Source: Mangrovimonas cancribranchiae (lineage in GTDB: Bacteria; Bacteroidota; Bacteroidia; Flavobacteriales; Flavobacteriaceae). From it: DNA of 64,000 nt. The position numbers were made by a program, and so were the translations under genes. The stretch lies in assembly GCF_037126245.1 (NCBI RefSeq), contig NZ_CP136925.1, positions 2,744,001-2,808,000 on the forward strand. The letters run 5' to 3'. Below the pieces are notes generated by a model that was not told the origin of the DNA, did no database searches, and worked only from the letters and a program-made list of their open reading frames with translations. The number at the start of each line of letters is the position of its first letter. The stretch's first letter is position 1. Below, in pieces: positions 1-64,000 of the stretch.

Positions 1-291
1 TTAGTAGAAAATGCCGCGCAAACGTGTTCGTCTATTGTAGGCAAAAGTTACTTTGAAGAAAGCGATACGCAAGGCGAAAAAACTAAACTTATTGGGTTTA
101 TTAGTGCTATAAAAAAAGTACAAATAACAGCCTGCCCTAAAGTAGAATCCTCTATCATTACAGAAGCCAATTTAGTCTCCCGCTTTGACACCGATGCTTA
201 CAGTTTATGTACTTTGCAATGTAAGATATCGCAAGACCATAAAGAATTATTATCTTGTGAGTTGAATTTAGTTATTCAAGAAATTAAATAA
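1..291 (+). CDS. 3-hydroxyacyl-ACP dehydratase-like hotdog protein (3' part)
   Basis: The window opens inside this gene; the last 96 codons are present, ending in TAA at 289-291. The visible part begins LVENAAQT, the helix region of the FabZ/ApeI-type hotdog fold, followed by a beta-rich half containing KLIGFISAIKKVQI. By family it would remove water from 3-hydroxyacyl chains on an acyl carrier protein during polyene chain extension. The catalytic His/Asp pair would lie upstream and cannot be checked. It is followed after 8 bp by the next gene of the pigment operon. A second dehydratase-like gene lies at 12110-12475, so the two may act together or at different stages. Confidence 0.7.
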   Translation, partial: LVENAAQTCSSIVGKSYFEESDTQGEKTKLIGFISAIKKVQITACPKVESSIITEANLVSRFDTDAYSLCTLQCKISQDHKELLSCELNLVIQEIK

Positions 292-299
292 CGCTTAGT

Positions 300-710
300 A
301 TGAAGAAAGATGATGTACCACAAGATAAAGGCAGCTTAGAATCGGCCGATTTTAAAGAGCTTTGTTATGCAGTCGATGAAAATGGCAAATATACTACCGT
401 AAATAGCTCTGGTTGGACCCCAAAAACTATTGCCTTAGATAATGCTATTGAAGATATAAATGAGCGTGTTGAAAATGCCAAACAACGTGTATTAAACAAC
501 GAAACAAGCCCTATTGAGTATTATATGGAATACCATAAAATGGATTTAGGTATTTTGGCAAGCTACGTTGGCTTATGGAGATGGCGTGTAAAACGTCATT
601 TTAACCCTAAAGTATTTAACAAATTATCACAAAAAAAACTTCAAAAATACGCTGATGTTTTTGATGTTACTATTGAACAACTAAAAAACATCACCTTACA
701 TGGAAATTGA
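300..710 (+). CDS. Small HTH-like protein of the pigment cluster, function unknown
   Basis: This 136-residue soluble protein has no signal peptide or membrane segment. The first half is polar and low in obvious motifs. The second half, about residues 70-131, reads like a degenerate XRE-type helix-turn-helix: short helices around LGILASYVGLWRWRVKRHF, then a segment ending DVFDVTIEQLKN that resembles the last helices of such domains. It could be a regulator or a scaffold that has lost DNA binding; the sequence does not decide. It overlaps the next gene by 11 bp, which supports translational coupling inside the operon. Confidence 0.55.
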   Translation: MKKDDVPQDKGSLESADFKELCYAVDENGKYTTVNSSGWTPKTIALDNAIEDINERVENAKQRVLNNETSPIEYYMEYHKMDLGILASYVGLWRWRVKRHFNPKVFNKLSQKKLQKYADVFDVTIEQLKNITLHGN

Positions 711-1698
711 TTTTACGCACCATCAGTCAGCGCATTGCGAAAATGGCGTAGTGTCAAACCTCATGAAACATCATGGTTTTCAGGTTAGCGAACCTATGGT
801 ATTTGGTATTGGTTCTGGATTGTTATTCTGTTACATTCCTTTTTTAATGGTAAATCACGCACCTGCCATTACGTATCGTGTTATGCCTGGATTTATCTTT
901 AAACGCTTTGCTAATCGTGTAGGTATAAAAATTAAAAGAGAAAAATTTAAGCAGCCTTCTAATGCCAAAAAGCGCTTAGACGAAAACCTAAAAAAAGACA
1001 ATCCAGTTGGTTTACAAGTAGGTGTTTACAACTTAGTTTATTTTCCAGACGAATATCGTTTTCATTTTAACGCTCATAACTTAGTAGTTTACGGAAAAGA
1101 TAAAGACAACTACCTAATTAGCGACCCTGTAATGGAACACGTTACAACGCTAACTAGTAAGGAGTTGGAAAAAGTACGATTTGCAAAAGGGGCATTTGCT
1201 CCTAAAGGCCATATGTACTACCCTATTTACATCCCTAAAGAAATCACTCTAGAAAAGGCCATTGTTAAAGGAATTAAACATACCTGTCGCGATATGTTAG
1301 CGCCTATTCCTATTGTGGGAGTAAAAGGCATTAAAATGGTGTCTAGGCTTATAAGAAAATGGCCAAATAAAAAAGGGAATAAAGTGGCCAATCATTACTT
1401 AGGTCAAATTGTGAGAATGCAAGAAGAGATTGGTACTGGTGGTGGCGGTTTTAGATATATTTTTGCAGCTTTTTTACAAGAAGCTAGTGATATTTTAAAC
1501 AACCCTAAACTAAAAGAGTTATCTAAAGAGATGACACAAATTGGCGATTTATGGCGTGACTTTGCTCTAGATGCTTCCCGATTATATAAAAATAGAAGTG
1601 GCAAAACAGATGGTTATAATAATATTGCCGACCAATTAGAAATTATTGCAAACAAAGAAGAAGTTTTCTTTAAAAAGCTTAAAAAAGCCATAAAATAG
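700..1698 (+). CDS. BtrH N-terminal-like protein (putative acyl transfer or peptidase-like fold)
   Basis: The 332-residue protein starts with a Cys/His motif, HCENGVVSNLMKHHG, at about residues 12-26. This is the pattern of the BtrH_N domain, first described in the butirosin pathway where BtrH transfers an acyl group from ACP. A second His-containing region (FHFNAHNLVVYG) and DPV at about residues 120-145 match the expected position of the rest of a papain-like active site. The C-terminal half is mainly helical and resembles the DUF4872 part of the family. No export signal is visible. The position between an HTH-like gene and an ABC exporter suggests acyl transfer to or from the pigment or its carrier, which is inference. 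Confidence 0.6.
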   Translation: MEIDFTHHQSAHCENGVVSNLMKHHGFQVSEPMVFGIGSGLLFCYIPFLMVNHAPAITYRVMPGFIFKRFANRVGIKIKREKFKQPSNAKKRLDENLKKDNPVGLQVGVYNLVYFPDEYRFHFNAHNLVVYGKDKDNYLISDPVMEHVTTLTSKELEKVRFAKGAFAPKGHMYYPIYIPKEITLEKAIVKGIKHTCRDMLAPIPIVGVKGIKMVSRLIRKWPNKKGNKVANHYLGQIVRMQEEIGTGGGGFRYIFAAFLQEASDILNNPKLKELSKEMTQIGDLWRDFALDASRLYKNRSGKTDGYNNIADQLEIIANKEEVFFKKLKKAIK

Positions 1699-1701
1699 CG
1701 T

Positions 1702-2445
1702 ATGATTACCATTGAGCAAGTTTCAAAAAAATATAAAGGAGCCGATATGTTTTCAGTTTCTAATTTAAGCTTGCAGATACATGACAAAGAAATTTTTGGG
1801 CTTTTAGGTCCTAATGGCGCAGGAAAAACAACGCTAATCTCTATTTTATGTTCTTTAATTAAACCTACATCGGGCACATTTTCTATAAATAATCTAACCT
1901 ATAAGCAACATAAAAATCAGTTAAAACAACTAATAGGCATTGTGCCGCAAGAATATGCCTTATACCCTACGCTTACTGCTTTTGAAAACTTAAAATACTT
2001 TGGAAGCATGTACGGGTTGAAAGGAAAAAAACTAGATGAGCAAATTAACAGTTCTTTAGAGCATTTAGGACTTTTAAAATTTGCTCATAAAAAAATAGGC
2101 ACATTTTCTGGTGGCATGAAACGTCGTGTAAATCTAATTGCTAGTATTTTACACAATCCAAAGGTTTTATTTCTAGACGAACCTACGGTTGGTGTTGATG
2201 TGCAATCGAAAAACGTTATTATTCAATATTTACAAGAGCTAAACCAAAAAGGCACCACTATAATTTATACCTCGCACCATTTAAACGAAGCTGAAAATTT
2301 CTGTACACGCGTTGCCATAATAGATCACGGTAAAATTATAACCAAAGGGCAACCAAAAACATTAATTACTGAGTGTAAAGGTGCTCATAACCTAGAAGAT
2401 GTCTTTTTAAGTTTAACAGGGAAAGCCTTACGCGACCATGCATAA
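1702..2445 (+). CDS. ABC transporter ATP-binding protein
   Basis: This 247-residue nucleotide-binding subunit has Walker A GPNGAGKTT at about residues 36-44, the signature FSGGMKRR near 135, Walker B LFLDEPTVGVD near 155-165 and a switch His in SHH near 193. The arrangement is that of the CcmA/DrrA-like exporters that pair with ABC-2 permeases. It overlaps the downstream permease gene by 8 bp, so the two subunits are very likely made together. In this locus the pair probably exports a pigment precursor or lipid to the outer envelope; the substrate is not readable from sequence. Confidence 0.92.
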   Translation: MITIEQVSKKYKGADMFSVSNLSLQIHDKEIFGLLGPNGAGKTTLISILCSLIKPTSGTFSINNLTYKQHKNQLKQLIGIVPQEYALYPTLTAFENLKYFGSMYGLKGKKLDEQINSSLEHLGLLKFAHKKIGTFSGGMKRRVNLIASILHNPKVLFLDEPTVGVDVQSKNVIIQYLQELNQKGTTIIYTSHHLNEAENFCTRVAIIDHGKIITKGQPKTLITECKGAHNLEDVFLSLTGKALRDHA

Positions 2446-3703
2446 ATTATTAGCCTCTACATATAAAGAGTTTTTACTTCTATCAAGAGATATTGGCGGC
2501 ATCGCTATACTGTTCATTATGCCTCTGGTGCTTATTGTAACCATAACCTTAATTCAAGATAGTACCTTTAAAACGGTTACCGATGTTACCATTCCTATTT
2601 TAGTGGTTGATAATGATAAAGACAATGTTTCAACAACTATTTTAAATGGCTTGAAAGATTCCAATGCGTTCGAAATTATTACCAAAAGCCATGAAACAGA
2701 AGCTAAAGACCTTGTTTTTAAAGGCAAATATCAACTAGCTATTGTTATTCCCGAAGGGCTCACAACAGGATTACAATCTAAAATAGACCAGAATGTAGAA
2801 GAGCTTCTTGCCAAGTTTAGTTTAGAAGAAAACACTAAAAAAGAAAACACTGTTATAGCACACAAAGAAGTCCGTTTATATTTCGATCCTGCTACGCAAC
2901 TATCTTTTAAAAGTTCTGTGAAAAATGGCATTGATAAAATGATTTCAAAAATTGAAACGCAAAGTATTTACCAAGCCTTTCAAGAGCAAATATCAGACGA
3001 TCCTTCAGAAAAAATCTTCGAAACAGATAGTTTTATTACATTTAAAGAAATCCTACCTGAAAATAAGCAAGAAGATTACATCCCTAATTCGGTACAACAC
3101 AATGTTCCTGCCTGGACGCTGTTTGCCATCTTCTTTATTATAGTGCCATTATCTATTAATATTGTTAAAGAAAAAAGTCAAGGTACGTTTGTAAGATTAC
3201 GCACCAATCCCGTATCCTATGCTACGGTTCTTGGTGGCAAAACCATTATTTATCTTATTGTTTGCTTAATTCAGTTTATATTAATGCTATTAGTTGGCGT
3301 CTATCTTTTCCCTGCAATAGGATTACCAACTTTAGATGTATCTGGAAGATTACCATTACTCTTTATAGTAGCTGTTTTTGCAGGCTTAGCAGCCATTGGC
3401 TTAGGATTGCTATTAGGTACTATTGCAAAAACACAAGAGCAGTCGGCACCTTTTGGTGCTACATTAGTTGTTATATTAGCAGCTATGGGAGGTGTTTGGG
3501 TACCTGTTTTTATTATGCCAAAAATTATGCAAACACTATCGCATATTTCACCAATGAATTGGGGCTTAAACGCTTTTTACGATGTATTTTTAAGAGATGG
3601 AACCTTATTAGATTTACTCCCGGAGATTGCTTTATTACTTTTATTTTTTATTATTACAACAGGAATAGCCATAATTTACAATGAAAAGAAAAACGCTGTC
3701 TAA
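2438..3703 (+). CDS. ABC-2 type transporter permease
   Basis: The 421-residue protein has one hydrophobic segment near residues 20-42, a large extracytoplasmic domain to about residue 225, and then five further membrane segments up to about residue 410. This is the topology of ABC-2 permeases of the YhgE/DrrB type. The loop between helices contains a conserved-looking WVPVFIMPKIMQ and LSHISPMNWGLNAFYD region found near the end of the family. It overlaps the upstream ATPase by 8 bp and the downstream thioesterase by 23 bp. It is the membrane half of the exporter formed with the preceding gene. Confidence 0.9.
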   Translation: MHKLLASTYKEFLLLSRDIGGIAILFIMPLVLIVTITLIQDSTFKTVTDVTIPILVVDNDKDNVSTTILNGLKDSNAFEIITKSHETEAKDLVFKGKYQLAIVIPEGLTTGLQSKIDQNVEELLAKFSLEENTKKENTVIAHKEVRLYFDPATQLSFKSSVKNGIDKMISKIETQSIYQAFQEQISDDPSEKIFETDSFITFKEILPENKQEDYIPNSVQHNVPAWTLFAIFFIIVPLSINIVKEKSQGTFVRLRTNPVSYATVLGGKTIIYLIVCLIQFILMLLVGVYLFPAIGLPTLDVSGRLPLLFIVAVFAGLAAIGLGLLLGTIAKTQEQSAPFGATLVVILAAMGGVWVPVFIMPKIMQTLSHISPMNWGLNAFYDVFLRDGTLLDLLPEIALLLLFFIITTGIAIIYNEKKNAV

Positions 3704-4133
3704 ACATAACGAAATATCACATTCAAGTAAGGTTAGGATTCGCTTTGTAGAAACCGATCCGTTAGGTATTGTGTGGCACGGAAACTATATTCAATACTTT
3801 GAAGATGGGCGCGAAGCTTTTGGAAGACATCATGGCATTTCATATTTAGATCAAAAAAAATATGGTTTTGCAACACCTATTGTTAAATCTAGTACGGACC
3901 ATAAATTACCGCTTCGTTATGGTGATATTGCAACCATAAAAACGATATATGTAGATACGCCTGCGGCTAAAATGGTTTTTAGATACGAAGTTTACAATCA
4001 AAATGGCGATTTAGTTTGTACAGGAGAAACGGTACAAGTTTTTGTAGATAATATTGGCGAAGGAGATTTAGCCTTAACAGCTCCCGATTTTTTTATTAAC
4101 TGGAAAAAACAAGTTGGGTTATTACATGAGTAA
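3681..4133 (+). CDS. Acyl-CoA/acyl-ACP thioesterase, 4HBT hotdog family
   Basis: The 150-residue protein carries the YbgC/4-hydroxybenzoyl-CoA thioesterase signature: FVETDPLGIVWHGNYIQYFE at about residues 23-42, with the usual catalytic Asp (here in ETDPLG) and the WHGNY segment. Length and pattern fit a single hotdog domain. It would hydrolyse a thioester, either releasing the finished polyene chain or clearing misloaded carrier protein. Its start overlaps the permease gene by 23 bp and its last codons overlap the following ketosynthase start by 8 bp. Confidence 0.85.
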   Translation: MKRKTLSKHNEISHSSKVRIRFVETDPLGIVWHGNYIQYFEDGREAFGRHHGISYLDQKKYGFATPIVKSSTDHKLPLRYGDIATIKTIYVDTPAAKMVFRYEVYNQNGDLVCTGETVQVFVDNIGEGDLALTAPDFFINWKKQVGLLHE

Positions 4134-5277
4134 GGTGTATTTGTCATATAACAACATTATCTCATCGTTAGGTTTTGATAGTAAATCTGTGGTTAATAAA
4201 ATCCATGAAGGCGTTTCTGGGTTAACAAAAATTCATGATACTTCTATTTTACCTAACCCATTTTATTCATCATTAATAAATTCTAGCGATTTAGAAGAGG
4301 CTTTTAGTAAAGTCACCTTAAAAAAAGACTATACCAGGCTTGAAAAAATGATGATTACCTCGCTACAAGATACTATTACACAATCTGATATTGAGGTAAA
4401 TAATGAGAAAGTTGGCTTAATTATATCTACCACAAAAGGAAATATTGATGCTTTAGACACTAACAATGCGTTTCCTAAAAACAGGAGTTATTTACATGAA
4501 TTAGGGAACGCGTTAACAACCCATTTCGGATTTAAAAATAAAGCAATAACTGTTTCTAATGCCTGTGTTTCTGGTGTTTTAGCCATTGCCATTGCTAAAC
4601 GGTATATTCAACAAGGAGCCTACGACCATGTGTTTGTTGTTGGAGGCGATTTAGTGACAGAATTTATTTTATCAGGCTTTAATTCATTTCAAGCATTAAG
4701 TGAAGAGCCTTGTAAACCTTACGATAAAAACAGAACAGGCATAAATATTGGCGAAATAGCATCGAGTACTTTAATAACAAAAGACAAGACTAAATTAGTC
4801 TTAGAAGCTGTTGAAATACTTGGCGAAGGCTCTTGTAATGATGCCAACCACATTTCTGGACCATCAAGAACTGGTGAAGGGCTATACCGAAGTATTCAAT
4901 CGGCTATGACGCAAGCAAATGTATCGCATCAAGATATCGATTATATTTCGGCTCATGGTACGGCAACTATGTATAATGACGAGATGGAAGCTATAGCCTT
5001 TAATCGTCATCATTTAGAAAATGTTCCTGTAAATAGTTTAAAAGGTTATTTTGGTCATACCTTAGGAGCCTCTGGCCTAGTTGAAGCTATTATAGGAGCG
5101 CATTCTTTATACAATAATACCTTATATCCTTCTTTAGGCTTTGAAGACATTGGTGTTACACAGCCTATTAATATTATAACAAAAACCACACCACAGCCTT
5201 TACATACTTTTTTAAAAACCGCTTCTGGTTTTGGAGGATGTAATACTGCTGTTATTTTTAAAAAACACATCCACTAA
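4126..5277 (+). CDS. Beta-ketoacyl-ACP synthase (catalytically complete)
   Basis: I place the start at ATG 4126, overlapping the thioesterase stop by 8 bp; an in-frame TTG at 4114 is less likely. The 383-residue protein has the KAS I/II catalytic triad: Cys147 in SNACVSG, His277 in SAHGTAT and His311 in GYFGHTLGASG. It therefore can carry out decarboxylative condensation. It lies upstream of a half-length ketosynthase-like gene (6351-6968). By analogy with the aryl polyene system, where an active KS pairs with an inactive one, this enzyme may work as a heterodimer. It is a short KAS, with a condensed N-terminal region. Confidence 0.9.
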   Translation: MSKVYLSYNNIISSLGFDSKSVVNKIHEGVSGLTKIHDTSILPNPFYSSLINSSDLEEAFSKVTLKKDYTRLEKMMITSLQDTITQSDIEVNNEKVGLIISTTKGNIDALDTNNAFPKNRSYLHELGNALTTHFGFKNKAITVSNACVSGVLAIAIAKRYIQQGAYDHVFVVGGDLVTEFILSGFNSFQALSEEPCKPYDKNRTGINIGEIASSTLITKDKTKLVLEAVEILGEGSCNDANHISGPSRTGEGLYRSIQSAMTQANVSHQDIDYISAHGTATMYNDEMEAIAFNRHHLENVPVNSLKGYFGHTLGASGLVEAIIGAHSLYNNTLYPSLGFEDIGVTQPINIITKTTPQPLHTFLKTASGFGGCNTAVIFKKHIH

Positions 5278-5290
5278 AAAACTATTTACC

Positions 5291-6349
5291 ATGCAAAAAA
5301 CCTCAATTAAAGCCATTGATGCCATACAAGAAGCTCATAAAATTGCATTTGCTCCTTTTGTATTTCAGGCCGTTGTTTCACTTAGAAAACTTGGGGTTTT
5401 TGATAAAATTTTTGAAAAAAGAAAGCAAAAAGGATTGCCTTTAGAAACACTTGCAAAAGAGCTCTCTATTAGCGAATATGGTTTAGGCGTTTTGTTAGAA
5501 ATTGCTGAAAGTTCAGAGATTGTTCAAAAAAACGATTTAGGCAATTACGAGTTAACAACTACAGGGTATTTTCTAAATTACAATCAAACCGTTAATGTTA
5601 ATATTAACTTTACGCAAGATGTTTGTTACAAAGGGCTTTTTCATTTAAACGATGCCATTAAAACGGGACAACCAGAAGGCTTAAAAGAGTTAGGGCAATG
5701 GAAAACCATTTACGAAGGGTTATCGCAATTACCAGAAAACATTCAAAAATCATGGTTTGAATTTGATCACCATTATTCTGATGACATTTTTGAAGATGCT
5801 CTAAAAATTGTATTCAAGAAAAATCCAAAAACATTATTTGATATTGGTGCCAATACGGGGAAGTTCTCTATTTTATGTGGTAAAAACAGCGACATTAATA
5901 TAACTATGATCGACTTACCAGGGCAGCTTAACAAAGCCTTAAACAATGTAAAAAAACAAGGGTTAGAAAATCAAATAAAAGGCTATCCAATCGATTGGCT
6001 TGAAGATAATAACAGTATCCCAAAAGGTGCAGATATTATATGGTTATGCCAATTTTTAGATTGTTTCTCTAAAGAAGAAATCTTAAGTATACTATCTACT
6101 TGTGTTGATGCTATGGATGAGAATACCGAACTCATTATTACCGAAACGTATACAGACAGACAACGCTTTGATAACGCTAAATTTATCCTAGAAGCTACTT
6201 CGTTATACTTTACAGCTTTAGCAAACGGTAATAGTAAAATGTACGCCGCTAGCGATTTAATAGAACTTATAGACCAAGCTGGCATGACCATTCATGAAGA
6301 TATTGCTTTAGGAGAATATCATACCATGCTAGTTTGTAAGAAAAAATAA
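5291..6349 (+). CDS. Class I SAM-dependent methyltransferase with winged-helix dimerisation domain
   Basis: The start is taken as ATG 5291; an in-frame TTG 60 bp upstream would read into the ketosynthase gene. The 352-residue protein has an N-terminal winged-helix dimerisation domain (about residues 10-95) and then a Rossmann domain with LFDIGANTGKFSILC at about 180-195 as the SAM-binding motif I. This is the layout of O-methyltransferases acting on aromatic or polyketide substrates. It probably methylates the aryl head group or ring of the pigment. It is followed after one base by the next gene. Confidence 0.85.
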   Translation: MQKTSIKAIDAIQEAHKIAFAPFVFQAVVSLRKLGVFDKIFEKRKQKGLPLETLAKELSISEYGLGVLLEIAESSEIVQKNDLGNYELTTTGYFLNYNQTVNVNINFTQDVCYKGLFHLNDAIKTGQPEGLKELGQWKTIYEGLSQLPENIQKSWFEFDHHYSDDIFEDALKIVFKKNPKTLFDIGANTGKFSILCGKNSDINITMIDLPGQLNKALNNVKKQGLENQIKGYPIDWLEDNNSIPKGADIIWLCQFLDCFSKEEILSILSTCVDAMDENTELIITETYTDRQRFDNAKFILEATSLYFTALANGNSKMYAASDLIELIDQAGMTIHEDIALGEYHTMLVCKKK

Positions 6350-6350
6350 C

Positions 6351-6968
6351 ATGCACGACAACAAGAGCTATATATCGTCATTTTGTAAAATAAAAAACAA
6401 TCAAGTTACCTTGAATGGCAACCTTGTTTTTTCTAAAGAAGGGACATTTTCAGAATTTATAAAATCGGCTTACAAAAACTTAGATATTAAATACCCTAAG
6501 TTCTTTAAAATGGACCGTTTAAGTAAATTAGCCTTTATAGCGGCTAACGTTGTACTAAACCATGAAAATGTAACTCCAGAACAAGAAGAAAACATAGCTA
6601 TTGTGTTTTCAAATAAAGCTTCTAGTTTAGACTCCGATAGAACACATCAAGAGTCTATTCAAAATAAAGAAAACTACTATCCAAGTCCTGCTGTTTTTGT
6701 TTACACATTACCAAACATTTGTATTGGAGAGATAAGTATAAAATATAAGCTTTATTCTGAAAATAGTTTTTTTATCTTTGACAACTTTAACGCAAAACAT
6801 CTGCTCACTTATGCCAATAGTTTATTGGAAACTAAAAAAGCAGACAAAGTGCTTTGCGGCTGGGTAGAATATGATGAAAACAACTATGATGCCTTATTAT
6901 ATTTAGTTGACAATAAAGGAAAAATAGAACATAATACAACAGAAATAAATACACTATATAACAGTTAA
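6351..6968 (+). CDS. Half-length ketosynthase-like protein without catalytic residues
   Basis: The 205-residue protein resembles only the N-terminal half of a thiolase-fold ketosynthase (Ketoacyl-synt_2 type). The segment SPAVFVYTLPNICIGEISIKY near residues 104-124 matches the region just before the nucleophile strand of the neighbouring ketosynthases. At the place where the nucleophile Cys should be, the sequence reads FFIFDNFNAKH and has no Cys. The C-terminal half with the two His motifs is absent. In aryl polyene clusters a comparable short protein (ApeC) is the non-catalytic partner of a ketosynthase. The gene is intact and tightly spaced (1 bp before, 1 bp after), so it is unlikely to be decay. 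Confidence 0.65.
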   Translation: MHDNKSYISSFCKIKNNQVTLNGNLVFSKEGTFSEFIKSAYKNLDIKYPKFFKMDRLSKLAFIAANVVLNHENVTPEQEENIAIVFSNKASSLDSDRTHQESIQNKENYYPSPAVFVYTLPNICIGEISIKYKLYSENSFFIFDNFNAKHLLTYANSLLETKKADKVLCGWVEYDENNYDALLYLVDNKGKIEHNTTEINTLYNS

Positions 6969-6969
6969 T

Positions 6970-7227
6970 ATGGACGCATTAAAACAAGAATTAAAAGAGA
7001 ATTTAATCGAGCAATTAAATTTAGAAGACATGTCTCCAGAAGACATTGCAAATGACGATATGCTTTTTGGTGATGGATTAGGATTAGATTCCATTGATGC
7101 CTTGGAGCTTATTGTTATGTTAGACAAAAACTATGGTATAAAATTAACCGACCCCAAAGAAGGTCGTGCCATTTTTGAATCTATCAACACTATGGCTGCT
7201 TATATTTCAGAGCACAGAACTAAGTAA
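6970..7227 (+). CDS. Acyl carrier protein
   Basis: The 85-residue protein has the carrier signature GLDSIDALEL with Ser41 as the site for the phosphopantetheine arm, followed by the usual helix III region and an acidic surface. The length is typical. It lies directly between a ketosynthase-like gene and a full ketosynthase, so it is most likely the dedicated carrier for polyene chain growth. No second carrier protein gene is visible in the window. The phosphopantetheinyl transferase that would activate it is not in the window either. Confidence 0.93.
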   Translation: MDALKQELKENLIEQLNLEDMSPEDIANDDMLFGDGLGLDSIDALELIVMLDKNYGIKLTDPKEGRAIFESINTMAAYISEHRTK

Positions 7228-7233
7228 TTACAC

Positions 7234-8436
7234 ATGGGTAAAGGCGTTGCCATAACAGGTATGGGCATTATTTCAGCCATTGGCAACAATGTGACTGAAA
7301 ACTATCAATCACTCATTAATGCCCAAAAAGGAATTTCTAGAGTAAAAAAAATTAACACCAATCATGTTAACGATATTATGGTTGGTGAAATTGCTTTTAC
7401 TAATTCCGAAATGGAACAGCAACTGCAGTTACCAAAAACCAATAATTATTCCAGAACAGCACTTTTAGGTGCTTTAGCTGCCAAAGAAGCCGTTAAAAAT
7501 GCACGTATAAAAGATATCAACAAATACAAAACAGGATTTATTTCGGCCACAAGCGTTGGTGGTATGGATATGACTGAAAAATATTATTACGATTATCTTG
7601 AAAACCCTGAAACCCAAAAATATATTGAAGGCCATCACGCTGGCGACTCCACACAAAAAATAGCCGAACAATTAGGTATAAATAACAGTTTGGTCACGAC
7701 CATAAGTACCGCCTGTTCATCGGCTGCAAATGCTATTATGCTTGGAGCACGATTAATAAAATCTGGGAAGTTAGACCGAGTTATTGTTGGTGGATCAGAC
7801 TGTTTATCAAAATTCACCATTAACGGCTTTAAAACCTTAATGATACTATCCGATACATACAGTACACCTTTCGATGATAACCGTAAAGGTCTTAACTTAG
7901 GCGAAGCAGCAGCCTTTTTAGTTTTAGAATCGGATAAGGTTGTTGAAGCTGAAAACAAACCTGTTTTAGCCTACGTTAAAGGTTATGGCAATGCCAACGA
8001 TGCCTTTCACCAAACAGCATCGTCAGATCATGGTGATGGCGCAACACTTGCTATGGAACAGGCCTTAAATGTAGCTGGATATGCACCTGGCGATATAGAT
8101 TACATTAATGCTCACGGAACAGCAACTGGCAACAACGATTTATCGGAAGGACGCGCTATTATACGCGTTTTTGGCAATCATGTTCCAGATTTTAGCTCAA
8201 CAAAAGCCTATACAGGACACACACTAGCAGCTGCTGGAGCTATTGAAGCAGTTTATTCGGTTTTAGCGTTACAAAACAATATTATTTACCCGAATTTGAA
8301 CTTTAAAACGCAAATGAAGGAATTTAATATAACACCTCAACTTACATTAAAAGAGAAACCACTAAAAACGGTACTTTCAAACTCTTTAGGATTTGGCGGA
8401 AATTGTTCAACGGTAATTTTTTCAAAAGAACAATAA
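7234..8436 (+). CDS. Beta-ketoacyl-ACP synthase II-like (FabF family)
   Basis: The 400-residue enzyme has the full KAS triad: Cys161 in STACSSAAN, His294 in NAHGTATG and His329 in AYTGHTLAAAG. It starts with the GITGMG-like motif (VAITGMGIIS) typical of FabF. Length matches the family. It probably elongates the polyene with malonyl-ACP. The next gene encodes a ketosynthase-like protein with all three residues replaced, one base downstream, which points to a KS-alpha/KS-beta pair as in type II polyketide synthases. Confidence 0.93.
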   Translation: MGKGVAITGMGIISAIGNNVTENYQSLINAQKGISRVKKINTNHVNDIMVGEIAFTNSEMEQQLQLPKTNNYSRTALLGALAAKEAVKNARIKDINKYKTGFISATSVGGMDMTEKYYYDYLENPETQKYIEGHHAGDSTQKIAEQLGINNSLVTTISTACSSAANAIMLGARLIKSGKLDRVIVGGSDCLSKFTINGFKTLMILSDTYSTPFDDNRKGLNLGEAAAFLVLESDKVVEAENKPVLAYVKGYGNANDAFHQTASSDHGDGATLAMEQALNVAGYAPGDIDYINAHGTATGNNDLSEGRAIIRVFGNHVPDFSSTKAYTGHTLAAAGAIEAVYSVLALQNNIIYPNLNFKTQMKEFNITPQLTLKEKPLKTVLSNSLGFGGNCSTVIFSKEQ

Positions 8437-9498
8437 ATGAAAAACGTTTACATAAATAGTGTTGGTTCTATTTCAGCTCAAAAAACCTTTGATAATACTG
8501 AGTTTTTAAATGATATTACCGAATATAATGACAACGTTATATTTGCCGTAAACCCTGTTTATAAAGATTATATTCCACCAGCCGCGGCAAGACGCATGGC
8601 TAAAGGCATAAAAATGGGCATTGTAACCTCTAAAATAGCCCTTAACGAAGCTAACATTAATCAAGTTGATGCTGTAATTACGGGAACAGGTATGGGTTGT
8701 GTACGCGATTCGGAAAAATTTGTTAGCGCGATTATAGATAACGACGAGCAGTACTTAACGCCAACACCTTTTATACAATCTACACACAATACCGTTGGCG
8801 GGCAAATTGCTTTAGAGCTAAACTGTAAAGGCTATAATTTTACATATGTACATTCTAGTATATCTTTCGAATCGGCAGTAATAGATGCTTTATTGCAATT
8901 ACAGTTAGATGAAGCCAAACATATTCTTGTAGGTGGTGTTGATGAACTTGGTGATCATACAACTAAGATTCATAAAATTATAAATCATATAAAACCTGAA
9001 GCCACAACGCTTACAAACCTACTTGAAAGTAAAACCGAAGGTGCCGTTTTTGGCGAAGGAGCTAACTTTTTTGTACTATCCAACGAGAAATCGAATACAA
9101 GTTACGCCGAAATTGTTTCGTTAAAAACATATAACACACTTAAACAAGAAGCGTTAAAGCAACAAGCTATAGCCTTTTTAAAAGAGCATGATTTAAGTAC
9201 AGACGACCTTGATTTATTAATTTTAGGAAATAATGGCGATGTTAATTTTGATGCATATTATAACACATTAAGCGAAATATTTTCTAAAACACCTCAAGCT
9301 TACTATAAACATTTAAGTGGTGAGTTTAATACGGCATCGTCTTTTGGGTTTTGGTTGGCTTCAAAAGTTATTAAAACGCAAAGCCTTCCAGAAATTGTTA
9401 GGTTAAACGGCTTACAAACTTCACAATATAAAACCGTATTATTGTATAACCAGTATCGTGGAGAAAATCATAGTTTCACGTTGCTTCGTCAATGTTAA
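8437..9498 (+). CDS. Inactive ketosynthase-like protein (chain-length-factor-like)
   Basis: The 353-residue protein aligns along its length with the preceding ketosynthase (PTPFIQSTHNTVGGQIAL; VGGVDE). The nucleophile Cys is replaced by Ser at about residue 141 (YVHSSISFE). The first catalytic His region reads LILGNNGD instead of HGT, and the second reads LSGEFNTAS instead of GHT. It can therefore not condense acyl chains by itself. Known type II polyketide synthases use such KS-beta subunits to set chain length, so this is the best guess for its role. It overlaps the following polysaccharide-deacetylase-like gene by 7 bp. Confidence 0.75.
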   Translation: MKNVYINSVGSISAQKTFDNTEFLNDITEYNDNVIFAVNPVYKDYIPPAAARRMAKGIKMGIVTSKIALNEANINQVDAVITGTGMGCVRDSEKFVSAIIDNDEQYLTPTPFIQSTHNTVGGQIALELNCKGYNFTYVHSSISFESAVIDALLQLQLDEAKHILVGGVDELGDHTTKIHKIINHIKPEATTLTNLLESKTEGAVFGEGANFFVLSNEKSNTSYAEIVSLKTYNTLKQEALKQQAIAFLKEHDLSTDDLDLLILGNNGDVNFDAYYNTLSEIFSKTPQAYYKHLSGEFNTASSFGFWLASKVIKTQSLPEIVRLNGLQTSQYKTVLLYNQYRGENHSFTLLRQC

Positions 9499-10268
9499 GC
9501 TTTAAAACGGTTACACTTTTTACACTAGCTTTTCTTGTTATAGGCTTATGTTTTTTCTTCTTAGGCATAATACCTTTTTGGGTTATTTTTATAGGCATAG
9601 CGTTATGGTTGATACTAACAGGGTTGGGTTCTGCATTTATAGGCTGGAACTATCATTTTAAATCGGTGTTATCAAACCCAAATGAAAAAGAAAACCGGGT
9701 TGCAATTACATTTGACGACGGCCCAAACCAAAATATAACACCAAAGGTTTTAGATCTTTTAGATAAATACAACGCTAAAGCCACATTTTTCTGTATTGGA
9801 AAACATATTGAAACATCACCTAACATTTTCAAAACAATTATTAATAAAGGACATACTGTTGGAAATCACACATACAGTCACACCAATACATTTGGTTTTT
9901 TTTCAACAAAAGAGGTTATAGCAGAGCTAAAGCAAACCAATCAAATTATCTTTAAACAATCTGGATTAAAAGCTAACTTATACCGTCCAGCATTTGGCGT
10001 AACTAATCCAAATATAAAACGCGCCATTAAACACTTAAGTTTAAAGTCTATTGGGTGGAATAAACGTTCTTTAGATACAACATCTTTAAGTGAAAAAACT
10101 GTTTTAAACCGCATAACAGCAAACCTACAACCTGGTGATATTATTTTACTGCATGATACTAGTGAGAAATCTTTACGCGTTTTGGAACAGTTATTGTTAT
10201 TTTTGGAAAAGAAACAGTTTAAATCGGTAACTGTAGACCAACTTTGTAACCTTAAACCTTATGCATAA
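9492..10268 (+). CDS. Membrane-anchored polysaccharide deacetylase-like protein (NodB family)
   Basis: Two hydrophobic segments occupy residues 5-55, followed by a NodB homology domain. The metal and catalytic motifs are present: TFDDGPNQN (Asp-Asp) near residue 74 and HTYSH near 124-128, with RPAFG near 165 and LLHD near 215. It should be a zinc-dependent deacetylase facing the periplasm. Such genes are common in flexirubin loci, but the substrate is unclear; removal of an acetyl group from a peptidoglycan, sugar or lipid partner is possible. It overlaps both neighbours by a few bases. Confidence 0.85.
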   Translation: MLSFKTVTLFTLAFLVIGLCFFFLGIIPFWVIFIGIALWLILTGLGSAFIGWNYHFKSVLSNPNEKENRVAITFDDGPNQNITPKVLDLLDKYNAKATFFCIGKHIETSPNIFKTIINKGHTVGNHTYSHTNTFGFFSTKEVIAELKQTNQIIFKQSGLKANLYRPAFGVTNPNIKRAIKHLSLKSIGWNKRSLDTTSLSEKTVLNRITANLQPGDIILLHDTSEKSLRVLEQLLLFLEKKQFKSVTVDQLCNLKPYA

Positions 10269-10878
10269 GCTTATTTACATACTGTGTTTTGTTTGTTTTA
10301 GTATGCAAGCACAAACAAAAATGACAACAACCGAAGCCGAAAATTTAAAAGCCCTTGTAAAGTCTCAAGCTAAAACAACAAAAACCATTGTTAGCGATTT
10401 TACCCAGTATAAACATTTAGATTTTTTATCTAATGATATTATAACCAAAGGAACACTTCACTTTAAAGCACCAAATCTTGTAAAATGGGCCTATAATAAG
10501 CCTTTTCAATATACTGTAATATTTAAAAATGAAAGCCTTTTCATTAATGATGAAGGTAATAAAAGTCAAATAGATATTGGTTCCAACCAAATGTTTAAAC
10601 AACTAAACAAACTTATTATTAAAAGTGTAAAAGGCGATATGTTTGATGATAATGAATTTAAAATCTCCTACTTTAAAAATGATGGTAAAAGCAATGTTCA
10701 TTTTAGCCCTAAAAACACAGAATTCTCAGAATACATTGCCAGTTTTCAAATAACATTTAATAAAAAAGGCGATGTAGAAGACGTAAAAATGGTAGAACCT
10801 TCGGGAGATTATACCAAAATTGTTTTTAGTAACCGAACTTTAAATACACCTTTAACAGATGCGGTATTTAACCCTTAG
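10261..10878 (+). CDS. LolA-like outer membrane lipoprotein carrier
   Basis: The 205-residue protein has a cleavable signal peptide (about residues 1-17, ending SMQAQ). The mature part matches the LolA half-barrel: VSDFTQYKHLDFLSN and the segment FKAPNLVKWAYNKPFQYTVIF, which resemble LolA landmarks. Periplasmic LolA proteins carry hydrophobic ligands across the periplasm. In aryl polyene and flexirubin loci a dedicated LolA-like protein sits beside an MMPL exporter, suggesting it shuttles the lipid-like pigment to the outer membrane. The stop overlaps the next start by 20 bp. Confidence 0.85.
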   Translation: MHKLIYILCFVCFSMQAQTKMTTTEAENLKALVKSQAKTTKTIVSDFTQYKHLDFLSNDIITKGTLHFKAPNLVKWAYNKPFQYTVIFKNESLFINDEGNKSQIDIGSNQMFKQLNKLIIKSVKGDMFDDNEFKISYFKNDGKSNVHFSPKNTEFSEYIASFQITFNKKGDVEDVKMVEPSGDYTKIVFSNRTLNTPLTDAVFNP

Positions 10879-11470
10879 TTTACTAGCTGTTTTACTTTTT
10901 AGTTGTGGCTCTTATCCCAAGAAACAACACTTTAAAACTACAGAAAACACGCAAAACGTGTTTTCAAACCCTTATTTTTCTAATACCAGCAAAGACTATA
11001 TTTACAAAGCTAATATTAGCGCATATGGAAAATCGTTTAGTGGCTTATTTATTGTAAAAAAGATAGAAGAAAACCAACACCGTATTGCTTTTACAACCGA
11101 AATGGGTAATAAAATATTCGATTTCACCATTAAAAATAACACCTTTAGTGTTAACTATATTTTAGATGACTTAAACCGAAAATTATTACTCAACGTTTTA
11201 AAACAGGATTTTACAGCCCTAGTACAAGAACACATAACAATATCGAAAACTTTTTTAAAAGACAGCACTCCTATTTTTGAAACTCAAATTTTAGATAAAC
11301 CACATTATTATGTCACTAAAAACAATAGTCTTAGTCAAATAGTAAGTGTAAAAAACGGAAAAGCGAAGACAGTATTTAGCTTTTCAAAAATAAATGATAA
11401 TATTGCAAATAAAATAACCATAACACACCATAACATAACGCTAAAAATCAATTTAAAATCTATAAATTAA
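10859..11470 (+). CDS. Predicted lipoprotein of the pigment cluster
   Basis: This 203-residue protein has a lipoprotein signal peptide with a lipobox at LLFSCGS (Cys16), so it is likely anchored to a periplasmic membrane face. The mature part is beta-rich (YKANISAYGKSFSGLFIVKK and similar strands). This pattern and the position next to LolA recall LolB-like acceptor lipoproteins, although I see no decisive LolB motif. It overlaps the LolA-like gene by 20 bp and is followed by a gene for an outer-membrane barrel protein. The pair with LolA suggests delivery of pigment to the outer membrane. Confidence 0.65.
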   Translation: MRYLTLSLLAVLLFSCGSYPKKQHFKTTENTQNVFSNPYFSNTSKDYIYKANISAYGKSFSGLFIVKKIEENQHRIAFTTEMGNKIFDFTIKNNTFSVNYILDDLNRKLLLNVLKQDFTALVQEHITISKTFLKDSTPIFETQILDKPHYYVTKNNSLSQIVSVKNGKAKTVFSFSKINDNIANKITITHHNITLKINLKSIN

Positions 11471-11476
11471 CACCTT

Positions 11477-12106
11477 ATGAAAAAATCTATATTATTTTTA
11501 ATGATTATAGCACTAAGCGCTACAGCTTTTTCGCAAGTAAAAGTGCATCCTGGGGTTAGATTAGGATTAAACTTATCTTCGGTTTCGAATATTGATCATG
11601 CCGATGCCAAAATTGGCCCCAATGCTGCAATCTTTGCAAACATCCGTTTTGCTAATTTTTATGCATTACAACCAGAAGCCACTTATAGTAATCAAGGCGC
11701 TAAAGACGCTATTCGCTACTATAACTATAGCAACTCTTTTGATCCAGGATATTATTACTATTCTGAAGATTTAAGCATCCATTACCTTGGTGTGGCTTTG
11801 GCTAATAAATTTTATATTGTTCCAAATGTTGGAGTTCATTTAATTGTTGGGCCTGCCATAGATGTAAAAGTAGCCGATAATCTAGATGATGACTCCGTTA
11901 TACCAGTAGATTTCTCTCTTTTTGGTGGTGTTGGTTACGAGTTTCCTTTTGGGCTTGGTATTGAAGCACGATACAAACAAGGCCTTTTAGATATTAGAGA
12001 CGACTTCTATGATAACTATGATGAAGATAACGACGATTTCTGGAGTAGCGACTCTGTACTTAATGGCTCAATTCAATTTGGCGTTTATTATAAATTTGAC
12101 TTTTAA
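11477..12106 (+). CDS. Outer membrane beta-barrel protein (PorT-like)
   Basis: A signal peptide (residues 1-19, cleaved near AFSQ) is followed by about 190 residues of alternating amphipathic strands. It opens with VHPGVRLGLNLSSVS, typical of the small outer-membrane beta-barrel family of Bacteroidota, and ends in the aromatic residue Phe, as outer membrane barrels do (QFGVYYKFDF). The middle is rich in Tyr and Asp (DNYDEDNDD near the C-terminus). The product may hold or organise the pigment in the outer membrane. No enzymatic motif is visible. Confidence 0.8.
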   Translation: MKKSILFLMIIALSATAFSQVKVHPGVRLGLNLSSVSNIDHADAKIGPNAAIFANIRFANFYALQPEATYSNQGAKDAIRYYNYSNSFDPGYYYYSEDLSIHYLGVALANKFYIVPNVGVHLIVGPAIDVKVADNLDDDSVIPVDFSLFGGVGYEFPFGLGIEARYKQGLLDIRDDFYDNYDEDNDDFWSSDSVLNGSIQFGVYYKFDF

Positions 12107-12109
12107 TCC

Positions 12110-12475
12110 ATGCTAATAAAGGATTTTTATATACTTAATCATTTAGCTGTTGCCGATAACGTGGCAACAGCTAATATTACCATTAATAAAGACCATGAGG
12201 TTTTTAAAGGACATTTCCCAAACAACCCGGTAACACCAGGAGTTTGTATGATGCAAATTATTAAAGAGCTCACACAAAAAGTGGTAAATAAAACGTTGTT
12301 TATGGAAGCGTCTAGCAACGTAAAATTCATGGCTATTATTAACCCTGAAAAAACACCAGACTTAACTCTTACGCTTAATATTACAGAAGAAGACACACAC
12401 ATTAAAGTAAAAAACGTCACAAAGTTTAACGATACTGTGGCATTAAAATTGAACACAACATTCAAAATCATGTAA
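12110..12475 (+). CDS. 3-hydroxyacyl-ACP dehydratase, FabZ/ApeI-like hotdog
   Basis: The 121-residue protein carries the FabZ-type signature GHFPNNPVTPGVCMMQ near residues 36-51, including the catalytic His in GHFP and the PG turn. The length fits a minimal hotdog subunit. The usual second acidic residue in the central helix appears as Glu in IIKELTQK. It should dehydrate 3-hydroxyacyl-ACP to the enoyl form that leaves the double bonds of the polyene. A partial second dehydratase gene is at the window start. Confidence 0.85.
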   Translation: MLIKDFYILNHLAVADNVATANITINKDHEVFKGHFPNNPVTPGVCMMQIIKELTQKVVNKTLFMEASSNVKFMAIINPEKTPDLTLTLNITEEDTHIKVKNVTKFNDTVALKLNTTFKIM

Positions 12476-12476
12476 T

Positions 12477-12971
12477 ATGCGATTGTTATTACTTTCTTTT
12501 TTATGTTTAGTGACAACTCAAAACTTCGATTTAAGTCAAATCCGTAATCAATATAAAGAAGCTGCTAACGACTCAACCAAAGTAGAGGCTTTTTACAACT
12601 CACTTCAATCCGTTTCAAAAAAGGACAATGTAGCTTTAGTTGCCTATAAAGGAGCCGCTATTGCATTAAAAGCAAGAAAAGCCAAAACCATACGAGAAAA
12701 AAAAGACGGATTTATTGAAGGAGTTTCCCTAATAGAATATACCATAGAAAAAGAACCTAATGCTATAGAACCACGCTTTATACGACTTGGCATTCAAGAA
12801 AACGCGCCAAAAATTTTAGGCTATAACAACCATATTGATTCCGATAAAGCGTTTCTTTTAAAGCAATTTAAACACATACGCGCGTCTAACCTAAAAAGCC
12901 ATATTAAAGACTATATTTTACAATCTAAAGTCTTTACAGATGAAGAAAAAAATGTAATTTCGACACAATAA
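12477..12971 (+). CDS. Secreted protein of unknown function in pigment cluster
   Basis: The 164-residue product begins with a signal peptide (about residues 1-15). The mature part is helical and shows no catalytic motif; residues 50-100 (YKGAAIALKARKAKT, then EYTIEKEPNAIEPRFIRLG) look like a degenerate tetratricopeptide-like pair of helices. It starts one base after the dehydratase stop and is followed by the GT2 fusion gene, so it belongs to the operon. I cannot assign a function. A periplasmic adaptor for the pigment export machinery would fit the location. Confidence 0.6.
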   Translation: MRLLLLSFLCLVTTQNFDLSQIRNQYKEAANDSTKVEAFYNSLQSVSKKDNVALVAYKGAAIALKARKAKTIREKKDGFIEGVSLIEYTIEKEPNAIEPRFIRLGIQENAPKILGYNNHIDSDKAFLLKQFKHIRASNLKSHIKDYILQSKVFTDEEKNVISTQ

Positions 12972-12992
12972 CCATTAAGCTCTCACTAAAAC

Positions 12993-14189
12993 GTGAACCC
13001 TACCCTTACCAACCAAAAAATAGACAGCTTAAATGTTTGTGTGATTATTCCCACTTACAATAACGACCGTACATTACAACGTGTTATAGATGGTGTTTTA
13101 GAATATACTAAACACCTTATTGTTGTAAACGATGGCGCTACAGATAACACAAAAAACATCCTTTCTAATTATAACGACTTAACCCTAATTACGTTTACAG
13201 AAAACAAAGGTAAAGGTGTTGCTTTAAGAGAAGGATTCAAAAAAGCGATTAATTTAGGGTACGATTTTGCGATAACTATCGATTCAGATGGGCAACATTT
13301 CCCTAACGATATTCCTGTTTTTATTAATGCTCTAGAACAACATCAAACAAAAAATGTGCTGTTTATTGGTGCCCGAAATATGGAACAAGAAAGTGTTCCT
13401 GGGAAAAGCAGTTTTGGCAATAAATTTTCTAATTTTTGGTTTTGGTTTGAAACAGGTATAAAATTACAAGACACACAATCTGGGTTTAGGCTATATCCGT
13501 TACAAGTCATTAAAAACCTACACTTTTTCACAACAAAATTCGAGTTTGAAATTGAAGTCATTGTAAAATCGGCATGGAAAGATGTGGATGTAAAAAACAT
13601 CCCTATTCAAGTGCTTTACGATGAAAACGAACGCATATCACATTTTAGACCTTTTAAAGACTTCACACGCATAAGCATTTTAAATACCTGGTTAGTGTTT
13701 TTAACCTTGGTGTATATTAAGCCAAGAAACTTTTTTAGAAATTTTAAAAAAAAAGGCGTTAAACAATTTTTTATTGAAGATGTTTTAGGAAGTTACGATT
13801 CGCCTAAGAAAAAAGCACTTTCAATTGCCTTGGGAGTATTTATAGGCTTAACACCTTTATGGGGGTTACATAGTGTATTGGTTATTTTTTTAGCTATTTT
13901 TTTAAACCTTAATAAAGCCATTGCGTTTGCCTTCTCTAACGTTAGTATTCCGCCATTTATTCCTTTTATAATCTATACGAGCACAAAAATTGGCGAGAAA
14001 ATTTTAGGGGTACAAAACACCTATAAACTAGACGAAATTACACAGAATTTCGAATTTGTAAAACATTTAAAAACCTACATTGTTGGCAGTTTTACTTTAG
14101 CTACTATTTCGGCTTGTATTTTTGGCGTAATTAGTTATCTTTTCTTTTTGATGTTCAATAAAAAGAATACAGCAAAAAACCATGGTTAA
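12993..14189 (+). CDS. Glycosyltransferase family 2 fused to DUF2062 membrane domain
   Basis: The start appears to be GTG at 12993. Residues 13-230 form a GT-A glycosyltransferase with VCVIIPTYNN at the first strand, NDGATDNT, and a DSDGQH metal-binding (DxD-like) motif. After about residue 270 the DUF2062 domain follows, with PKKKALSIALGVFIGLTPLWG and two or three membrane helices. The GT2 part resembles dolichol-phosphate mannosyltransferase-type enzymes that use lipid acceptors. The fusion is typical of pigment loci in Bacteroidota. It may glycosylate a lipid precursor or the pigment. The gene overlaps the MMPL gene by 8 bp. Confidence 0.85.
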   Translation: MNPTLTNQKIDSLNVCVIIPTYNNDRTLQRVIDGVLEYTKHLIVVNDGATDNTKNILSNYNDLTLITFTENKGKGVALREGFKKAINLGYDFAITIDSDGQHFPNDIPVFINALEQHQTKNVLFIGARNMEQESVPGKSSFGNKFSNFWFWFETGIKLQDTQSGFRLYPLQVIKNLHFFTTKFEFEIEVIVKSAWKDVDVKNIPIQVLYDENERISHFRPFKDFTRISILNTWLVFLTLVYIKPRNFFRNFKKKGVKQFFIEDVLGSYDSPKKKALSIALGVFIGLTPLWGLHSVLVIFLAIFLNLNKAIAFAFSNVSIPPFIPFIIYTSTKIGEKILGVQNTYKLDEITQNFEFVKHLKTYIVGSFTLATISACIFGVISYLFFLMFNKKNTAKNHG

Positions 14190-17100
14190 TTTCTTTTATA
14201 GACTCTTTAAAAAAATCCAATCTAATAAGCTATTAGGCATACTAGGGTTTTTTATCATTTTATTGACATTAGGATATTTTAGTTCGAAAATTACGTTTGA
14301 AGAGGATATTACAAAACTTATTCCCACCAACGATAAAAATGCCGAAGCTCAAAAGGTTTTAAAAACGGTAAATTTTGCCGATAAAATTATCGTTCATATT
14401 ACCGCAACACCTAAAGGTAATATAAACGACTTAACACAATATGCCGAGGTTTTTATAGATAGTTTAAACCAAAACGCAGCAAATTATATTACATCTATTC
14501 AAGGCAAGGTTGAGGACAAAGCTATTGGTAATACCATGACCTTTGTTTACAACAACTTACCGCTTTTTATTGATGCTTCAGATTATAAAAACATTGCACA
14601 AAAACTAAATAAAGACAGCCTAGACACGGTTACTAAAAGCAATTATAAAACCTTGGTATCGCCTTCTGGAATTGTGGCTAAAAAAACCATTTTGAAAGAT
14701 CCATTAGGATTGTCGTTTATCGGACTTAAAAAGCTTCAAAATTTAAGTATTGGTGATGGGTTTAGTGTTCAAAATGGATTTATTGTTAGTAAAGACAAAA
14801 AACATGTACTGTTATTTATTTCACCTAAACACGCCGCTAGTGAAACTGCCGAGAATACCGAGCTTTCAAACATTTTATATCGTTTAAACAATGAACTTAA
14901 TACTGTTTATGGCAAAAAAGTAACCGCCGAATATTTTGGAGGCGCTTTAATTGCAGTTGAAAACGCCAAACAAATAAAACACGACATACAATTTACTGTA
15001 GGTATTGCTATGACGGTGTTACTTATTATTCTTATCGTATTTTACAAAAAATTGCTGCTCCCTATTATTTTATTTATTCCTACAGTAGTTGGAGCTTTAT
15101 TAGCCATTACTGTGCTGTATTTTATTCGCGATAAAATTTCGGCCATATCGTTAGGAATTGGATCAGTGCTTTTGGGGGTAACTCTAGATTATGCGTTACA
15201 TATTCTCACTCACATAAGAAGCAACAACAATATTAAATCATTATACACAGAGATTTCGAAACCTGTTTTAATGAGTAGTTTAACTACTGCTTTGGCCTTT
15301 TTATGCTTACTGTTTTTAAACTCTCAAGCTCTACAAGATTTAGGTATTTTTGCCGCTATTAGCGTTATTGGAGCTTCTGTTTTTGCCCTTATTTTTATCC
15401 CACAAGTATACCGTCAGCAACAAGAAAAAGGACTAACTACAACCTTAATCGATAAATTTTCGGCCATTCCGTTGCATAAAAAAACGGGTGTATTTATAGG
15501 TTTAAGTATTTTACTAATTATATCGTGTTTTACATATAATAACGTCTCCTTTAATAACGATATTACCAAATTAAATTACGAGCCACCTAAACTTATGGCT
15601 GCTCAAAAACGATTGGACACACTCACTAACATCGCATCAAAATCGGTTTATATAGCGGCTTACGGAACAACTCTAGAAGACGCTTTAGCGGCTAACGATG
15701 TTGTTTATAAAAAACTATCGGCCTTAAAAGAAAACGGTAGCATCCTTAATTTTAGTTCTATCGGGGCTTTAGTTCAGTCTCATGCTTTGCAAGAAAAAAA
15801 ACTTATTGAGTGGAATGCGTTTTGGAACGATTCTATTAAAAAGTTCACAAAAAATCAACTGATTGAAAGTGGTTCTAAACTAGGGTTTAAGCCTAAAACA
15901 TATCAACCGTTTTATAATTTATTACAACGTGATTTCACGACATTAAGTAGTAACGATTACAATACCTTAAACACTATAAATGTATCCGATTATATTTCTA
16001 CAAAACAGCAATTTACAACCGTAACTTCGTTAGTAAAATTAGATCACGATCAGTTAGGTCAACTCAACAAAACTTTTCAATCGCTACCCAACACACTTGT
16101 TATTGATAGGCAAGGAATGAACGAAACCTTTTTAGGCAATTTAAAAAACGACTTTAATCGCTTAGTAGGTTATTCTTTAATTGTGGTATTGCTTGTTTTA
16201 TTAGTGTTCTACCGAAGTTTTTCATTAACTCTAGTAACGAGTATCCCTATTGCCTTAACATGGTTTACAACCATTGGTTTAATGGGATTATTAGGTATTG
16301 AATTTAATATTTTTAATATTATTATTTCCACCTTTATTTTTGGCTTAGGTGTGGATTATAGTATTTTTATTACGAATGGTTTGCTTCATGAACACAGAAC
16401 TGACGAAAACAAATTACCCACACATAAAACCTCGGTAATTTTATCGGTTATTACAACTATTTTAGGCGTTGGCATCATGATATTTGCCAAACACCCTGCG
16501 TTATATACCATTTCTTTAGTTTCTATTATTGGTATTCTTTCTGCATTGCTTATATCGTTTACAATACAACCTATATTATTCAAGTTATTTATTGGTAGTA
16601 AAACTAAACGCCCCATAAGTTTTAGGGTTTTAATACACTCTATGTTATCGTTTCTATATTATGGCTTAGGCACGTTTTTATTACCGCTTTTAGGAATGCT
16701 CTTGTTTAAAATTATTCCTGTTAGTAAGAAAGTAAAAATGCCTTGGTTTCATAAAATAGCTGGTAAGTTCTTAACATCGGTTTTATATTCTAACCCATTT
16801 GTGAAGAAAAAAATTATTAACTCCACTGGAGAAACATTTGAAAAACCTGCTGTTATTATTGCCAATCACACGTCGTTTTTAGACACTTTGGCTATTGAAA
16901 TGTTGCATCATAAAGTTATTTTCCTAGTTAACGATTGGGTCTATAACTCACCCGTGTTTGGCCAAGTGATGAAATTTGTAGGATACTATCCCGTTTCCGA
17001 AGGTATTGAAGGTGGTTTAGATCATCTTCAAACTAAAATAGATCAAGGATATTCTTTAGTCGTCTTCCCAGAAGGCACACGTTCATACACCAATAAAATG

Positions 17101-17862
17101 AAACGCTTTCATAAAGGCGCCTTCTTTTTAGCCGATAAATTTAATTTAGATATTTTACCTGTTTTTATTCATGGTAATTCCGAAGTTATCCCTAAAGGGA
17201 GTTTTCCTATTAGAAACGGAAGTATTACACTAAATATATTACCTAGAATAACACCAGATGATGTAAATTTTGGTAAAATACCTAGAGAACGCACCAAAAA
17301 GATAAGTGCTTATTTTAAGCAAGCTTTTATCGATTTTAGAAAAACATTTGAAAGCGACACGTATTTTCATAGCTTGGTTTTAGAAGAATATCGCTACAAA
17401 GGCGATGTGTTATATCATACCGTAAAAAAGGACTTAAAATCTTACAGCAAAACATATAAAAGCATTTTAGATACTGTGGATAAGAAAGCCACCATTATTC
17501 ATGCCTCAAAAGACTCTGGAGAACTAGATATACTTTTAGCTTTAGATGGTCCAGGAAGAAACATCACATCAATAATTAAAACCTCATCAACAAGGCAAAT
17601 TTTAAACAACAGCTATATCGCTAACACACATTATAACATTCAATTTGTAGATGATATTACGCTTTCTAATATTAACAAACCGCTTACGTTAATTATCAGT
17701 ACGTCTCAACTTTCTAACACGATAAAAGACTTATTAAAAACATCGTTGCCTGCTTCTTGTATTTTATTAAAAGATGGCAAAACAGTTAAAAACACTTTAA
17801 TAGAAGAATTTAAATATCACGTACAAACCGAAGATAACAACGTTATAACCTTAAAAAAATGA
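14182..17862 (+). CDS. MMPL-family exporter fused to acyltransferase and degenerate methyltransferase
   Basis: This 1226-residue fusion has three parts. Residues 1-850 are an RND/MMPL exporter with two repeats of a periplasmic domain and membrane helices (for example LGVTLDYALHILTH and FGLGVDYSIFITN, which carry the conserved Asp-Tyr pair in the fourth helix of each half). Residues about 870-1060 are a PlsC-like acyltransferase with NHTSFLD (HX4D) and FPEGTRS. The last ~150 residues keep the layout of a SAM methyltransferase (ILDTV, then SGELDILLALDGPG) but lack the glycine-rich motif. This architecture is known in flexirubin loci as a trifunctional protein. It probably moves the pigment across the inner membrane and acylates it. 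Confidence 0.88.
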   Translation: MVNFFYRLFKKIQSNKLLGILGFFIILLTLGYFSSKITFEEDITKLIPTNDKNAEAQKVLKTVNFADKIIVHITATPKGNINDLTQYAEVFIDSLNQNAANYITSIQGKVEDKAIGNTMTFVYNNLPLFIDASDYKNIAQKLNKDSLDTVTKSNYKTLVSPSGIVAKKTILKDPLGLSFIGLKKLQNLSIGDGFSVQNGFIVSKDKKHVLLFISPKHAASETAENTELSNILYRLNNELNTVYGKKVTAEYFGGALIAVENAKQIKHDIQFTVGIAMTVLLIILIVFYKKLLLPIILFIPTVVGALLAITVLYFIRDKISAISLGIGSVLLGVTLDYALHILTHIRSNNNIKSLYTEISKPVLMSSLTTALAFLCLLFLNSQALQDLGIFAAISVIGASVFALIFIPQVYRQQQEKGLTTTLIDKFSAIPLHKKTGVFIGLSILLIISCFTYNNVSFNNDITKLNYEPPKLMAAQKRLDTLTNIASKSVYIAAYGTTLEDALAANDVVYKKLSALKENGSILNFSSIGALVQSHALQEKKLIEWNAFWNDSIKKFTKNQLIESGSKLGFKPKTYQPFYNLLQRDFTTLSSNDYNTLNTINVSDYISTKQQFTTVTSLVKLDHDQLGQLNKTFQSLPNTLVIDRQGMNETFLGNLKNDFNRLVGYSLIVVLLVLLVFYRSFSLTLVTSIPIALTWFTTIGLMGLLGIEFNIFNIIISTFIFGLGVDYSIFITNGLLHEHRTDENKLPTHKTSVILSVITTILGVGIMIFAKHPALYTISLVSIIGILSALLISFTIQPILFKLFIGSKTKRPISFRVLIHSMLSFLYYGLGTFLLPLLGMLLFKIIPVSKKVKMPWFHKIAGKFLTSVLYSNPFVKKKIINSTGETFEKPAVIIANHTSFLDTLAIEMLHHKVIFLVNDWVYNSPVFGQVMKFVGYYPVSEGIEGGLDHLQTKIDQGYSLVVFPEGTRSYTNKMKRFHKGAFFLADKFNLDILPVFIHGNSEVIPKGSFPIRNGSITLNILPRITPDDVNFGKIPRERTKKISAYFKQAFIDFRKTFESDTYFHSLVLEEYRYKGDVLYHTVKKDLKSYSKTYKSILDTVDKKATIIHASKDSGELDILLALDGPGRNITSIIKTSSTRQILNNSYIANTHYNIQFVDDITLSNINKPLTLIISTSQLSNTIKDLLKTSLPASCILLKDGKTVKNTLIEEFKYHVQTEDNNVITLKK

Positions 17863-19379
17863 AAACATACGATGTTGTTATAATAGGAAGTGGTTTAGGC
17901 GGATTGGTTTCTGCACTTATTTTAGCCAAAGAAGGCTATCGTGTTTGCGTTTTAGAAAAAAACCAACAATTTGGGGGTAACCTACAAACGTTTTCTAGAA
18001 ACAAAACCATTTTCGATACTGGTGTGCATTACATAGGCGGCTTGGAAAAAGGGCAAAACCTACATCAACTTTTTCATTTTTTAGGCATCATGCAAGACCT
18101 CAACCTTAAAAAAATGGACGAAGATGGCTTTGATATTATTACTTTTGACGACGACCCAAACGAATATCCACAAGCGCAAGGGTATTCCAATTTTAAGGCA
18201 CAGCTTTTAAACTATTTTCCTGAAGAAGCACAAGCTATAGAGGCTTATTGTGATAAAATGGCTTCGGTTTGCGACAAATTTCCTCTTTACAATCTAAAAA
18301 AAGGCGCTCCGTACGATTTATCAGTTTTCCAAGAATCGGCAAAAGAGGTTATCGATAAGTTAACTAAAAACGAGACCTTAAAAGCTGTTTTAGCAGGATC
18401 TAACTATTTATACGCTGGAGAAAGCAACAAAACTCCGTTTTATGTTCATGCACTTTCTATTAATTCCTACATAAAAAGTGCTTACAGGTGTGTTAATGGC
18501 GGTAGCCAAATAACAAAACTTCTTATTAAGCAAATTAAAGCCTATGGTTGCGACGTATTTAAACGTCATGAAGTTTTAAAAATTACTACTAAAAACAAAA
18601 CAGCTCATAAAGTTGTTTGTACTAATGGGAGTGAATTTTCGGGCAACACATTTATATCTAATATAGAGCCTAAACTCACGCTAAAAATGATAGGCGATAG
18701 CCCTTTAAAAAAGGCTTACATAAATAGAATTAACACCATAGAAAACACCATTGCTGCATTTAGCGTTTATATCGTTTTTAAACCCAATACCTTTAAATAT
18801 TTCAATAAAAATTATTACCATTTTAAACATAAAGAATATGTTTGGAAGTCACATGATTACACTCAAGAAACTTGGCCAGAAGGTTATATGATATCGTTGG
18901 GCGTTAAAAAAAATGCTTCGGAATTTGCCGAAAACATGACCGTAATGACTTATATGCGATACGATGAAGTAAAACCATGGGAACATATCACAAATACCGT
19001 TGCTAAAAAAAATAATCGTGGTGAAACCTACGAAGCTTTCAAGCAGCAAAAAATAGAAAAAGTACTTGATGAAATAGAAAAAAAATTCCCAAATATAAGA
19101 TCATGCATTCAAGAGGTCTATGCCTCAACACCACTTTCTTATCGCGACTATATTGGTTCGCATAATGGCGGCATGTATGGGTATGCTAAGGATGTTAATA
19201 AACCTATGCAAGCTATAGTTTCTCCCAAAACTAAAATAGATAATTTACTGTTTACAGGACAAAGCTTAAATATGCATGGTATTTTGGGCGTTACTATTGG
19301 TGCCGTTATTACGTGTTCGCACTTACTTGGTATGGACTATTTAGTCGATAAAATTGTTGCGGCCAATCAAAAAACATAG
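17859..19379 (+). CDS. CrtI-like FAD-dependent oxidoreductase (phytoene desaturase family)
   Basis: The 506-residue enzyme opens with a dinucleotide-binding fold, DVVIIGSGLGGLVSALILAKEG (residues 4-25), followed by LEKN and GGNLQTFSR. This is the phytoene desaturase and retinol saturase pattern. The C-terminal GQSLNMHGILGVTIGAVIT completes the FAD site. In pigment clusters such enzymes can desaturate or saturate polyene bonds. It starts 4 bp inside the MMPL gene end, so translation is coupled. The particular reaction is not determined by the sequence. Confidence 0.87.
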   Translation: MKTYDVVIIGSGLGGLVSALILAKEGYRVCVLEKNQQFGGNLQTFSRNKTIFDTGVHYIGGLEKGQNLHQLFHFLGIMQDLNLKKMDEDGFDIITFDDDPNEYPQAQGYSNFKAQLLNYFPEEAQAIEAYCDKMASVCDKFPLYNLKKGAPYDLSVFQESAKEVIDKLTKNETLKAVLAGSNYLYAGESNKTPFYVHALSINSYIKSAYRCVNGGSQITKLLIKQIKAYGCDVFKRHEVLKITTKNKTAHKVVCTNGSEFSGNTFISNIEPKLTLKMIGDSPLKKAYINRINTIENTIAAFSVYIVFKPNTFKYFNKNYYHFKHKEYVWKSHDYTQETWPEGYMISLGVKKNASEFAENMTVMTYMRYDEVKPWEHITNTVAKKNNRGETYEAFKQQKIEKVLDEIEKKFPNIRSCIQEVYASTPLSYRDYIGSHNGGMYGYAKDVNKPMQAIVSPKTKIDNLLFTGQSLNMHGILGVTIGAVITCSHLLGMDYLVDKIVAANQKT

Positions 19380-19453
19380 TTCACAGTAAATATAAATTCG
19401 GTAATGGTTAACTTGCGCCTATATTTTAAAAATTGATTTTTGAGTTCTAAAAT

Positions 19454-21139
19454 ATGAATCTATTCAAAAAAATATCTCATTACAATATCGTTGTTATAGT
19501 ACTTTTGCTATTCGTACTATCTTCTTGTGGTGTCTCAAAATCACTTCACGATGTTCCTAATGTTAGTCAGTATGATAATCATATCCCTAGCAGAACACAA
19601 TTATCTGATTCTTCTTATATTTTAAAAACAAATTACATTACCAAAAACAAGCAAGGCCAATGGGAATTGTTTGTAGATGGCAACCCACTACAAATAGGCC
19701 TAAAAACAGGCTATTTAACCAAAGAACTGTTTGTAAAACAAGAAGACGCTTTTTTAAGTAAAGTTGATGACATTGTACCTTCTAAAACCAAGCAATATTT
19801 ACTACGAAAAATGCTCGCTTGGTACAATCGTAAAATGTATTTACACGTTCCAGAAGAATATAAAACAGAAATTTATGGCCTCTCTAAATACGCTGGCGAT
19901 AAATACGACTATGTTGCCGATGATTATCTTCGCGTGTTATATTTACATGGCGCACACGATATTGGTCACGCCTTTCAGGACTTGGCTTTAGTAGGATGTT
20001 CGTCGTTTGCTGCCTGGGGTGATAAAACAGAGGATGGAGACTTAATTATAGGAAGGAACTTCGATTTTTATGCTGGCGATGCCTTCTCCAAAGAAAAAAT
20101 AATCGCTTTTGTAAATCCCACCAAAGGTCATAAATTTATGTCGGTAACGTGGCCTGGAATGATTGGCGTAGTATCGGGTATGAACGATGCCGGACTGACT
20201 GTTACTATAAATGCGGGAAAATCTAAAATTCCGTTAGTAGCCAAAACCCCAATATCTATTGTGACACGGGAAATATTACAGTATGCGGCAAATATCGACG
20301 AAGCCATTGCTATTGCTAAAAAACGACAAGTGTTTGTCTCCGAATCGATTTTTATAGGAAGTGCTCAAGATAATCGTGCTATCACCATAGAAATGGCACC
20401 TCATAATTTTGGTATTTATGAGATTGAAAACACCTCGCAGTTAATTTGTTCTAATCACTTTCAAAGTGAGGCTTTTAAAAATGATGAAAGAAACCTAAAA
20501 CACATGGCCGAAAGTCATTCTATGTATCGTTACCAACGCATGGAAGAATTATTAAGCGACACTAAAAAATTAACACCACGAAAGGCGGTCGATATCCTTC
20601 GTAATAAAAAAGGATTAAACGATAAAACTATTGGTTACGGTAACGAAAAAGCTCTCAATCAACTTTTAGCGCATCATGGCATTGTGTTTAAACCTAAGCA
20701 AGGGTTAGTTTGGGTATCATCAAATCCGTATCAATTAGGAGAATTTGTCGCCTATAACTTAAATGAGGTGTTTAAAAATGCACCTAAAAATAATAACGCA
20801 AAGTCCTTACAAAAGGCACAACTAAATATTGAAGAAGACCCGTTTCTTTATACAAAAGCCTATCAAGATTACGAACGTTATCGCGTGTTAAGTCGTGACA
20901 TAGCTTTAGCTATAAAAAATGATGATCATATAGCTCCTGATATGATTAATGAATTTAAACGCACAAACCCAGAATTTTGGGAAGTTCATTATTTAATAGG
21001 ACGCTATTATTACGAAAAAAAATACTATACTGCTGCATTAAACAGCTTTAAAGAAGCCTTAACAAAAGAAATTACAACCGTTCCAAATCGTCTTGAGGTT
21101 GAAGACTATATAAAAAAATTAAACAGGAAAGTAAACTAG
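19454..21139 (+). CDS. C45-family Ntn-hydrolase lipoprotein with C-terminal TPR-like region
   Basis: The 561-residue protein has a lipoprotein signal with lipobox LSSCGVS (Cys near 25). The probable N-terminal nucleophile is Cys182 in VGCSSFAAWG, followed by the Asn/Phe/Asp stretch GRNFDFY, which is characteristic of the acyl-CoA:6-aminopenicillanate acyltransferase (C45) and choloylglycine hydrolase superfamily. Such enzymes usually self-cleave before the Cys. The last ~80 residues look like a TPR-type helical repeat (AALNSFKEALTK). It may hydrolyse or transfer an amide or ester bond on the periplasmic side. A 74 bp gap separates it from the CrtI-like gene. Confidence 0.8.
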   Translation: MNLFKKISHYNIVVIVLLLFVLSSCGVSKSLHDVPNVSQYDNHIPSRTQLSDSSYILKTNYITKNKQGQWELFVDGNPLQIGLKTGYLTKELFVKQEDAFLSKVDDIVPSKTKQYLLRKMLAWYNRKMYLHVPEEYKTEIYGLSKYAGDKYDYVADDYLRVLYLHGAHDIGHAFQDLALVGCSSFAAWGDKTEDGDLIIGRNFDFYAGDAFSKEKIIAFVNPTKGHKFMSVTWPGMIGVVSGMNDAGLTVTINAGKSKIPLVAKTPISIVTREILQYAANIDEAIAIAKKRQVFVSESIFIGSAQDNRAITIEMAPHNFGIYEIENTSQLICSNHFQSEAFKNDERNLKHMAESHSMYRYQRMEELLSDTKKLTPRKAVDILRNKKGLNDKTIGYGNEKALNQLLAHHGIVFKPKQGLVWVSSNPYQLGEFVAYNLNEVFKNAPKNNNAKSLQKAQLNIEEDPFLYTKAYQDYERYRVLSRDIALAIKNDDHIAPDMINEFKRTNPEFWEVHYLIGRYYYEKKYYTAALNSFKEALTKEITTVPNRLEVEDYIKKLNRKVN

Positions 21140-22429
21140 ATGATTCCAGAGATAGAAAAAGCATCATTACAAGAAATACAAACGTTTCAGGAAGGTAAAC
21201 TTCAGGAACTACTGTCGTATGTTAATACAAACTCTAAATACTACAAACGTGTTTTTAATGAAAATAATATTGATCTAAACACGATAAAGTCACTGGACGA
21301 TTTAACCAAACTTCCCATTACTACAAAAGACGATTTACAACAATTCAACGACGATTTTTTATGTGTTCCTAAATCCAAAATCATCGATTACGTAACCACC
21401 TCGGGAACGCTTGGCGACCCCGTAACATTTGCCTTAACCGATAAAGATTTAGACCGTTTAGCTTATAACGAAGCCATTTCTTTTGCTTGCGCTGGCATTA
21501 CAGCTAACGATGTGTTACAACTAACAACCACTATAGACAGAAGGTTTATGGCTGGATTAGCCTATTTTTTAGGCGTTAGAAAATTAGGAGCAGGAATTAT
21601 TCGTGTTGGTGCAGGTGTTCCAGAATTACAATGGGATTCCATCTTAAAATTTAAACCAAGCTACCTAATTGTCGTGCCATCGTTTTTATTAAAACTTATA
21701 GAATACGCCAAACAACATAATATCGATGTAAACACTTCTGGTATAAAAGGTGCTATTTGTATTGGCGAATCGTTGAGGGATCAAGATTTCACACTAAACA
21801 CATTAGCACAAAAAATCACTTCGCAGTGGGATATCGAATTATTTTCTACCTACGCCTCTACCGAAATGAATACTGCTTTTACCGAGTGCGAAGCGCAACA
21901 AGGTGGGCATCATCATCCTGAATTAATTATTGTTGAAATTTTAGACGACAACAACCAACCTGTGCCAAAAAATCATGTTGGCGAACTTACCATAACCACT
22001 TTAGGTGTTGAAGGTATGCCACTGTTACGATTTAAAACTGGCGATATGGTAAAAGCACATACCAATCCTTGTACTTGCGGACGAAACACCTTACGTTTAG
22101 GACCTGTTATTGGTAGAAAAAAACAAATGATAAAGTACAAAGGAACGACCTTGTATCCGCCAGCCATGGACAATATTTTAAACGATTTTAACGACGTGGA
22201 AAGCTACGTTATAGAAATCTCCCATAACAACATTGGTACCGACGAAATTTGTATTAAAATAGCTTCCAAAAACACCTCAGAAGAGGTGCAACACCGTATA
22301 AAAGATCATTTTAGAGCTAAGCTTCGTGTAAGTCCAAAAATCGAATTTCACGATATTAAAACCATACAAAAACTACAATTTCCTAAAATGAGTAGAAAAC
22401 CCATTTTAGTCATCGATAAAAGAAAATAA
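21140..22429 (+). CDS. Phenylacetate-CoA ligase-like adenylating enzyme
   Basis: The 429-residue enzyme belongs to the PaaK-type adenylate-forming family: VTTSGTLGDPVTF near residue 87 is the phosphate-binding loop; TYASTEMNTAF near 240 is the adenine-binding motif; GELTITTLGVEGMPLLRFKTGDM supplies the hinge Asp, and CTCGR and KGTTLYPPAMDNIL complete the pattern. It should activate an aromatic or other carboxylic acid as acyl-AMP. In flexirubin biosynthesis a cinnamate-type acid (from an ammonia lyase) is activated to start the polyene, so this is the likely role. It is the last gene of the operon and follows the C45 gene without gap. Confidence 0.85.
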   Translation: MIPEIEKASLQEIQTFQEGKLQELLSYVNTNSKYYKRVFNENNIDLNTIKSLDDLTKLPITTKDDLQQFNDDFLCVPKSKIIDYVTTSGTLGDPVTFALTDKDLDRLAYNEAISFACAGITANDVLQLTTTIDRRFMAGLAYFLGVRKLGAGIIRVGAGVPELQWDSILKFKPSYLIVVPSFLLKLIEYAKQHNIDVNTSGIKGAICIGESLRDQDFTLNTLAQKITSQWDIELFSTYASTEMNTAFTECEAQQGGHHHPELIIVEILDDNNQPVPKNHVGELTITTLGVEGMPLLRFKTGDMVKAHTNPCTCGRNTLRLGPVIGRKKQMIKYKGTTLYPPAMDNILNDFNDVESYVIEISHNNIGTDEICIKIASKNTSEEVQHRIKDHFRAKLRVSPKIEFHDIKTIQKLQFPKMSRKPILVIDKRK

Positions 22430-22452
22430 ACACCACTTTTTTTTCAACCCTA

Positions 22453-22481
22453 AGCCTTACAAGTGTTTGTAAGGTTTTTTT
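22453..22481 (+). terminator. Rho-independent terminator of pigment operon
   Basis: A perfect stem CCTTACAA (22455-22462) and TTGTAAGG (22467-22474) with a 4-base loop is followed by a run of seven T. It lies 26 bp after the stop of the adenylating-enzyme gene and before nrdB, so it most likely ends the pigment operon transcript. Confidence 0.9.
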
Positions 22482-22615
22482 ATGATTTGAGGTGTAAGAA
22501 AAGAACGTAATGTTGATAAATTGTTAAGAAGAAATTTCACGACATCTCATTTCATTTAGAATAATTTATGACTTTTATATCATAGTTAATCCTATTAATC
22601 CTAACCCATTTTTTC

Positions 22616-23890
22616 ATGGAAATTTTACACATCACTAAAAGAAATTTTAGCCGTAAACCCTTCGAATTAAGCAAAATAACAAATGCTATTTTAAAAGCTA
22701 TGAAGGCTGTAAATAACGGTGAAGCTGCAGATGCTCAGCTTATAGCTAACAACGTTCACGACGTTTTACTAGGACGCAAAAAACAAGATGCCGACTATGT
22801 GCCAACGGTAGAAGAAGTACAAGATGTTGTAGAAGAAAAACTCATGGAAAGTGCCTTTCATGATGTTGCCAAAGCATACATTCTTTACAGAAATAAACAA
22901 GCCCTTAGTCGTAAGAGTAACATCTTTGAAAAGCGTGTTAATTTAAAACCTTACGAGTACCCACAATTATACGATTATGTACCAGCAATAAGACACTCGT
23001 ATTGGATTCACACCGAATTTAACTTTACTAGCGATATTCAAGATTTTAAATCGAATCTTAGCGAAGTAGAAAAAACAGCCATCAAAAACACCATGTTAGC
23101 TATTTCTCAAATAGAAGTAGCAGTAAAAACATTCTGGGGCGATATTTATCACAGAATGCCAAAACCAGAAATTGGATCGGTTGGCGCTACATTTGCCGAA
23201 AGTGAAGTAAGACACCACGATGCTTACTCACACTTATTAGAAATTTTAGGATTAAATAAAGAGTTTGAAGAGTTAAAGAAAAAACCTGTTATCATGAAAC
23301 GGGTACAATACTTAGAAACTGCTCTTAAAAACGCCAAAAGCGAAAATAATCAAGAATACGCCGAGTCTATTTTATTATTCTCATTGTTTATCGAGCATGT
23401 ATCGTTATTCTCGCAATTCTTAATCATTATGGCATTCAATAAGCATAAAAATATGCTTAAAGGAATTTCCAATGTGGTGGAAGCCACTTCTAAAGAAGAG
23501 CAAATTCATGGCGATTTCGGAATCGATATCATCAACATTATAAAAGACGAACACCCAGAATGGTTCGACGATAACTACAACACCATGATTCAAGATCTAT
23601 GTAAAGAGGCGTTTATTGCCGAAAGTAAAATTATAGACTGGATTTTTGAAGATGGTGAACTAGATTTCTTACCAAAAAATGTAGTAAACGAGTTTATTAA
23701 AAACCGTTTTAACAAATCTCTGGAAAGTATTGGTATAGATAAAGTATTTGATATTGATGAAAACCTATTAGCGCAAACCGAATGGTTTGACGACGAAATT
23801 ATTGGCACCAAACACGGCGACTTTTTCGTAAAAAGGTCTATTAACTATAGTAAAAGAACACAAAGTATAACTAGCGACGATTTATTCTAA
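22616..23890 (+). CDS. nrdB: Ribonucleotide reductase small subunit with N-terminal ATP-cone
   Basis: The 424-residue protein begins with an ATP-cone (residues 1-95): ITKRNFSRKPFELSKITNAI is its typical start. The rest is a ferritin-like NrdB. Metal ligands are visible, for example Glu-X2-His in FAESEVRHHDAY and Glu-X2-His in EEQIHGDFG. A Tyr occupies the position of the radical Tyr (HHDAY). In Flavobacteriia such ATP-cone NrdB enzymes have been reported, with allosteric control through the small subunit and a dimanganese cofactor (class Id). The neighbouring NrdA has no cone, in agreement. The spacing of 24 bp to nrdA suggests an operon. Confidence 0.93.
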   Translation: MEILHITKRNFSRKPFELSKITNAILKAMKAVNNGEAADAQLIANNVHDVLLGRKKQDADYVPTVEEVQDVVEEKLMESAFHDVAKAYILYRNKQALSRKSNIFEKRVNLKPYEYPQLYDYVPAIRHSYWIHTEFNFTSDIQDFKSNLSEVEKTAIKNTMLAISQIEVAVKTFWGDIYHRMPKPEIGSVGATFAESEVRHHDAYSHLLEILGLNKEFEELKKKPVIMKRVQYLETALKNAKSENNQEYAESILLFSLFIEHVSLFSQFLIIMAFNKHKNMLKGISNVVEATSKEEQIHGDFGIDIINIIKDEHPEWFDDNYNTMIQDLCKEAFIAESKIIDWIFEDGELDFLPKNVVNEFIKNRFNKSLESIGIDKVFDIDENLLAQTEWFDDEIIGTKHGDFFVKRSINYSKRTQSITSDDLF

Positions 23891-23914
23891 AAATTAACCC
23901 TCAACCACAAACTT

Positions 23915-25699
23915 ATGGAGAACAAAACTATCAACCATCAGCCGCAATCACAAGAACAAAACAGTACAACCAATCCCCTAGTAAATGCCAGAAAAGAGTA
24001 TTTAGCCAATACCAATACAGAAGGTGGATTTGAATGGTTAAATGAATTTAGCCAGAAATTTTTAGAATCAGGATACCTTACCGAAGGGGTCTCGCCTAAA
24101 CAACGTATCCGAGAAATTGCCGATAGAGCCGAGCAAATTCTTCAAATACCAGGATATTCCGATAAGTTTTACAACTACATGTCTGAAGGCTTTTTCTCGT
24201 TAGCATCGCCAGTATGGTCAAACTTTGGAAAAGAACGCGGATTACCTATTAGTTGTTTTGGATCGCATATAGACGATGATATGGGAAACATTCTCTACAC
24301 ACAATCCGAAGTAGGCATGATGTCTAAACTTGGTGGTGGTACATCGGGGTTTTTTGGTAAAATTCGTCATCGTGGAGCGCCAGTAAAAAACAATGGGCAA
24401 GCTTCTGGAGCGGTTCATATTATGCAGTTATTTGAATCTATGGTCGATGTGGTTAGCCAAGGTTCTGTACGTCGTGGACGCTTTTCTCCATACTTACCTA
24501 TAGAGCATCCAGATGTTAAAGAATTTTTAGAAATTGGTACCGAAGGTAACCCTATACAACAATTAACACATGGCGTAACCGTAACCAGCAAGTGGATGCA
24601 AGAGATGATTGATGGCGATGTTGACAAACGTACCACTTGGGCAAAAGTACTACAAAGTCGTGGCGAAATGGGGTACCCATATGTGTTCTTTACCGATAAC
24701 GCCAACAATGGTAAACCTGAGGTTTATAAGGACAAAAAACACGACATTTATGCGAGTAACTTATGTACAGAAATTATGTTACCATCAAACGATAACTGGT
24801 CGTTTGTATGTGTGCTATCTAGCGTAAACGTGTTACACTACGATAAATGGAAAAATACCGATGCTGTAGAAACCATGGTGTATTTCTTAGATGCCGTAAT
24901 TACAGAATTTGTAGAAAAATTAGAAAGCTATCGTGACTCCTCTAATAGAGACGACCGTCAAACTTTCCTATTTATGGAGCGTGCCTATAATTTTGCTAAA
25001 GAAAACCGCGCCTTAGGGTTAGGTGTTTTAGGATGGCACTCCTTACTACAGTCTAAAATGCATGCGTTTAATAGTCAAGAAGCCTACAACTTAAACCGTG
25101 AGATCTTTAAAACCATAAAAGAGCGCTCTTACAAAGCTTCAGAAGAGCTAGCGCAAAAATTTGGAGAACCCGAAGTGTTAAAAGGTTACGGCCGTAGAAA
25201 TGCCACCTTAAACGCTATTGCGCCAACAACCTCATCGGCATTTATTTTAGGACAAGTATCACAAGGCATCGAACCTATTTGGTCTAACATTTATGTTAAG
25301 GATATTGCTAAAATAAAAACCACGATAAAAAATCCATTCTTAGAAGCTTTATTAGAAGAAAAGGGGCAAAATACGACCGAAGTATGGCGTAGCATAAGAG
25401 ATATGGATGGATCGGTGCAACATTTAGAGTTTTTAACCGAAAATGAAAAAGCGGTCTTTAAAACCTATTCCGAAATAGATCAACTTGATGTTATTTACCA
25501 CGCTGCAGGAAGACAAGAGTTTATAGATCAAGGCCAATCGGTAAACATTATTGTGCACCCAGAAATGCCGGTTAAAGAAATTAATAACATTCATGTTACC
25601 GCTTGGAAACTAGGATTAAAATCGCTGTATTACCAACACAGTATGAATGCGGCACAAAAATTTAAGCAGAAAAAAGAATGCACAAGTTGCGAAGCGTAA
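23915..25699 (+). CDS. nrdA: Ribonucleotide reductase large (catalytic) subunit
   Basis: The 594-residue class I alpha subunit lacks an ATP-cone; it starts with a short, polar, low-complexity N-terminus and then goes straight into the catalytic barrel. Visible landmarks are SCFGSHIDD (first redox Cys), NLCTEIMLPSND (the thiyl radical Cys region), the paired Cys region SFVCVLSS, and the C-terminal ECTSCEA, which carries the Cys pair that is re-reduced by thioredoxin. It is shorter than the E. coli enzyme, which fits the missing cone. Overall activity control is expected to rest with NrdB. Confidence 0.95.
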   Translation: MENKTINHQPQSQEQNSTTNPLVNARKEYLANTNTEGGFEWLNEFSQKFLESGYLTEGVSPKQRIREIADRAEQILQIPGYSDKFYNYMSEGFFSLASPVWSNFGKERGLPISCFGSHIDDDMGNILYTQSEVGMMSKLGGGTSGFFGKIRHRGAPVKNNGQASGAVHIMQLFESMVDVVSQGSVRRGRFSPYLPIEHPDVKEFLEIGTEGNPIQQLTHGVTVTSKWMQEMIDGDVDKRTTWAKVLQSRGEMGYPYVFFTDNANNGKPEVYKDKKHDIYASNLCTEIMLPSNDNWSFVCVLSSVNVLHYDKWKNTDAVETMVYFLDAVITEFVEKLESYRDSSNRDDRQTFLFMERAYNFAKENRALGLGVLGWHSLLQSKMHAFNSQEAYNLNREIFKTIKERSYKASEELAQKFGEPEVLKGYGRRNATLNAIAPTTSSAFILGQVSQGIEPIWSNIYVKDIAKIKTTIKNPFLEALLEEKGQNTTEVWRSIRDMDGSVQHLEFLTENEKAVFKTYSEIDQLDVIYHAAGRQEFIDQGQSVNIIVHPEMPVKEINNIHVTAWKLGLKSLYYQHSMNAAQKFKQKKECTSCEA

Positions 25700-25720
25700 C
25701 GAGTAACTAAACCTATAAAA

Positions 25721-25757
25721 AAAAGCCATTTAGAACTATCTGTTTTAAATGGCTTTT
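25721..25757. terminator. Bidirectional terminator between nrdA and SDR gene
   Basis: A 16-bp stem (AAAAGCCATTTAGAAC and GTTTTAAATGGCTTTT, one G-T pair) around a 5-base loop has A-rich and T-rich flanks, so it can end transcription from both sides. It lies between convergent nrdA and the minus-strand dehydrogenase gene. Confidence 0.9.
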
Positions 25758-25777
25758 ATATTTAATTATTTTCTAAT

Positions 25778-26530
25778 TTAAACCGCCGTATAACCACCAT
25801 CTATAAGGTAGTAACCACCCGTCATAAAAGAAGAATCGTCCGAACTTAAAAATAGGACTAACTTTGCGACTTCATCGGCTTCACCTAAACGCCCAATAGG
25901 ATGCTTATCTTTTAACATTGCTAGCATCTCTGGGCTCAAGTTATGTTCTAAAAGTGGAGTATTTATATAACCAGGACCTACGGCATTACAACGAATATTT
26001 TTGGGACCATACTCTACGCCTATGTTCTTGGTCAGACCAACAACACCATGCTTACTAGTTGTATAGGCCGCCGATTGTGGCGCTGCAACCATACCGTGTA
26101 TAGAAGCCATATTAACAATCACGCCACCGCCATTGTTCTCCATAGCAGTTAATTGATGCTTACAACCATAAAACACGCCATTTAAATTAATATCCATCAC
26201 TTTTTTCCAGCCTTCTAACGAATAGTCGCTCGCAAGGTTCATCTCACCACCAATACCCGCATTATTACACGCAATATCTAACTTACCATAGGTAGCAACA
26301 GCAAATGCAACCAACGCTGCATTCCCTTCTGATGTAGAAGCGTCTGCTTTAAAAAATGTAGCATCGCCACCAGCTTTTGTAATACTAGCAACCGTTTCTT
26401 TGCCGCCTGTTTCATCTATATCTGAAACAACAACTTTTGCGCCTGCTGTGGCATAAGCGATAGCTACAGCTTTTCCAATGCCAGAACCTGCTCCCGTTAC
26501 TATAGCAACTTTATTATCTAGTTTTTTCAT
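25778..26530 (-). CDS. Short-chain dehydrogenase/reductase
   Basis: The 250-residue enzyme has the classical SDR features: cofactor motif TGAGSGIG at residues 12-19, NNAGIGG near 88, catalytic Ser in MASIHG and YTTSK (Tyr-X3-Lys) near residue 151. An acidic residue after the second strand (SDIDE) favours NAD over NADP. Such single-domain SDRs oxidise secondary alcohols or reduce ketones; the annotation glucose 1-dehydrogenase-like is common but the substrate is not known. It is a monocistronic gene with an AT-rich upstream region. Confidence 0.9.
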   Translation of the reverse strand: MKKLDNKVAIVTGAGSGIGKAVAIAYATAGAKVVVSDIDETGGKETVASITKAGGDATFFKADASTSEGNAALVAFAVATYGKLDIACNNAGIGGEMNLASDYSLEGWKKVMDINLNGVFYGCKHQLTAMENNGGGVIVNMASIHGMVAAPQSAAYTTSKHGVVGLTKNIGVEYGPKNIRCNAVGPGYINTPLLEHNLSPEMLAMLKDKHPIGRLGEADEVAKLVLFLSSDDSSFMTGGYYLIDGGYTAV

Positions 26531-26914
26531 GATATTATTTTTTATATTAAACTGCTTGTTTGTGTCTCAATGTTTTAAAAAAGGATAACACTAATATAAG
26601 CTTAAAAATAAGGTGATTAGTTATTTTAAATTATGATTTTTATCAGTGAAGCCTTGAAATTGTCATGCTGAAGGAGGCTTTTGCCAGTAGAAGCATCTAG
26701 CGATATAGGAGACTCTTCACTGTGCTGGCACTTACATTGTATGACAGGGGTATGATTGAGAGATTCTTCTTTACACTGCATTCCATACGGAATGAACATT
26801 GTGCCTTTCTAAAAGAATTCATCATGTTGCAACCTAAGTCCTAAAAATCACAAGAAAGATTCGTGCGGTAGCGGAGTAATTTTATAATTACTCCTATTTT
26901 AAAACACTAGCTTT
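26531..26914. other. Gene-free stretch with degenerate repeats
   Basis: No coding potential is visible on either strand here. The core, about 26655-26865, is a patchwork of decayed repeat units described in the next entry. A stem-loop at about 26873-26893 (GGAGTAATT...AATTACTCC) could be a terminator or structural remnant. The left end holds the AT-rich upstream region of the SDR gene. Confidence 0.6.
26655..26865. repeat. Decayed dispersed intergenic repeat
   Basis: The stretch contains fragments such as TGTCATGCTGAA, AGCATCT, GAGATTCTTC and CATTCCATACGGAATGA, which look like pieces of the 'TCATTCTGA...AGAATCTC' family of short dispersed repeats common between genes in Flavobacteriaceae. 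A clearer unit of the same kind is present at 63590-63645. The pieces are not exact copies, so this is a decayed array. Confidence 0.5.
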
Positions 26915-27125
26915 CTAGCGACTTGTTTTTTTACTCTTTTTTTCTAAATAAGAGCCTATCTTGTAAAAAATAAATGCAAGAAATAAAAAAAAACAAAATG
27001 TAAGTATAGTAAAAGCTATGTCTACATTTTCAATGTCTTCATTTAAAAGCAGGTTTTTTTAATATAGAAATCAGGCTAAATAAAAAACAAAAAAAAGAAA
27101 ATACATAAAAAAAATATTTCATCAT
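26915..27125 (-). pseudogene. Small two-helix membrane protein gene split by frameshift
   Basis: ATG at 27125-27123 overlaps the stop codon of the upstream gene (ATGA), so it belongs to the same operon. The first frame codes for a membrane segment (YFFYVFSFFCFLFSLI) and stops after 28 codons. If the A7 run read on the minus strand at 27054-27060 were one base shorter, the frame would continue through NEDIENVDIAFTILTF, a second membrane helix and a basic tail (EKKSKKTSR), ending at TAG 26917-26915. This would be a ~68-residue protein. Either the gene is broken, phase-variable, read by slippage, or the base count is a sequencing error. Confidence 0.6.
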
Positions 27126-27475
27126 TTTAGTTCTTTAAAATAAAACTCATTAACTTTCCATGTACTAGAAACTTTAGTTAAAACTAAAACAATATTAGCT
27201 TTTCCTAACTTTCCGAACACCTTAGTTTCTATTTGCACCTCATTTTCTCCTACCTCATTTTTTCCTAAGTCTAGGCTGCCAGTAGGAAACATCCCAAATT
27301 TTTCTACATCACCTATACGACTTATCACTTTCTCATTAGTATTTATATATTGCTTGGCAAATGTATAAGCTTTAGAATTTGATATTTTAATCACTGAACC
27401 TATAAAAGCAATTGAAAAAAGCAATACAAGTCCAATCAAAGCATAAAGTGATGTTCTTAAAAATGTTTTATTCAT
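27122..27475 (-). CDS. Coa1-like single-pass membrane protein
   Basis: The 117-residue protein has one membrane helix (residues 10-32) and an extracytoplasmic domain of ~80 residues with KAYTFAKQYINTNEKV and a later W in STWKVNEFYFK. This is the pattern of the cytochrome c oxidase assembly factor Coa1/Tim21-like family, which is widespread in Bacteroidota as small proteins of unclear role. The start overlaps the preceding gene by 4 bp. Whether it aids respiratory complex assembly is not known. Confidence 0.5.
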   Translation of the reverse strand: MNKTFLRTSLYALIGLVLLFSIAFIGSVIKISNSKAYTFAKQYINTNEKVISRIGDVEKFGMFPTGSLDLGKNEVGENEVQIETKVFGKLGKANIVLVLTKVSSTWKVNEFYFKELK

Positions 27476-28194
27476 ATGTCTTTTTTTATTGAAGAGCCTA
27501 TATCTAAAAATAATAGTTTATATTTTTCCATATCTTCTTTTAAAGATGTTGCTCCAAAAATAATAACATTACCTTCATACTCTAAATACATTATTAACCC
27601 TCCTATATTAATGGAATCTACATTAACAATGTATTTTAAGTAATAATTTTTTTCTACTAATTCATTTTTTAAAAAATCTAATAATATATAATTAGGTTCA
27701 TTTTTAAAGCTATTTATTTCTTTTAAAAGATAATCTTTAAATGTTACTTCGCCTAACTTTTCATAAGAAACGACAAAAGTAGGGTAATAAACAGTACTTG
27801 AATCTATAATTTTAGAAGCGGATAATAAAACATTTTGACTTGTATGGTCATCAGTAACATCCCAATTTTTTGGCACTTTCATTGATAAATCAAGATTTTT
27901 TAATTTAACTTCTTTATAATAATAATCCGATTTGTCTAATTCATAATATAAAGTATCATTTTTAAATCTCTTTACACTACTTAATTTCCCATTTTTGAAA
28001 TATTTCCAAATCCCTTGCTTTAACCCATTTTCTATCATGCCCTCTTTTAATAGGTTACTATCTACATCATACTCTTTAGATAAACCATTATAGTATTTAT
28101 CATCTTTACTTGATTTTTTTGTTTGCTCTCTTTTACAAGAAACAAATAAGTAAATAGGCAACATTATTATAATAATGTATTTTAATTTTTCCAT
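27472..28194 (-). CDS. MORN-repeat-like lipoprotein
   Basis: The 240-residue protein has a lipoprotein signal with lipobox FVSCKRE (Cys20). Residues 50-90 contain two MORN/YwqK-like units (GMIENGLKQGIWKYFKNGKL). The remainder is a domain with predicted alpha/beta content that recalls PsbP/DUF1795-type domains (LSMKVPKNWDV near residue 105). Enzymatic residues are not visible. It lies in an operon with two other envelope proteins, overlapping the next gene by 4 bp. Function unknown. Confidence 0.6.
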   Translation of the reverse strand: MEKLKYIIIIMLPIYLFVSCKREQTKKSSKDDKYYNGLSKEYDVDSNLLKEGMIENGLKQGIWKYFKNGKLSSVKRFKNDTLYYELDKSDYYYKEVKLKNLDLSMKVPKNWDVTDDHTSQNVLLSASKIIDSSTVYYPTFVVSYEKLGEVTFKDYLLKEINSFKNEPNYILLDFLKNELVEKNYYLKYIVNVDSINIGGLIMYLEYEGNVIIFGATSLKEDMEKYKLLFLDIGSSIKKDI

Positions 28195-28197
28195 ATT

Positions 28198-28752
28198 TTA
28201 TTTAACCAAAACTTTTTGAGATATTAATGTCTTTTCGGAAATCAATCTTATTTTATCAGTATCACTAGTTTTCAAGTGTACAAAATCTTCTATAACCCCA
28301 TTAATATAGTTTTCCCCTCTTTTATTAAAACCCGTTTCAAAAATAAACCCTCTATTATTCCTTGCCAATATTGTATCTAAAGAAAAATTGTTCATTATAA
28401 ACTCTGTAGATTTTTCTTCTAGATATTTGTCACTAAACTGGTCTTTCATTTTATGAAAAAACAGAGCTCTTTCAGGATAACCTTCCGTGTATAAGTTTTT
28501 GGTAATAGTGTCAAAATTGCTCTTATATCTAATAACAACAATATATTCACTATCTTTTAGTATTTCATTGACCCTTTCTTGATTTTTATCATAAAATTCA
28601 AATGAAAAAACCTGACTTGACTTTTTTAAAACTTGGGGGGTTCCTTTTTCATTGCTTTCATTTTTACAATTAAATACAACTAATAAAAATGTAATAAAGA
28701 CTATGAAATTATAATTAAATTTTGTCATATCTGGAATATTGTTTTTTTTCAT
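28198..28752 (-). CDS. Putative lipoprotein, function unknown
   Basis: This 184-residue protein begins with a longer signal region; the hydrophobic core IVFITFLLVVFNCKN ends at a lipobox-like Cys near residue 29. The mature part is rich in charged residues and shows no known motif. It is the first gene of the minus-strand operon 26915-28752, and three bases separate it from the MORN-like lipoprotein. The start is taken as the first ATG; an internal ATG at residue 9 is possible. Confidence 0.55.
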   Translation of the reverse strand: MKKNNIPDMTKFNYNFIVFITFLLVVFNCKNESNEKGTPQVLKKSSQVFSFEFYDKNQERVNEILKDSEYIVVIRYKSNFDTITKNLYTEGYPERALFFHKMKDQFSDKYLEEKSTEFIMNNFSLDTILARNNRGFIFETGFNKRGENYINGVIEDFVHLKTSDTDKIRLISEKTLISQKVLVK

Positions 28753-28777
28753 ACAACTAAACTTTATATAAATATAA

Positions 28778-28803
28778 TAAAAGGAGCCAGAATACTGACT
28801 CCT
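28778..28803 (-). terminator. Terminator of minus-strand island operon
   Basis: On the minus strand AGGAGTCAG and CTGGCTCCT form a nine-base-pair stem with one mismatch and a loop of four, followed by TTTT. It lies about 100 bp after the last gene of the DUF3871 operon (28904) and just upstream of the lipoprotein operon, so it separates the two. Confidence 0.75.
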
Positions 28804-28903
28804 ATATTATTAAGTACTCAATGACATTTTCAGGTGTTTTTTAGTAAGGCTGAAACCGTCTCAAAAGCTTGGTTATCCAAAATACAGCATAATAGCCAAT
28901 TTA

Positions 28904-29152
28904 TTACAGAAGAATATCAAAATGAAAATAGTAGTAGGGCTCATTATTAATTATATAAACCGTTTGGAGTGTATATGAAATTTTAACCATATCTACCTCC
29001 TGTTGCTGTCCCTTCTTAAGAGCCCCTACATTGTGCTTTAGAGCCACTTTAAATGGACATCTCAACGTTACTAGGTCATTCTTCCAAGTGAGTTCTAAAA
29101 TACTATAGGGCGAAGTATACTTAAGGAACCTCACCCATTCTTCATCATTCAT
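28904..29152 (-). CDS. Small protein of island module, unknown
   Basis: The 82-residue product is soluble, with several Trp and Tyr residues (SILELTWKNDLVTLRC, then PYYYFHFDILL). It has no recognisable motif. It lies 21 bp downstream of the DUF3871-like gene on the same strand and has a typical start. The position suggests it is part of the recombination module. It could also be a remnant of a larger gene. Confidence 0.45.
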   Translation of the reverse strand: MNDEEWVRFLKYTSPYSILELTWKNDLVTLRCPFKVALKHNVGALKKGQQQEVDMVKISYTLQTVYIINNEPYYYFHFDILL

Positions 29153-29173
29153 TTACTGTAAGTTTATAGATAA

Positions 29174-30154
29174 TTAATTATTTAAATACCTATTGGGTGT
29201 TTGATTTTTAATGCTATGACCTATTTCTTTCACAAACACAAACGCTGAAAGGGATCTATCCACAAAACTATCTATATAAGATGATTTGTTAGCTCCAGTA
29301 AACAGATTATACAATTGCCATAAACTAATCTTGCCTTCTGAATTAGATTTAAAGTTCTGGTCTTTATAAAATCCCTTAACTACTTTATTTATCTGTGAAT
29401 CGTTAATTTCTAACGATTTATCCAAATCATTTTTAACCCTCCTATAGGGTTGCATTCTTAACTTACCTATTAGGTGAGCAAATACTTCCTCTGTGATTGT
29501 GTAATTATTAAAGTCTTGCAGAGTCATTAAATGCTCTTCTAAAGAATGTCCTTTAAATAAATCCATAACGGCTTTGCATAACCCCTCTACAGAACTAACT
29601 CTAATATCGCTTAAAAAGCCATCTGTTGATACACATAGATTAGTACAAACATTATTTCTAAATCCAATAAAAAGTTTAAATTTTTCAGGTGACTTTTTGC
29701 TATATAGGTTCTCTTGGTTATATGCTCTTACTCCTCCAATAGAGAGGTGCAACATATTACCGTTAATATTCCTTGAAATTGAAGGCACCAAAATATTAAA
29801 AGCCATTCGTTCGTAATATATTGTTTTCTCCTCTTCCAATAACTCTTTTGCCGGTTTACCTATTGCTGAGGGAACTCGTCCTTTAACAACATGACTAACA
29901 CGAATTTCTGGTGTCTGTATTTGCTGTTCTGGCATTATTACCTCTAGTTGATTTCTAAGAGTATTGATAAACTCATGGTGAGCTATTGTAGTTTCATTGT
30001 CCTTACTAAATACAGGAATAATACAATCTCTTTCTAAATGGTTTAATGTTACTTCCTCTGTGTTTGCTACAATAAAAGGTTGACGCTCTGACTGAGTAAC
30101 AACCTGATCGTCTACAACTACGTTTTGCGTTGTGATCGCTGTAATATCTTCCAT
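29174..30154 (-). CDS. DUF3871-like island protein
   Basis: The 326-residue protein resembles the DUF3871 family found in Bacteroidota mobile elements: an N-terminal region with EVTLNHLERDCIIPVFSKDNE, a central conserved-looking FNILVPSISRNINGNMLHLSIGG, and a C-terminal part LSAFVFVKEIGHSIKN. No membrane segment is visible. The molecular role is unknown; DUF932-like proteins with a similar regional layout are connected to plasmids and phages. It follows the ATPase gene after 4 bp, so the two are probably co-translated and may act together in DNA recombination or replication of the element. Confidence 0.65.
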   Translation of the reverse strand: MEDITAITTQNVVVDDQVVTQSERQPFIVANTEEVTLNHLERDCIIPVFSKDNETTIAHHEFINTLRNQLEVIMPEQQIQTPEIRVSHVVKGRVPSAIGKPAKELLEEEKTIYYERMAFNILVPSISRNINGNMLHLSIGGVRAYNQENLYSKKSPEKFKLFIGFRNNVCTNLCVSTDGFLSDIRVSSVEGLCKAVMDLFKGHSLEEHLMTLQDFNNYTITEEVFAHLIGKLRMQPYRRVKNDLDKSLEINDSQINKVVKGFYKDQNFKSNSEGKISLWQLYNLFTGANKSSYIDSFVDRSLSAFVFVKEIGHSIKNQTPNRYLNN

Positions 30155-30158
30155 AGTT

Positions 30159-31004
30159 TTAGGTGTTTTTTATATGATTATTTTTTTCTACTTGTAAAGA
30201 TTCTTTTTTAGACAGTATTAAGTTATATATCTTGTCTCTTAGTTCTGGATATTTGTTATAAATGTGCTTTAACCCTTCTAGGGTTTCGCATGAATTTATT
30301 TCTGACTTTGCTATATCTACTACAGCATTTTGATTACACCAGGTTAATAACTTTCTGCCTGTGGCTTCATTTATTACAAACTCTGGTTTATCTATAAATA
30401 ATCCTGTTCTATCTTTTGATGCTCTAGCTAAATGCTTATCATTTACTAATTCTAGGTTCACTGTTAGCTCATATTCAAAGCCTTCTCTCGTAATTTCTTT
30501 CGTACCGTGTTTAATTACTCGTGTTTTACCATTTTTATGAACATCCATTGAGTAATCTACTTTCCTTCTTACCGTTGTAATAACATGAGATGTAGACTCT
30601 AATATTTTATCTATAAAGGCTTGATGGCGTGGCGTTACTTTTGCCCAATCTTGGAAGCGTCCACCTAGTTGTTCTTGTATTTGTAAACAGCCACCTTTAC
30701 CGTTCCATTCATGAGAGATAGAATCAATTATAATAACCTCTATATTTGCTTTTTCACAAGTTTCTATAGCTGTTATATAACGTTCTGGTGAGTATGGAGC
30801 ATCAAGCTCTAATACATTAAAATCTCCTAAATCGGAGTATAGATTTGCACTACCATTTTCAGTATCTATAACGGCAACTTTTGACCAATCGCTTGTTATA
30901 CCATGCGCTAATAGTAATGCTGAATACGTCTTTCCAAAACCAGAGGCTCCAGACAGTCCTATACGTAATTTAACGTTACTTTTTTTAACTTTTAATAATT
31001 TCAT
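30159..31004 (-). CDS. Phage-type AAA ATPase (Sak4-like recombination protein)
   Basis: The 281-residue ATPase has a Walker A motif GASGFGKT at residues 19-26, Walker B VIIIDSISH near 92-100 and an Arg-rich segment VRRKVDYSM. The first 215 residues fit the phage nucleotide-binding family (AAA_24), which includes Sak4-like RecA-fold annealing proteins. A C-terminal tail of ~60 residues is helical. In phages such ATPases act with a single-strand-binding protein in recombination. The gene upstream (31054-31401) could supply that partner. Confidence 0.75.
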   Translation of the reverse strand: MKLLKVKKSNVKLRIGLSGASGFGKTYSALLLAHGITSDWSKVAVIDTENGSANLYSDLGDFNVLELDAPYSPERYITAIETCEKANIEVIIIDSISHEWNGKGGCLQIQEQLGGRFQDWAKVTPRHQAFIDKILESTSHVITTVRRKVDYSMDVHKNGKTRVIKHGTKEITREGFEYELTVNLELVNDKHLARASKDRTGLFIDKPEFVINEATGRKLLTWCNQNAVVDIAKSEINSCETLEGLKHIYNKYPELRDKIYNLILSKKESLQVEKNNHIKNT

Positions 31005-31021
31005 ACCTATGTGTTTAAATT

Positions 31022-31046
31022 AAAAAAGAGCCCTTTAGAGCTCTTT
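31022..31046 (-). terminator. Intra-operon terminator on minus strand
   Basis: On the minus strand AAAGAGC and GCTCTTT form a stem with a loop of eight and a T6 tail. It sits between the 115-residue protein gene and the ATPase gene, which are 49 bp apart. It may lower expression of the downstream genes or separate two transcripts. Confidence 0.75.
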
Positions 31047-31053
31047 AATTTGG

Positions 31054-31401
31054 TTACTTAATGTTTTCTGTTTCTTTAATGACTTGCTTCTCCATGACTT
31101 CTAGACTATCATCTACATACTCCCAACGATAGTTAAGCATAATGGTCTCTCCCGTATCTTTAATAGTATACTCGTAGGGATCACAAGGAACTTTTTTAAT
31201 TGTTCCGTTAAAAGATGTTCCAATAGCTACTTTACAAGTTGCCTCATCAAAGGTTGTGGGCACTGTTGAAGTTCGTGTTGTAAAATAAATTCTGCCTGTT
31301 CTTTGGCTTCTTACTGTTTCTACACCTCCTTCTACTATTAAAGCATAGAAAGTGTCCCCATCATCTGTTTGAATGGGTTTAAAGTTTTTAATTGTTACCA
31401 T
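31054..31401 (-). CDS. Small island protein, possible ssDNA-binding partner
   Basis: The 115-residue protein is beta-rich: MVTIKNFKPIQTDDGDTFYALIVEGGVE at the N-terminus, then a segment rich in Thr, and an acidic tail ending VIKETENIK. Size, beta content and acidic C-terminal tail would suit a phage-type single-strand-binding protein, but no OB-fold signature is clear. It is the first gene of the minus-strand module with the Sak4-like ATPase. I leave the function open. Confidence 0.5.
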   Translation of the reverse strand: MVTIKNFKPIQTDDGDTFYALIVEGGVETVRSQRTGRIYFTTRTSTVPTTFDEATCKVAIGTSFNGTIKKVPCDPYEYTIKDTGETIMLNYRWEYVDDSLEVMEKQVIKETENIK

Positions 31402-31527
31402 GTTACGATATTTTAATATTAGACTTAAATTTGTAGGGGGAGTATCCCAAAAACCTAAGCCAGGGCGGTTGATCTATGGATTATATCGCTATCTTACTAG
31501 TGGTGAAAAATTCTTTTAATGTAGTAG

Positions 31528-31561
31528 GTAACATTTAATTTTTAGAATTGGTAAATGTTAC
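31528..31561. promoter_or_regulatory. Perfect inverted repeat between divergent island genes
   Basis: GTAACATTTA (31528-31537) and TAAATGTTAC (31552-31561) form a 10-bp perfect dyad with a 14-base spacer in the intergenic region between the minus-strand module and the plus-strand lipoprotein. The rest of the 242-bp gap is AT-rich without a gene. A repressor site or a replication or transfer structure is possible. Confidence 0.5.
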
Positions 31562-31643
31562 AAAGTTTACACCACATCTTTCTTATTGTTAAACTCTTAT
31601 GTTAAAAAATTATTACTTTTAAGCTAAAATTAGTAACATCATC

Positions 31644-32018
31644 ATGAAATCAAAAGGTAAACTATTTAGCATATTAATAGTTATTTTTTTTCTGTGGTCA
31701 TGCGCAACATCAATGACACCAAGTGAAGTTAATAACTTGCTTCCAACATTAACTAATACTACATTTTATAATAAACCCCAAGCTATTAAAGCTTTAAAAA
31801 ACAATAAATGTAGCGTTTTAGTAAAAGGAAGAAGTTACGTAGCTCCTATAGGCACAACTGTAAAAAATGATTTAAAAAATGCAGCTTATGGTATTGATGA
31901 ATGGGTGAAAATAGATGGTGGCAATGCCTATTCATTAGTAAACTACAAATGGGTAACGGTAGACCATAATGGCTCCACACAGCTACACGTTGATTTTGAC
32001 ACCATGTTATGTAAATAG
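31644..32018 (+). CDS. Small lipoprotein, unknown
   Basis: The 124-residue protein has a lipoprotein signal with lipobox LWSCATS (Cys20). The mature part contains PSEVNNLLPTLT, AIKALKNNKCSVL and a C-terminal HVDFDTMLCK; it shows no known domain. Two Cys residues in the mature part (near residues 52 and 123) could form a disulfide. It is encoded as a single gene on the plus strand, divergent from the recombination module. Function unknown. Confidence 0.6.
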   Translation: MKSKGKLFSILIVIFFLWSCATSMTPSEVNNLLPTLTNTTFYNKPQAIKALKNNKCSVLVKGRSYVAPIGTTVKNDLKNAAYGIDEWVKIDGGNAYSLVNYKWVTVDHNGSTQLHVDFDTMLCK

Positions 32019-32062
32019 TATTTATTTACTCTAATTCTACCTATGTAAAACTACAGCTTTAC

Positions 32063-32070
32063 TATATTTG
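32063..32070 (+). promoter_or_regulatory. TATATTTG -7 element very close to a start codon
   Basis: TATATTTG matches the Bacteroidota -7 consensus TAnnTTTG and ends 4 bp before ATG 32075. If this is the promoter, the transcript would begin at or next to the start codon, giving a leaderless mRNA for the nuclease-like gene. Confidence 0.5.
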
Positions 32071-32074
32071 AAGT

Positions 32075-33055
32075 ATGTATTTTAATTCATTTCAAAAAGG
32101 AGAAAGCTTTGAATCCTACGTTTTACAAACGTTGTTTCCTGAAGACCAGTATACTTTAATCCATCGCACAAATTCATTTGAACAAAACCAAGAACGTTTT
32201 TCTGAAAACACCTTACAACCAGATTTTAAATTTAGATGCAAACAATCTGGAAAGGAGTTTTTTGTTGAAGCTAAGTTTAGAAGTGATTTTAATAACCATA
32301 ATAAACTTGAGGTTTTAACCCTAAAACAGTTTGAACGCTATAAAATGTTTCAGGAACAAGAGCAATGCCCTGTGTTTATTGCTGTTGGTTATGAAGGCTA
32401 TGCTAATGACCCCGAAAACCTATCCTTATTTCCTTTAAATGAATTTGAATACTTAAATGTTTACAGAAGTAAACTTAATGAGTTTGCCATTAAACACGAA
32501 CCTATATCCAGTAACAGACTAAAACTTGACGGGTTTTCTTATCAAGAAAAAACAGAGAAGAAAAAAGGCTCAAAACCGCCAAACACCAAAGTAATGGCTT
32601 ATTTATTAGCTACAATAGTTTTATTAGCTATTGCTTTTTGGGGATATTCATCAATAAACAAACGTGAAAGCTCTAATAACATAGAAAATATAGAAACGCA
32701 ATTACAGGGTGTTATTGGTAATTATTACTCTATTTTAGACCAAGGAGAGTTAAGTAAACTACCTGACTATATTAATCCTATAGTTGACAAATGGTATAGC
32801 AAAGAAAATTTAACGCTTGAAAGTATTATTAGCCAACAAAAAGACTACCAAAAAAAATACCCCACTAGAACCACAAAAGTATTATGGGACACGTTTTTAG
32901 TTGAACATGATGATAACGATTATATTACCACTTATCAGCTAGATTACAAGCTAAAACCTAGAGGGAGTCAACATTTTAAAAACTACAAGCTAAAGATTAC
33001 GTCTGTTTGGGGAAGTAACTTTAAGCTTAAATCTATGTTTGAGGATAGGTTATAG
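32075..33055 (+). CDS. Membrane-tethered PD-(D/E)XK nuclease-like protein
   Basis: Residues 1-150 form a PD-(D/E)XK-like domain: an upstream Glu in KGESFESYV, LQPDFKF as the PD strand and FFVEAKFR as the E-X-K strand. Residues 173-193 (VMAYLLATIVLLAIAFWGYS) are one membrane helix. The last ~130 residues (IETQLQGVIGNYYSILDQGEL...) resemble an NTF2-like or SnoaL-like fold, probably on the extracytoplasmic side. So the nuclease-like part is in the cytoplasm and is bound to the inner membrane. It is a single gene in the island. Role unknown: DNA uptake, defence or element biology are possible. Confidence 0.6.
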   Translation: MYFNSFQKGESFESYVLQTLFPEDQYTLIHRTNSFEQNQERFSENTLQPDFKFRCKQSGKEFFVEAKFRSDFNNHNKLEVLTLKQFERYKMFQEQEQCPVFIAVGYEGYANDPENLSLFPLNEFEYLNVYRSKLNEFAIKHEPISSNRLKLDGFSYQEKTEKKKGSKPPNTKVMAYLLATIVLLAIAFWGYSSINKRESSNNIENIETQLQGVIGNYYSILDQGELSKLPDYINPIVDKWYSKENLTLESIISQQKDYQKKYPTRTTKVLWDTFLVEHDDNDYITTYQLDYKLKPRGSQHFKNYKLKITSVWGSNFKLKSMFEDRL

Positions 33056-33059
33056 TCTT

Positions 33060-33108
33060 AACTATGTTAGCCTTTACTTACCAATCTGCAATATGCATAG
33101 ACGTTATG
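33060..33108. repeat. Short attC-like imperfect palindrome
   Basis: AAC-TATG (33060-33066) can pair with CATA (33096-33099) and GTT (33103-33105), leaving a three-base bulge (GAC). The right end reads CGTTATG, the same as at the right end of the longer element at 35027-35150. AAC/GTT cores with extrahelical bases are characteristic of integron attC sites. It is short, so chance is possible. Confidence 0.3.
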
Positions 33109-33335
33109 TTTTTTGTGATATTTTTGTATATTCGAAGGCAGGAGTTCTGATGGGGATCTAATGCTTTATTAGAACAACCGCCATATTAATGACAGGCTTG
33201 CTGTTTAATAATGGCTTAAATACACGCTCACAAGAAGTACAAAAGTCATTACAATCAACAAGTACAAGTACGCTTGAACTGATAAATTGTTTAATTATAA
33301 AACATTTACATTATCCAAACAACAATTTATGAAAG

Positions 33336-33371
33336 TGTGTATACTAGTACCCATATAACTAGTTGTACACA
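33336..33371. promoter_or_regulatory. Dyad upstream of toxin-antitoxin-chaperone genes
   Basis: TGTGTA-TACTAGT (33336-33348) and ACTAGT-TG-TACACA (33358-33371) make an imperfect inverted repeat. It is 150 bp upstream of the toxin-like gene and could be the operator of the HTH antitoxin, although it lies rather far from the promoter. Confidence 0.35.
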
Positions 33372-33483
33372 AGCTTAAAAAAACAAACTATATTGATTCT
33401 AAAGTCATTTTTTTGCTTAAAAAGCATAAAATATTATGTTGATAATTTTTAATAATCCATAGGTCAAATGTCCTTTAAAATGT

Positions 33484-33491
33484 TAATTTTG
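33484..33491 (+). promoter_or_regulatory. -7 promoter element of TAC module
   Basis: TAATTTTG fits TAnnTTTG and is 29 bp before ATG 33521. No clear -33 element was found; the region upstream is AT-rich. Confidence 0.5.
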
Positions 33492-33520
33492 CTACAAAAA
33501 TAAACCTACAGGTTGATTTT

Positions 33521-34090
33521 ATGAAAATATTCCGTACATTTGACAAACAATATCAAGGTGTGTATCTAGCAAACTTTGTTAATTGTCCTTTTTATCAAAC
33601 ACCCGAGGAGTATGAAACAGAATTGGATAAAATACAAGATCAACTTCAAGATCCATTATTTGTACGAAATTTCATCAAATCTTCCAAGTCAGGATGGAAG
33701 AAAGGTGCATTTAAAAATCATAACTTAACATTTTTAGCAACCGATGTACTTCAAGAAGCTGCAGATTTGTTTGACAAATTAGATGAAATATGCGAAGATT
33801 CACAGAATGGTGATTGTTTCGAGCTTTTATTTGATGAATTTAAAGAACTATCAAAAACTGAAAAATACGATGACCCTGGAAGACGAAAAATGTACACTTA
33901 TGAAAAAGGTTCCTTATTGCGACTATATGGAGTTCTTGTTGGTAATAATGCAATTATCATAACAGGAGCAGGTATCAAATTAGTTGACAAAATGCATGAC
34001 ACTAAAGTCTTAGAATTAGAATTAGATAAAATGAATTATTTGAAAGACTGGTTAAAACAAGAAAATATAACTGACGCTACAGAACTATAA
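33521..34090 (+). CDS. Putative RelE/HigB-like toxin of a TAC module
   Basis: The 189-residue protein is soluble. The C-terminal ~60 residues read RKMYTYEKGSLLRLYG, then NNAIIITGAGIKLVDKM and a final helix (ELDKMNYLKDWLKQ). This strand-strand-Lys-helix order recalls RelE/HigB-type ribonuclease toxins, but with a long N-terminal extension. It lies one base before an XRE-type antitoxin gene and upstream of a SecB-like gene. This gene order is the known TAC order toxin, antitoxin, chaperone. I read the toxin role mainly from context; direct family identity is weak. Confidence 0.55.
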   Translation: MKIFRTFDKQYQGVYLANFVNCPFYQTPEEYETELDKIQDQLQDPLFVRNFIKSSKSGWKKGAFKNHNLTFLATDVLQEAADLFDKLDEICEDSQNGDCFELLFDEFKELSKTEKYDDPGRRKMYTYEKGSLLRLYGVLVGNNAIIITGAGIKLVDKMHDTKVLELELDKMNYLKDWLKQENITDATEL

Positions 34091-34091
34091 A

Positions 34092-34559
34092 ATGGGAGAA
34101 AACTTAAATAAAATAATTACCAAAACTGCTACGCAGTGGAAAACTAGAGCTAAACAAGATCGTAATAATAGAAGAAATATTACAAGAGCGCAGGCATTTG
34201 CATTAGAGTTAATGGATTATATGGATTTGCATAATATTAAACAAACAGATTTAGCAAATAAAATGGGAGTAAGTGCTCAACAGGTGAATAAAATATTACG
34301 AGCAAAAGCTAATCTAACTTTTGAAACATTAGATAAAATAGCTGATGCATTAGAAGTTAATATTCCGGCCCCAAAAATAAGAGAAATCAAAAGCTCTCAT
34401 TCCTCAATCGTACATTATTCAATGCAAATTGTACATAAACGTAAACATAAAGTTATAGAAGAAAATATAACATCAAAAAGAATAAATAAACAGAACGCAG
34501 TTTTGAATACTAGTATGGAAAACTTGGATTTATATACCTATACAGCTAATCAAATATAA
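34092..34559 (+). CDS. XRE-family HTH antitoxin with C-terminal extension
   Basis: Residues 33-92 are a clear helix-turn-helix (MDYMDLHNIKQTDLANKMGV, then SAQQVNKILRAKANLTFETL and the final helices of the domain). It is similar to HigA-type antitoxins. The ~60 residues after the domain (residues 95-155) are basic then polar and appear flexible. In known TAC systems such a C-terminal extension is the chaperone addiction region bound by the SecB-like protein. The gene starts one base after the toxin-like gene and is followed 8 bp later by the chaperone gene. Confidence 0.8.
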   Translation: MGENLNKIITKTATQWKTRAKQDRNNRRNITRAQAFALELMDYMDLHNIKQTDLANKMGVSAQQVNKILRAKANLTFETLDKIADALEVNIPAPKIREIKSSHSSIVHYSMQIVHKRKHKVIEENITSKRINKQNAVLNTSMENLDLYTYTANQI

Positions 34560-34567
34560 CGAAAACA

Positions 34568-35002
34568 ATGACTTACAATAAACTAGGTTTTGCTTTCACA
34601 GGTCTTCGAACTTTATCTTTTGCAATAATAGACAAAGCGTATAAAAAAACTGGGGAAACAAATCTAATGACAGGACTGGGATTTGGTTTGGACATTGACG
34701 ACCATGTAGTGACTTGCAATACTCGTTTTTCGTTTGAAAAAAAGAAAGATCAACCTTTTTTAATACTTGAAGTACAGGCATTATTTGAAATTGAGAAAGA
34801 TGATTTTTTAAATAAAGTGAAACAAGATGATGATACATATTTAGTAGCAAAAGGTCTTGCTATTCATTTCGCAGTTTTGACAATTGGTTCTGCAAGGGGA
34901 ATTTTACATTCAAAAACAGAAGGAACACCATTTAACGAATTTCTTCTACCTACTATTGATGTAAATAACATGCTTGAAGAAGACGTAATTTTCAAATTCT
35001 AA
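34568..35002 (+). CDS. SecB-like chaperone of a TAC module
   Basis: The 144-residue protein follows the SecB layout: beta-rich N-terminal part, FLILEVQALFEIE near residues 68-80 (compare the EVQxxGIF strand of SecB), a long helix VAKGLAIHFAVLTIGSARGIL, and LLPTIDVNNML near the end (compare the LAPVNFDALF motif of SecB). No membrane or signal segment is present. Its position right behind an HTH antitoxin with an extended tail supports a role as the dedicated antitoxin chaperone, as with Rv1957 of Mycobacterium. A general export role is less likely because Bacteroidota SecB genes are usually not in such modules. Confidence 0.7.
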   Translation: MTYNKLGFAFTGLRTLSFAIIDKAYKKTGETNLMTGLGFGLDIDDHVVTCNTRFSFEKKKDQPFLILEVQALFEIEKDDFLNKVKQDDDTYLVAKGLAIHFAVLTIGSARGILHSKTEGTPFNEFLLPTIDVNNMLEEDVIFKF

Positions 35003-35026
35003 AAATTTTAAAAGCCAGTGTACAAA

Positions 35027-35150
35027 AACGGCTATAATTCATTGCGGCTGAATTCCTAATTGGAATTCATTGCAATTTGCTATCTTTCTGCTACAGTGAA
35101 AAAAAATCCTCGCGGATTTTTCTCAACGAAACCATAGCCAAACCGTTATG
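35027..35150. repeat. attC-like imperfect palindrome downstream of TAC
   Basis: Three segments of the left arm, AACGG (35027-35031), CTAT (35032-35035) and TTCATTG (35038-35044), pair with CCGTT (35143-35147), ATAG (35134-35137) and CAACGAA (35124-35130), with a CCAAA bulge on the right arm. Inside are two perfect hairpins: TGAATTCC/GGAATTCA (35049-35069) and AAAAATCC/GGATTTTT (35102-35121). AAC and GTT cores, an unpaired bulge and internal stems are the features of integron attC sites. No integron integrase is in the window. It may also be a transcription end. Confidence 0.5.
35102..35121. terminator. Bidirectional terminator-like hairpin
   Basis: AAAAATCC and GGATTTTT pair perfectly around a 4-base loop, with A8 before and T5 after. 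It lies inside the larger palindrome and about 100 bp after the SecB-like gene, so it could end the TAC transcript. Confidence 0.7.
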
Positions 35151-35173
35151 CAACATTAAATCCCATCGAGAAT

Positions 35174-35689
35174 TTGAAGAAAATAGGACTACTAATTATT
35201 GTTATTTTACTTATTGGATGTTCTTCTAGTAGAAAAATGAATAAAATCAAATCGCAAATAGATTGTAACAAAACTATCCATATTGTATGGGATGAATCTA
35301 GTAATTTGATTCGAATAGAATCAATAGGAACATATAAAAATGGTTATGCCTCGTTTACAAAAGGAAAAAAATTGGATTATAAGGAAACCTTCAAAAAATC
35401 ATTAGAAGAACTAAACAAAAAGTATAAAACAAAATTCATTTTTAGAGAAAGTCATGGATTTCCATCTGATTCCGTTATTCAAGTTACAATCAAAATTGAT
35501 CAAATTGTTTGGAATAAAGGTTTTAGAAACGCAACTATGGATAATTATTTAACATATCAAACAACTGAAAAAAACATTCAAATAACAGGAAGAAGTAAAG
35601 CTCAATCTTACGCAAGGGCTGGTAAAAGTCTCCTACAAAGTTTTGAGCATGGGAATTTATTATTCTTGCAAGCTTTTTGTGAAAATTAA
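35174..35689 (+). CDS. Small lipoprotein, unknown
   Basis: I chose the TTG start at 35174 because translation from it gives an intact lipoprotein signal (KKIGLLIIVILLIGCSSS, Cys17) and no in-frame ATG precedes it. The 171-residue product has a polar mature part with no known motif; it includes TKFIFRESHGFPSDSVIQV and a C-terminal FCEN. It starts only 27 bp after the attC-like element, as integron cassette genes often do, but it is not followed by another such element. Function unknown. Confidence 0.55.
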   Translation: MKKIGLLIIVILLIGCSSSRKMNKIKSQIDCNKTIHIVWDESSNLIRIESIGTYKNGYASFTKGKKLDYKETFKKSLEELNKKYKTKFIFRESHGFPSDSVIQVTIKIDQIVWNKGFRNATMDNYLTYQTTEKNIQITGRSKAQSYARAGKSLLQSFEHGNLLFLQAFCEN

Positions 35690-35784
35690 AAACAAGTGTG
35701 TTTGGAAAATCTAAAATTCAGACAACTGAAAAATCCGCGCTAATTTATATGCTATAAGCTATACAAAACCCTTGAACAAATCCA

Positions 35785-36996
35785 CTATTTTAGCTTATTC
35801 TTTAGCTTATTAAACTCATTACTTACTTGTTTATTTACAACCTGGGCATAACTGTCTTGTGTGACCTTAATACTAGAATGCCCTAATAGTTTTGATACTA
35901 TTTCCATAGGCACATTATTAAACAATAATACTGTAGAGGCAAATGTACGTCTAGCTACGTGAGTTGTAAGCCTTTTATCTATTCCTACAATATCTGCTAC
36001 TTCTTTAAGATAAGAGTTATATTTCTGGTTGCTAATACAACTAAACACTTCTTCTTTACTATTATTCTGGCGAGTTAACTTAATGATGGCTAACGCCTGT
36101 TCTAATAATGGTATAGATAGCTTTTTATTAGTTTTTTGTCTAGTCATTTCTATCCATAAATTACCATCAAATCCTAAAACTATATTCTTACGTTTTAGAT
36201 TAACTACCTCTTTGTAAGCTAGTCCAGTATAACATGAGAATAAAAACATGTTTTTAACACGGTTTAATCTCTCCTGTGAAAACGTGTGGTTTTCTAAAGC
36301 TTGAAGCTCTTCATTATCTAAAAAAACAATGTCTTTTTTAATTCTCTTTGCCTTATATAACAAGAAAGGGTCTTTTTCTAGGTAATGTTCTGAAACAGCC
36401 ACTTTAACTATTTTTCTAAAGCGCTGTAACTTTTTATTAATGGTGATTTGTTTAATCTCCTTAACTACTTTAAAGTAATACTCCAGTTCTGTTAAAAAGT
36501 TTGGTTCTAACTTTTTTAAGGGGATATCATTGGTCTTGTACTTCCATTTTATAAAAGATTTTATGTCCATTTTCACATAGCTATATTTATTCCAAGTTAC
36601 CTGCTTTATATCCTTTCCTACAAGGGTTTTAAGCTTATTTAAGTACACTTCAAAGTATTCAACCACATTGTGTTCTTTTTCTAGTTTTTCACCTTTATAA
36701 AGCCTGTAAACGTCATCCACAGTAAAGCTATATTCTTGAACTTGAAGCATTAAAAAAGCCCTATTAATTTTGGTTTTAATAAGGCTTAATTGTGTATTTA
36801 TTTCATCTCTATTAGGAGCTGGTGGTTTCACCTGTTGTTTCTTGCTATTCCAATAACTAGGATTTACAAATTGTCCTGTACTAAATACTTTTCTTTTTTT
36901 GTTATATGTCAGACGACATACAAGAGAAGCTTTGTTATCTTTTCTTATTCTACTCTTAGATATCACAAATAGAATATTTAATTTTATTGAATTCAT
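35785..36996 (-). CDS. Tyrosine recombinase (IntDOT-like integrase)
   Basis: The start is taken at ATG 36996, giving 403 residues with an arm-binding-like N-terminus (IRKDNKASLVCRLTYNKKRK, then the FVNPSYWNSKKQQ segment). The catalytic part has CYTGLAYKEV where the first Arg would be, so the first Arg is missing as in IntDOT of CTnDOT. Other residues are present: Lys in RQKTNKK, HVARRTF (His-X2-Arg), LGHSS (His) and the nucleophile Tyr in DSYAQV. It lies 210 bp from the 3' end of tRNA-Asn, the expected place for an integrase. It probably moved the island. Confidence 0.9.
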   Translation of the reverse strand: MNSIKLNILFVISKSRIRKDNKASLVCRLTYNKKRKVFSTGQFVNPSYWNSKKQQVKPPAPNRDEINTQLSLIKTKINRAFLMLQVQEYSFTVDDVYRLYKGEKLEKEHNVVEYFEVYLNKLKTLVGKDIKQVTWNKYSYVKMDIKSFIKWKYKTNDIPLKKLEPNFLTELEYYFKVVKEIKQITINKKLQRFRKIVKVAVSEHYLEKDPFLLYKAKRIKKDIVFLDNEELQALENHTFSQERLNRVKNMFLFSCYTGLAYKEVVNLKRKNIVLGFDGNLWIEMTRQKTNKKLSIPLLEQALAIIKLTRQNNSKEEVFSCISNQKYNSYLKEVADIVGIDKRLTTHVARRTFASTVLLFNNVPMEIVSKLLGHSSIKVTQDSYAQVVNKQVSNEFNKLKNKLK

Positions 36997-37165
36997 TTTT
37001 CTTAAAATTTTAGTGATTTTGTCACAGTAGAAAAACTGCAACCTTTTAATTTTTAGACTGCAACCTTTTTTGTAGCCTTTTTTTAATAGAAATAAGAAAT
37101 AATCTAACTTGTTGAAGAAAATGCAATCAATGCAGTTAGTGCAGTTAAACCTAAGTATTGCGTAC

Positions 37166-37198
37166 AAAAAAAGCCTCTACATTGTTGTAAAGGCTTTT
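37166..37198 (-). terminator. Terminator downstream of tRNA-Asn
   Basis: On the minus strand AAAAGCCTTTACA and TGTAGAGGCTTTT form a stem with a loop of four to five and a T7 tail. It is directly 3' of the tRNA gene and so ends the tRNA transcript. Confidence 0.85.
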
Positions 37199-37206
37199 GT
37201 TATTTG

Positions 37207-37280
37207 CTCCTCAGGTTGGGCTCGAACCAACGACCCTCTGATTAACAGTCAGATGCTCTAACCAACTGAGCTACTGAGGA
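37207..37280 (-). tRNA. tRNA-Asn(GTT)
   Basis: On the minus strand the gene reads TCCTCAG...CTGAGGA (perfect 7-bp acceptor stem), with the D-loop GTTGGTTAGAGC, anticodon loop CTGTTAA (anticodon GTT), T-loop GGTTCGAGCCC and a G discriminator base. CCA is not encoded. The 3' end faces the integrase gene, which makes it the probable attachment site of the island. A direct repeat of this end was not found at the other border. Confidence 0.95.
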
Positions 37281-37355
37281 AGATTCTTTTTCGCTTTTGC
37301 GAGCGCAAATATATGTTATTTTTTACTTTCAACAAACTATTTTGAAAAAATATTT

Positions 37356-38702
37356 CTATTTAAAAATAGCTTTAAAAATATCGTTACCATTAGCAAACAA
37401 TACCAAAGCAATAAGAATAATAAAACCAACTAATTGGGCATACTCCATAAACTTATCTCCTGGCTTTCTACCAGAAATCATTTCATACAATAAAAACATC
37501 ACATGACCGCCGTCTAAGGCTGGAATAGGCAACAGGTTTAAAAACCCTAACATAATAGATAAAAAGGCGGTGATACCCCAAAAATATTGCCAACTCCAAA
37601 CCGTTGGAAAAATATCGTAAATTGCCTTAAAACCACCAACACCTTTATACGCACCGGTACTTGGTGTAAAAATAGCTTTAACTTGTGTTACATAAGAAGT
37701 TAGTTTTTCTTTGGTTTTCACAAAGCCTACAGGAATGGCTTCAAAAAAGCCGTATGTCTTGGTTTCAAACGTATAGTACCCTAACTCTTGTAAGGTTTCT
37801 GGAGTGGCACCAGTAGCATAAACTAAGCCTAGTTTACCAGCGTTATTAATACTTAAAGGCACCGTTACGGTTTGCTTATCACGCAACACTTCTGCGGTAA
37901 CTTGTTGGCCTTTAAAGTCATCTAAAGCCGCAACAACTTGATCGGCATATTTGGTGTCTTTCCCATTTATAGCAGCAATAATATCGCCTTTACGTAAGCC
38001 GCTAGAACTATTATGAGACGTATCGGGAACTTTAGAGACTACAAACGGCATTCTAAGATTTAAAAATGCTTTTTCGTTAGCATCGATTATTTGGGCTAAA
38101 AAGTCTTCAGGTAGTGTAATCGTTTCTTGGGTGCCATGACGATCTACAGTTATGTTTGTCCCAAAAAGCACTTTTTCAGAAACTTCAGAGAAGTTTTCTA
38201 TCGGCTCCCCATCTACAGCAACAACATTATCACCTGTTTGTAAACCGGCTTTATTAGCGACGCTACTTTCTACCAATAACCCATCTTTTATATGGTCTAC
38301 AGGTAAAAATTTATCGCCGTAAACATAACTCATCCCAATATAAATAATTATGGCTAGCAAAAAGTTAACCGTAACACCACCAAGCATTATAATTAAACGT
38401 TGCCAGGCTGGTTTAGAACGAAACTCCCAAGGTTTTGGCTCTTGTGCCATTTGTTCCTTATCCATACTTTCGTCTATCATACCAGAAATTTTCACATAAC
38501 CGCCTAAAGGCAACCAACCTATACCGTAAACGGTGTCGCCTATTTTCTTTTTAAAGAGTGAAAACTTAACATCAAAAAATAAATAGAACTTTTCAACACG
38601 TGTTTTAAACGCCTTAGCAGGAATAAAATGTCCTAACTCATGAAGAACAATAAGCAACGAAAGGCTAAGTAAAAATTGGGATATCTTAATTACAAATTCC
38701 AT
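37356..38702 (-). CDS. rseP: RIP metalloprotease RseP (site-2 protease)
   Basis: The 448-residue membrane protein has the zinc motif HELGH (in VLHELGHFIPAK, near residue 21-25) and the second site NLLPIPALDGGHVMF with the conserved LDG Asp near residue 400. Two PDZ-like domains lie between (NKAGLQTGDNVVAVDGEPI and SSGLRKGDIIAAINGK). This is the S2P/RseP family, which cleaves anti-sigma factors or other membrane substrates inside the membrane. It is monocistronic in this window and ends ~75 bp from tRNA-Asn. Confidence 0.95.
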   Translation of the reverse strand: MEFVIKISQFLLSLSLLIVLHELGHFIPAKAFKTRVEKFYLFFDVKFSLFKKKIGDTVYGIGWLPLGGYVKISGMIDESMDKEQMAQEPKPWEFRSKPAWQRLIIMLGGVTVNFLLAIIIYIGMSYVYGDKFLPVDHIKDGLLVESSVANKAGLQTGDNVVAVDGEPIENFSEVSEKVLFGTNITVDRHGTQETITLPEDFLAQIIDANEKAFLNLRMPFVVSKVPDTSHNSSSGLRKGDIIAAINGKDTKYADQVVAALDDFKGQQVTAEVLRDKQTVTVPLSINNAGKLGLVYATGATPETLQELGYYTFETKTYGFFEAIPVGFVKTKEKLTSYVTQVKAIFTPSTGAYKGVGGFKAIYDIFPTVWSWQYFWGITAFLSIMLGFLNLLPIPALDGGHVMFLLYEMISGRKPGDKFMEYAQLVGFIILIALVLFANGNDIFKAIFK

Positions 38703-38733
38703 GTAAATTGGTGTCTTATTTTAAATTAACGCA

Positions 38734-38741
38734 CAAAAGTA
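38734..38741 (-). promoter_or_regulatory. -7 element of rseP
   Basis: On the minus strand TACTTTTG matches TAnnTTTG and lies 31 bp upstream of the rseP ATG at 38702. A -33 TTTG is not obvious. Confidence 0.5.
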
Positions 38742-38839
38742 GTGTTTTTATACCAGTACTAAAAACATTACGTAAAGTGTTCGGTGTCGTTTAACAATCA
38801 TTTAGGATACTTTTAAATGACCAACATAAAATTTCATTG

Positions 38840-38847
38840 TAAATTTG
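38840..38847 (+). promoter_or_regulatory. -7 element of Sco1-like gene
   Basis: TAAATTTG matches TAnnTTTG and lies 18 bp upstream of ATG 38866. Confidence 0.5.
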
Positions 38848-38865
38848 TACTGAAAAAAATACAAT

Positions 38866-39537
38866 ATGCTCAATTTCTTCAAAGGGTATAAATACATAGG
38901 CATCACCTTAGCCATACTTTCAGTAATAATTATTACAACGTTTTATTTTATTTTAAAACCTGTTGAAGTCTTACCTATCTATCAACCAGCCATGGTCAAT
39001 TACGAAATGGTGGATAGCACTATTCAACACCAAAAAAAATATCATAAAATTGCCGATTTCTCTCTAATCAATCAAAATGGAGAAACCATAACGCAAGACA
39101 CGTACAAAGACAAGATTTATGTGGCCGATTTCTTTTTTACTACCTGCCAGACCATTTGTCCAATCATGACCGACCACATGTACCAAATTCAAAAAGACAT
39201 TAAAAATGATGATGAAGTAATGCTATTGTCGCATACAGTAACGCCAGATATTGATACCGTGGCTCAACTAAAAAAATATGCGCTTAAAAAAGGCGTTATC
39301 GATAGTAAATGGAATTTAGTTACTGGCGATAAAAAACAAATTTACGAACTAGCACGTAAAAGCTACTTGGCGGTTAAAACTAATGGCGATGGTGGCCCGT
39401 TTGATATGATTCACACCGAAAACTTTATGCTCATTGACAAAAAGCGCCAAATTCGTGGGTTTTACGATGGGACCAAACTCGAAGACATTGAGCAACTACT
39501 TCACGATATAGAGGTCTTAAAACAAGAAAAACATTAG
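38866..39537 (+). CDS. Sco1/SenC family copper/thiol protein
   Basis: The 223-residue protein has one N-terminal membrane helix (residues 10-30) and a thioredoxin-fold domain. The copper motif is FFTTCQTICPIM (Cys-X3-Cys) near residue 90-95, and the distal His is in MIHTENF. These are all residues used by Sco1 for copper insertion into cytochrome c oxidase. No cox genes are next to it. It lies before the feo genes but about 70 bp away, with their own promoter. Confidence 0.9.
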   Translation: MLNFFKGYKYIGITLAILSVIIITTFYFILKPVEVLPIYQPAMVNYEMVDSTIQHQKKYHKIADFSLINQNGETITQDTYKDKIYVADFFFTTCQTICPIMTDHMYQIQKDIKNDDEVMLLSHTVTPDIDTVAQLKKYALKKGVIDSKWNLVTGDKKQIYELARKSYLAVKTNGDGGPFDMIHTENFMLIDKKRQIRGFYDGTKLEDIEQLLHDIEVLKQEKH

Positions 39538-39543
39538 TTTTTT

Positions 39544-39566
39544 GTTAAGCATTTTTTTAGCCTAAC
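39544..39566. promoter_or_regulatory. Dyad upstream of feoA
   Basis: GTTAAGC (39544-39550) and GCCTAAC (39560-39566) form an inverted repeat with one mismatch, 10 bp upstream of a TATTTTTG -7 element (39576-39583). It resembles half-sites of DtxR-type operators (TTAGGC-like). A site for an iron or manganese regulator is possible but not shown. Confidence 0.35.
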
Positions 39567-39608
39567 TTTTTGACTTATTTTTGCTTTTTAAAATCAATCT
39601 AAATAAGC

Positions 39609-39842
39609 TTGGAAGTTACACTAGCACAACTAAAACGAGGACAAAAAGGCATTATAAAAGATGTCTCATCGTTTCATATTCCATTAAAACTTTTAGAAAT
39701 GGGATGTCTCCCAGGTAACGATGTGGAGCTGGTTCAAGTAGCACCATTTGCCGATCCTATGTATTTAAACATTAACGGATCGCATTTGGCCATTCGCAAA
39801 GAAACTGCTACTCATATTTTAATCAATATTGTCGATGAGTAA
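39609..39842 (+). CDS. feoA: FeoA, ferrous iron transport protein A
   Basis: The 77-residue SH3-like protein matches FeoA (TLAQLKRGQKGIIKDV and LEMGCLPGNDVELVQVAPF). The start is TTG at 39609, because the next upstream stop is at 39600 and no ATG exists before the conserved region. It overlaps feoB by 8 bp. FeoA is a small cytoplasmic partner of the FeoB channel. Expression from the -7 element at 39576-39583 is likely. Confidence 0.92.
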   Translation: MEVTLAQLKRGQKGIIKDVSSFHIPLKLLEMGCLPGNDVELVQVAPFADPMYLNINGSHLAIRKETATHILINIVDE

Positions 39843-41937
39843 GCAGATTAACGTTGCCCTAATAGGAAATCCTAACACTGGAAAAACCTCTGTTTTTAAT
39901 GCCCTAACTGGCTTAAACCAGAAGGTTGGAAATTATCCTGGAATAACGGTTGAGAAAAAAGAAGGTATTTGCAAATTACCACGCGGCGTTAAAGCCCATA
40001 TTATCGATTTGCCAGGAACTTACAGCTTAAATGCTTCATCACTAGATGAAAATGTGGTTATCGAACTCCTATTAAATAAAAACGATAAAGACTTTCCAGA
40101 TGTTGCTGTTGTGGTTAGCGATGTAGAAAATCTTAAACGTAACCTATTACTTTTTACACAAATTAAAGATCTAGAAATTCCTACCATTTTAGTCATTAAT
40201 ATGGCCGATAGAATGGCATACAAAGGCATTTCTTTAGACATTGAGTTACTTGAAAAAGAACTAAACACAAAAATAGCTCTAGTAAGCACACGAAAAAATC
40301 AAGGCATCTCGCAGCTTAAAGAGCTTATTTCCGATTACAGAAAATTATCTACCGAGCCGTGTTTAAATGCTAGCGAGATAGACCCAGAATATTTTGGTAA
40401 TTTAAAAGAAGCCTTTCCGAACCAATTACTGTATAAACTTTGGTTGGTTATTACACAAGATGTAAACTTTGGTGACATAGAACGCCAAGAGTCTGATGCG
40501 CTTGAAAACTTTAAAACCAAAAGCAAAGCTTACTTAAAAAGACTACAGCAAAAAGAAACCATAAAACGCTATCAGTTTATAAACAACGTCCTTAAAAAAG
40601 GACAAACCATAGACCTAAAAACAGCTAAGGATTTACGTATAAAATTCGATCGGATTTTAACCCACAAGGTTTGGGGATACCTTATATTCTTTGCTATTTT
40701 AATGCTTATTTTTCAAGCCATTTACGATTGGTCTGCCGTTCCTATGGACTTTATAGATAGTGCTTTTGCCTCTTTAAGCGAATGGACAAAAAACACACTA
40801 CCCGCTGGACAATTTACCAACCTTATCGCCGAAGGCATCATTCCTGGTCTAGGAGGTATTGTTATTTTTATTCCTCAAATTGCTTTCTTATTTCTATTTA
40901 TTGCTGTTTTAGAGGAAAGCGGTTATATGAGTCGTGTGGTGTTTTTAATGGATAAAATTATGCGTCGCTTTGGCCTTAGCGGAAAAAGTGTAGTACCACT
41001 TATTTCGGGTACTGCTTGCGCTATTCCTGCTGTTATGGCCACGCGTAATATAGAAAGTTGGAAAGAACGTCTAATTACCATTTTAGTAACACCATTTACA
41101 ACCTGTTCGGCAAGGCTACCTGTATATCTTATTATTATTGCTTTGGTGATACCCGAAGGACGCTTTTTAGGGCTTATTAGTTATCAAGCCTTAACACTAA
41201 TGTTGTTATATTTAATAGGATTTGGTGCAGCTATTGGCTCAGCTTATATATTACATAAAACGATGAAAATTAAAAGTCGCTCGTTTTTTGTAGTTGAAAT
41301 GCCTAATTACAAAATGCCATTACTTAAAAATGTAGCCATTACGGTAGTTGAAAAAACCAAAGCCTTTGTGTTTGGAGCAGGTAAAATTATTCTAGCTATT
41401 TCCATTATTTTATGGTTTTTAGCGTCCTACGGCCCTGGAGACAATTTTAATAAAGCTGAAACTATTGTCACCGAACAATATGCTTCTGAAAATCTTTCGG
41501 ATGAAGAACTACAACAACATATCGCATCTTATAAATTAGAACATAGTTTCATTGGATTAACAGGCCGTGCCATCGAACCGGTTATTCAACCTTTAGGCTA
41601 CGATTGGAAAATAGGGATAGCCATTGTAAGTTCGTTTGCTGCACGTGAAGTATTTGTAGGAACATTAGCAACCATTTACAGTGTTGGTAGCGACGAAGAA
41701 GAAACCATAAAAAACCGAATGGCTGGCGAAGTAAATCCTGTTTTAGGAACACCGTTATTCAACTTAGCGTCTGGTATTTCTTTAATGTTATTTTACGCCT
41801 TCGCCATGCAATGCATGAGTACGTTAGCCATAGTAAAACGAGAAACCAATAGCTGGAAATGGCCCATGCTTCAATTAGTTACTATGAGTGTTTTTGCGTA
41901 TCTTGTAGCTTTAGTGGCTTATCAAATTCTAAAATAA
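39835..41937 (+). CDS. feoB: FeoB, ferrous iron transporter
   Basis: Start ATG 39835 overlaps the feoA stop. The 700-residue protein has an N-terminal GTPase domain: G1 GNPNTGKTS, G3 DLPGTYSL and G4 NMAD, and then gate regions and at least seven membrane helices. Motifs such as VPLISGTACAIPAVMATR match the Gate Cys region of FeoB. It imports ferrous iron across the inner membrane. The stop is joined to the next gene by TAATG. Confidence 0.96.
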   Translation: MSKQINVALIGNPNTGKTSVFNALTGLNQKVGNYPGITVEKKEGICKLPRGVKAHIIDLPGTYSLNASSLDENVVIELLLNKNDKDFPDVAVVVSDVENLKRNLLLFTQIKDLEIPTILVINMADRMAYKGISLDIELLEKELNTKIALVSTRKNQGISQLKELISDYRKLSTEPCLNASEIDPEYFGNLKEAFPNQLLYKLWLVITQDVNFGDIERQESDALENFKTKSKAYLKRLQQKETIKRYQFINNVLKKGQTIDLKTAKDLRIKFDRILTHKVWGYLIFFAILMLIFQAIYDWSAVPMDFIDSAFASLSEWTKNTLPAGQFTNLIAEGIIPGLGGIVIFIPQIAFLFLFIAVLEESGYMSRVVFLMDKIMRRFGLSGKSVVPLISGTACAIPAVMATRNIESWKERLITILVTPFTTCSARLPVYLIIIALVIPEGRFLGLISYQALTLMLLYLIGFGAAIGSAYILHKTMKIKSRSFFVVEMPNYKMPLLKNVAITVVEKTKAFVFGAGKIILAISIILWFLASYGPGDNFNKAETIVTEQYASENLSDEELQQHIASYKLEHSFIGLTGRAIEPVIQPLGYDWKIGIAIVSSFAAREVFVGTLATIYSVGSDEEETIKNRMAGEVNPVLGTPLFNLASGISLMLFYAFAMQCMSTLAIVKRETNSWKWPMLQLVTMSVFAYLVALVAYQILK

Positions 41938-42077
41938 TGAACGACCTTATTCAAAATATACTTGCTTTTACCACATTAGGGATTGCACTACTTTTCCTTG
42001 TTAGGAAGTTTATCTGGAATCCTAAGTCTGCTACTTCAAAAAAAGCTTGTGGCGACACCGATTGTGGCTGCCACTAA
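41937..42077 (+). CDS. FeoB-associated Cys-rich membrane protein
   Basis: This small 46-residue gene begins with the ATG that overlaps the feoB stop (TAATG). It has one membrane helix (residues 5-24) and a Cys-rich tail, KKACGDTDCGCH. This is the family of FeoB-associated Cys-rich membrane proteins. It is thought to assist FeoB; the exact role is unknown. Its stop overlaps by 4 bp the stop of the convergent ZIP gene. Confidence 0.9.
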   Translation: MNDLIQNILAFTTLGIALLFLVRKFIWNPKSATSKKACGDTDCGCH

Positions 42078-42895
42078 CCTAAAGCAACATCTAAGGACAT
42101 CATAATAATAAACCCGCCTATAAAACCAAGCGTGGCAATGTCGGTATAGTTGTCGCGTTGGGTTTCAGGAATCACTTCTTCTACCACAACAAAAATCATA
42201 GCACCTGCTGCAAATGCTAAGGCGTAAGGTAAAATGGGTGTAAAAAAAGTTACTGCTACGGCACCAATAACAGCCGAAATAGGCTCCACAATGGCACTCA
42301 TTTGTCCATACCAAAAACTTTTAAACTTACTCACCCCTTGACGACGTAATGGCATAGAAACCGCTAATCCTTCAGGGAAATTTTGAATACCAATTCCCAT
42401 AGCTAAGGCAACAGCGCCACCAATAGTGGCTTCAGGAATTCCTGCTGCAACACCGCCAAACAATACACCAACAGCCAAACCTTCTGGAATGTTGTGCAAG
42501 GCAATAGCTAATACCAAAAGTGTGGTTCTGTGCCAAGGTGTTTTTACGCCTTCTTTTTCACTTTCTTTAAAATTAATATGAAGGTGTGGTAACACTTTAT
42601 CTAAACCATATAAAAACAAAGCGCCCAAGGCAAACCCAACTGCTGCGGGAATCACTTTTACAAACCCTTCGCCAGGACTCATTGCAATACCTGGCGCTAA
42701 CAAACTCCAAAAACTGGCGGCCACCATAACACCACCTGTAAAGCCCAACATACCATCTAACAAGGCGCGATTCATACCTTTAAAAAAGAATACCAATGCT
42801 GCACCAGCTGCTGTTAAAATCCATGTAAATAATGAGGCGTACAACGCGCCCAACACGGGATCTATGCTTTCAAAATAGGAGATTATTTCTGTCAT
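42074..42895 (-). CDS. ZIP family metal transporter
   Basis: The 273-residue protein has about eight membrane segments. Helix IV has HNIPEGLAVG and helix V NFPEGLAVSM, the ZIP metal-binding signatures. The cytoplasmic loop is short but contains a HLHINF motif. It should import zinc, iron or manganese. It lies downstream of the DtxR-family gene with an 8 bp gap, so regulator and transporter probably form one operon. Confidence 0.92.
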   Translation of the reverse strand: MTEIISYFESIDPVLGALYASLFTWILTAAGAALVFFFKGMNRALLDGMLGFTGGVMVAASFWSLLAPGIAMSPGEGFVKVIPAAVGFALGALFLYGLDKVLPHLHINFKESEKEGVKTPWHRTTLLVLAIALHNIPEGLAVGVLFGGVAAGIPEATIGGAVALAMGIGIQNFPEGLAVSMPLRRQGVSKFKSFWYGQMSAIVEPISAVIGAVAVTFFTPILPYALAFAAGAMIFVVVEEVIPETQRDNYTDIATLGFIGGFIIMMSLDVALG

Positions 42896-42902
42896 TTTAT
42901 AT

Positions 42903-43559
42903 TTAAATTACTTTTACAAATAGGTTGTTTGATACGGATTTAGAGATGCTTTTGGTCTCTTTGTTTATTAAAATAGTCATAGATTCGTCAAAATCTTCTT
43001 TGGAAACGACCTTAAAATGCGTCCCCAAAGCAATGCCATTTTTATCCAGATAGTTTAAAAACTCTTTTGAAGAATCTTTTACACCAACGCATAAACACTC
43101 ATCACTTGGTTTCAAACTTGCCAATAATTCCTTATCGGTTTTCTTAATATGGCCATGCTTATCTGGAATAGGATCGCCGTGTGGATCGTGGGTTGGGAAA
43201 TCTAAAAAAGCATCAAGTTGATTAATGAGTTTTTCCGATTTGATATGCTCCAATTGTTCGGCTACTTCGTGAACTTCGTCCCATTTAAAATTCAAGTTTT
43301 CTACTAAAAACACTTCCCACAAACGATGTTTTCTCACTACTGACGCAGCGGTTAGTTGACCTTTTTTAGTTAAAGTAGCTCCTTGATACTTTTTATAATT
43401 AACCAAGCTTTTTTCAGCCAGTTTTTTAATCATATCGGTAACAGACGAGGCTTTAGTTTGCATCTGCTCTGCAATAGCATTAGTGCTTACCGAATTGTTA
43501 CCAAATTTCCCTAAATGATAAATGGCTTTTAAATAATTCTCTTCAGATAAGGTTAACAT
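42903..43559 (-). CDS. DtxR/MntR-family metal-dependent repressor
   Basis: The 218-residue protein has an N-terminal winged helix (SVSTNAIAEQMQTKASSVTDMIKK as recognition region), a metal-binding dimer domain (EVFLVENLNFKWDEVHEVAEQLEHI, with HDPHGDPIP downstream) and a C-terminal FeoA-like SH3 domain. It controls metal uptake genes in response to iron or manganese. The gene is divergent from a TonB receptor and shares the 103-bp region with a dyad. It probably controls itself, the ZIP gene and the receptor. Confidence 0.9.
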   Translation of the reverse strand: MLTLSEENYLKAIYHLGKFGNNSVSTNAIAEQMQTKASSVTDMIKKLAEKSLVNYKKYQGATLTKKGQLTAASVVRKHRLWEVFLVENLNFKWDEVHEVAEQLEHIKSEKLINQLDAFLDFPTHDPHGDPIPDKHGHIKKTDKELLASLKPSDECLCVGVKDSSKEFLNYLDKNGIALGTHFKVVSKEDFDESMTILINKETKSISKSVSNNLFVKVI

Positions 43560-43576
43560 TCAAAAATTAGTTTACG

Positions 43577-43641
43577 CAAATATACAATTTACTTTTTAAT
43601 AAATATATTTTTAGTCTTATCTAAATTTAATTTTATATTTG
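43577..43641. promoter_or_regulatory. Divergent promoters and dyad between DtxR-like and TonB receptor genes
   Basis: Two TATATTTG -7 elements are present: plus strand at 43634-43641 for the receptor and minus strand (CAAATATA at 43577-43584) for the regulator. Between them TTTAG-TCTTAT-CTAAA (43610-43625) is a 16-bp dyad. It overlaps the expected -33 region of the receptor gene and could be a DtxR-family operator. Confidence 0.6.
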
Positions 43642-43662
43642 CATAAATATAAACTTTAAAGA

Positions 43663-45921
43663 ATGTATTCATTTATATATTTCCTAATACCAATTATTTT
43701 ATTTCCAGTTAGTGTAATGTCGCAAAGCTTTACTATACATGGGAAAGTCACTTCACAGGGTAAACCATTATCCTATGTTAATGTATATGTAAAAGGCACT
43801 ACCAAAGGCGCTGTAACAAACGATAATGGTCGTTTTAAAATTTCGAATATCTCTCCAGGTGAATATACCATTATAGCGTCGTTTACAGGGTTTAAAACAG
43901 AAACAAAACACATCGTCATAACCAGCCAAAACCTAAACATAAACTTCAATTTAAAAATAACCGAAAGCCTAGATGAAGTCGTAGTTACTGGCACGCTAAA
44001 ACCTGTTAATCGTCTGGAAAGCCCTGTTCCCGTTGAAGTTTATTCGCCAACATTCTTGAAGAAAAACCCAACGCCAAATATTTTTGAAGCCTTACAAAAC
44101 GTAAATGGTGTTAGACCACAACTTAATTGCAACGTGTGTAATACGGGTGATATTCACATCAATGGATTAGAAGGACCGTATACCTTAGTCTTAATTGACG
44201 GAATGCCCATTGTTAGTGGCTTGTCTACTGTTTACGGACTTTCAGGGATTCCAAATTCGTTAATTGAACAAGTTGAAGTGGTAAAAGGCCCCGCGTCGTC
44301 TTTATATGGTAGTGAAGCTGTTGGTGGATTGATTAACATCATCACCAAACGTCCTGAACATGCTTCAAAGTTTTCGGCTGATGGCTTTGTTACAGGTTGG
44401 GGAGAAGCTAATTTGGATCTAGGCTACAAAGCCCAAATTGGGAAAAAAACAACAATGTTATTAGGTACCAATTATTACAACTATTCCAACCCCATAGACA
44501 ACAACAACGATAACTTTACCGATGTCACGCTGCAAGATCGAGTTTCCATCTTTCAAAAATGGGATTTTAAACGTCGTGAAAACCGTAAGTTTTCTCTAGC
44601 TGGACGGTATTTTTACGAAGATCGTTGGGGTGGCGAAATGCAATGGAATACAAATTATCGCGGTGGAAACGAGGTATATGGTGAAAGTATTTACACCTCG
44701 CGATTTGAGTTTATTGGCAACTACCAACTACCATTAAAAGAGACCATTAATTTTCAGTTTTCATATTCCGATCACGACCAAAACTCGGTGTATGGCGATA
44801 TGCCCTATTTAGCACAACAACGCATAGGGTTTGGACAATTGGTTTGGGACAAACCACTTAAAAATCACGATTTACTCGTTGGTGCTGCGGCACGTTATAA
44901 CTATTACAACGACAACACCACTGCAACCCCAAAAGCAGATGAAGTCACTATTCCATCTCTATTTGTTCAAGATGAAATAAGCCTAACAACCAAACAAAAA
45001 TTATTATTGGGTGCGCGATACGATTATGACAAACGTCACGGCTCTATTTTCACCCCTCGAATTGCCTATCGTTATAAACCTACTAAAGATGATATTTTTA
45101 GAGTAAATGCTGGAACAGGGTTTCGAGTGGTTAATCTTTTCACCGAAGAACACGCTGCTTTAACAGGGGCAAGAGATGTGGTGATAGAAGAAACTCTAAA
45201 ACCAGAAAAATCATACAATATAAACATTAATTACCTTAAAAAACTCTATACAAAAAGTGGTATGATGTTCACTTTTGATGCCTCGGTTTGGTACACGCAT
45301 TTCACCAATGCCATTTTACCTGATTATGATACCGATCCCAATAAAATTATTTATAACAATTTAGATGGTTATGCTACTTCCAAAGGTGCAAGTTTAAATA
45401 TAGATGCCGTATTTGGAAGTGGTATAAAAGCCCTTCTGGGAGTCACCTATCAAGACGTATCGCAAACCGAAAATAATGTAACCATAGATCAAATTTTAAC
45501 CGAAAAATTCTCTGGAACTTGGGCATTATCCTACAAACATTACAAAACCAATTTAACTTTGGATTATACAGGAAACATTTACGGCCCAATGCGATTGCCA
45601 ACCCTAGGCGAATTAGACCCAAGAAGCGATATCTCGCCAACATGGAGCATTCAAAACATACAACTCACTTTTGATGGTTTAAACAATCTTGAATTTTACG
45701 CTGGTGTAAAAAACCTCTTAAACTGGACGCCAAATAAAGGTGAGCCATTTATAATTGCTCGTGCTCACGATCCGTTTGATGAACAAGTGCAATATAATAG
45801 CGATGGTAGTGTTATGGCAACACCAGAAAACCCTTATGCGTTAACATTCGACCCGTCGTATGTATATGCACCAAATCAAGGACGACGCTTGTTTTTTGGA
45901 ATACGATTTAATTTGAATTAA
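43663..45921 (+). CDS. TonB-dependent receptor with carboxypeptidase-like domain
   Basis: The 752-residue protein has a signal peptide (about 1-20), a carboxypeptidase-regulatory-like N-terminal domain ([22 protein letters not shown]), a plug domain with [18 protein letters not shown] and a 22-strand beta-barrel, ending with Phe-Asn-Leu-Asn ([11 protein letters not shown]). It is probably an outer-membrane uptake receptor for a metal chelate (siderophore, heme or similar). It is divergent from a metal regulator gene. The ligand is unknown. Its stop overlaps that of the convergent DnaJ-like gene by 4 bp. Confidence 0.9.
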
Positions 45922-46649
45922 AAACCACGCTCTTTCTGTAGTTGTTCGTAAGCTTCTTGTACCTGACGGAATTTTTCCTTAGCCCCTTCTTGATGTTCTT
46001 TCCCAAGGTGAATTACCTTGTCTGGATGATATTTCTTAGCCATCTTTCTGTAAGCTTTTTTAATCTCATCAACAGAAGCTGATTTATCAATTTCAAGAAT
46101 TTTATAGGCATTATCACTACTGCTGTAAAACATCGCTTTAATGCTTTCAAAATCCCTATGACTAATTCCCAAATATCCTGAAATGGTTTGAATTTGTTTC
46201 ACCTCAGCATCGCTAACGTGTCCATCGGCTTTGGCAATCCCAAATAAAAAATGAAGCAATTGCAAACGCGATGGATGATCCATCATTTGCCGAATCTGCA
46301 TACACACTTGTCTCGCCGAAATATCTTGCTTATTAATACTTTTAAACAACTTAAACGCATGATTGGCACGGTCTTTACCATACATACCGGCAAATTGTTG
46401 GCGCACATAATCCAACTCACGCTGGTCTGGTTTGCCATCAGCTTTTATAACGATCGATGCCAAAACCAAAAGACTCACCTCAAAATCGCCCGACTGTGTT
46501 CTTCTGGTTTGATATTGTCTTTTAAACGTTTTTGCTTCACTGCTAGACATACCATCAATTACACCACCTAAGGCCATACCAACAATGGCACCAATAGGAC
46601 CACCAAATGCCCAACCTAGTGCAGCACCAATCCATTTTGTAAAACTCAT
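45918..46649 (-). CDS. TerB-DnaJ domain protein (DjlA-like)
   Basis: The 243-residue protein has a Gly-rich hydrophobic N-terminal segment (residues 8-32: [17 protein letters not shown]...), a TerB-like domain (about 55-165), and a C-terminal J domain with MAKKYHPDK as the HPD motif. This is the layout of DjlA-like co-chaperones attached to the inner membrane. It would stimulate a DnaK-type Hsp70. The gene is monocistronic. Its 5' side faces the bacilliredoxin gene. Confidence 0.9.
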
Positions 46650-46723
46650 TAACTATCGATTTTATTTATGGGTAAATATACTATTTGTTTGTAGAACAGA
46701 TATGGAGTTTGTTACACAATTGG

Positions 46724-46731
46724 TATCTTTG
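46724..46731 (+). promoter_or_regulatory. -7 element of bacilliredoxin gene
   Basis: TATCTTTG matches TAnnTTTG and lies 34 bp upstream of ATG 46766; a TTTG is 12 bp further upstream, shorter than the usual spacing. Confidence 0.45.
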
Positions 46732-46765
46732 CACAAACAAATAAAAATTCTAAAACACATAATAT

Positions 46766-47176
46766 ATGTATCCAGCAGAATTAGTAAAACCAATGCGCGA
46801 AGACTTAACTCAGGTTGGTTTTGAAGAATTGCACACCGTAGAAGCTGTAGATGCCGCCATAGCCAAAGAAGGAACAACTTTAGTAGTTGTAAACTCGGTT
46901 TGTGGTTGCGCCGCAGCCAATGCTAGACCAGGGGCTAAAATGAGCTTAAACAATGCTAAAAAACCAGATCATTTAGTGACGGTTTTTGCTGGTGTTGATA
47001 AAGATGCCACCGATAAAGCAAGAGCTTATATGATACCTTTTCCTCCAAGTTCGCCAAGTATGGCCTTATTTAAAGATGGAGAATTGGTTCATATGTTAGA
47101 GCGTCATCATATTGAAGGTCGCCCAGCTGAAATGATTGCTGAAAACCTTGTTGATGCCTATAACGATCATTGTTAA
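46766..47176 (+). CDS. BrxA/BrxB-type bacilliredoxin
   Basis: The 136-residue thioredoxin-fold protein has the CGC motif of the YphP/YqiW family (NSVCGCAAANARPGA near residues 48-62). Such proteins remove bacillithiol-type mixed disulfides and isomerise disulfides. Its presence suggests the organism uses a low-molecular-weight thiol such as bacillithiol, which is inference. The gene stands alone between the DnaJ-like gene and plsC. Confidence 0.92.
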   Translation: MYPAELVKPMREDLTQVGFEELHTVEAVDAAIAKEGTTLVVVNSVCGCAAANARPGAKMSLNNAKKPDHLVTVFAGVDKDATDKARAYMIPFPPSSPSMALFKDGELVHMLERHHIEGRPAEMIAENLVDAYNDHC

Positions 47177-47196
47177 GACAACACAAATAACATTTT

Positions 47197-47227
47197 AAAA
47201 CCACGGCAATTGTGTCGTGGTTTTTTT
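47197..47227 (+). terminator. Terminator of bacilliredoxin gene
   Basis: AAAACCACG (47197-47205) and CGTGGTTTT (47216-47224) pair perfectly around a 10-base loop and are followed by further T. The hairpin lies 20 bp after the bacilliredoxin stop. Confidence 0.9.
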
Positions 47228-47254
47228 GTGCGTTCTTTTTAATATTTTTGTGCT

Positions 47255-47989
47255 ATGATAAAGTTACTCTCATATCCATTAACCATTTTATTTTTTATTT
47301 GCTTTGGGTTAACACTACTTATTTTTCACCCCATACAATGGATATGCTTGAATATTTTCGGCTATCAAGCGCATAAAAAAAGTGTTGATTGGTTACAATT
47401 TTTCTTAATGCGAAGCACCAATGTTTTAGGTACGAGATATTCGTTTGAAAACACTTATGCCATTAATACGAACCTACCTGTTATTATTGTCGCCAATCAC
47501 CAAAGTATGTACGACATTCCTCCTATTATTTGGTATCTGCGAAAACACCATCCCAAATTTATTAGCAAAAAAGAATTAGGAAAAGGAATTCCTAGTGTCT
47601 CATTCAATCTAAAGTATGGCGGCTCAGCTTTAATCGATAGAAAAAAACCTAAAGAAGCTATTCAAGTCATTAAAGATTTTGCAGAATACATTAAAAGCAA
47701 TAACCGTGCGGCGACCATCTTCCCAGAAGGCACACGAAGCAGAACGGGCCAACCAAAACCATTTCAGAAAAAAGGTTTGATTACCCTGTTTGAAGGTATC
47801 CCAAATGCTACAGTTGTTCCCATTACCATTAATAATTCCTGGAAAATGTTACGCTATGGAAAATTCCCTATGGGATTAGGAGCACATTTAAAGTTTAAAG
47901 TCCATCATCCCGTAAAAGTGAGCGATTTTGATTATGATACGCTTATAAAGCACTTAGAAAAAGAAATTACTAAAGACGTGATTGTATGA
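47255..47989 (+). CDS. plsC: 1-acyl-sn-glycerol-3-phosphate acyltransferase
   Basis: The 244-residue enzyme has an N-terminal membrane helix and the PlsC motifs: NHQSMYD (HX4D) near residue 79 and FPEGTRSRTG near 164. It makes phosphatidic acid from lysophosphatidic acid at the membrane. It overlaps the following HD-domain gene by 4 bp. A -7 element TATTTTTG (47243-47250) is only 4 bp before the ATG. Confidence 0.93.
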   Translation: MIKLLSYPLTILFFICFGLTLLIFHPIQWICLNIFGYQAHKKSVDWLQFFLMRSTNVLGTRYSFENTYAINTNLPVIIVANHQSMYDIPPIIWYLRKHHPKFISKKELGKGIPSVSFNLKYGGSALIDRKKPKEAIQVIKDFAEYIKSNNRAATIFPEGTRSRTGQPKPFQKKGLITLFEGIPNATVVPITINNSWKMLRYGKFPMGLGAHLKFKVHHPVKVSDFDYDTLIKHLEKEITKDVIV

Positions 47990-48639
47990 CACAAACCGAA
48001 ATCATCGATAAAACAAAAACCTTTGTAAAGCAACAACTTGAAAATGCCGAAGGCGGCCATGATTGGTTTCATACGCAACGCGTTTTAAACACTAGTTTAC
48101 TTATCGCTAAAAATGAAAATGTAGATGACTTTGTGGTGTCTTTAGGTGCCTTACTACACGATATTGCAGACAGCAAGTTTCACGATGGCGACGAAAATGT
48201 TGGCCCTAGAATAGCCCGTGAATTTTTATTCAAATTGGATGTAGATTTAGATGTTATCGATCACGTGGTGAACATCATTAAAAACATTTCTTATAAAGGT
48301 GGTAATTTTGAACAAAACTTTACCTCGCAAGAATTAGACATCATTCAAGATGCCGACAGATTGGATGCCATCGGCGCTGTTGGTATTGCAAGGTGTTTTA
48401 ATTATGGTGGATTTAAAAACCGAAAACTTTACGATCCAGATATTGCACCGAACCTTAATATGAACAAAGAGGAATACAAAGCTTCAACAGCACCAACCAT
48501 AAATCATTTTTACGAAAAACTACTACTTTTAAAAGACCGTATGAACACCAAAACGGGAAAGCAATTGGCCGAGCAACGCCATCAATTTATGGAAACCTAT
48601 CTAGAGCAATTTTATGCCGAATGGCGTGGCGAACGGTAG
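47986..48639 (+). CDS. HD-domain phosphohydrolase
   Basis: The 217-residue protein belongs to the HD superfamily: HDWFHTQRV near residue 25, then LGALLHDIADSKFHDGD with the metal-binding His-Asp, and a third His/Asp in IIQDADRLDA. It probably hydrolyses nucleotides or phosphate esters. It overlaps plsC by 4 bp, and its stop abuts the stop of the convergent radical SAM gene. The physiological substrate is unknown. Confidence 0.9.
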   Translation: MTQTEIIDKTKTFVKQQLENAEGGHDWFHTQRVLNTSLLIAKNENVDDFVVSLGALLHDIADSKFHDGDENVGPRIAREFLFKLDVDLDVIDHVVNIIKNISYKGGNFEQNFTSQELDIIQDADRLDAIGAVGIARCFNYGGFKNRKLYDPDIAPNLNMNKEEYKASTAPTINHFYEKLLLLKDRMNTKTGKQLAEQRHQFMETYLEQFYAEWRGER

Positions 48640-49725
48640 TTAAAACAATGTCAATTGACCATCCTTATACTGCTCGTGAAGCTGAGTATTTAATCTGGGT
48701 ATCATTTTGTCTTTAAAGTATTTTTGTTTTGCCAATTGTATCAGCATATTTATTTGTTCGGCAATTTTACCTTCTCCTCGCATTCTAGTACCATAACGGC
48801 TATCGTTAAGTGTTCCGCCGTGGCAACTTTCAATTTGATGTAAAACTTTTTCAGCTCTGTCTGGCATTGTTTTTTTAATCCAATCGGAAAAAATCTCGCC
48901 AATGGCACCATTCAACCGTACAATCGTATACCCAATACTTAAGGCGCCAGCTTCTGAAACTGCTTTCGCCATTGGTAATATTTCGTGACTATTAATGGAT
49001 GGAATGATAGGCGCCAACATCACATTGACAGGAATACCATTTTCTGAAAGTGTTTTTACGGTTTCCAAACGTTTTTTAATCGTGGCCGTTCTGGGCTCCA
49101 ACACACGTCTAGTATCTTCAGATAAAGATGTGATGGAAACATTAACAGCCACCAAACCGTCTTTATGTAATGCTTTCAAAAGATCCAAATCACGCAATAT
49201 CAAAGCATTTTTTGTAATAATAGCTACGGGATGCTTGTATTTTAAAAATACCTCTAAACATTGTCTTGTAAGTTGAAAGATTTTCTCTGCCGGTTGGTAG
49301 CAATCGGTATTACCAGACATAACAATAGTTTGGGCTTGCCAGCTTTTCTTTCTAAGAAGAGCTTCTAGTAACTTTGGTGCATTTTTCTTGACCAAAATGC
49401 GACGCTCAAAATCCAATCCAGCACTATAACCCCAATATTCGTGAGAGTTTCGTGCGTAACAATAAATACAACCGTGTTCGCAACCTTGATACATATTCAT
49501 AGAATACGTCATCCCAACATCTGGGCTTTTCACTTTATTGACAATGGTTTTGGGAAAAGTCTCTAAGTATCGTGTTTTATTCTTGTCTGCTTCTTCACCT
49601 TCCTTAGCACAAAACTCCAAAAAATCGTCGCGCACCTCGTGGCTTAACTCAAAGAAATGATTGTGCACATTTTTTTGTGCACCACGACCTTTGATAATGG
49701 TTTTTTGTTGTTCCAAAGAAGACAT
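48640..49725 (-). CDS. PA0069-type radical SAM protein
   Basis: I set the start at ATG 49725; an upstream start would add a hydrophobic stretch not typical for the family. The 361-residue enzyme has the [4Fe-4S] motif GCEHGCIYCYAR (Cys-X3-Cys-X2-Cys) near residue 75. The rest fits a TIM-barrel radical SAM domain (NTDCYQPAE, AIITKNAL). Proteins of this kind are similar to SplB but lack its extra Cys, and the reaction is unknown. Its stop touches the stop of the HD gene. Confidence 0.87.
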   Translation of the reverse strand: MSSLEQQKTIIKGRGAQKNVHNHFFELSHEVRDDFLEFCAKEGEEADKNKTRYLETFPKTIVNKVKSPDVGMTYSMNMYQGCEHGCIYCYARNSHEYWGYSAGLDFERRILVKKNAPKLLEALLRKKSWQAQTIVMSGNTDCYQPAEKIFQLTRQCLEVFLKYKHPVAIITKNALILRDLDLLKALHKDGLVAVNVSITSLSEDTRRVLEPRTATIKKRLETVKTLSENGIPVNVMLAPIIPSINSHEILPMAKAVSEAGALSIGYTIVRLNGAIGEIFSDWIKKTMPDRAEKVLHQIESCHGGTLNDSRYGTRMRGEGKIAEQINMLIQLAKQKYFKDKMIPRLNTQLHEQYKDGQLTLF

Positions 49726-49844
49726 AAAACGAGAATATTTCTTTAAAATTATAAAGAATAACCCACGAAAAATTGTTAAAATGAAACAAGTTTTCAACAA
49801 AAAAGGCAGCCTAAGGCTACCTTATATATTTAAAGACATTAAGA

Positions 49845-50627
49845 CTATTTCCCAGGAAAATCGGCTTTACGTTTTTCTAAAAAAGCCGTGGTACCTTCTT
49901 TGAAATCTTCGGTACCGAAGCAACTCCCAAATTCTTCAACTTCAACATTAAAACCATTCACACCATCTTCGTAATTAGCATTAACCGCTTTAATAGCCGA
50001 ACGAATGGCAACAGAAGAGTTTCGCATAATCTTATTCGCTAGTTTTTCGGCTAGAGGGATTAACTCATCTAAAGTTGCTACGTGGTTTACCAAACCATAA
50101 TTTAGCGCCGTGTTGGCATCAATCATACCAGCTGTCATTACCAATTCCATTGCGCGACCCTTGCCAATAAGCTGTGGCAAACGTTGTGTACCACCATACC
50201 CAGGAATAACACCAAGCGAGGTTTCTGGCAAGCCCATTTTGGCATTGTCACTGGCGATTCTAAAATGTGCCGCCATCGCCAATTCTAATCCGCCACCAAG
50301 CGCAAAACCATTTACGGCTGCAATAACTGGCGTGCCTAAATTGGCCACAAAATCGAATAACAATTCTTGACCTTTGGCTGCTAATTCTTGACCTTGATTC
50401 ACGTTAAAATCGGCAAACTCACTAATGTCTGCTCCCGCTACAAAAGCTTTTTCGCCACTTCCGGTAATAATAATCACTTTGGTATTGGCATCATTTTCGG
50501 CCGCTTCAAAAGCCTCGTGAAGCTCTTGGATGGTTGCTTTGTTTAACGCATTTAATTTTTTTGGTCTATTGATGGTAATAGTTGTAATACCATTATTTTG
50601 TTCTGAAAGAATATTGTTGTAACTCAT
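49845..50627 (-). CDS. Enoyl-CoA hydratase/isomerase family protein
   Basis: The start is ATG 50627 (MSYNNIL...). The 260-residue crotonase has the oxyanion hole segments AFVAGADISEF and ALGGGLELAMA, and catalytic Glu residues in GLPETSLGVIPGYGGTQRL. It matches enoyl-CoA hydratase closely. It would act in fatty acid or short-chain acyl-CoA degradation. It follows a sensor kinase gene after 10 bp, which is not a known functional link. Confidence 0.92.
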   Translation of the reverse strand: MSYNNILSEQNNGITTITINRPKKLNALNKATIQELHEAFEAAENDANTKVIIITGSGEKAFVAGADISEFADFNVNQGQELAAKGQELLFDFVANLGTPVIAAVNGFALGGGLELAMAAHFRIASDNAKMGLPETSLGVIPGYGGTQRLPQLIGKGRAMELVMTAGMIDANTALNYGLVNHVATLDELIPLAEKLANKIMRNSSVAIRSAIKAVNANYEDGVNGFNVEVEEFGSCFGTEDFKEGTTAFLEKRKADFPGK

Positions 50628-50637
50628 TTTTATTGGT

Positions 50638-52095
50638 TTATTCGGTTGGAAAAACGACTTTAAATGTTGTTCCTTTATTTTTTTCTGTGGTAAAGGTAAT
50701 ACTTCCTTGGTAAGTTTCCACAATGTTCTTTACCATAGCCAAACCAAGTCCCATACCACTTGATTTTGTTGTGAATTTGGGTTCGAATATTTTGCCTTTG
50801 TTTTCTTCTAAAATACCTACGCCATTATCAGAAATGGTAATAATAACCTCTTGGTTACCTTCGGAAACATTAACCAAAATGGTCTTGTTGTCTTGCTCAT
50901 CGGGAATGGCTTGCGTGCCATTTTTCACCAAATTTGTAACCACACGGATAAGTTGTGTGCGGTCTAATTTGGCCTCAATAAGTTCGTTTTCTGAAGTAAA
51001 CTGAATGTAGTCTTCGCTAAAGATATCCAATGCTAATTTGGTAATCTCCACCACGTTTAAGGTTTCGTTTTTTTGTGCTGGCATTTTGGCAAAGTTTGAG
51101 AATGCCGAGGCTATCGAACTCATGGTGTCGATTTGCTGGATAAGTGTTTTGCTATATTCGTTTACTTTTTTATCAATATCCGGATCGTTGACATCAAACT
51201 TTCTTTGAAAACTCTGTACACTTAGTCGCATTGGCGTAAGTGGATTTTTAATCTCGTGAGCTACTTGTTTAGCCATTTCGCGCCATGCTTGTTCACGTTC
51301 ACTTGTTGCCAATTTAACGGCACTTTCTTCAAGCTCGTCTATCATACTATTGTAAGCCTTTACCAGGTTTTCAATTTCTTCGCTAGACGATTCAACTTCT
51401 ATTTTTTCGTTGCGTTTTTCAAGACGCGTGGCTTTCATTTTTTCGCTAATAGCTTTTAAAGACTTGGTAATGTATTTGGACAGCCAATAAGCCAAAGTTA
51501 TGGCGAAAAATAACATAAATAAATATGCTAAGGCTAAGCGTTTTAAAAATTCATTAAGCTCGTTAGTAAAAAAGTCATCATCTTCTAAATATGGTAAATT
51601 TAAAATAGCTAGGGGTTTAAATTTTTGATCGGTGATGTATGAATACGAGGATTGAAAAACATGGCCTTCTTCAAAGTTCTTTTCAACATAACGCCGTTCT
51701 GAAGTTTGCGATAAATGATTTAAAATATTGGCATCCAAGCACGTTGTTGCTGTAGTATCTGGTGAAATAGATGCTTTTGAAGAAATAAGAAGTCCGCCAT
51801 CTAAATCGTATAATTTAACCTGAAGGTTGTGAACATCAGCAATTTCGTAGATTTCTTCCTTAAAAATTAAGGGGATTTTTTCGGTGGTAACTTCGTAAGT
51901 AGTTTCACGTATAACAAAATCTATATTACGCTTTATGGCGCGTTCTTTTCTGTTTAGTCGCTCTTGATGATAGTCTTTTGTTTCTTCTCTATATTGATGA
52001 ATTGTTACTACAGCAATTAAAATGGATGCGACAAGCACCAATAAAATCATGGCAATAAAAATTCTAAATCGTAGAGAGAGTTTTTTTAGCTGCAT
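50638..52095 (-). CDS. Sensor histidine kinase (NtrY-like)
   Basis: The 485-residue protein has two membrane segments (about residues 10-30 and 190-210) enclosing an extracytoplasmic sensor of ~150 residues, a HAMP linker, the phospho-acceptor motif HEIKNPLTPMRLSVQ and an ATPase domain with NLVKNGTQAI, DNGVGI and GMGLGLAMVK. The H-box with LTPM is typical of NtrY-like kinases. No response regulator gene lies beside it, so its partner must be elsewhere. Signal unknown. Confidence 0.92.
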   Translation of the reverse strand: MQLKKLSLRFRIFIAMILLVLVASILIAVVTIHQYREETKDYHQERLNRKERAIKRNIDFVIRETTYEVTTEKIPLIFKEEIYEIADVHNLQVKLYDLDGGLLISSKASISPDTTATTCLDANILNHLSQTSERRYVEKNFEEGHVFQSSYSYITDQKFKPLAILNLPYLEDDDFFTNELNEFLKRLALAYLFMLFFAITLAYWLSKYITKSLKAISEKMKATRLEKRNEKIEVESSSEEIENLVKAYNSMIDELEESAVKLATSEREQAWREMAKQVAHEIKNPLTPMRLSVQSFQRKFDVNDPDIDKKVNEYSKTLIQQIDTMSSIASAFSNFAKMPAQKNETLNVVEITKLALDIFSEDYIQFTSENELIEAKLDRTQLIRVVTNLVKNGTQAIPDEQDNKTILVNVSEGNQEVIITISDNGVGILEENKGKIFEPKFTTKSSGMGLGLAMVKNIVETYQGSITFTTEKNKGTTFKVVFPTE

Positions 52096-52142
52096 ACGTT
52101 TATTCAGTTAGCTAAATATAGCAATAATCAAGCCACTTCGTT

Positions 52143-52691
52143 TTATGCATCGGGATTTTTTGACCTAATGTTTTTATAGATTTTAAACCCTAACATTAAT
52201 AATACGCCTAAAACCACAATGCCAACAACGCCAAAAATCCAATTTATAGCATTTTTTAAAATAACTAAAAACACTACGGCAAACAAAATAAATGTGGCAC
52301 CTTCGTTCCACAAGCGCATAAAATTTGATGTTTTTTTCACCTCATCACGCTGTAACTGCTTATAAAATTGATGCGTTTTTAGGTGATATACAACAAGCAA
52401 TACAACGAATAATAATTTAACGTGCATCCATGGTTGTTGGAGCCAAACTGGTTGTAAAATTAATAACCACACAGCAAATATAGTTGCTAAAATAGCCGAT
52501 GGCCACGTAATAATGTTCCATAAACGTTTGGCCATTAGTTTTAGCTGTTTGCCAAGAATGTCTTTCTCTGGCGATGGCTTATGAAAAGCTTCTATTTGGT
52601 ATACAAAAAGTCTTGGAATGTAAAACAGTCCTGCAAACCAAGTCACGACAAAAATTAAATGTAACGCTTTTATATAATTGTAATATTCCAC
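52143..52691 (-). CDS. hemJ: HemJ-type protoporphyrinogen oxidase
   Basis: The 182-residue protein has four to five membrane helices and the HemJ signature at the start: ALHLIFVVTWFAGLFYIPRL near residue 10-28 with the conserved His, and later MHVKLLFVVLLVVYHLK with a conserved Lys. HemJ converts protoporphyrinogen IX to protoporphyrin IX. The gene is close to hemH, so a protoporphyrin step is a good fit. Earlier database names were UPF0093 or CopD-like. Confidence 0.85.
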   Translation of the reverse strand: MEYYNYIKALHLIFVVTWFAGLFYIPRLFVYQIEAFHKPSPEKDILGKQLKLMAKRLWNIITWPSAILATIFAVWLLILQPVWLQQPWMHVKLLFVVLLVVYHLKTHQFYKQLQRDEVKKTSNFMRLWNEGATFILFAVVFLVILKNAINWIFGVVGIVVLGVLLMLGFKIYKNIRSKNPDA

Positions 52692-52704
52692 AAGCTAAAG
52701 GTAA

Positions 52705-54060
52705 TTATTCTGAAATTGGTTTAATTAAAGTCTTTCGTATTTCCCTGTTTAAAAAATAGGCCGTAACAATAGTTGCCAACACATCGGCAATAGGGAACGA
52801 CATCCACACGCCTAATTCACCATAAAAACTGGGTAAAATCAAGATTAACGGAATAAAGAAAAAGCCTTGGCGTGTTAGCGTTAACAGCAAAGCTGGCGTC
52901 GCTTTACCAATGGCCTGAAAATACGCAGCACCTATTAATTGAATGGCAATAATTGGTGTTGCAGCAAATACCCAGCGCATGGCACTTGGTGTTTCTTTAA
53001 GTACTTCGGCATCGTGTGTAAATAAACGCGTAATAACATCGGGAAACAGCATTAATAAAATAAAAATGACCGTTGCCAAAATAACCGCATATTTAATAGC
53101 CGTATTAATAGTTTCCCGAACGCGACTATATTTTGATGCGCCATAATTATAGCCTGCAATAGGCAAAAAGCCTTGGGTGATTCCGAAAACTGGAAATAAA
53201 GCAAACATTAACATTCGTCCAACAATAGCATAAGCCGTAACCGAAGTCTCACCCCCTAAATTGAATAGAATGTTGTTCATAAACAAATAGGTGATACTTA
53301 CAACGGCTTGTCTAGCTAAAGTGACAAAACCTAAAGAGCCTATTTCTTTAACTATTAATTTATCTAAGCCTAAATGAGCAAAGCTTAATTTTAATTCGGA
53401 GTTTTTTGAGAAAAAGAACCACATAATAAACAACAAACACAACATATACGATCCTGTGGTTGCCCAAGCGGCACCATACATTCCTAAATCTAGAAGATTT
53501 ATAAACACATAGTCTAAAATAAGGTTACCAACCGATGGAATCATCATAGCATACATCGCAAATTTTGGTTTGCCTTCAGCACGTATAACGGTATTTCCCA
53601 TCATACAAAGCGCTAAAAATGGTACACCATAAAGCACAATGATGTAGTAAATTTTTGCGGGCTCGAAAATAGCACCTTTACCTCCAAAAGCAGGGATAAT
53701 ATCATCAACGTACAACAACCCAAAAACCACTAAAGTTACTGTAAACAAAAGGGTTAACGTAATTTGATTACCAAAAGTTTTTAACGCTTTGCTTTTATTA
53801 TCTGCTCCTAAAGCACGTGAAATGATGGACGATCCACCAACGCCAATACTCATTCCAAGGGCTGCAATAAAAAACGACACAGGCAGCACGACATTAATGG
53901 CTGCAATGGCTGTAGAGCCTATCCAATTACCAACAAAAATAGTATCGACAAGTATATTTAGCGACATAACCAAAATACCTATCGATGCTGGAACAGCTTG
54001 TTTTACCAATAACTTACTTATGGGTTTGGTGCCTAAATCTTCCGAAGCTACTTTTGCCAT
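52705..54060 (-). CDS. MATE-family efflux transporter
   Basis: Start ATG 54060 overlaps the hemH stop by one base (TAATG); a more upstream start would read into hemH. The 451-residue protein has 12 predicted membrane segments in two halves, with VPASIGILVMSLNILVDTIFVGN at the start and GITQGFLPIAGYNYGASK in the middle, both characteristic of the MATE family. It probably exports a cationic or amphipathic substance coupled to Na+ or H+. A role in porphyrin export is possible by location only. Confidence 0.93.
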   Translation of the reverse strand: MAKVASEDLGTKPISKLLVKQAVPASIGILVMSLNILVDTIFVGNWIGSTAIAAINVVLPVSFFIAALGMSIGVGGSSIISRALGADNKSKALKTFGNQITLTLLFTVTLVVFGLLYVDDIIPAFGGKGAIFEPAKIYYIIVLYGVPFLALCMMGNTVIRAEGKPKFAMYAMMIPSVGNLILDYVFINLLDLGMYGAAWATTGSYMLCLLFIMWFFFSKNSELKLSFAHLGLDKLIVKEIGSLGFVTLARQAVVSITYLFMNNILFNLGGETSVTAYAIVGRMLMFALFPVFGITQGFLPIAGYNYGASKYSRVRETINTAIKYAVILATVIFILLMLFPDVITRLFTHDAEVLKETPSAMRWVFAATPIIAIQLIGAAYFQAIGKATPALLLTLTRQGFFFIPLILILPSFYGELGVWMSFPIADVLATIVTAYFLNREIRKTLIKPISE

Positions 54061-55094
54061 TAAACGGTCACGGTTTCTGTGGCTATCCACGTATTAATCC
54101 ACTTAGCTAATAAATCTACCCACTCTTGGTCGTCGTTTAAACAAGGTATTGTCGTGAAGTTTTCGCCTCCTACTTCGTGAAAAATCTCTTCACCTTCCAT
54201 AGCAATTTCTTCTAAGGTTTCCAGACAATCACTTACAAAAGCAGGAGTCACAACCGCCATGTTTTTTATATCTTGACTTCCTAATCGCTCGATGGTTCTA
54301 TCGGTATATGGTTGTAACCATGGATCGAACCCTAAGCGCGATTGAAATGATGTTGAATATTTTCCTTCTTCTAATTGAAGTTTTTCAGCAACCAAACGTG
54401 TCACCTCAAAACATTGATGGCGATAACAGAATTGATGTGCTTTTGATGCTGTTACACAACAGCTGCCATCTATTTTACAATGCGACTTCGTAATATCACT
54501 TTTTTTAATATGACGCTCTGGAACTCCGTGATAAGAAAATAGTAAGTGATCTATGTTCTTTCCTTTTAAATGTTTTGAAATGCTGTTAGACAGGACTTCT
54601 ATATAATCCGGATTATTATAAAACGCCGGTAAATCGGTGATTTTTAAATTAGGAAAATCTGTTTTTCTTATGTCCTCGGCAAGTACCAAAATTGTTTCGG
54701 TTGTTGCCATAGCGAATTGTGGATACAATGGAATAAGCAACACCTCTTCTACACCTTTATCAACCAAATCTTGAAGGCCTTTTTTTATGGTCATACTACC
54801 ATAACGCATGGCAAGACCAACAGGCATTTCTACTTGTTGTTGCACTTTCTCTTGAAGACGTTCTGAAATAACAATTAAGGGCGACCCTTCTTCCCACCAA
54901 ATCTTTTGATAAGCAGCAGCCGATGCTTTTGGTCGTGTGTTTAAAACAATACCGCGCACAATAAAACTACGTAACCAAAATGGCACATCAATAACACGCG
55001 GATCCATTAAAAATTCGTCAAGATATGTTTTTACATCCTTTGGATTAGGACTGTCTGGCGAGCCCAGATTGACGAGTAAAATTCCTTTTTTCAT
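54060..55094 (-). CDS. hemH: Ferrochelatase
   Basis: The 344-residue enzyme has LLVNLGSPDSP at the N-terminus, SYHGVPERH with the catalytic His near residue 190 and DCLETLEEI with catalytic Glu. These residues insert iron into protoporphyrin IX. Between them is an insertion with five Cys residues (HCKIDGSCC and FCYRHQC), which is unusual against E. coli HemH and might bind a cluster or metal. The gene follows the AraC-type regulator by 13 bp on the same strand. Confidence 0.93.
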   Translation of the reverse strand: MKKGILLVNLGSPDSPNPKDVKTYLDEFLMDPRVIDVPFWLRSFIVRGIVLNTRPKASAAAYQKIWWEEGSPLIVISERLQEKVQQQVEMPVGLAMRYGSMTIKKGLQDLVDKGVEEVLLIPLYPQFAMATTETILVLAEDIRKTDFPNLKITDLPAFYNNPDYIEVLSNSISKHLKGKNIDHLLFSYHGVPERHIKKSDITKSHCKIDGSCCVTASKAHQFCYRHQCFEVTRLVAEKLQLEEGKYSTSFQSRLGFDPWLQPYTDRTIERLGSQDIKNMAVVTPAFVSDCLETLEEIAMEGEEIFHEVGGENFTTIPCLNDDQEWVDLLAKWINTWIATETVTV

Positions 55095-55107
55095 TAATTT
55101 TTCTTAG

Positions 55108-56007
55108 TTAAGATATCGACATCACATATTTTTTTGGTGTCGTACCATATTTCTTTTTAAATGCTGCAATAAAATGACTTGCAGTACTGTAACCTACCTT
55201 TAATCCTACTTCATTTACATTGTGATCTCCCGATTCCAAAAGTTTTCTAGCGTATTCCATTTTGTAATCAAACAAAAAACTAAATACCGAATCGCCGTAA
55301 ATTTCTTTAAAACCTTCTTTAAGCTTTTTAAGACTCAACCCAATTTCATCGGCTAATTCTTGCAAGGTTGGTGGTTCGGCCATTCTAGATATAATAATAT
55401 CCTTAGCTTTTCGTATTTTAATGACATTAGTCTCATCAACTAAAAATGGGCATTGTTCTACATTGGCTTCTTCATTCCTATGAAAGTACAAACTTAATAG
55501 TTCATATGCTTTGCCATTGAAATAGAGATTTTTTATGGAGCTATTAAGGTTGTAATGTATTAATTGTGTTAACACAATAGCCATTGATGGCGTAATTTTT
55601 CCATCCTTATAATACTTTTTATCTTTATTATCGTCGCTTAAAAACGTAATGTAATCGGCTTCTTGAGAAAATAAGCTATGGAATTTTTTTATTGAAATTA
55701 ATACCGAAACTAGCCAAGTATGCGGGTTACTATTAATATGAATAGGTAAATCGCGTTGTGGATTATACAACAACAACGATTTTTCGTCTTCAATATCTAA
55801 ACCATAATTTCCTTGATTAAATACAAACTTACAAGACCCTTTTAAGCAAAAATGAAACTGTATAAAACTACTATCTATATCACGTTCTAAAACCTCAACA
55901 AGCTCATTTTCATTCTGATAGGTGAGCACAATAAAATCCTCATCTATTTTCACTTCTGAAAACGACCCTTTAGCGACATTTTTACTACGGTTAAAATCGG
56001 TCTTCAT
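55108..56007 (-). CDS. AraC-family transcriptional regulator
   Basis: The 299-residue protein has an N-terminal ~190-residue sensor region with beta content (SSFIQFHFCLKGSCKF) and a C-terminal double HTH: ISRMAEPPTLQELADEIGLS and the second unit VGLKVGYSTASHFIAAFKKKYG. The gene is divergent from hemA and is followed by hemH. It likely regulates heme biosynthesis or metal genes. The ligand is not readable from the sequence. Confidence 0.92.
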   Translation of the reverse strand: MKTDFNRSKNVAKGSFSEVKIDEDFIVLTYQNENELVEVLERDIDSSFIQFHFCLKGSCKFVFNQGNYGLDIEDEKSLLLYNPQRDLPIHINSNPHTWLVSVLISIKKFHSLFSQEADYITFLSDDNKDKKYYKDGKITPSMAIVLTQLIHYNLNSSIKNLYFNGKAYELLSLYFHRNEEANVEQCPFLVDETNVIKIRKAKDIIISRMAEPPTLQELADEIGLSLKKLKEGFKEIYGDSVFSFLFDYKMEYARKLLESGDHNVNEVGLKVGYSTASHFIAAFKKKYGTTPKKYVMSIS

Positions 56008-56100
56008 TATATATTTATTTAGATTTGTTCTAAATTATAAACATCAAAAGCATTGATATATCGGCAAAAATATGATATTTATCAATTTATATGAAAAAAC

Positions 56101-56144
56101 AACGCTAAAAAACCACTATCGACATTAAAAGTTCTTTTAGCGTT
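56101..56144. promoter_or_regulatory. Ten-base inverted repeat between AraC-type gene and hemA
   Basis: AACGCTAAAA (56101-56110) and TTTTAGCGTT (56135-56144) are exact reverse complements with 24 bases between. It lies between the minus-strand -7 element of the regulator gene (CAAAAATA, 56065-56072) and the plus-strand -7 element of hemA (TATTTTTG, 56167-56174). It could be the operator for the AraC regulator or a transcriptional hairpin. Confidence 0.55.
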
Positions 56145-56166
56145 ACTTTTTGTTATATCGACCTTA

Positions 56167-56174
56167 TATTTTTG
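56167..56174 (+). promoter_or_regulatory. -7 element of hemA
   Basis: TATTTTTG matches TAnnTTTG and lies 22 bp upstream of ATG 56197. A TTTG sequence is 14 bp upstream of it. Confidence 0.5.
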
Positions 56175-56196
56175 TCACTTGTATTTTTATTTATTT

Positions 56197-57450
56197 ATGC
56201 CGCAATCTAAAAAACACAAAACATTTTATGCTATTGGATTAAGCTACAAAAAAGCAGATGCCGTAACGCGCGGTCATTTTAGTTTAGATGAAAATGCTAA
56301 AACTGCTTTATTTAAACAAGCCAAAGCCGATAATATTTCTAGCCTGATTGTAACCTCAACGTGTAACCGTACCGAGTTGTATGGATTTGCAGAACACCCT
56401 TTTCAATTAATAAAATTACTTTGTGATAATACTAAAGGCACCGTTGAGGAGTTTCAAAAAGTGGCCTATATTCATAAAAGTAATGAAGCCGTTTCTCATA
56501 TTTTTAAAGTTGGAGGTGGTTTAGATAGTCAAATTCTAGGCGATTTTGAGATTATAAGTCAATTAAAAGCAGCTGCAAGACAATCTAAAAAAGAAGGTTT
56601 GCTTAACAATTACCTAGAGCGTTTGGTAAACGCTGTAATTCAAGCTAGCAAGCGTATAAAAACCGAAACAAATATTTCATCTGGTGCTACGTCTGTTTCG
56701 TTTGCTTCTGTGCATTATATTCTCAACAATGTTTCGGATATCACCAATAAAAATATCCTATTATTTGGTACGGGGAAAATAGGTAGAAATACTTGTGAGA
56801 ACTTAATAAAACATACCAAAAACGAACATATTACCTTAATAAACCGTACTAAAACGAAGGCTGAAGAAGTTGCTGGAAAATTTAATGTTGTAGTTAAGGA
56901 TTATGCCAATTTACAAGAAGAAATCAACGCTTCAGATATTTTAATTGTTGCTACAGGTGCACAAAACCCAACGGTAGATAAATATTTAATTCAATCCAAA
57001 AAACCATTGTTAGTTTTGGATTTATCTATTCCTAAAAATGTAGACCATAATGTTTCAGAGTTAGAGAATGTAACGCTAGTTCATTTAGACCATTTATCGC
57101 AAATCACAGATAAAACTCTAGAAGACCGAAAAACGCATATTCCTGTTGCCGAAGCGATTATCGAAGAGGTTAAAACAGAGTTTAACGGCTGGCTAGAAAC
57201 CCGAAAGTTTGCCCCAACAATAAAAGCCTTAAAGCTTAAATTGAATGATTTTAAAACAGCTGAGTTAGATACACAACGTAAAAAACTCAGTGATTTTAAC
57301 GAAGAACAAGCCGAATTGATAAGTAACAACATCATTCAAAAAATCACCAATCACTTTGCCCATCATTTAAAAGATGATGACATCCCTACTGATGAAAGCC
57401 TGGAACTCATAAAAAAAGTGTTTCAATTAGAAGAAACGAAGTATGTCTAA
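56197..57450 (+). CDS. hemA: Glutamyl-tRNA reductase
   Basis: I use ATG 56197; a TTG 18 bp upstream is less likely. The 417-residue enzyme has the nucleophile motif TCNRTELYG with the catalytic Cys near residue 50, ILGDFEIISQLK, and a Rossmann motif LLFGTGKIGRNTC near 185. It makes glutamate-1-semialdehyde, the first step of the C5 heme route. It overlaps hemC by 8 bp. Confidence 0.95.
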   Translation: MPQSKKHKTFYAIGLSYKKADAVTRGHFSLDENAKTALFKQAKADNISSLIVTSTCNRTELYGFAEHPFQLIKLLCDNTKGTVEEFQKVAYIHKSNEAVSHIFKVGGGLDSQILGDFEIISQLKAAARQSKKEGLLNNYLERLVNAVIQASKRIKTETNISSGATSVSFASVHYILNNVSDITNKNILLFGTGKIGRNTCENLIKHTKNEHITLINRTKTKAEEVAGKFNVVVKDYANLQEEINASDILIVATGAQNPTVDKYLIQSKKPLLVLDLSIPKNVDHNVSELENVTLVHLDHLSQITDKTLEDRKTHIPVAEAIIEEVKTEFNGWLETRKFAPTIKALKLKLNDFKTAELDTQRKKLSDFNEEQAELISNNIIQKITNHFAHHLKDDDIPTDESLELIKKVFQLEETKYV

Positions 57451-58351
57451 AGTTATAAGAATTGGTACACGCGATAGTAAATTAGCACTTTGGCAAGCCA
57501 AAACCGTCCAACAAAAACTAGAGGATTTAGGATATAACACCAAACTGGTTCCTGTAAAATCGCAAGGCGATATTATTCTGGACAAACCCCTATACGAACT
57601 TGGTATAACAGGTGTTTTTACCAAAACCTTGGACATCGCCATGCTTAATGGCGACGTTGATATTGCCGTACATTCTATGAAAGATGTGCCAACGCAATTA
57701 CCCAAAGGCATAATACAATCGGCTGTTTTAAAACGCGCCAACACCAAAGATATTTTGGTTTATAAAGATGTAGATTTTTTAAACACCGTTGGAACTATTG
57801 CAACAGGAAGTTTAAGACGTAAAGCACAATGGCTTAACAAATACCCTAATCATACCGTTGAAGGATTGCGCGGTAATGTTATAACACGTTTACAAAAGCT
57901 GAAAGACAATAACTGGAATGCTGCTGTTTTCGCCAAAGCTGGTTTAGAACGCATTGACATTCTCCCCGAAAACCACATCGAACTGGATTGGATGATTCCC
58001 GCACCCGCGCAAGGCGCTATGGTTGTTGTAACGTTACAAAACGATACATTTTCAACTGAAGCTATTTCAAAGTTAAACCATCAACCTACCGAAATTTGCA
58101 CCCATATAGAACGTGAGTTTTTACGTGTTTTAGAAGGCGGTTGTACAGCGCCAATTGGAGCTTCGGCAATAATTAATGGCGATTCCATCCAATTTGAAGG
58201 CGTGTTACTTTCTATCGATGGAACTAAAAAATTAAGTGTACGTAAATCTGTGGCACTTTCCAATTACAAAGGTTTTGGAAAAGCTTGTGCTTTGGAAATC
58301 CTAGACAATGGTGGACGTGAATTAATGAAAGCCATAAAAGCTGCGCTATAA
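57443..58351 (+). CDS. hemC: Hydroxymethylbilane synthase
   Basis: The 302-residue enzyme has IRIGTRDSKLALWQAK at the N-terminus, the cofactor-binding Cys234 in EGGCTAPIG and LRGNVITRLQKL. It polymerises porphobilinogen to hydroxymethylbilane. The gene overlaps hemA by 8 bp and is followed by hemD after one base. Confidence 0.95.
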   Translation: MSKVIRIGTRDSKLALWQAKTVQQKLEDLGYNTKLVPVKSQGDIILDKPLYELGITGVFTKTLDIAMLNGDVDIAVHSMKDVPTQLPKGIIQSAVLKRANTKDILVYKDVDFLNTVGTIATGSLRRKAQWLNKYPNHTVEGLRGNVITRLQKLKDNNWNAAVFAKAGLERIDILPENHIELDWMIPAPAQGAMVVVTLQNDTFSTEAISKLNHQPTEICTHIEREFLRVLEGGCTAPIGASAIINGDSIQFEGVLLSIDGTKKLSVRKSVALSNYKGFGKACALEILDNGGRELMKAIKAAL

Positions 58352-58352
58352 A

Positions 58353-58997
58353 ATGACCATACTTTCCACCAAAATATTAAACCAAGAACAAAAAAATGTT
58401 CTCACAAAAGCTAATATCAATGTAATAGATTACAATGCCATTACTATTGATTTTTTAGATTTTGATGATGAAATTATTGCAGACAATGCCATTATTACTA
58501 GTAAAAATGCTGTAAAAGCGGTAATAGATAAAAAAGTAGTGATAAAAAATTGTTTTTGTGTTGGCGAAAAAACAAAAACCCGCTTAGAAGAAAATGGTCA
58601 AAATGTATCAAAAACGACTAATTATGGGGCAGATTTAGCTAAATTCATCGTAAAAAACCATAAAAACGAGCATTTTTGGTTTTTCTGTAATAATATTAGA
58701 AGAGATGAATTACCAAATATGTTAACCAAAAATAACATTAGCTTTAAAGAAGTTGAAGTTTACAAAACGTCTTTAAATAAACAGATTATATCGGAAGCAT
58801 TTGACGCTGTTCTATTTTTTAGCCCAAGTGGCATTGAAAGCTTTACTGCAAACAATAACTTAAAAAACAAAACGGTATTTTGTATTGGCAAAACAACAGC
58901 TGAAGCAGCAAAACCGTATACCAAAAATATTCATATTGCAAACAAACCAACCATTGAAAGCGTTTTGCAATTAGCAGCAAAACACCTTACCAAATAA
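58353..58997 (+). CDS. hemD: Uroporphyrinogen-III synthase
   Basis: The 214-residue protein has the weakly conserved HemD features: IITSKNAVKAV near residue 48, a later FFSPSGIESF and FCIGKTTAEAAK near residue 180. It cyclises hydroxymethylbilane. It is placed directly after hemC, which supports the assignment despite low sequence conservation of the family. The gene ends 53 bp before hemE. Confidence 0.9.
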   Translation: MTILSTKILNQEQKNVLTKANINVIDYNAITIDFLDFDDEIIADNAIITSKNAVKAVIDKKVVIKNCFCVGEKTKTRLEENGQNVSKTTNYGADLAKFIVKNHKNEHFWFFCNNIRRDELPNMLTKNNISFKEVEVYKTSLNKQIISEAFDAVLFFSPSGIESFTANNNLKNKTVFCIGKTTAEAAKPYTKNIHIANKPTIESVLQLAAKHLTK

Positions 58998-59050
58998 CTT
59001 AACGCAATACAATTTAAGCCTTTATAAACAAGGTAAAATATAAAGACATT

Positions 59051-60076
59051 ATGATAAAAAACGATTTATTCTTAAGAGCTTTAAAAGGAGAAACTGTGCA
59101 ACGTCCACCTGTTTGGATGATGCGTCAAGCTGGTCGTTATCTTCCAGAATTTATGGAAATAAAAGCCAAGTACGATTTCTTTACGCGTTGTCGCACACCA
59201 GAATTGGCTAGCGAAATTACCGTGCAACCTATTAGACGTTACGGTATGGATGCCGCCATTTTGTTTAGCGATATTTTGGTCATTCCGCAGGCTATGAATA
59301 TTGACGTAGAAATGAAACCCAACTTTGGACCGTATTTACCAAATCCTGTTCGTACGCAAAAAGACGTGGATAATGTTATTATTCCCGACGTAAAGGTGGA
59401 ATTAGGCTATGTATATCAAGCCATAAAAGCCACCAAGGAATTACTTAATAACGAGATTCCGTTAATAGGATTTGCTGGTTCACCTTGGACTATTTTATGT
59501 TATTGTGTTCAAGGTCAAGGTAGCAAAACCTTTGATAAGGCCAAGGCCTTTTGTTTCACCAATCCAGTAGCGGCACATCAAATGCTTCAAAAAATAACCG
59601 ATACCACTATTGCTTACCTTAAAGAAAAAGTGAAAGCAGGTTGCGATGTGGTTCAAATTTTCGATTCTTGGGGCGGTATGTTATCACCAACCGATTATCA
59701 AGAGTTTTCGTGGCAATACATCAACCAAATTATTGAGGCTTTAAAAGATATGGCACCTGTAATTGCTTTTGGAAAAGGATGTTGGTTTGCATTAAATGAA
59801 ATGGCGCAAAGTAACGCTTCGGCATTGGGAATAGATTGGACGTGCTCACCAAGGAATGCACGATATTTAACGGGTGGAAACATTACGTTACAAGGTAATT
59901 TTGATCCTTCTAGATTGTTATCACCACCATCTGAAATTAAGAAAATGGTACATCAAATGATTGATGAATTTGGGAAAGATAAATATATCGTAAATTTAGG
60001 TCACGGAATTTTACCTAATATCCCATTGGAAAACGCCCAAGCATTTATCGATGCTGTTAAAGAATATAATGCTTAA
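59051..60076 (+). CDS. hemE: Uroporphyrinogen decarboxylase
   Basis: The 341-residue enzyme starts with the [16 protein letters not shown] motif (residues 19-34), which contains the catalytic region, and [12 protein letters not shown] with the important Asp. It converts uroporphyrinogen III to coproporphyrinogen III. The last codons overlap the start of the EI24 gene by 8 bp. Confidence 0.96.
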
Positions 60077-60827
60077 AAACATTGTAAAAGGCATACAAGC
60101 ATATTTAGGAGCTTTTGGAGTAATCTCCAAATTGAAGCTCTGGAAATACTTTGCCATTCCTATTTTAATAAGCATTATTACAGCACTTATTATTGGTGTT
60201 ACGGCTTATGGGTTATCAGATAACATTGGTTTCTTCATCTCAAAACTATGGGTTTGGGATTGGGGCAAAGACACATTTACAACAATAGGTAATGTTATAG
60301 GCGGTTTATTTATTATTGCCATTGGGCTAATTTTATACAAACATATTGTTATGGCTTTGTCGGCACCATTTATGAGCCCAGTTTCCGAGAAAATCGAAGC
60401 CCATTTTTTAGGAACAACACATAAAACGCATCGCAATACTAGTTTTACACAACAACTTTGGCGAGGCGTTAGAATTAACCTTCGCAATTTAGGTTTAGAA
60501 CTGTTTTGGACCATCCCAATTTTACTTTTTGGTTTTATTCCTGTTATTGGTATTATGTCATCTGTATTATTATTTTTAGTACAAGCGTATTATGCTGGTT
60601 TTGGTAATATGGATTACACCTTGGAACGACATTTTAATTACAAAGAAAGTATTCAATTTGTAAAACAGAATCGTGGCCGCGCCATTGGTAATGGTGTTGT
60701 GTTTATGCTGTGTTTATTAATTCCTGTTTTAGGATTTATCTTAGTATTACCGCTTTCGGTTACTGCTGCATCTAAAGAAACCGTTTCTTTACTACAATCA
60801 AATAACCATTACAAAATTGAGCGCTAA
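60069..60827 (+). CDS. EI24/CysZ-like membrane protein
   Basis: I place the start at ATG 60069, overlapping hemE by 8 bp; ATG 60051 is also in frame. The 252-residue protein has four membrane segments (residues 22-48, 60-85, 135-165 and 200-230) and [15 protein letters not shown], a typical EI24 motif. The family includes CysZ sulfate transporters. Its role in a heme gene run is unclear. It is followed by a GNAT gene with TAATG. Confidence 0.85.
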
Positions 60828-61366
60828 TGGATTTGAGTAACGAGACCTTTTATTTAGATAATCTTAAACCAGAAGATGCGCCTAGCCTAAACCAATTGAT
60901 GATTAGGAATGCAAGACATTTTCAACAGTATTTGCCCAAAACATTATCACAAAATCTTTCAGAAAATGCTTCAAAAAGTTATATTAAAAATAAATCTGAA
61001 GCATTTAAAAACAAAACCGAATTCACCTTCGCTATAAAAGAAAAAGACACCAACAATATTGCAGGTTTAGTTATTCTTAAAAACCTAGATTGGAACACCA
61101 AACAAGGGGAATTTGCCTATTGCCTTGGTAGTAAATATTCTGGAAATGGCTGGATGAGTAAAAGTGTAAAAGCTACCAAAGACTATGCGTTTAATGAATT
61201 AGGCTTAGAAAAACTTCAAGTCATCATACATCATAGTAATACAGATAGTATAAATGTAGCCAAACGTTCCGGCTTTACGTGGATTAAAACTTTAAAAAAG
61301 GAATTTGTTTCAGGAAAAGCCGTATTGGATATGGAACTATATGAAATCCAAAAAAATGATATTTAA
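60827..61366 (+). CDS. GNAT acetyltransferase (RimJ/RimL-like)
   Basis: The 179-residue protein matches the ribosomal-protein-serine/alanine acetyltransferase type: FAIKEKDTNNIAGLVIL, EFAYCLGSKYSGNGWMSK with the acetyl-CoA loop, and ANHSN-like IIHHSNTDSINVAKRSGF near the end. It may acetylate the N-terminus of a protein or a small amine. It starts on the last base of the upstream stop. Confidence 0.85.
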   Translation: MDLSNETFYLDNLKPEDAPSLNQLMIRNARHFQQYLPKTLSQNLSENASKSYIKNKSEAFKNKTEFTFAIKEKDTNNIAGLVILKNLDWNTKQGEFAYCLGSKYSGNGWMSKSVKATKDYAFNELGLEKLQVIIHHSNTDSINVAKRSGFTWIKTLKKEFVSGKAVLDMELYEIQKNDI

Positions 61367-61378
61367 TTTACCATATAT

Positions 61379-62668
61379 ATGACAGAAAAATCTTTATTAT
61401 CTCCATTTCAAAAATTCGTAAAAATTGAAAGTTTTAGTGGGCTCTTACTTCTAGCCGCTACTGTTTTAGCACTAATTTGGTCAAATTCGCCTTTTGCCGA
61501 TAGCTATACGGCACTTTGGGACTATAAAGTGGGTATTACAACCGAAGCATTTGAGCTAAACAAACCTTTAATTTTATGGATAAATGATGGTTTAATGGCG
61601 ATTTTTTTCTTCCTAATAGGTCTAGAAATTAAACGTGAATTTCTCATTGGCGAACTTAATTCACCAAAAAAAATTGGGTTTCCTCTAGTTGGGGCTTTTG
61701 GTGGTATGGCAATACCTGTACTTTGCTTCTTTTTAATTAACAACAACCCTGAAACTTTAAAAGGATGGGGAATTCCAATGGCTACCGATATTGCTTTCTC
61801 TCTTGCTATACTTACCGCATTAGGCAAACGTATCCCTTTAAGCTTAAAAGTATTTTTAACCGCTTTTGCCATTGTGGACGATTTAGGAGCCGTTTTGGTT
61901 ATTGCTATATTCTATAGTAGTTCAATAAAGTTTGCTCTTTTAGGCGTAGCCATATTACTATTGGTATTTTTATACATATTATCTTATAAAGGTATTTATT
62001 CAAAATTCTTTACCATTGCTTTGGGTATTGTCATTTGGATTCTATTTTTAAAGTCGGGCATACACCCAACATTAGCAGGAGTATTATTAGCATTTTCGGT
62101 ACCTATCAGACAAAAAATAAACACCCAAGAGTTTATAAACACCTTAGTAAGCATTACCGACAATATTAAACAAGCCTCCATTTTAAACAAACCCATTCTA
62201 TCAAAAGAACAAATTCAACAAATAGACGATTTAGAAGATTGGACTTATAAATACCAATCGCCATTACAACAAATTGAACACAACCTTCACGACTGGGTGG
62301 CCTACTTTATAATTCCTGTTTTTGCATTTGCCAATGCTGGCGTTATTATTAATAGCTCGGCTCCATTAGCATTTAATCTCGTAACAGCCATCGTGGTTAG
62401 TTTGGTTTTAGGTAAAAGTATTGGAATAACACTATTTGTTGTTTTAGCACAAAAAATTAAACTTATTAATATTCCCAATGATATTACTATATGGCACATT
62501 ATCGGGGTGTCGTTTTTAGCTGGTATCGGATTCACCATGTCCATATTTATAGCAGGTTTAGCATTTGCTGGCAATCCCATAAATATCGATTCGGCTAAAA
62601 TAGGCATCTTAATAGGATCCTTAATTTCGGCTGTTATTGGTTTTCTTATATTAAAATTCAAAAAATAA
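61379..62668 (+). CDS. nhaA: Na+/H+ antiporter NhaA
   Basis: The 429-residue protein has 12 membrane segments. The ATDIAFSLAIL segment with the conserved Asp and the FAIVDDLGAV segment with the paired Asp residues are the ion-binding site of NhaA. It exchanges Na+ for H+ at the inner membrane and helps keep internal pH and salt. The length is slightly above E. coli NhaA (388 residues), with an insertion at about 250-290. Confidence 0.95.
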   Translation: MTEKSLLSPFQKFVKIESFSGLLLLAATVLALIWSNSPFADSYTALWDYKVGITTEAFELNKPLILWINDGLMAIFFFLIGLEIKREFLIGELNSPKKIGFPLVGAFGGMAIPVLCFFLINNNPETLKGWGIPMATDIAFSLAILTALGKRIPLSLKVFLTAFAIVDDLGAVLVIAIFYSSSIKFALLGVAILLLVFLYILSYKGIYSKFFTIALGIVIWILFLKSGIHPTLAGVLLAFSVPIRQKINTQEFINTLVSITDNIKQASILNKPILSKEQIQQIDDLEDWTYKYQSPLQQIEHNLHDWVAYFIIPVFAFANAGVIINSSAPLAFNLVTAIVVSLVLGKSIGITLFVVLAQKIKLINIPNDITIWHIIGVSFLAGIGFTMSIFIAGLAFAGNPINIDSAKIGILIGSLISAVIGFLILKFKK

Positions 62669-62670
62669 GC

Positions 62671-63573
62671 ATGAAAGATTCGTTCTATCAATACATACAA
62701 GATTTACAAGACACCATTACTTCAAAATTAGAAAGTATTGATGGTAAAGCGCGATTTGAAGAAGACCTTTGGGAACGCCCAGAAGGCGGTGGCGGACGTA
62801 CTCGTGTAATTCAAAACGGTAATGTCTTTGAAAAAGGCGGTGTAAATATCTCAGCCGTTCACGGGAAATTACCAGAAAGTATGCAAACCTATTTTGGTGT
62901 AAAAGATGCCGATTTTTTTGCCTGCGGATTAAGCCTAGTTCTTCATCCAAAAAACCCTTTTGTACCAACAGTTCATGCCAATTGGCGCTATTTTGAGATG
63001 TATAACCAACAAGGCGAGATTGTTGATCAGTGGTTTGGTGGCGGACAAGACTTAACACCTTATTATCTTTTTGAAGAAGACGCCAAACACTTTCATAAAG
63101 TTTGTAAAACGGCTTGCGACAAGCACCACACAGAATTTTATAACACTTACAAAAAACGTTGCGACGAGTATTTTTGGAACACGCACCGAAATGAAGCCCG
63201 TGGTATTGGTGGATTGTTTTTCGATTACTGTAAAGCCAAAGACGATTTTTCAATGAAAGATTGGTACAACTTTGTTACCGAAGTAGGCGATAGCTTTTTA
63301 GAAGCCTACACACCTATCGTTGAAAAACGTAAAGACTTACCATATACTGAGGCCAACAGAAATTGGCAAGAAATTCGTCGTGGTCGCTATGTAGAATTTA
63401 ATCTAGTACACGACAAAGGCACCTTATTTGGGTTAAAAACTAACGGACGAATAGAAAGCATTTTAATGAGTTTGCCGCCTTACGTGCAATGGAAATACGA
63501 TCACCAACCAGAAACAGGCAGTGACGAAGAAAAATTAATTAAAGTTTTAAAAAAACCTAAAGATTGGGTTTAA
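62671..63573 (+). CDS. hemF: Oxygen-dependent coproporphyrinogen III oxidase
   Basis: The 300-residue enzyme has GGGRTRVIQNG near residue 32 and VHANWRYFEM, DQWFGGGQDLTPYY, and RGIGGLFFDY, the HemF family motifs. It makes protoporphyrinogen IX with molecular oxygen, so heme is made aerobically. The start follows nhaA after 2 bp. It is separated from hemB by 83 bp. Confidence 0.96.
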   Translation: MKDSFYQYIQDLQDTITSKLESIDGKARFEEDLWERPEGGGGRTRVIQNGNVFEKGGVNISAVHGKLPESMQTYFGVKDADFFACGLSLVLHPKNPFVPTVHANWRYFEMYNQQGEIVDQWFGGGQDLTPYYLFEEDAKHFHKVCKTACDKHHTEFYNTYKKRCDEYFWNTHRNEARGIGGLFFDYCKAKDDFSMKDWYNFVTEVGDSFLEAYTPIVEKRKDLPYTEANRNWQEIRRGRYVEFNLVHDKGTLFGLKTNGRIESILMSLPPYVQWKYDHQPETGSDEEKLIKVLKKPKDWV

Positions 63574-63589
63574 CTTTGTAATTCAGAAG

Positions 63590-63645
63590 GTAATAAGGAA
63601 TCTCTTAATTTAAAGATTCTTTGTTTCTCTCAGAATGACATTTAA
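63590..63645. repeat. Short dispersed intergenic repeat between hemF and hemB
   Basis: The region reads AAGGAATCTC, then AAGATTCTTTG and TCTCAGAATGACA, a pattern widespread as intergenic dispersed repeats in Flavobacteriaceae. A decayed array with the same elements is at 26655-26865. The role is unknown. Confidence 0.45.
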
Positions 63646-63656
63646 AAAAATAGAAA

Positions 63657-64000
63657 ATGTATCCACTACAACGACATAGACGATTAAGACAAAACAGCGT
63701 CATAAGAAGTCTGGTAAGAGAAACCATCATTTCACCTAACGACTTTTTAGTACCACTTTTTGTGGTTGAAGGCAAAGGCGTAAAAGAAGAAATTGCCTCC
63801 ATGCCTAATTACTTTAGATATAGTTTAGATTTATTAGAAAAAGAAGTAAAAGAACTCTGGCAGCTAGGTTTAAAATCGGTGCTATTATTTGTAAAAGTCC
63901 CCGACAATCTTAAAGACAATGCTGGCACCGAAGCCTTAAATCCTAACGGATTAATGCAACGCGCCATAAAAACCGTAAAAAATGTTTGCCCAGAAATGTT
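63657..64000 (+). CDS. hemB: Porphobilinogen synthase (5' part)
   Basis: The gene begins at ATG 63657 and runs off the window end; 114 codons are seen. The N-terminal part (PLQRHRRLRQNSVIRSLVRE, then PNDFLVPLFVVEGKG) matches delta-aminolevulinic acid dehydratase. It condenses two 5-aminolevulinate molecules to porphobilinogen. The catalytic Lys residues lie beyond the window. It is the seventh plus-side heme-pathway neighbour, although hemL is absent here. Confidence 0.93.
   Translation, partial: MYPLQRHRRLRQNSVIRSLVRETIISPNDFLVPLFVVEGKGVKEEIASMPNYFRYSLDLLEKEVKELWQLGLKSVLLFVKVPDNLKDNAGTEALNPNGLMQRAIKTVKNVCPEM

Follow-up and report, generated by a model that had tools for sequence, protein, structure and literature searches.

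A compact set of three genes lies on the plus strand of the window (the whole 64,000-nucleotide stretch of DNA analysed here). A palindrome runs up to the start codon of the first gene, and the three products, here called T, A and C, have the predicted character of a toxin, an antitoxin and a chaperone. The features are as follows.

33484-33491, plus strand: candidate -7 promoter element, TAATTTTG, in a conserved stretch upstream of the operator
33497-33520, plus strand: palindromic operator, AAAATAAACCTACAGGTTGATTTT, abutting the toxin ATG; presumed site of the XRE antitoxin
33521-34090, plus strand: T, an open reading frame of 189 residues; toxin of HigB/RelE fold by structure prediction
34092-34559, plus strand: A, 155 residues, with a body (residues 1-92) that holds the helix-turn-helix (residues 41-91); XRE-family antitoxin
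34368-34556, plus strand: tail of A, residues 93-155, ending ...YTYTANQI; putative chaperone-addiction (ChAD) segment
34568-35002, plus strand: C, 144 residues; toxin-antitoxin-chaperone (TAC) chaperone of predicted SecB fold, PADLOC family PDC-M64C

The original prediction of three tightly spaced genes at 33521-35002 was borne out for all three reading frames, which lie on one strand with only 1 bp between T and A and 8 bp between A and C. Orthologues from five other organisms keep the T-A-C order at near-identical spacing. Among close relatives, dN/dS was ~0.08-0.09 for T, 0.07-0.14 for the body of A, 0.14-0.38 for its tail and 0.02-0.11 for C, values in which several pairs are near saturation at synonymous sites. 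The conserved order and spacing and these ratios indicate that T, A and C are real genes. The complete 3.09 Mb genome holds a single copy of C.

Predicted folds and the antitoxin tail

The AlphaFold2 model of C, built from an 80-row alignment, had a mean pLDDT of 94.2 and showed four strands followed by two helices. Its best Foldseek match in the PDB was 5mtw (E=4.1e-4, probability 1.00), which is Rv1957, the TAC chaperone of Mycobacterium tuberculosis, in a structure with a ChAD peptide; SecB came next. With VIA-align the model scored Z 10.3 against Escherichia coli SecB and 8.7 against Rv1957 (5mtw), while unrelated rows reached at most 5.3. These model comparisons assign C to the SecB fold, as had been proposed for the third gene together with a structural check against SecB and Rv1957. 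At the level of sequence, searches with C, profiles included, drew nothing significant from Pfam, NCBIfam or PDB sequences, and the Pfam SecB profile PF02556 matched neither C nor its 80 aligned members; nor was a canonical SecB (PF02556) found anywhere in the 3.09 Mb genome. Among PADLOC profiles, C matched PDC-M64C (PDLC04763; E=5e-9, residues 15-138 on profile positions 18-142 of 146), a profile matched by all 80 aligned chaperones. The PADLOC CmdC profile PD-T4-9_C was matched by 8 of the 80 (best E=2.3e-5).

For T, the AlphaFold2 model (pLDDT 89.4) was closest by VIA to Streptococcus pneumoniae HigB (6af3), with Z 7.9 over 115 residues, and it scored Z 6.8 against the M. tuberculosis TAC toxin HigB1 (7awk). 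The matches listed, 50 rows, were RelE/ParE/HigB-fold proteins. On the strength of this model T belongs to a known toxin-antitoxin toxin fold, RelE/HigB-like, the best Z being only moderate. The expected resemblance of the first gene product to HigB was thus recovered. The long N-terminal extension ascribed to it was not: the structural matches cover residues 11-182, which places the additional length in insertions within the HigB fold and leaves no separate N-terminal domain.

Three residues, R134, Y136 and K153, do not vary across 70 toxin sequences, and K123 hardly does. In a profile alignment of T with Gp49/HigB, a match not itself significant (probability <=14%), R134 and K153 fell on the conserved arginine and lysine. 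HigB1 requires R77 and K95 for toxicity (PMC9098466), and the Gp49 alignment and a similar spacing suggest that R134 and K153 of T correspond to them. From the HigB-like fold and the matched residues, T probably acts as a HigB/RelE-type endonuclease that cuts mRNA on the ribosome. Sequence searches with T in Pfam, NCBIfam and PDB sequences, profiles included, were likewise without significant result, and no toxin-antitoxin toxin family was found among the Pfam matches listed for its 70 relatives. The PADLOC profile PDC-M64B (PDLC04756) matched the window T weakly (E=0.0046 over 47 residues) and 61 of the 70 homologous toxins, with a best E of 5.9e-40. For T and C alike, relationships emerged only from fold comparison and PADLOC profiles.

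The description of A as an XRE antitoxin with a tail of ~60 residues proved accurate. HTH_3 covers residues 41-91 (E=4.9e-12), ~63 residues remain after it, and we count the 63 residues after residue 92 as the tail; several PDC-M64 helix-turn-helix profiles of PADLOC also match. The tail is a C-terminal extension at the ChAD position, beyond the DNA-binding domain, and in the family such tails run to 40-88 residues. It is variable and less constrained than the body, yet under purifying selection among close relatives.

We then asked what the ends of these tails have in common. Alanine is the C-terminal residue of 42/77 family antitoxins. As a control for protein ends we used the other two proteins of these loci, toxin and chaperone: in a non-redundant set, 17/33 antitoxins end in alanine, compared with 0/30 toxins and 1/33 chaperones (Fisher p ~1e-6 and ~1e-5). 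Two family antitoxins end in GEGNYALAA and GEANFALAA, near-copies of GENNYALAA, the tag encoded by the genome's own tmRNA. The antitoxin CmdA has an LAA end and undergoes ClpP-dependent degradation when its chaperone is absent (PMC11618068). By analogy, the alanine and tmRNA-tag-like ends are consistent with a C-terminal (ClpXP) degron guarded by the chaperone, which is the simplest reading. The window antitoxin ends in TANQI, which is not of the alanine type, and because its clade ends mostly in T-A-x-Q-I, the degron claim holds for the family and not certainly for the window copy.

Coevolution was assessed over 48 loci from which near-duplicates had been removed. T correlated with the body of A (partial r 0.62), chiefly with the first 36 residues of that body (0.55), and its partial r with the tail was about 0, a pattern that fits a body that meets T and a tail that does not. 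Between tail and C the partial r was 0.20 (5-95% range 0.11-0.28), about level with T and C (0.23), a weak indication that the tail contacts C. An apparently strong tail-C signal (partial r 0.49) was set aside, as it fell to 0.20 once near-duplicates were removed.

A conserved operator at the toxin start codon

At 64 of 76 loci the palindrome core AAATAAACCTAYAGGTTGATTT lies by the start codon of the toxin, mostly at an identical distance, and it is kept even where the proteins are only 25-40% identical. Elsewhere in the loci the background was 0.0018 per 120 bp, and this site is the sole copy of the degenerate core without mismatch in the 3.09 Mb genome. In three loci (L069, L073 and L109) the operator is inverted; this is compatible with recognition as DNA by a symmetric dimer, rather than with an RNA signal. 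Its conservation, position and single genomic copy argue for autoregulation by A, which likely acts on the operon through the palindrome. Upstream of the operator, the stretch GTTAATTTT is conserved in most aligned close relatives and includes TAATTTTG, a candidate Bacteroidota -7 element of the TAnnTTTG type and which may have promoter activity. A scan with the sigma-70 consensus, which is ill-suited to Bacteroidota, gave no excess of promoters or terminators.

The exact operator 21-mer also occurs on 12 viral contigs (L163-L174) with no T, A or C behind it, so the operator is not exclusive to TACs. Two different settings among these contigs share ~31 bp around the site. Several inspected copies lie between genes or at gene ends and resemble a short terminator hairpin, perhaps a small terminator. 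We dropped the idea of an operator decoy, given the intergenic or gene-end position and, in several cases, the terminator-like form of these copies.

Relatives, genomic surroundings and restriction operons

The chaperone alignment, run against 84,980 species genomes, gave 140 confirmed relatives, of which 80 were kept, almost all from Bacteroidota and one labelled Chlorobiota. With one viral contig from a separate scan, they made up 81 loci. A homologous antitoxin stands in the same place in 79 of the 81. Directly upstream of the antitoxin, 75 loci have a candidate reading frame, homologous to T (E<=1e-3) in 74; the homology is weak in L063, L092 and L113. Exceptions to the T-A-C order mostly fall at contig ends or in broken genes, neither of which accounts for L088.

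In an independent sample searched with the PADLOC profile, 38 of 395 genomes of the class (~10%) carried C. Thirty loci from it and one on a Persicobacter psychrovividus plasmid formed a distant set of 31, in which antitoxin homologues were present at 30 loci and toxin homologues upstream, in the same order, at 24. The survey of co-occurrence that had been suggested thus found the three genes together in nearly all of the 80 relatives and in 24 of the 31 distant loci. By its profile matches the T-A-C family is PADLOC PDC-M64, an unnamed defence candidate without a mechanism; a literature search found no paper using the term PDC-M64. The proposal of a new TAC branch in Bacteroidota therefore stands at the sequence level and needs amending in that the family is already a PADLOC candidate.

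Two members of the family deserve separate mention. The viral contig (IMGVR_UViG_3300028864_000112, classed viral) carries a family TAC at L113:5068-6420, with a toxin that matches T weakly. In Gelidibacter salicanalis (L036:5344-6435) the TAC is decayed: it has lost the toxin and the antitoxin's first half, the antitoxin tail now forms an in-frame fusion with the N-terminus of a YgjP-like metallopeptidase, and the chaperone gene behind it is intact.

Type I specificity subunits made up 9 of the 128 neighbouring proteins of 36 loci, and phage integrases were also present; neither was found among the matches listed for random regions of related genomes. Using purpose-built HsdM, HsdS and HsdR profiles, we found a type I restriction gene within ~6 kb at 29/81 loci and in 0/12 control regions. 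At 15 of the 81 loci (L057, L059, L067, L074, L079, L080, L082, L085, L086, L094, L104, L107, L108, L111 and L112) the TAC sits between hsdS (or hsdM) and hsdR on the same strand, usually with tens of bases between genes. On the chaperone tree this embedded state takes 6 changes, and well-supported branches force at least 3 of these, so embedding was gained or lost repeatedly. Inside some of these operons there is also a RhuM-family or REP-transposase-like gene. A literature search found no paper on TACs between hsdS and hsdR. A precedent for this position is DarTG2 in an E. coli type I restriction-modification system (RRDM island, PMC12255303), which likewise lies between hsdS and hsdR. Unlike the TACs, DarTG2 has two genes, a DNA ADP-ribosyltransferase as toxin and no chaperone.

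The window copy itself lies outside any restriction operon, a further difference from DarTG2; its closest relative linked to restriction-modification is L038, with the order hsdR-hsdM-hsdS-TAC. A tyrosine integrase (35785-37167) and a tRNA-Asn (37206-37280) lie near the window TAC, which is probably on a mobile island. No repeat of the tRNA-Asn 3' end of at least 13 bp was found as a left island border. On the minus strand, 27472-31004 holds genes that include a DUF3871 gene and an AAA_24 ATPase, probably one mobile element with the integrase. Upstream of the TAC, 32075-33055 encodes a 326-residue protein without a Pfam match. Its N-terminus may be that of a PD-(D/E)XK-type nuclease (PDFKF...EAKF); it also has a transmembrane segment and an uncharacterised C-terminal domain.

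A probable chaperone-controlled toxin and its likely mode of action

Gene order, the SecB fold of C, the HigB-like T and conserved co-occurrence support the original reading of the locus as a TAC module. The conserved operator, the alanine-type antitoxin ends, the coevolution of T with the body of A and the nearby type I restriction genes in the family also speak for it; the TANQI end, the weak tail-C correlation, the lack of a Pfam toxin match and moderate Z of T, and the position of the window copy outside a restriction operon speak against it. By its anatomy the window operon is a genuine TAC, diverged in sequence and half-listed already by PADLOC. We computed its gene order, folds, conservation and operator, the degron-like antitoxin ends of the family and the links to restriction genes. 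We put the probability at roughly 0.88 that it is a HigB-type TAC operon in which A represses the operon and silences T, C shields the tail of A, and T is set free when C is missing or occupied.

In such an operon, A would bind the palindrome over the operon start and repress transcription, and would also bind T and silence it. The tail would make A unstable, and C, presumably as a tetramer, would bind the tail and shield A from Clp-type proteolysis. Once C was lost or occupied by another client, for example a phage structural protein, A would be degraded; the freed T would cut mRNA on the ribosome, translation would stop, and with it phage growth. Toxicity, dependence on the chaperone, proteolysis, and triggering by and defence against phage are here expected by analogy with published systems (PMC5105189, PMC6377645, PMC9519451, PMC11618068). 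In the E. coli systems, what drives the antitoxin off its chaperone is a phage structural protein (PMC11618068; for HigBAC, as cited in PMC11980606).

The M. tuberculosis TAC (HigB1-HigA1-SecB-TA; Rv1955-Rv1956-Rv1957) shares with the window operon the toxin-antitoxin-chaperone order, a HigB-fold toxin with a long C-terminal helix, an antitoxin with a C-terminal extension and a SecB-fold chaperone. It differs in that the window proteins have no detectable sequence similarity to PDB chains, T is ~65 residues longer, with insertions, and the WHR-type ChAD motif of HigA1 (PMC6377645) was not seen in the tail of the window A. E. coli HigBAC is likewise a three-gene module with a HigB-type toxin and a SecB-like chaperone, and is cited in the review PMC11980606 as a phage-sensing TAC that defends against phage lambda. 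The same review files E. coli TAC HigB toxins under the HigB and Gp49 families, whereas T falls in no Pfam family. CmdTAC (PD-T4-9) has a SecB-like chaperone and an LAA antitoxin end like those of many family members (PMC11618068), but its toxin CmdT is an mRNA ADP-ribosyltransferase and T has a RelE/HigB fold.

We also considered that T and A might be a plain HigBA-like pair, with C an accessory or general export chaperone travelling along. C almost never occurs without an adjoining T-A pair, and although in a genome lacking canonical SecB (PF02556) it could in principle serve export, a family present in only ~10% of sampled class genomes (38/395) is unlike a housekeeping export chaperone. 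The weak coevolution of tail and C speaks for such a passenger, but the best Foldseek match of C is a TAC chaperone, Rv1957, and degron-like ends occur on the antitoxins and not on the toxins and chaperones of the same loci. We consider this arrangement improbable. That the operon is a leftover on a mobile island, decayed or without toxicity, as its place between the integrase by the tRNA-Asn and genes of unknown function and the existence of the decayed G. salicanalis relative might suggest, is more improbable still, given three intact reading frames under purifying selection, the retained predicted active-site residues R134, K153 and K123, and an intact operator and gene spacing.

Beyond a HigB-type TAC at this locus, we advance one wider idea tentatively, judging it rather unlikely as a whole: type I restriction systems may have enlisted this TAC branch again and again, placing it between hsdS and hsdR under its own conserved operator as a back-up for failed restriction, with an antitoxin whose built-in copy of the SsrA tag is hidden only by the chaperone. 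Specialists may find three parts new: the operator, the antitoxin ends that resemble the tag, and the embedding of relatives in restriction operons.

Taken together, these results give a structure-based identity to PDC-M64, a common unnamed defence candidate in Bacteroidota, where TACs are little studied, and T provides an example of a HigB-type toxin that has diverged beyond the reach of sequence profiles. The repeated placement of TACs within type I restriction operons ties chaperone-guarded toxins to restriction. With this placement, a nearly invariant operator and tmRNA-tag-like antitoxin ends, the family is suited to clean tests of how TACs work.
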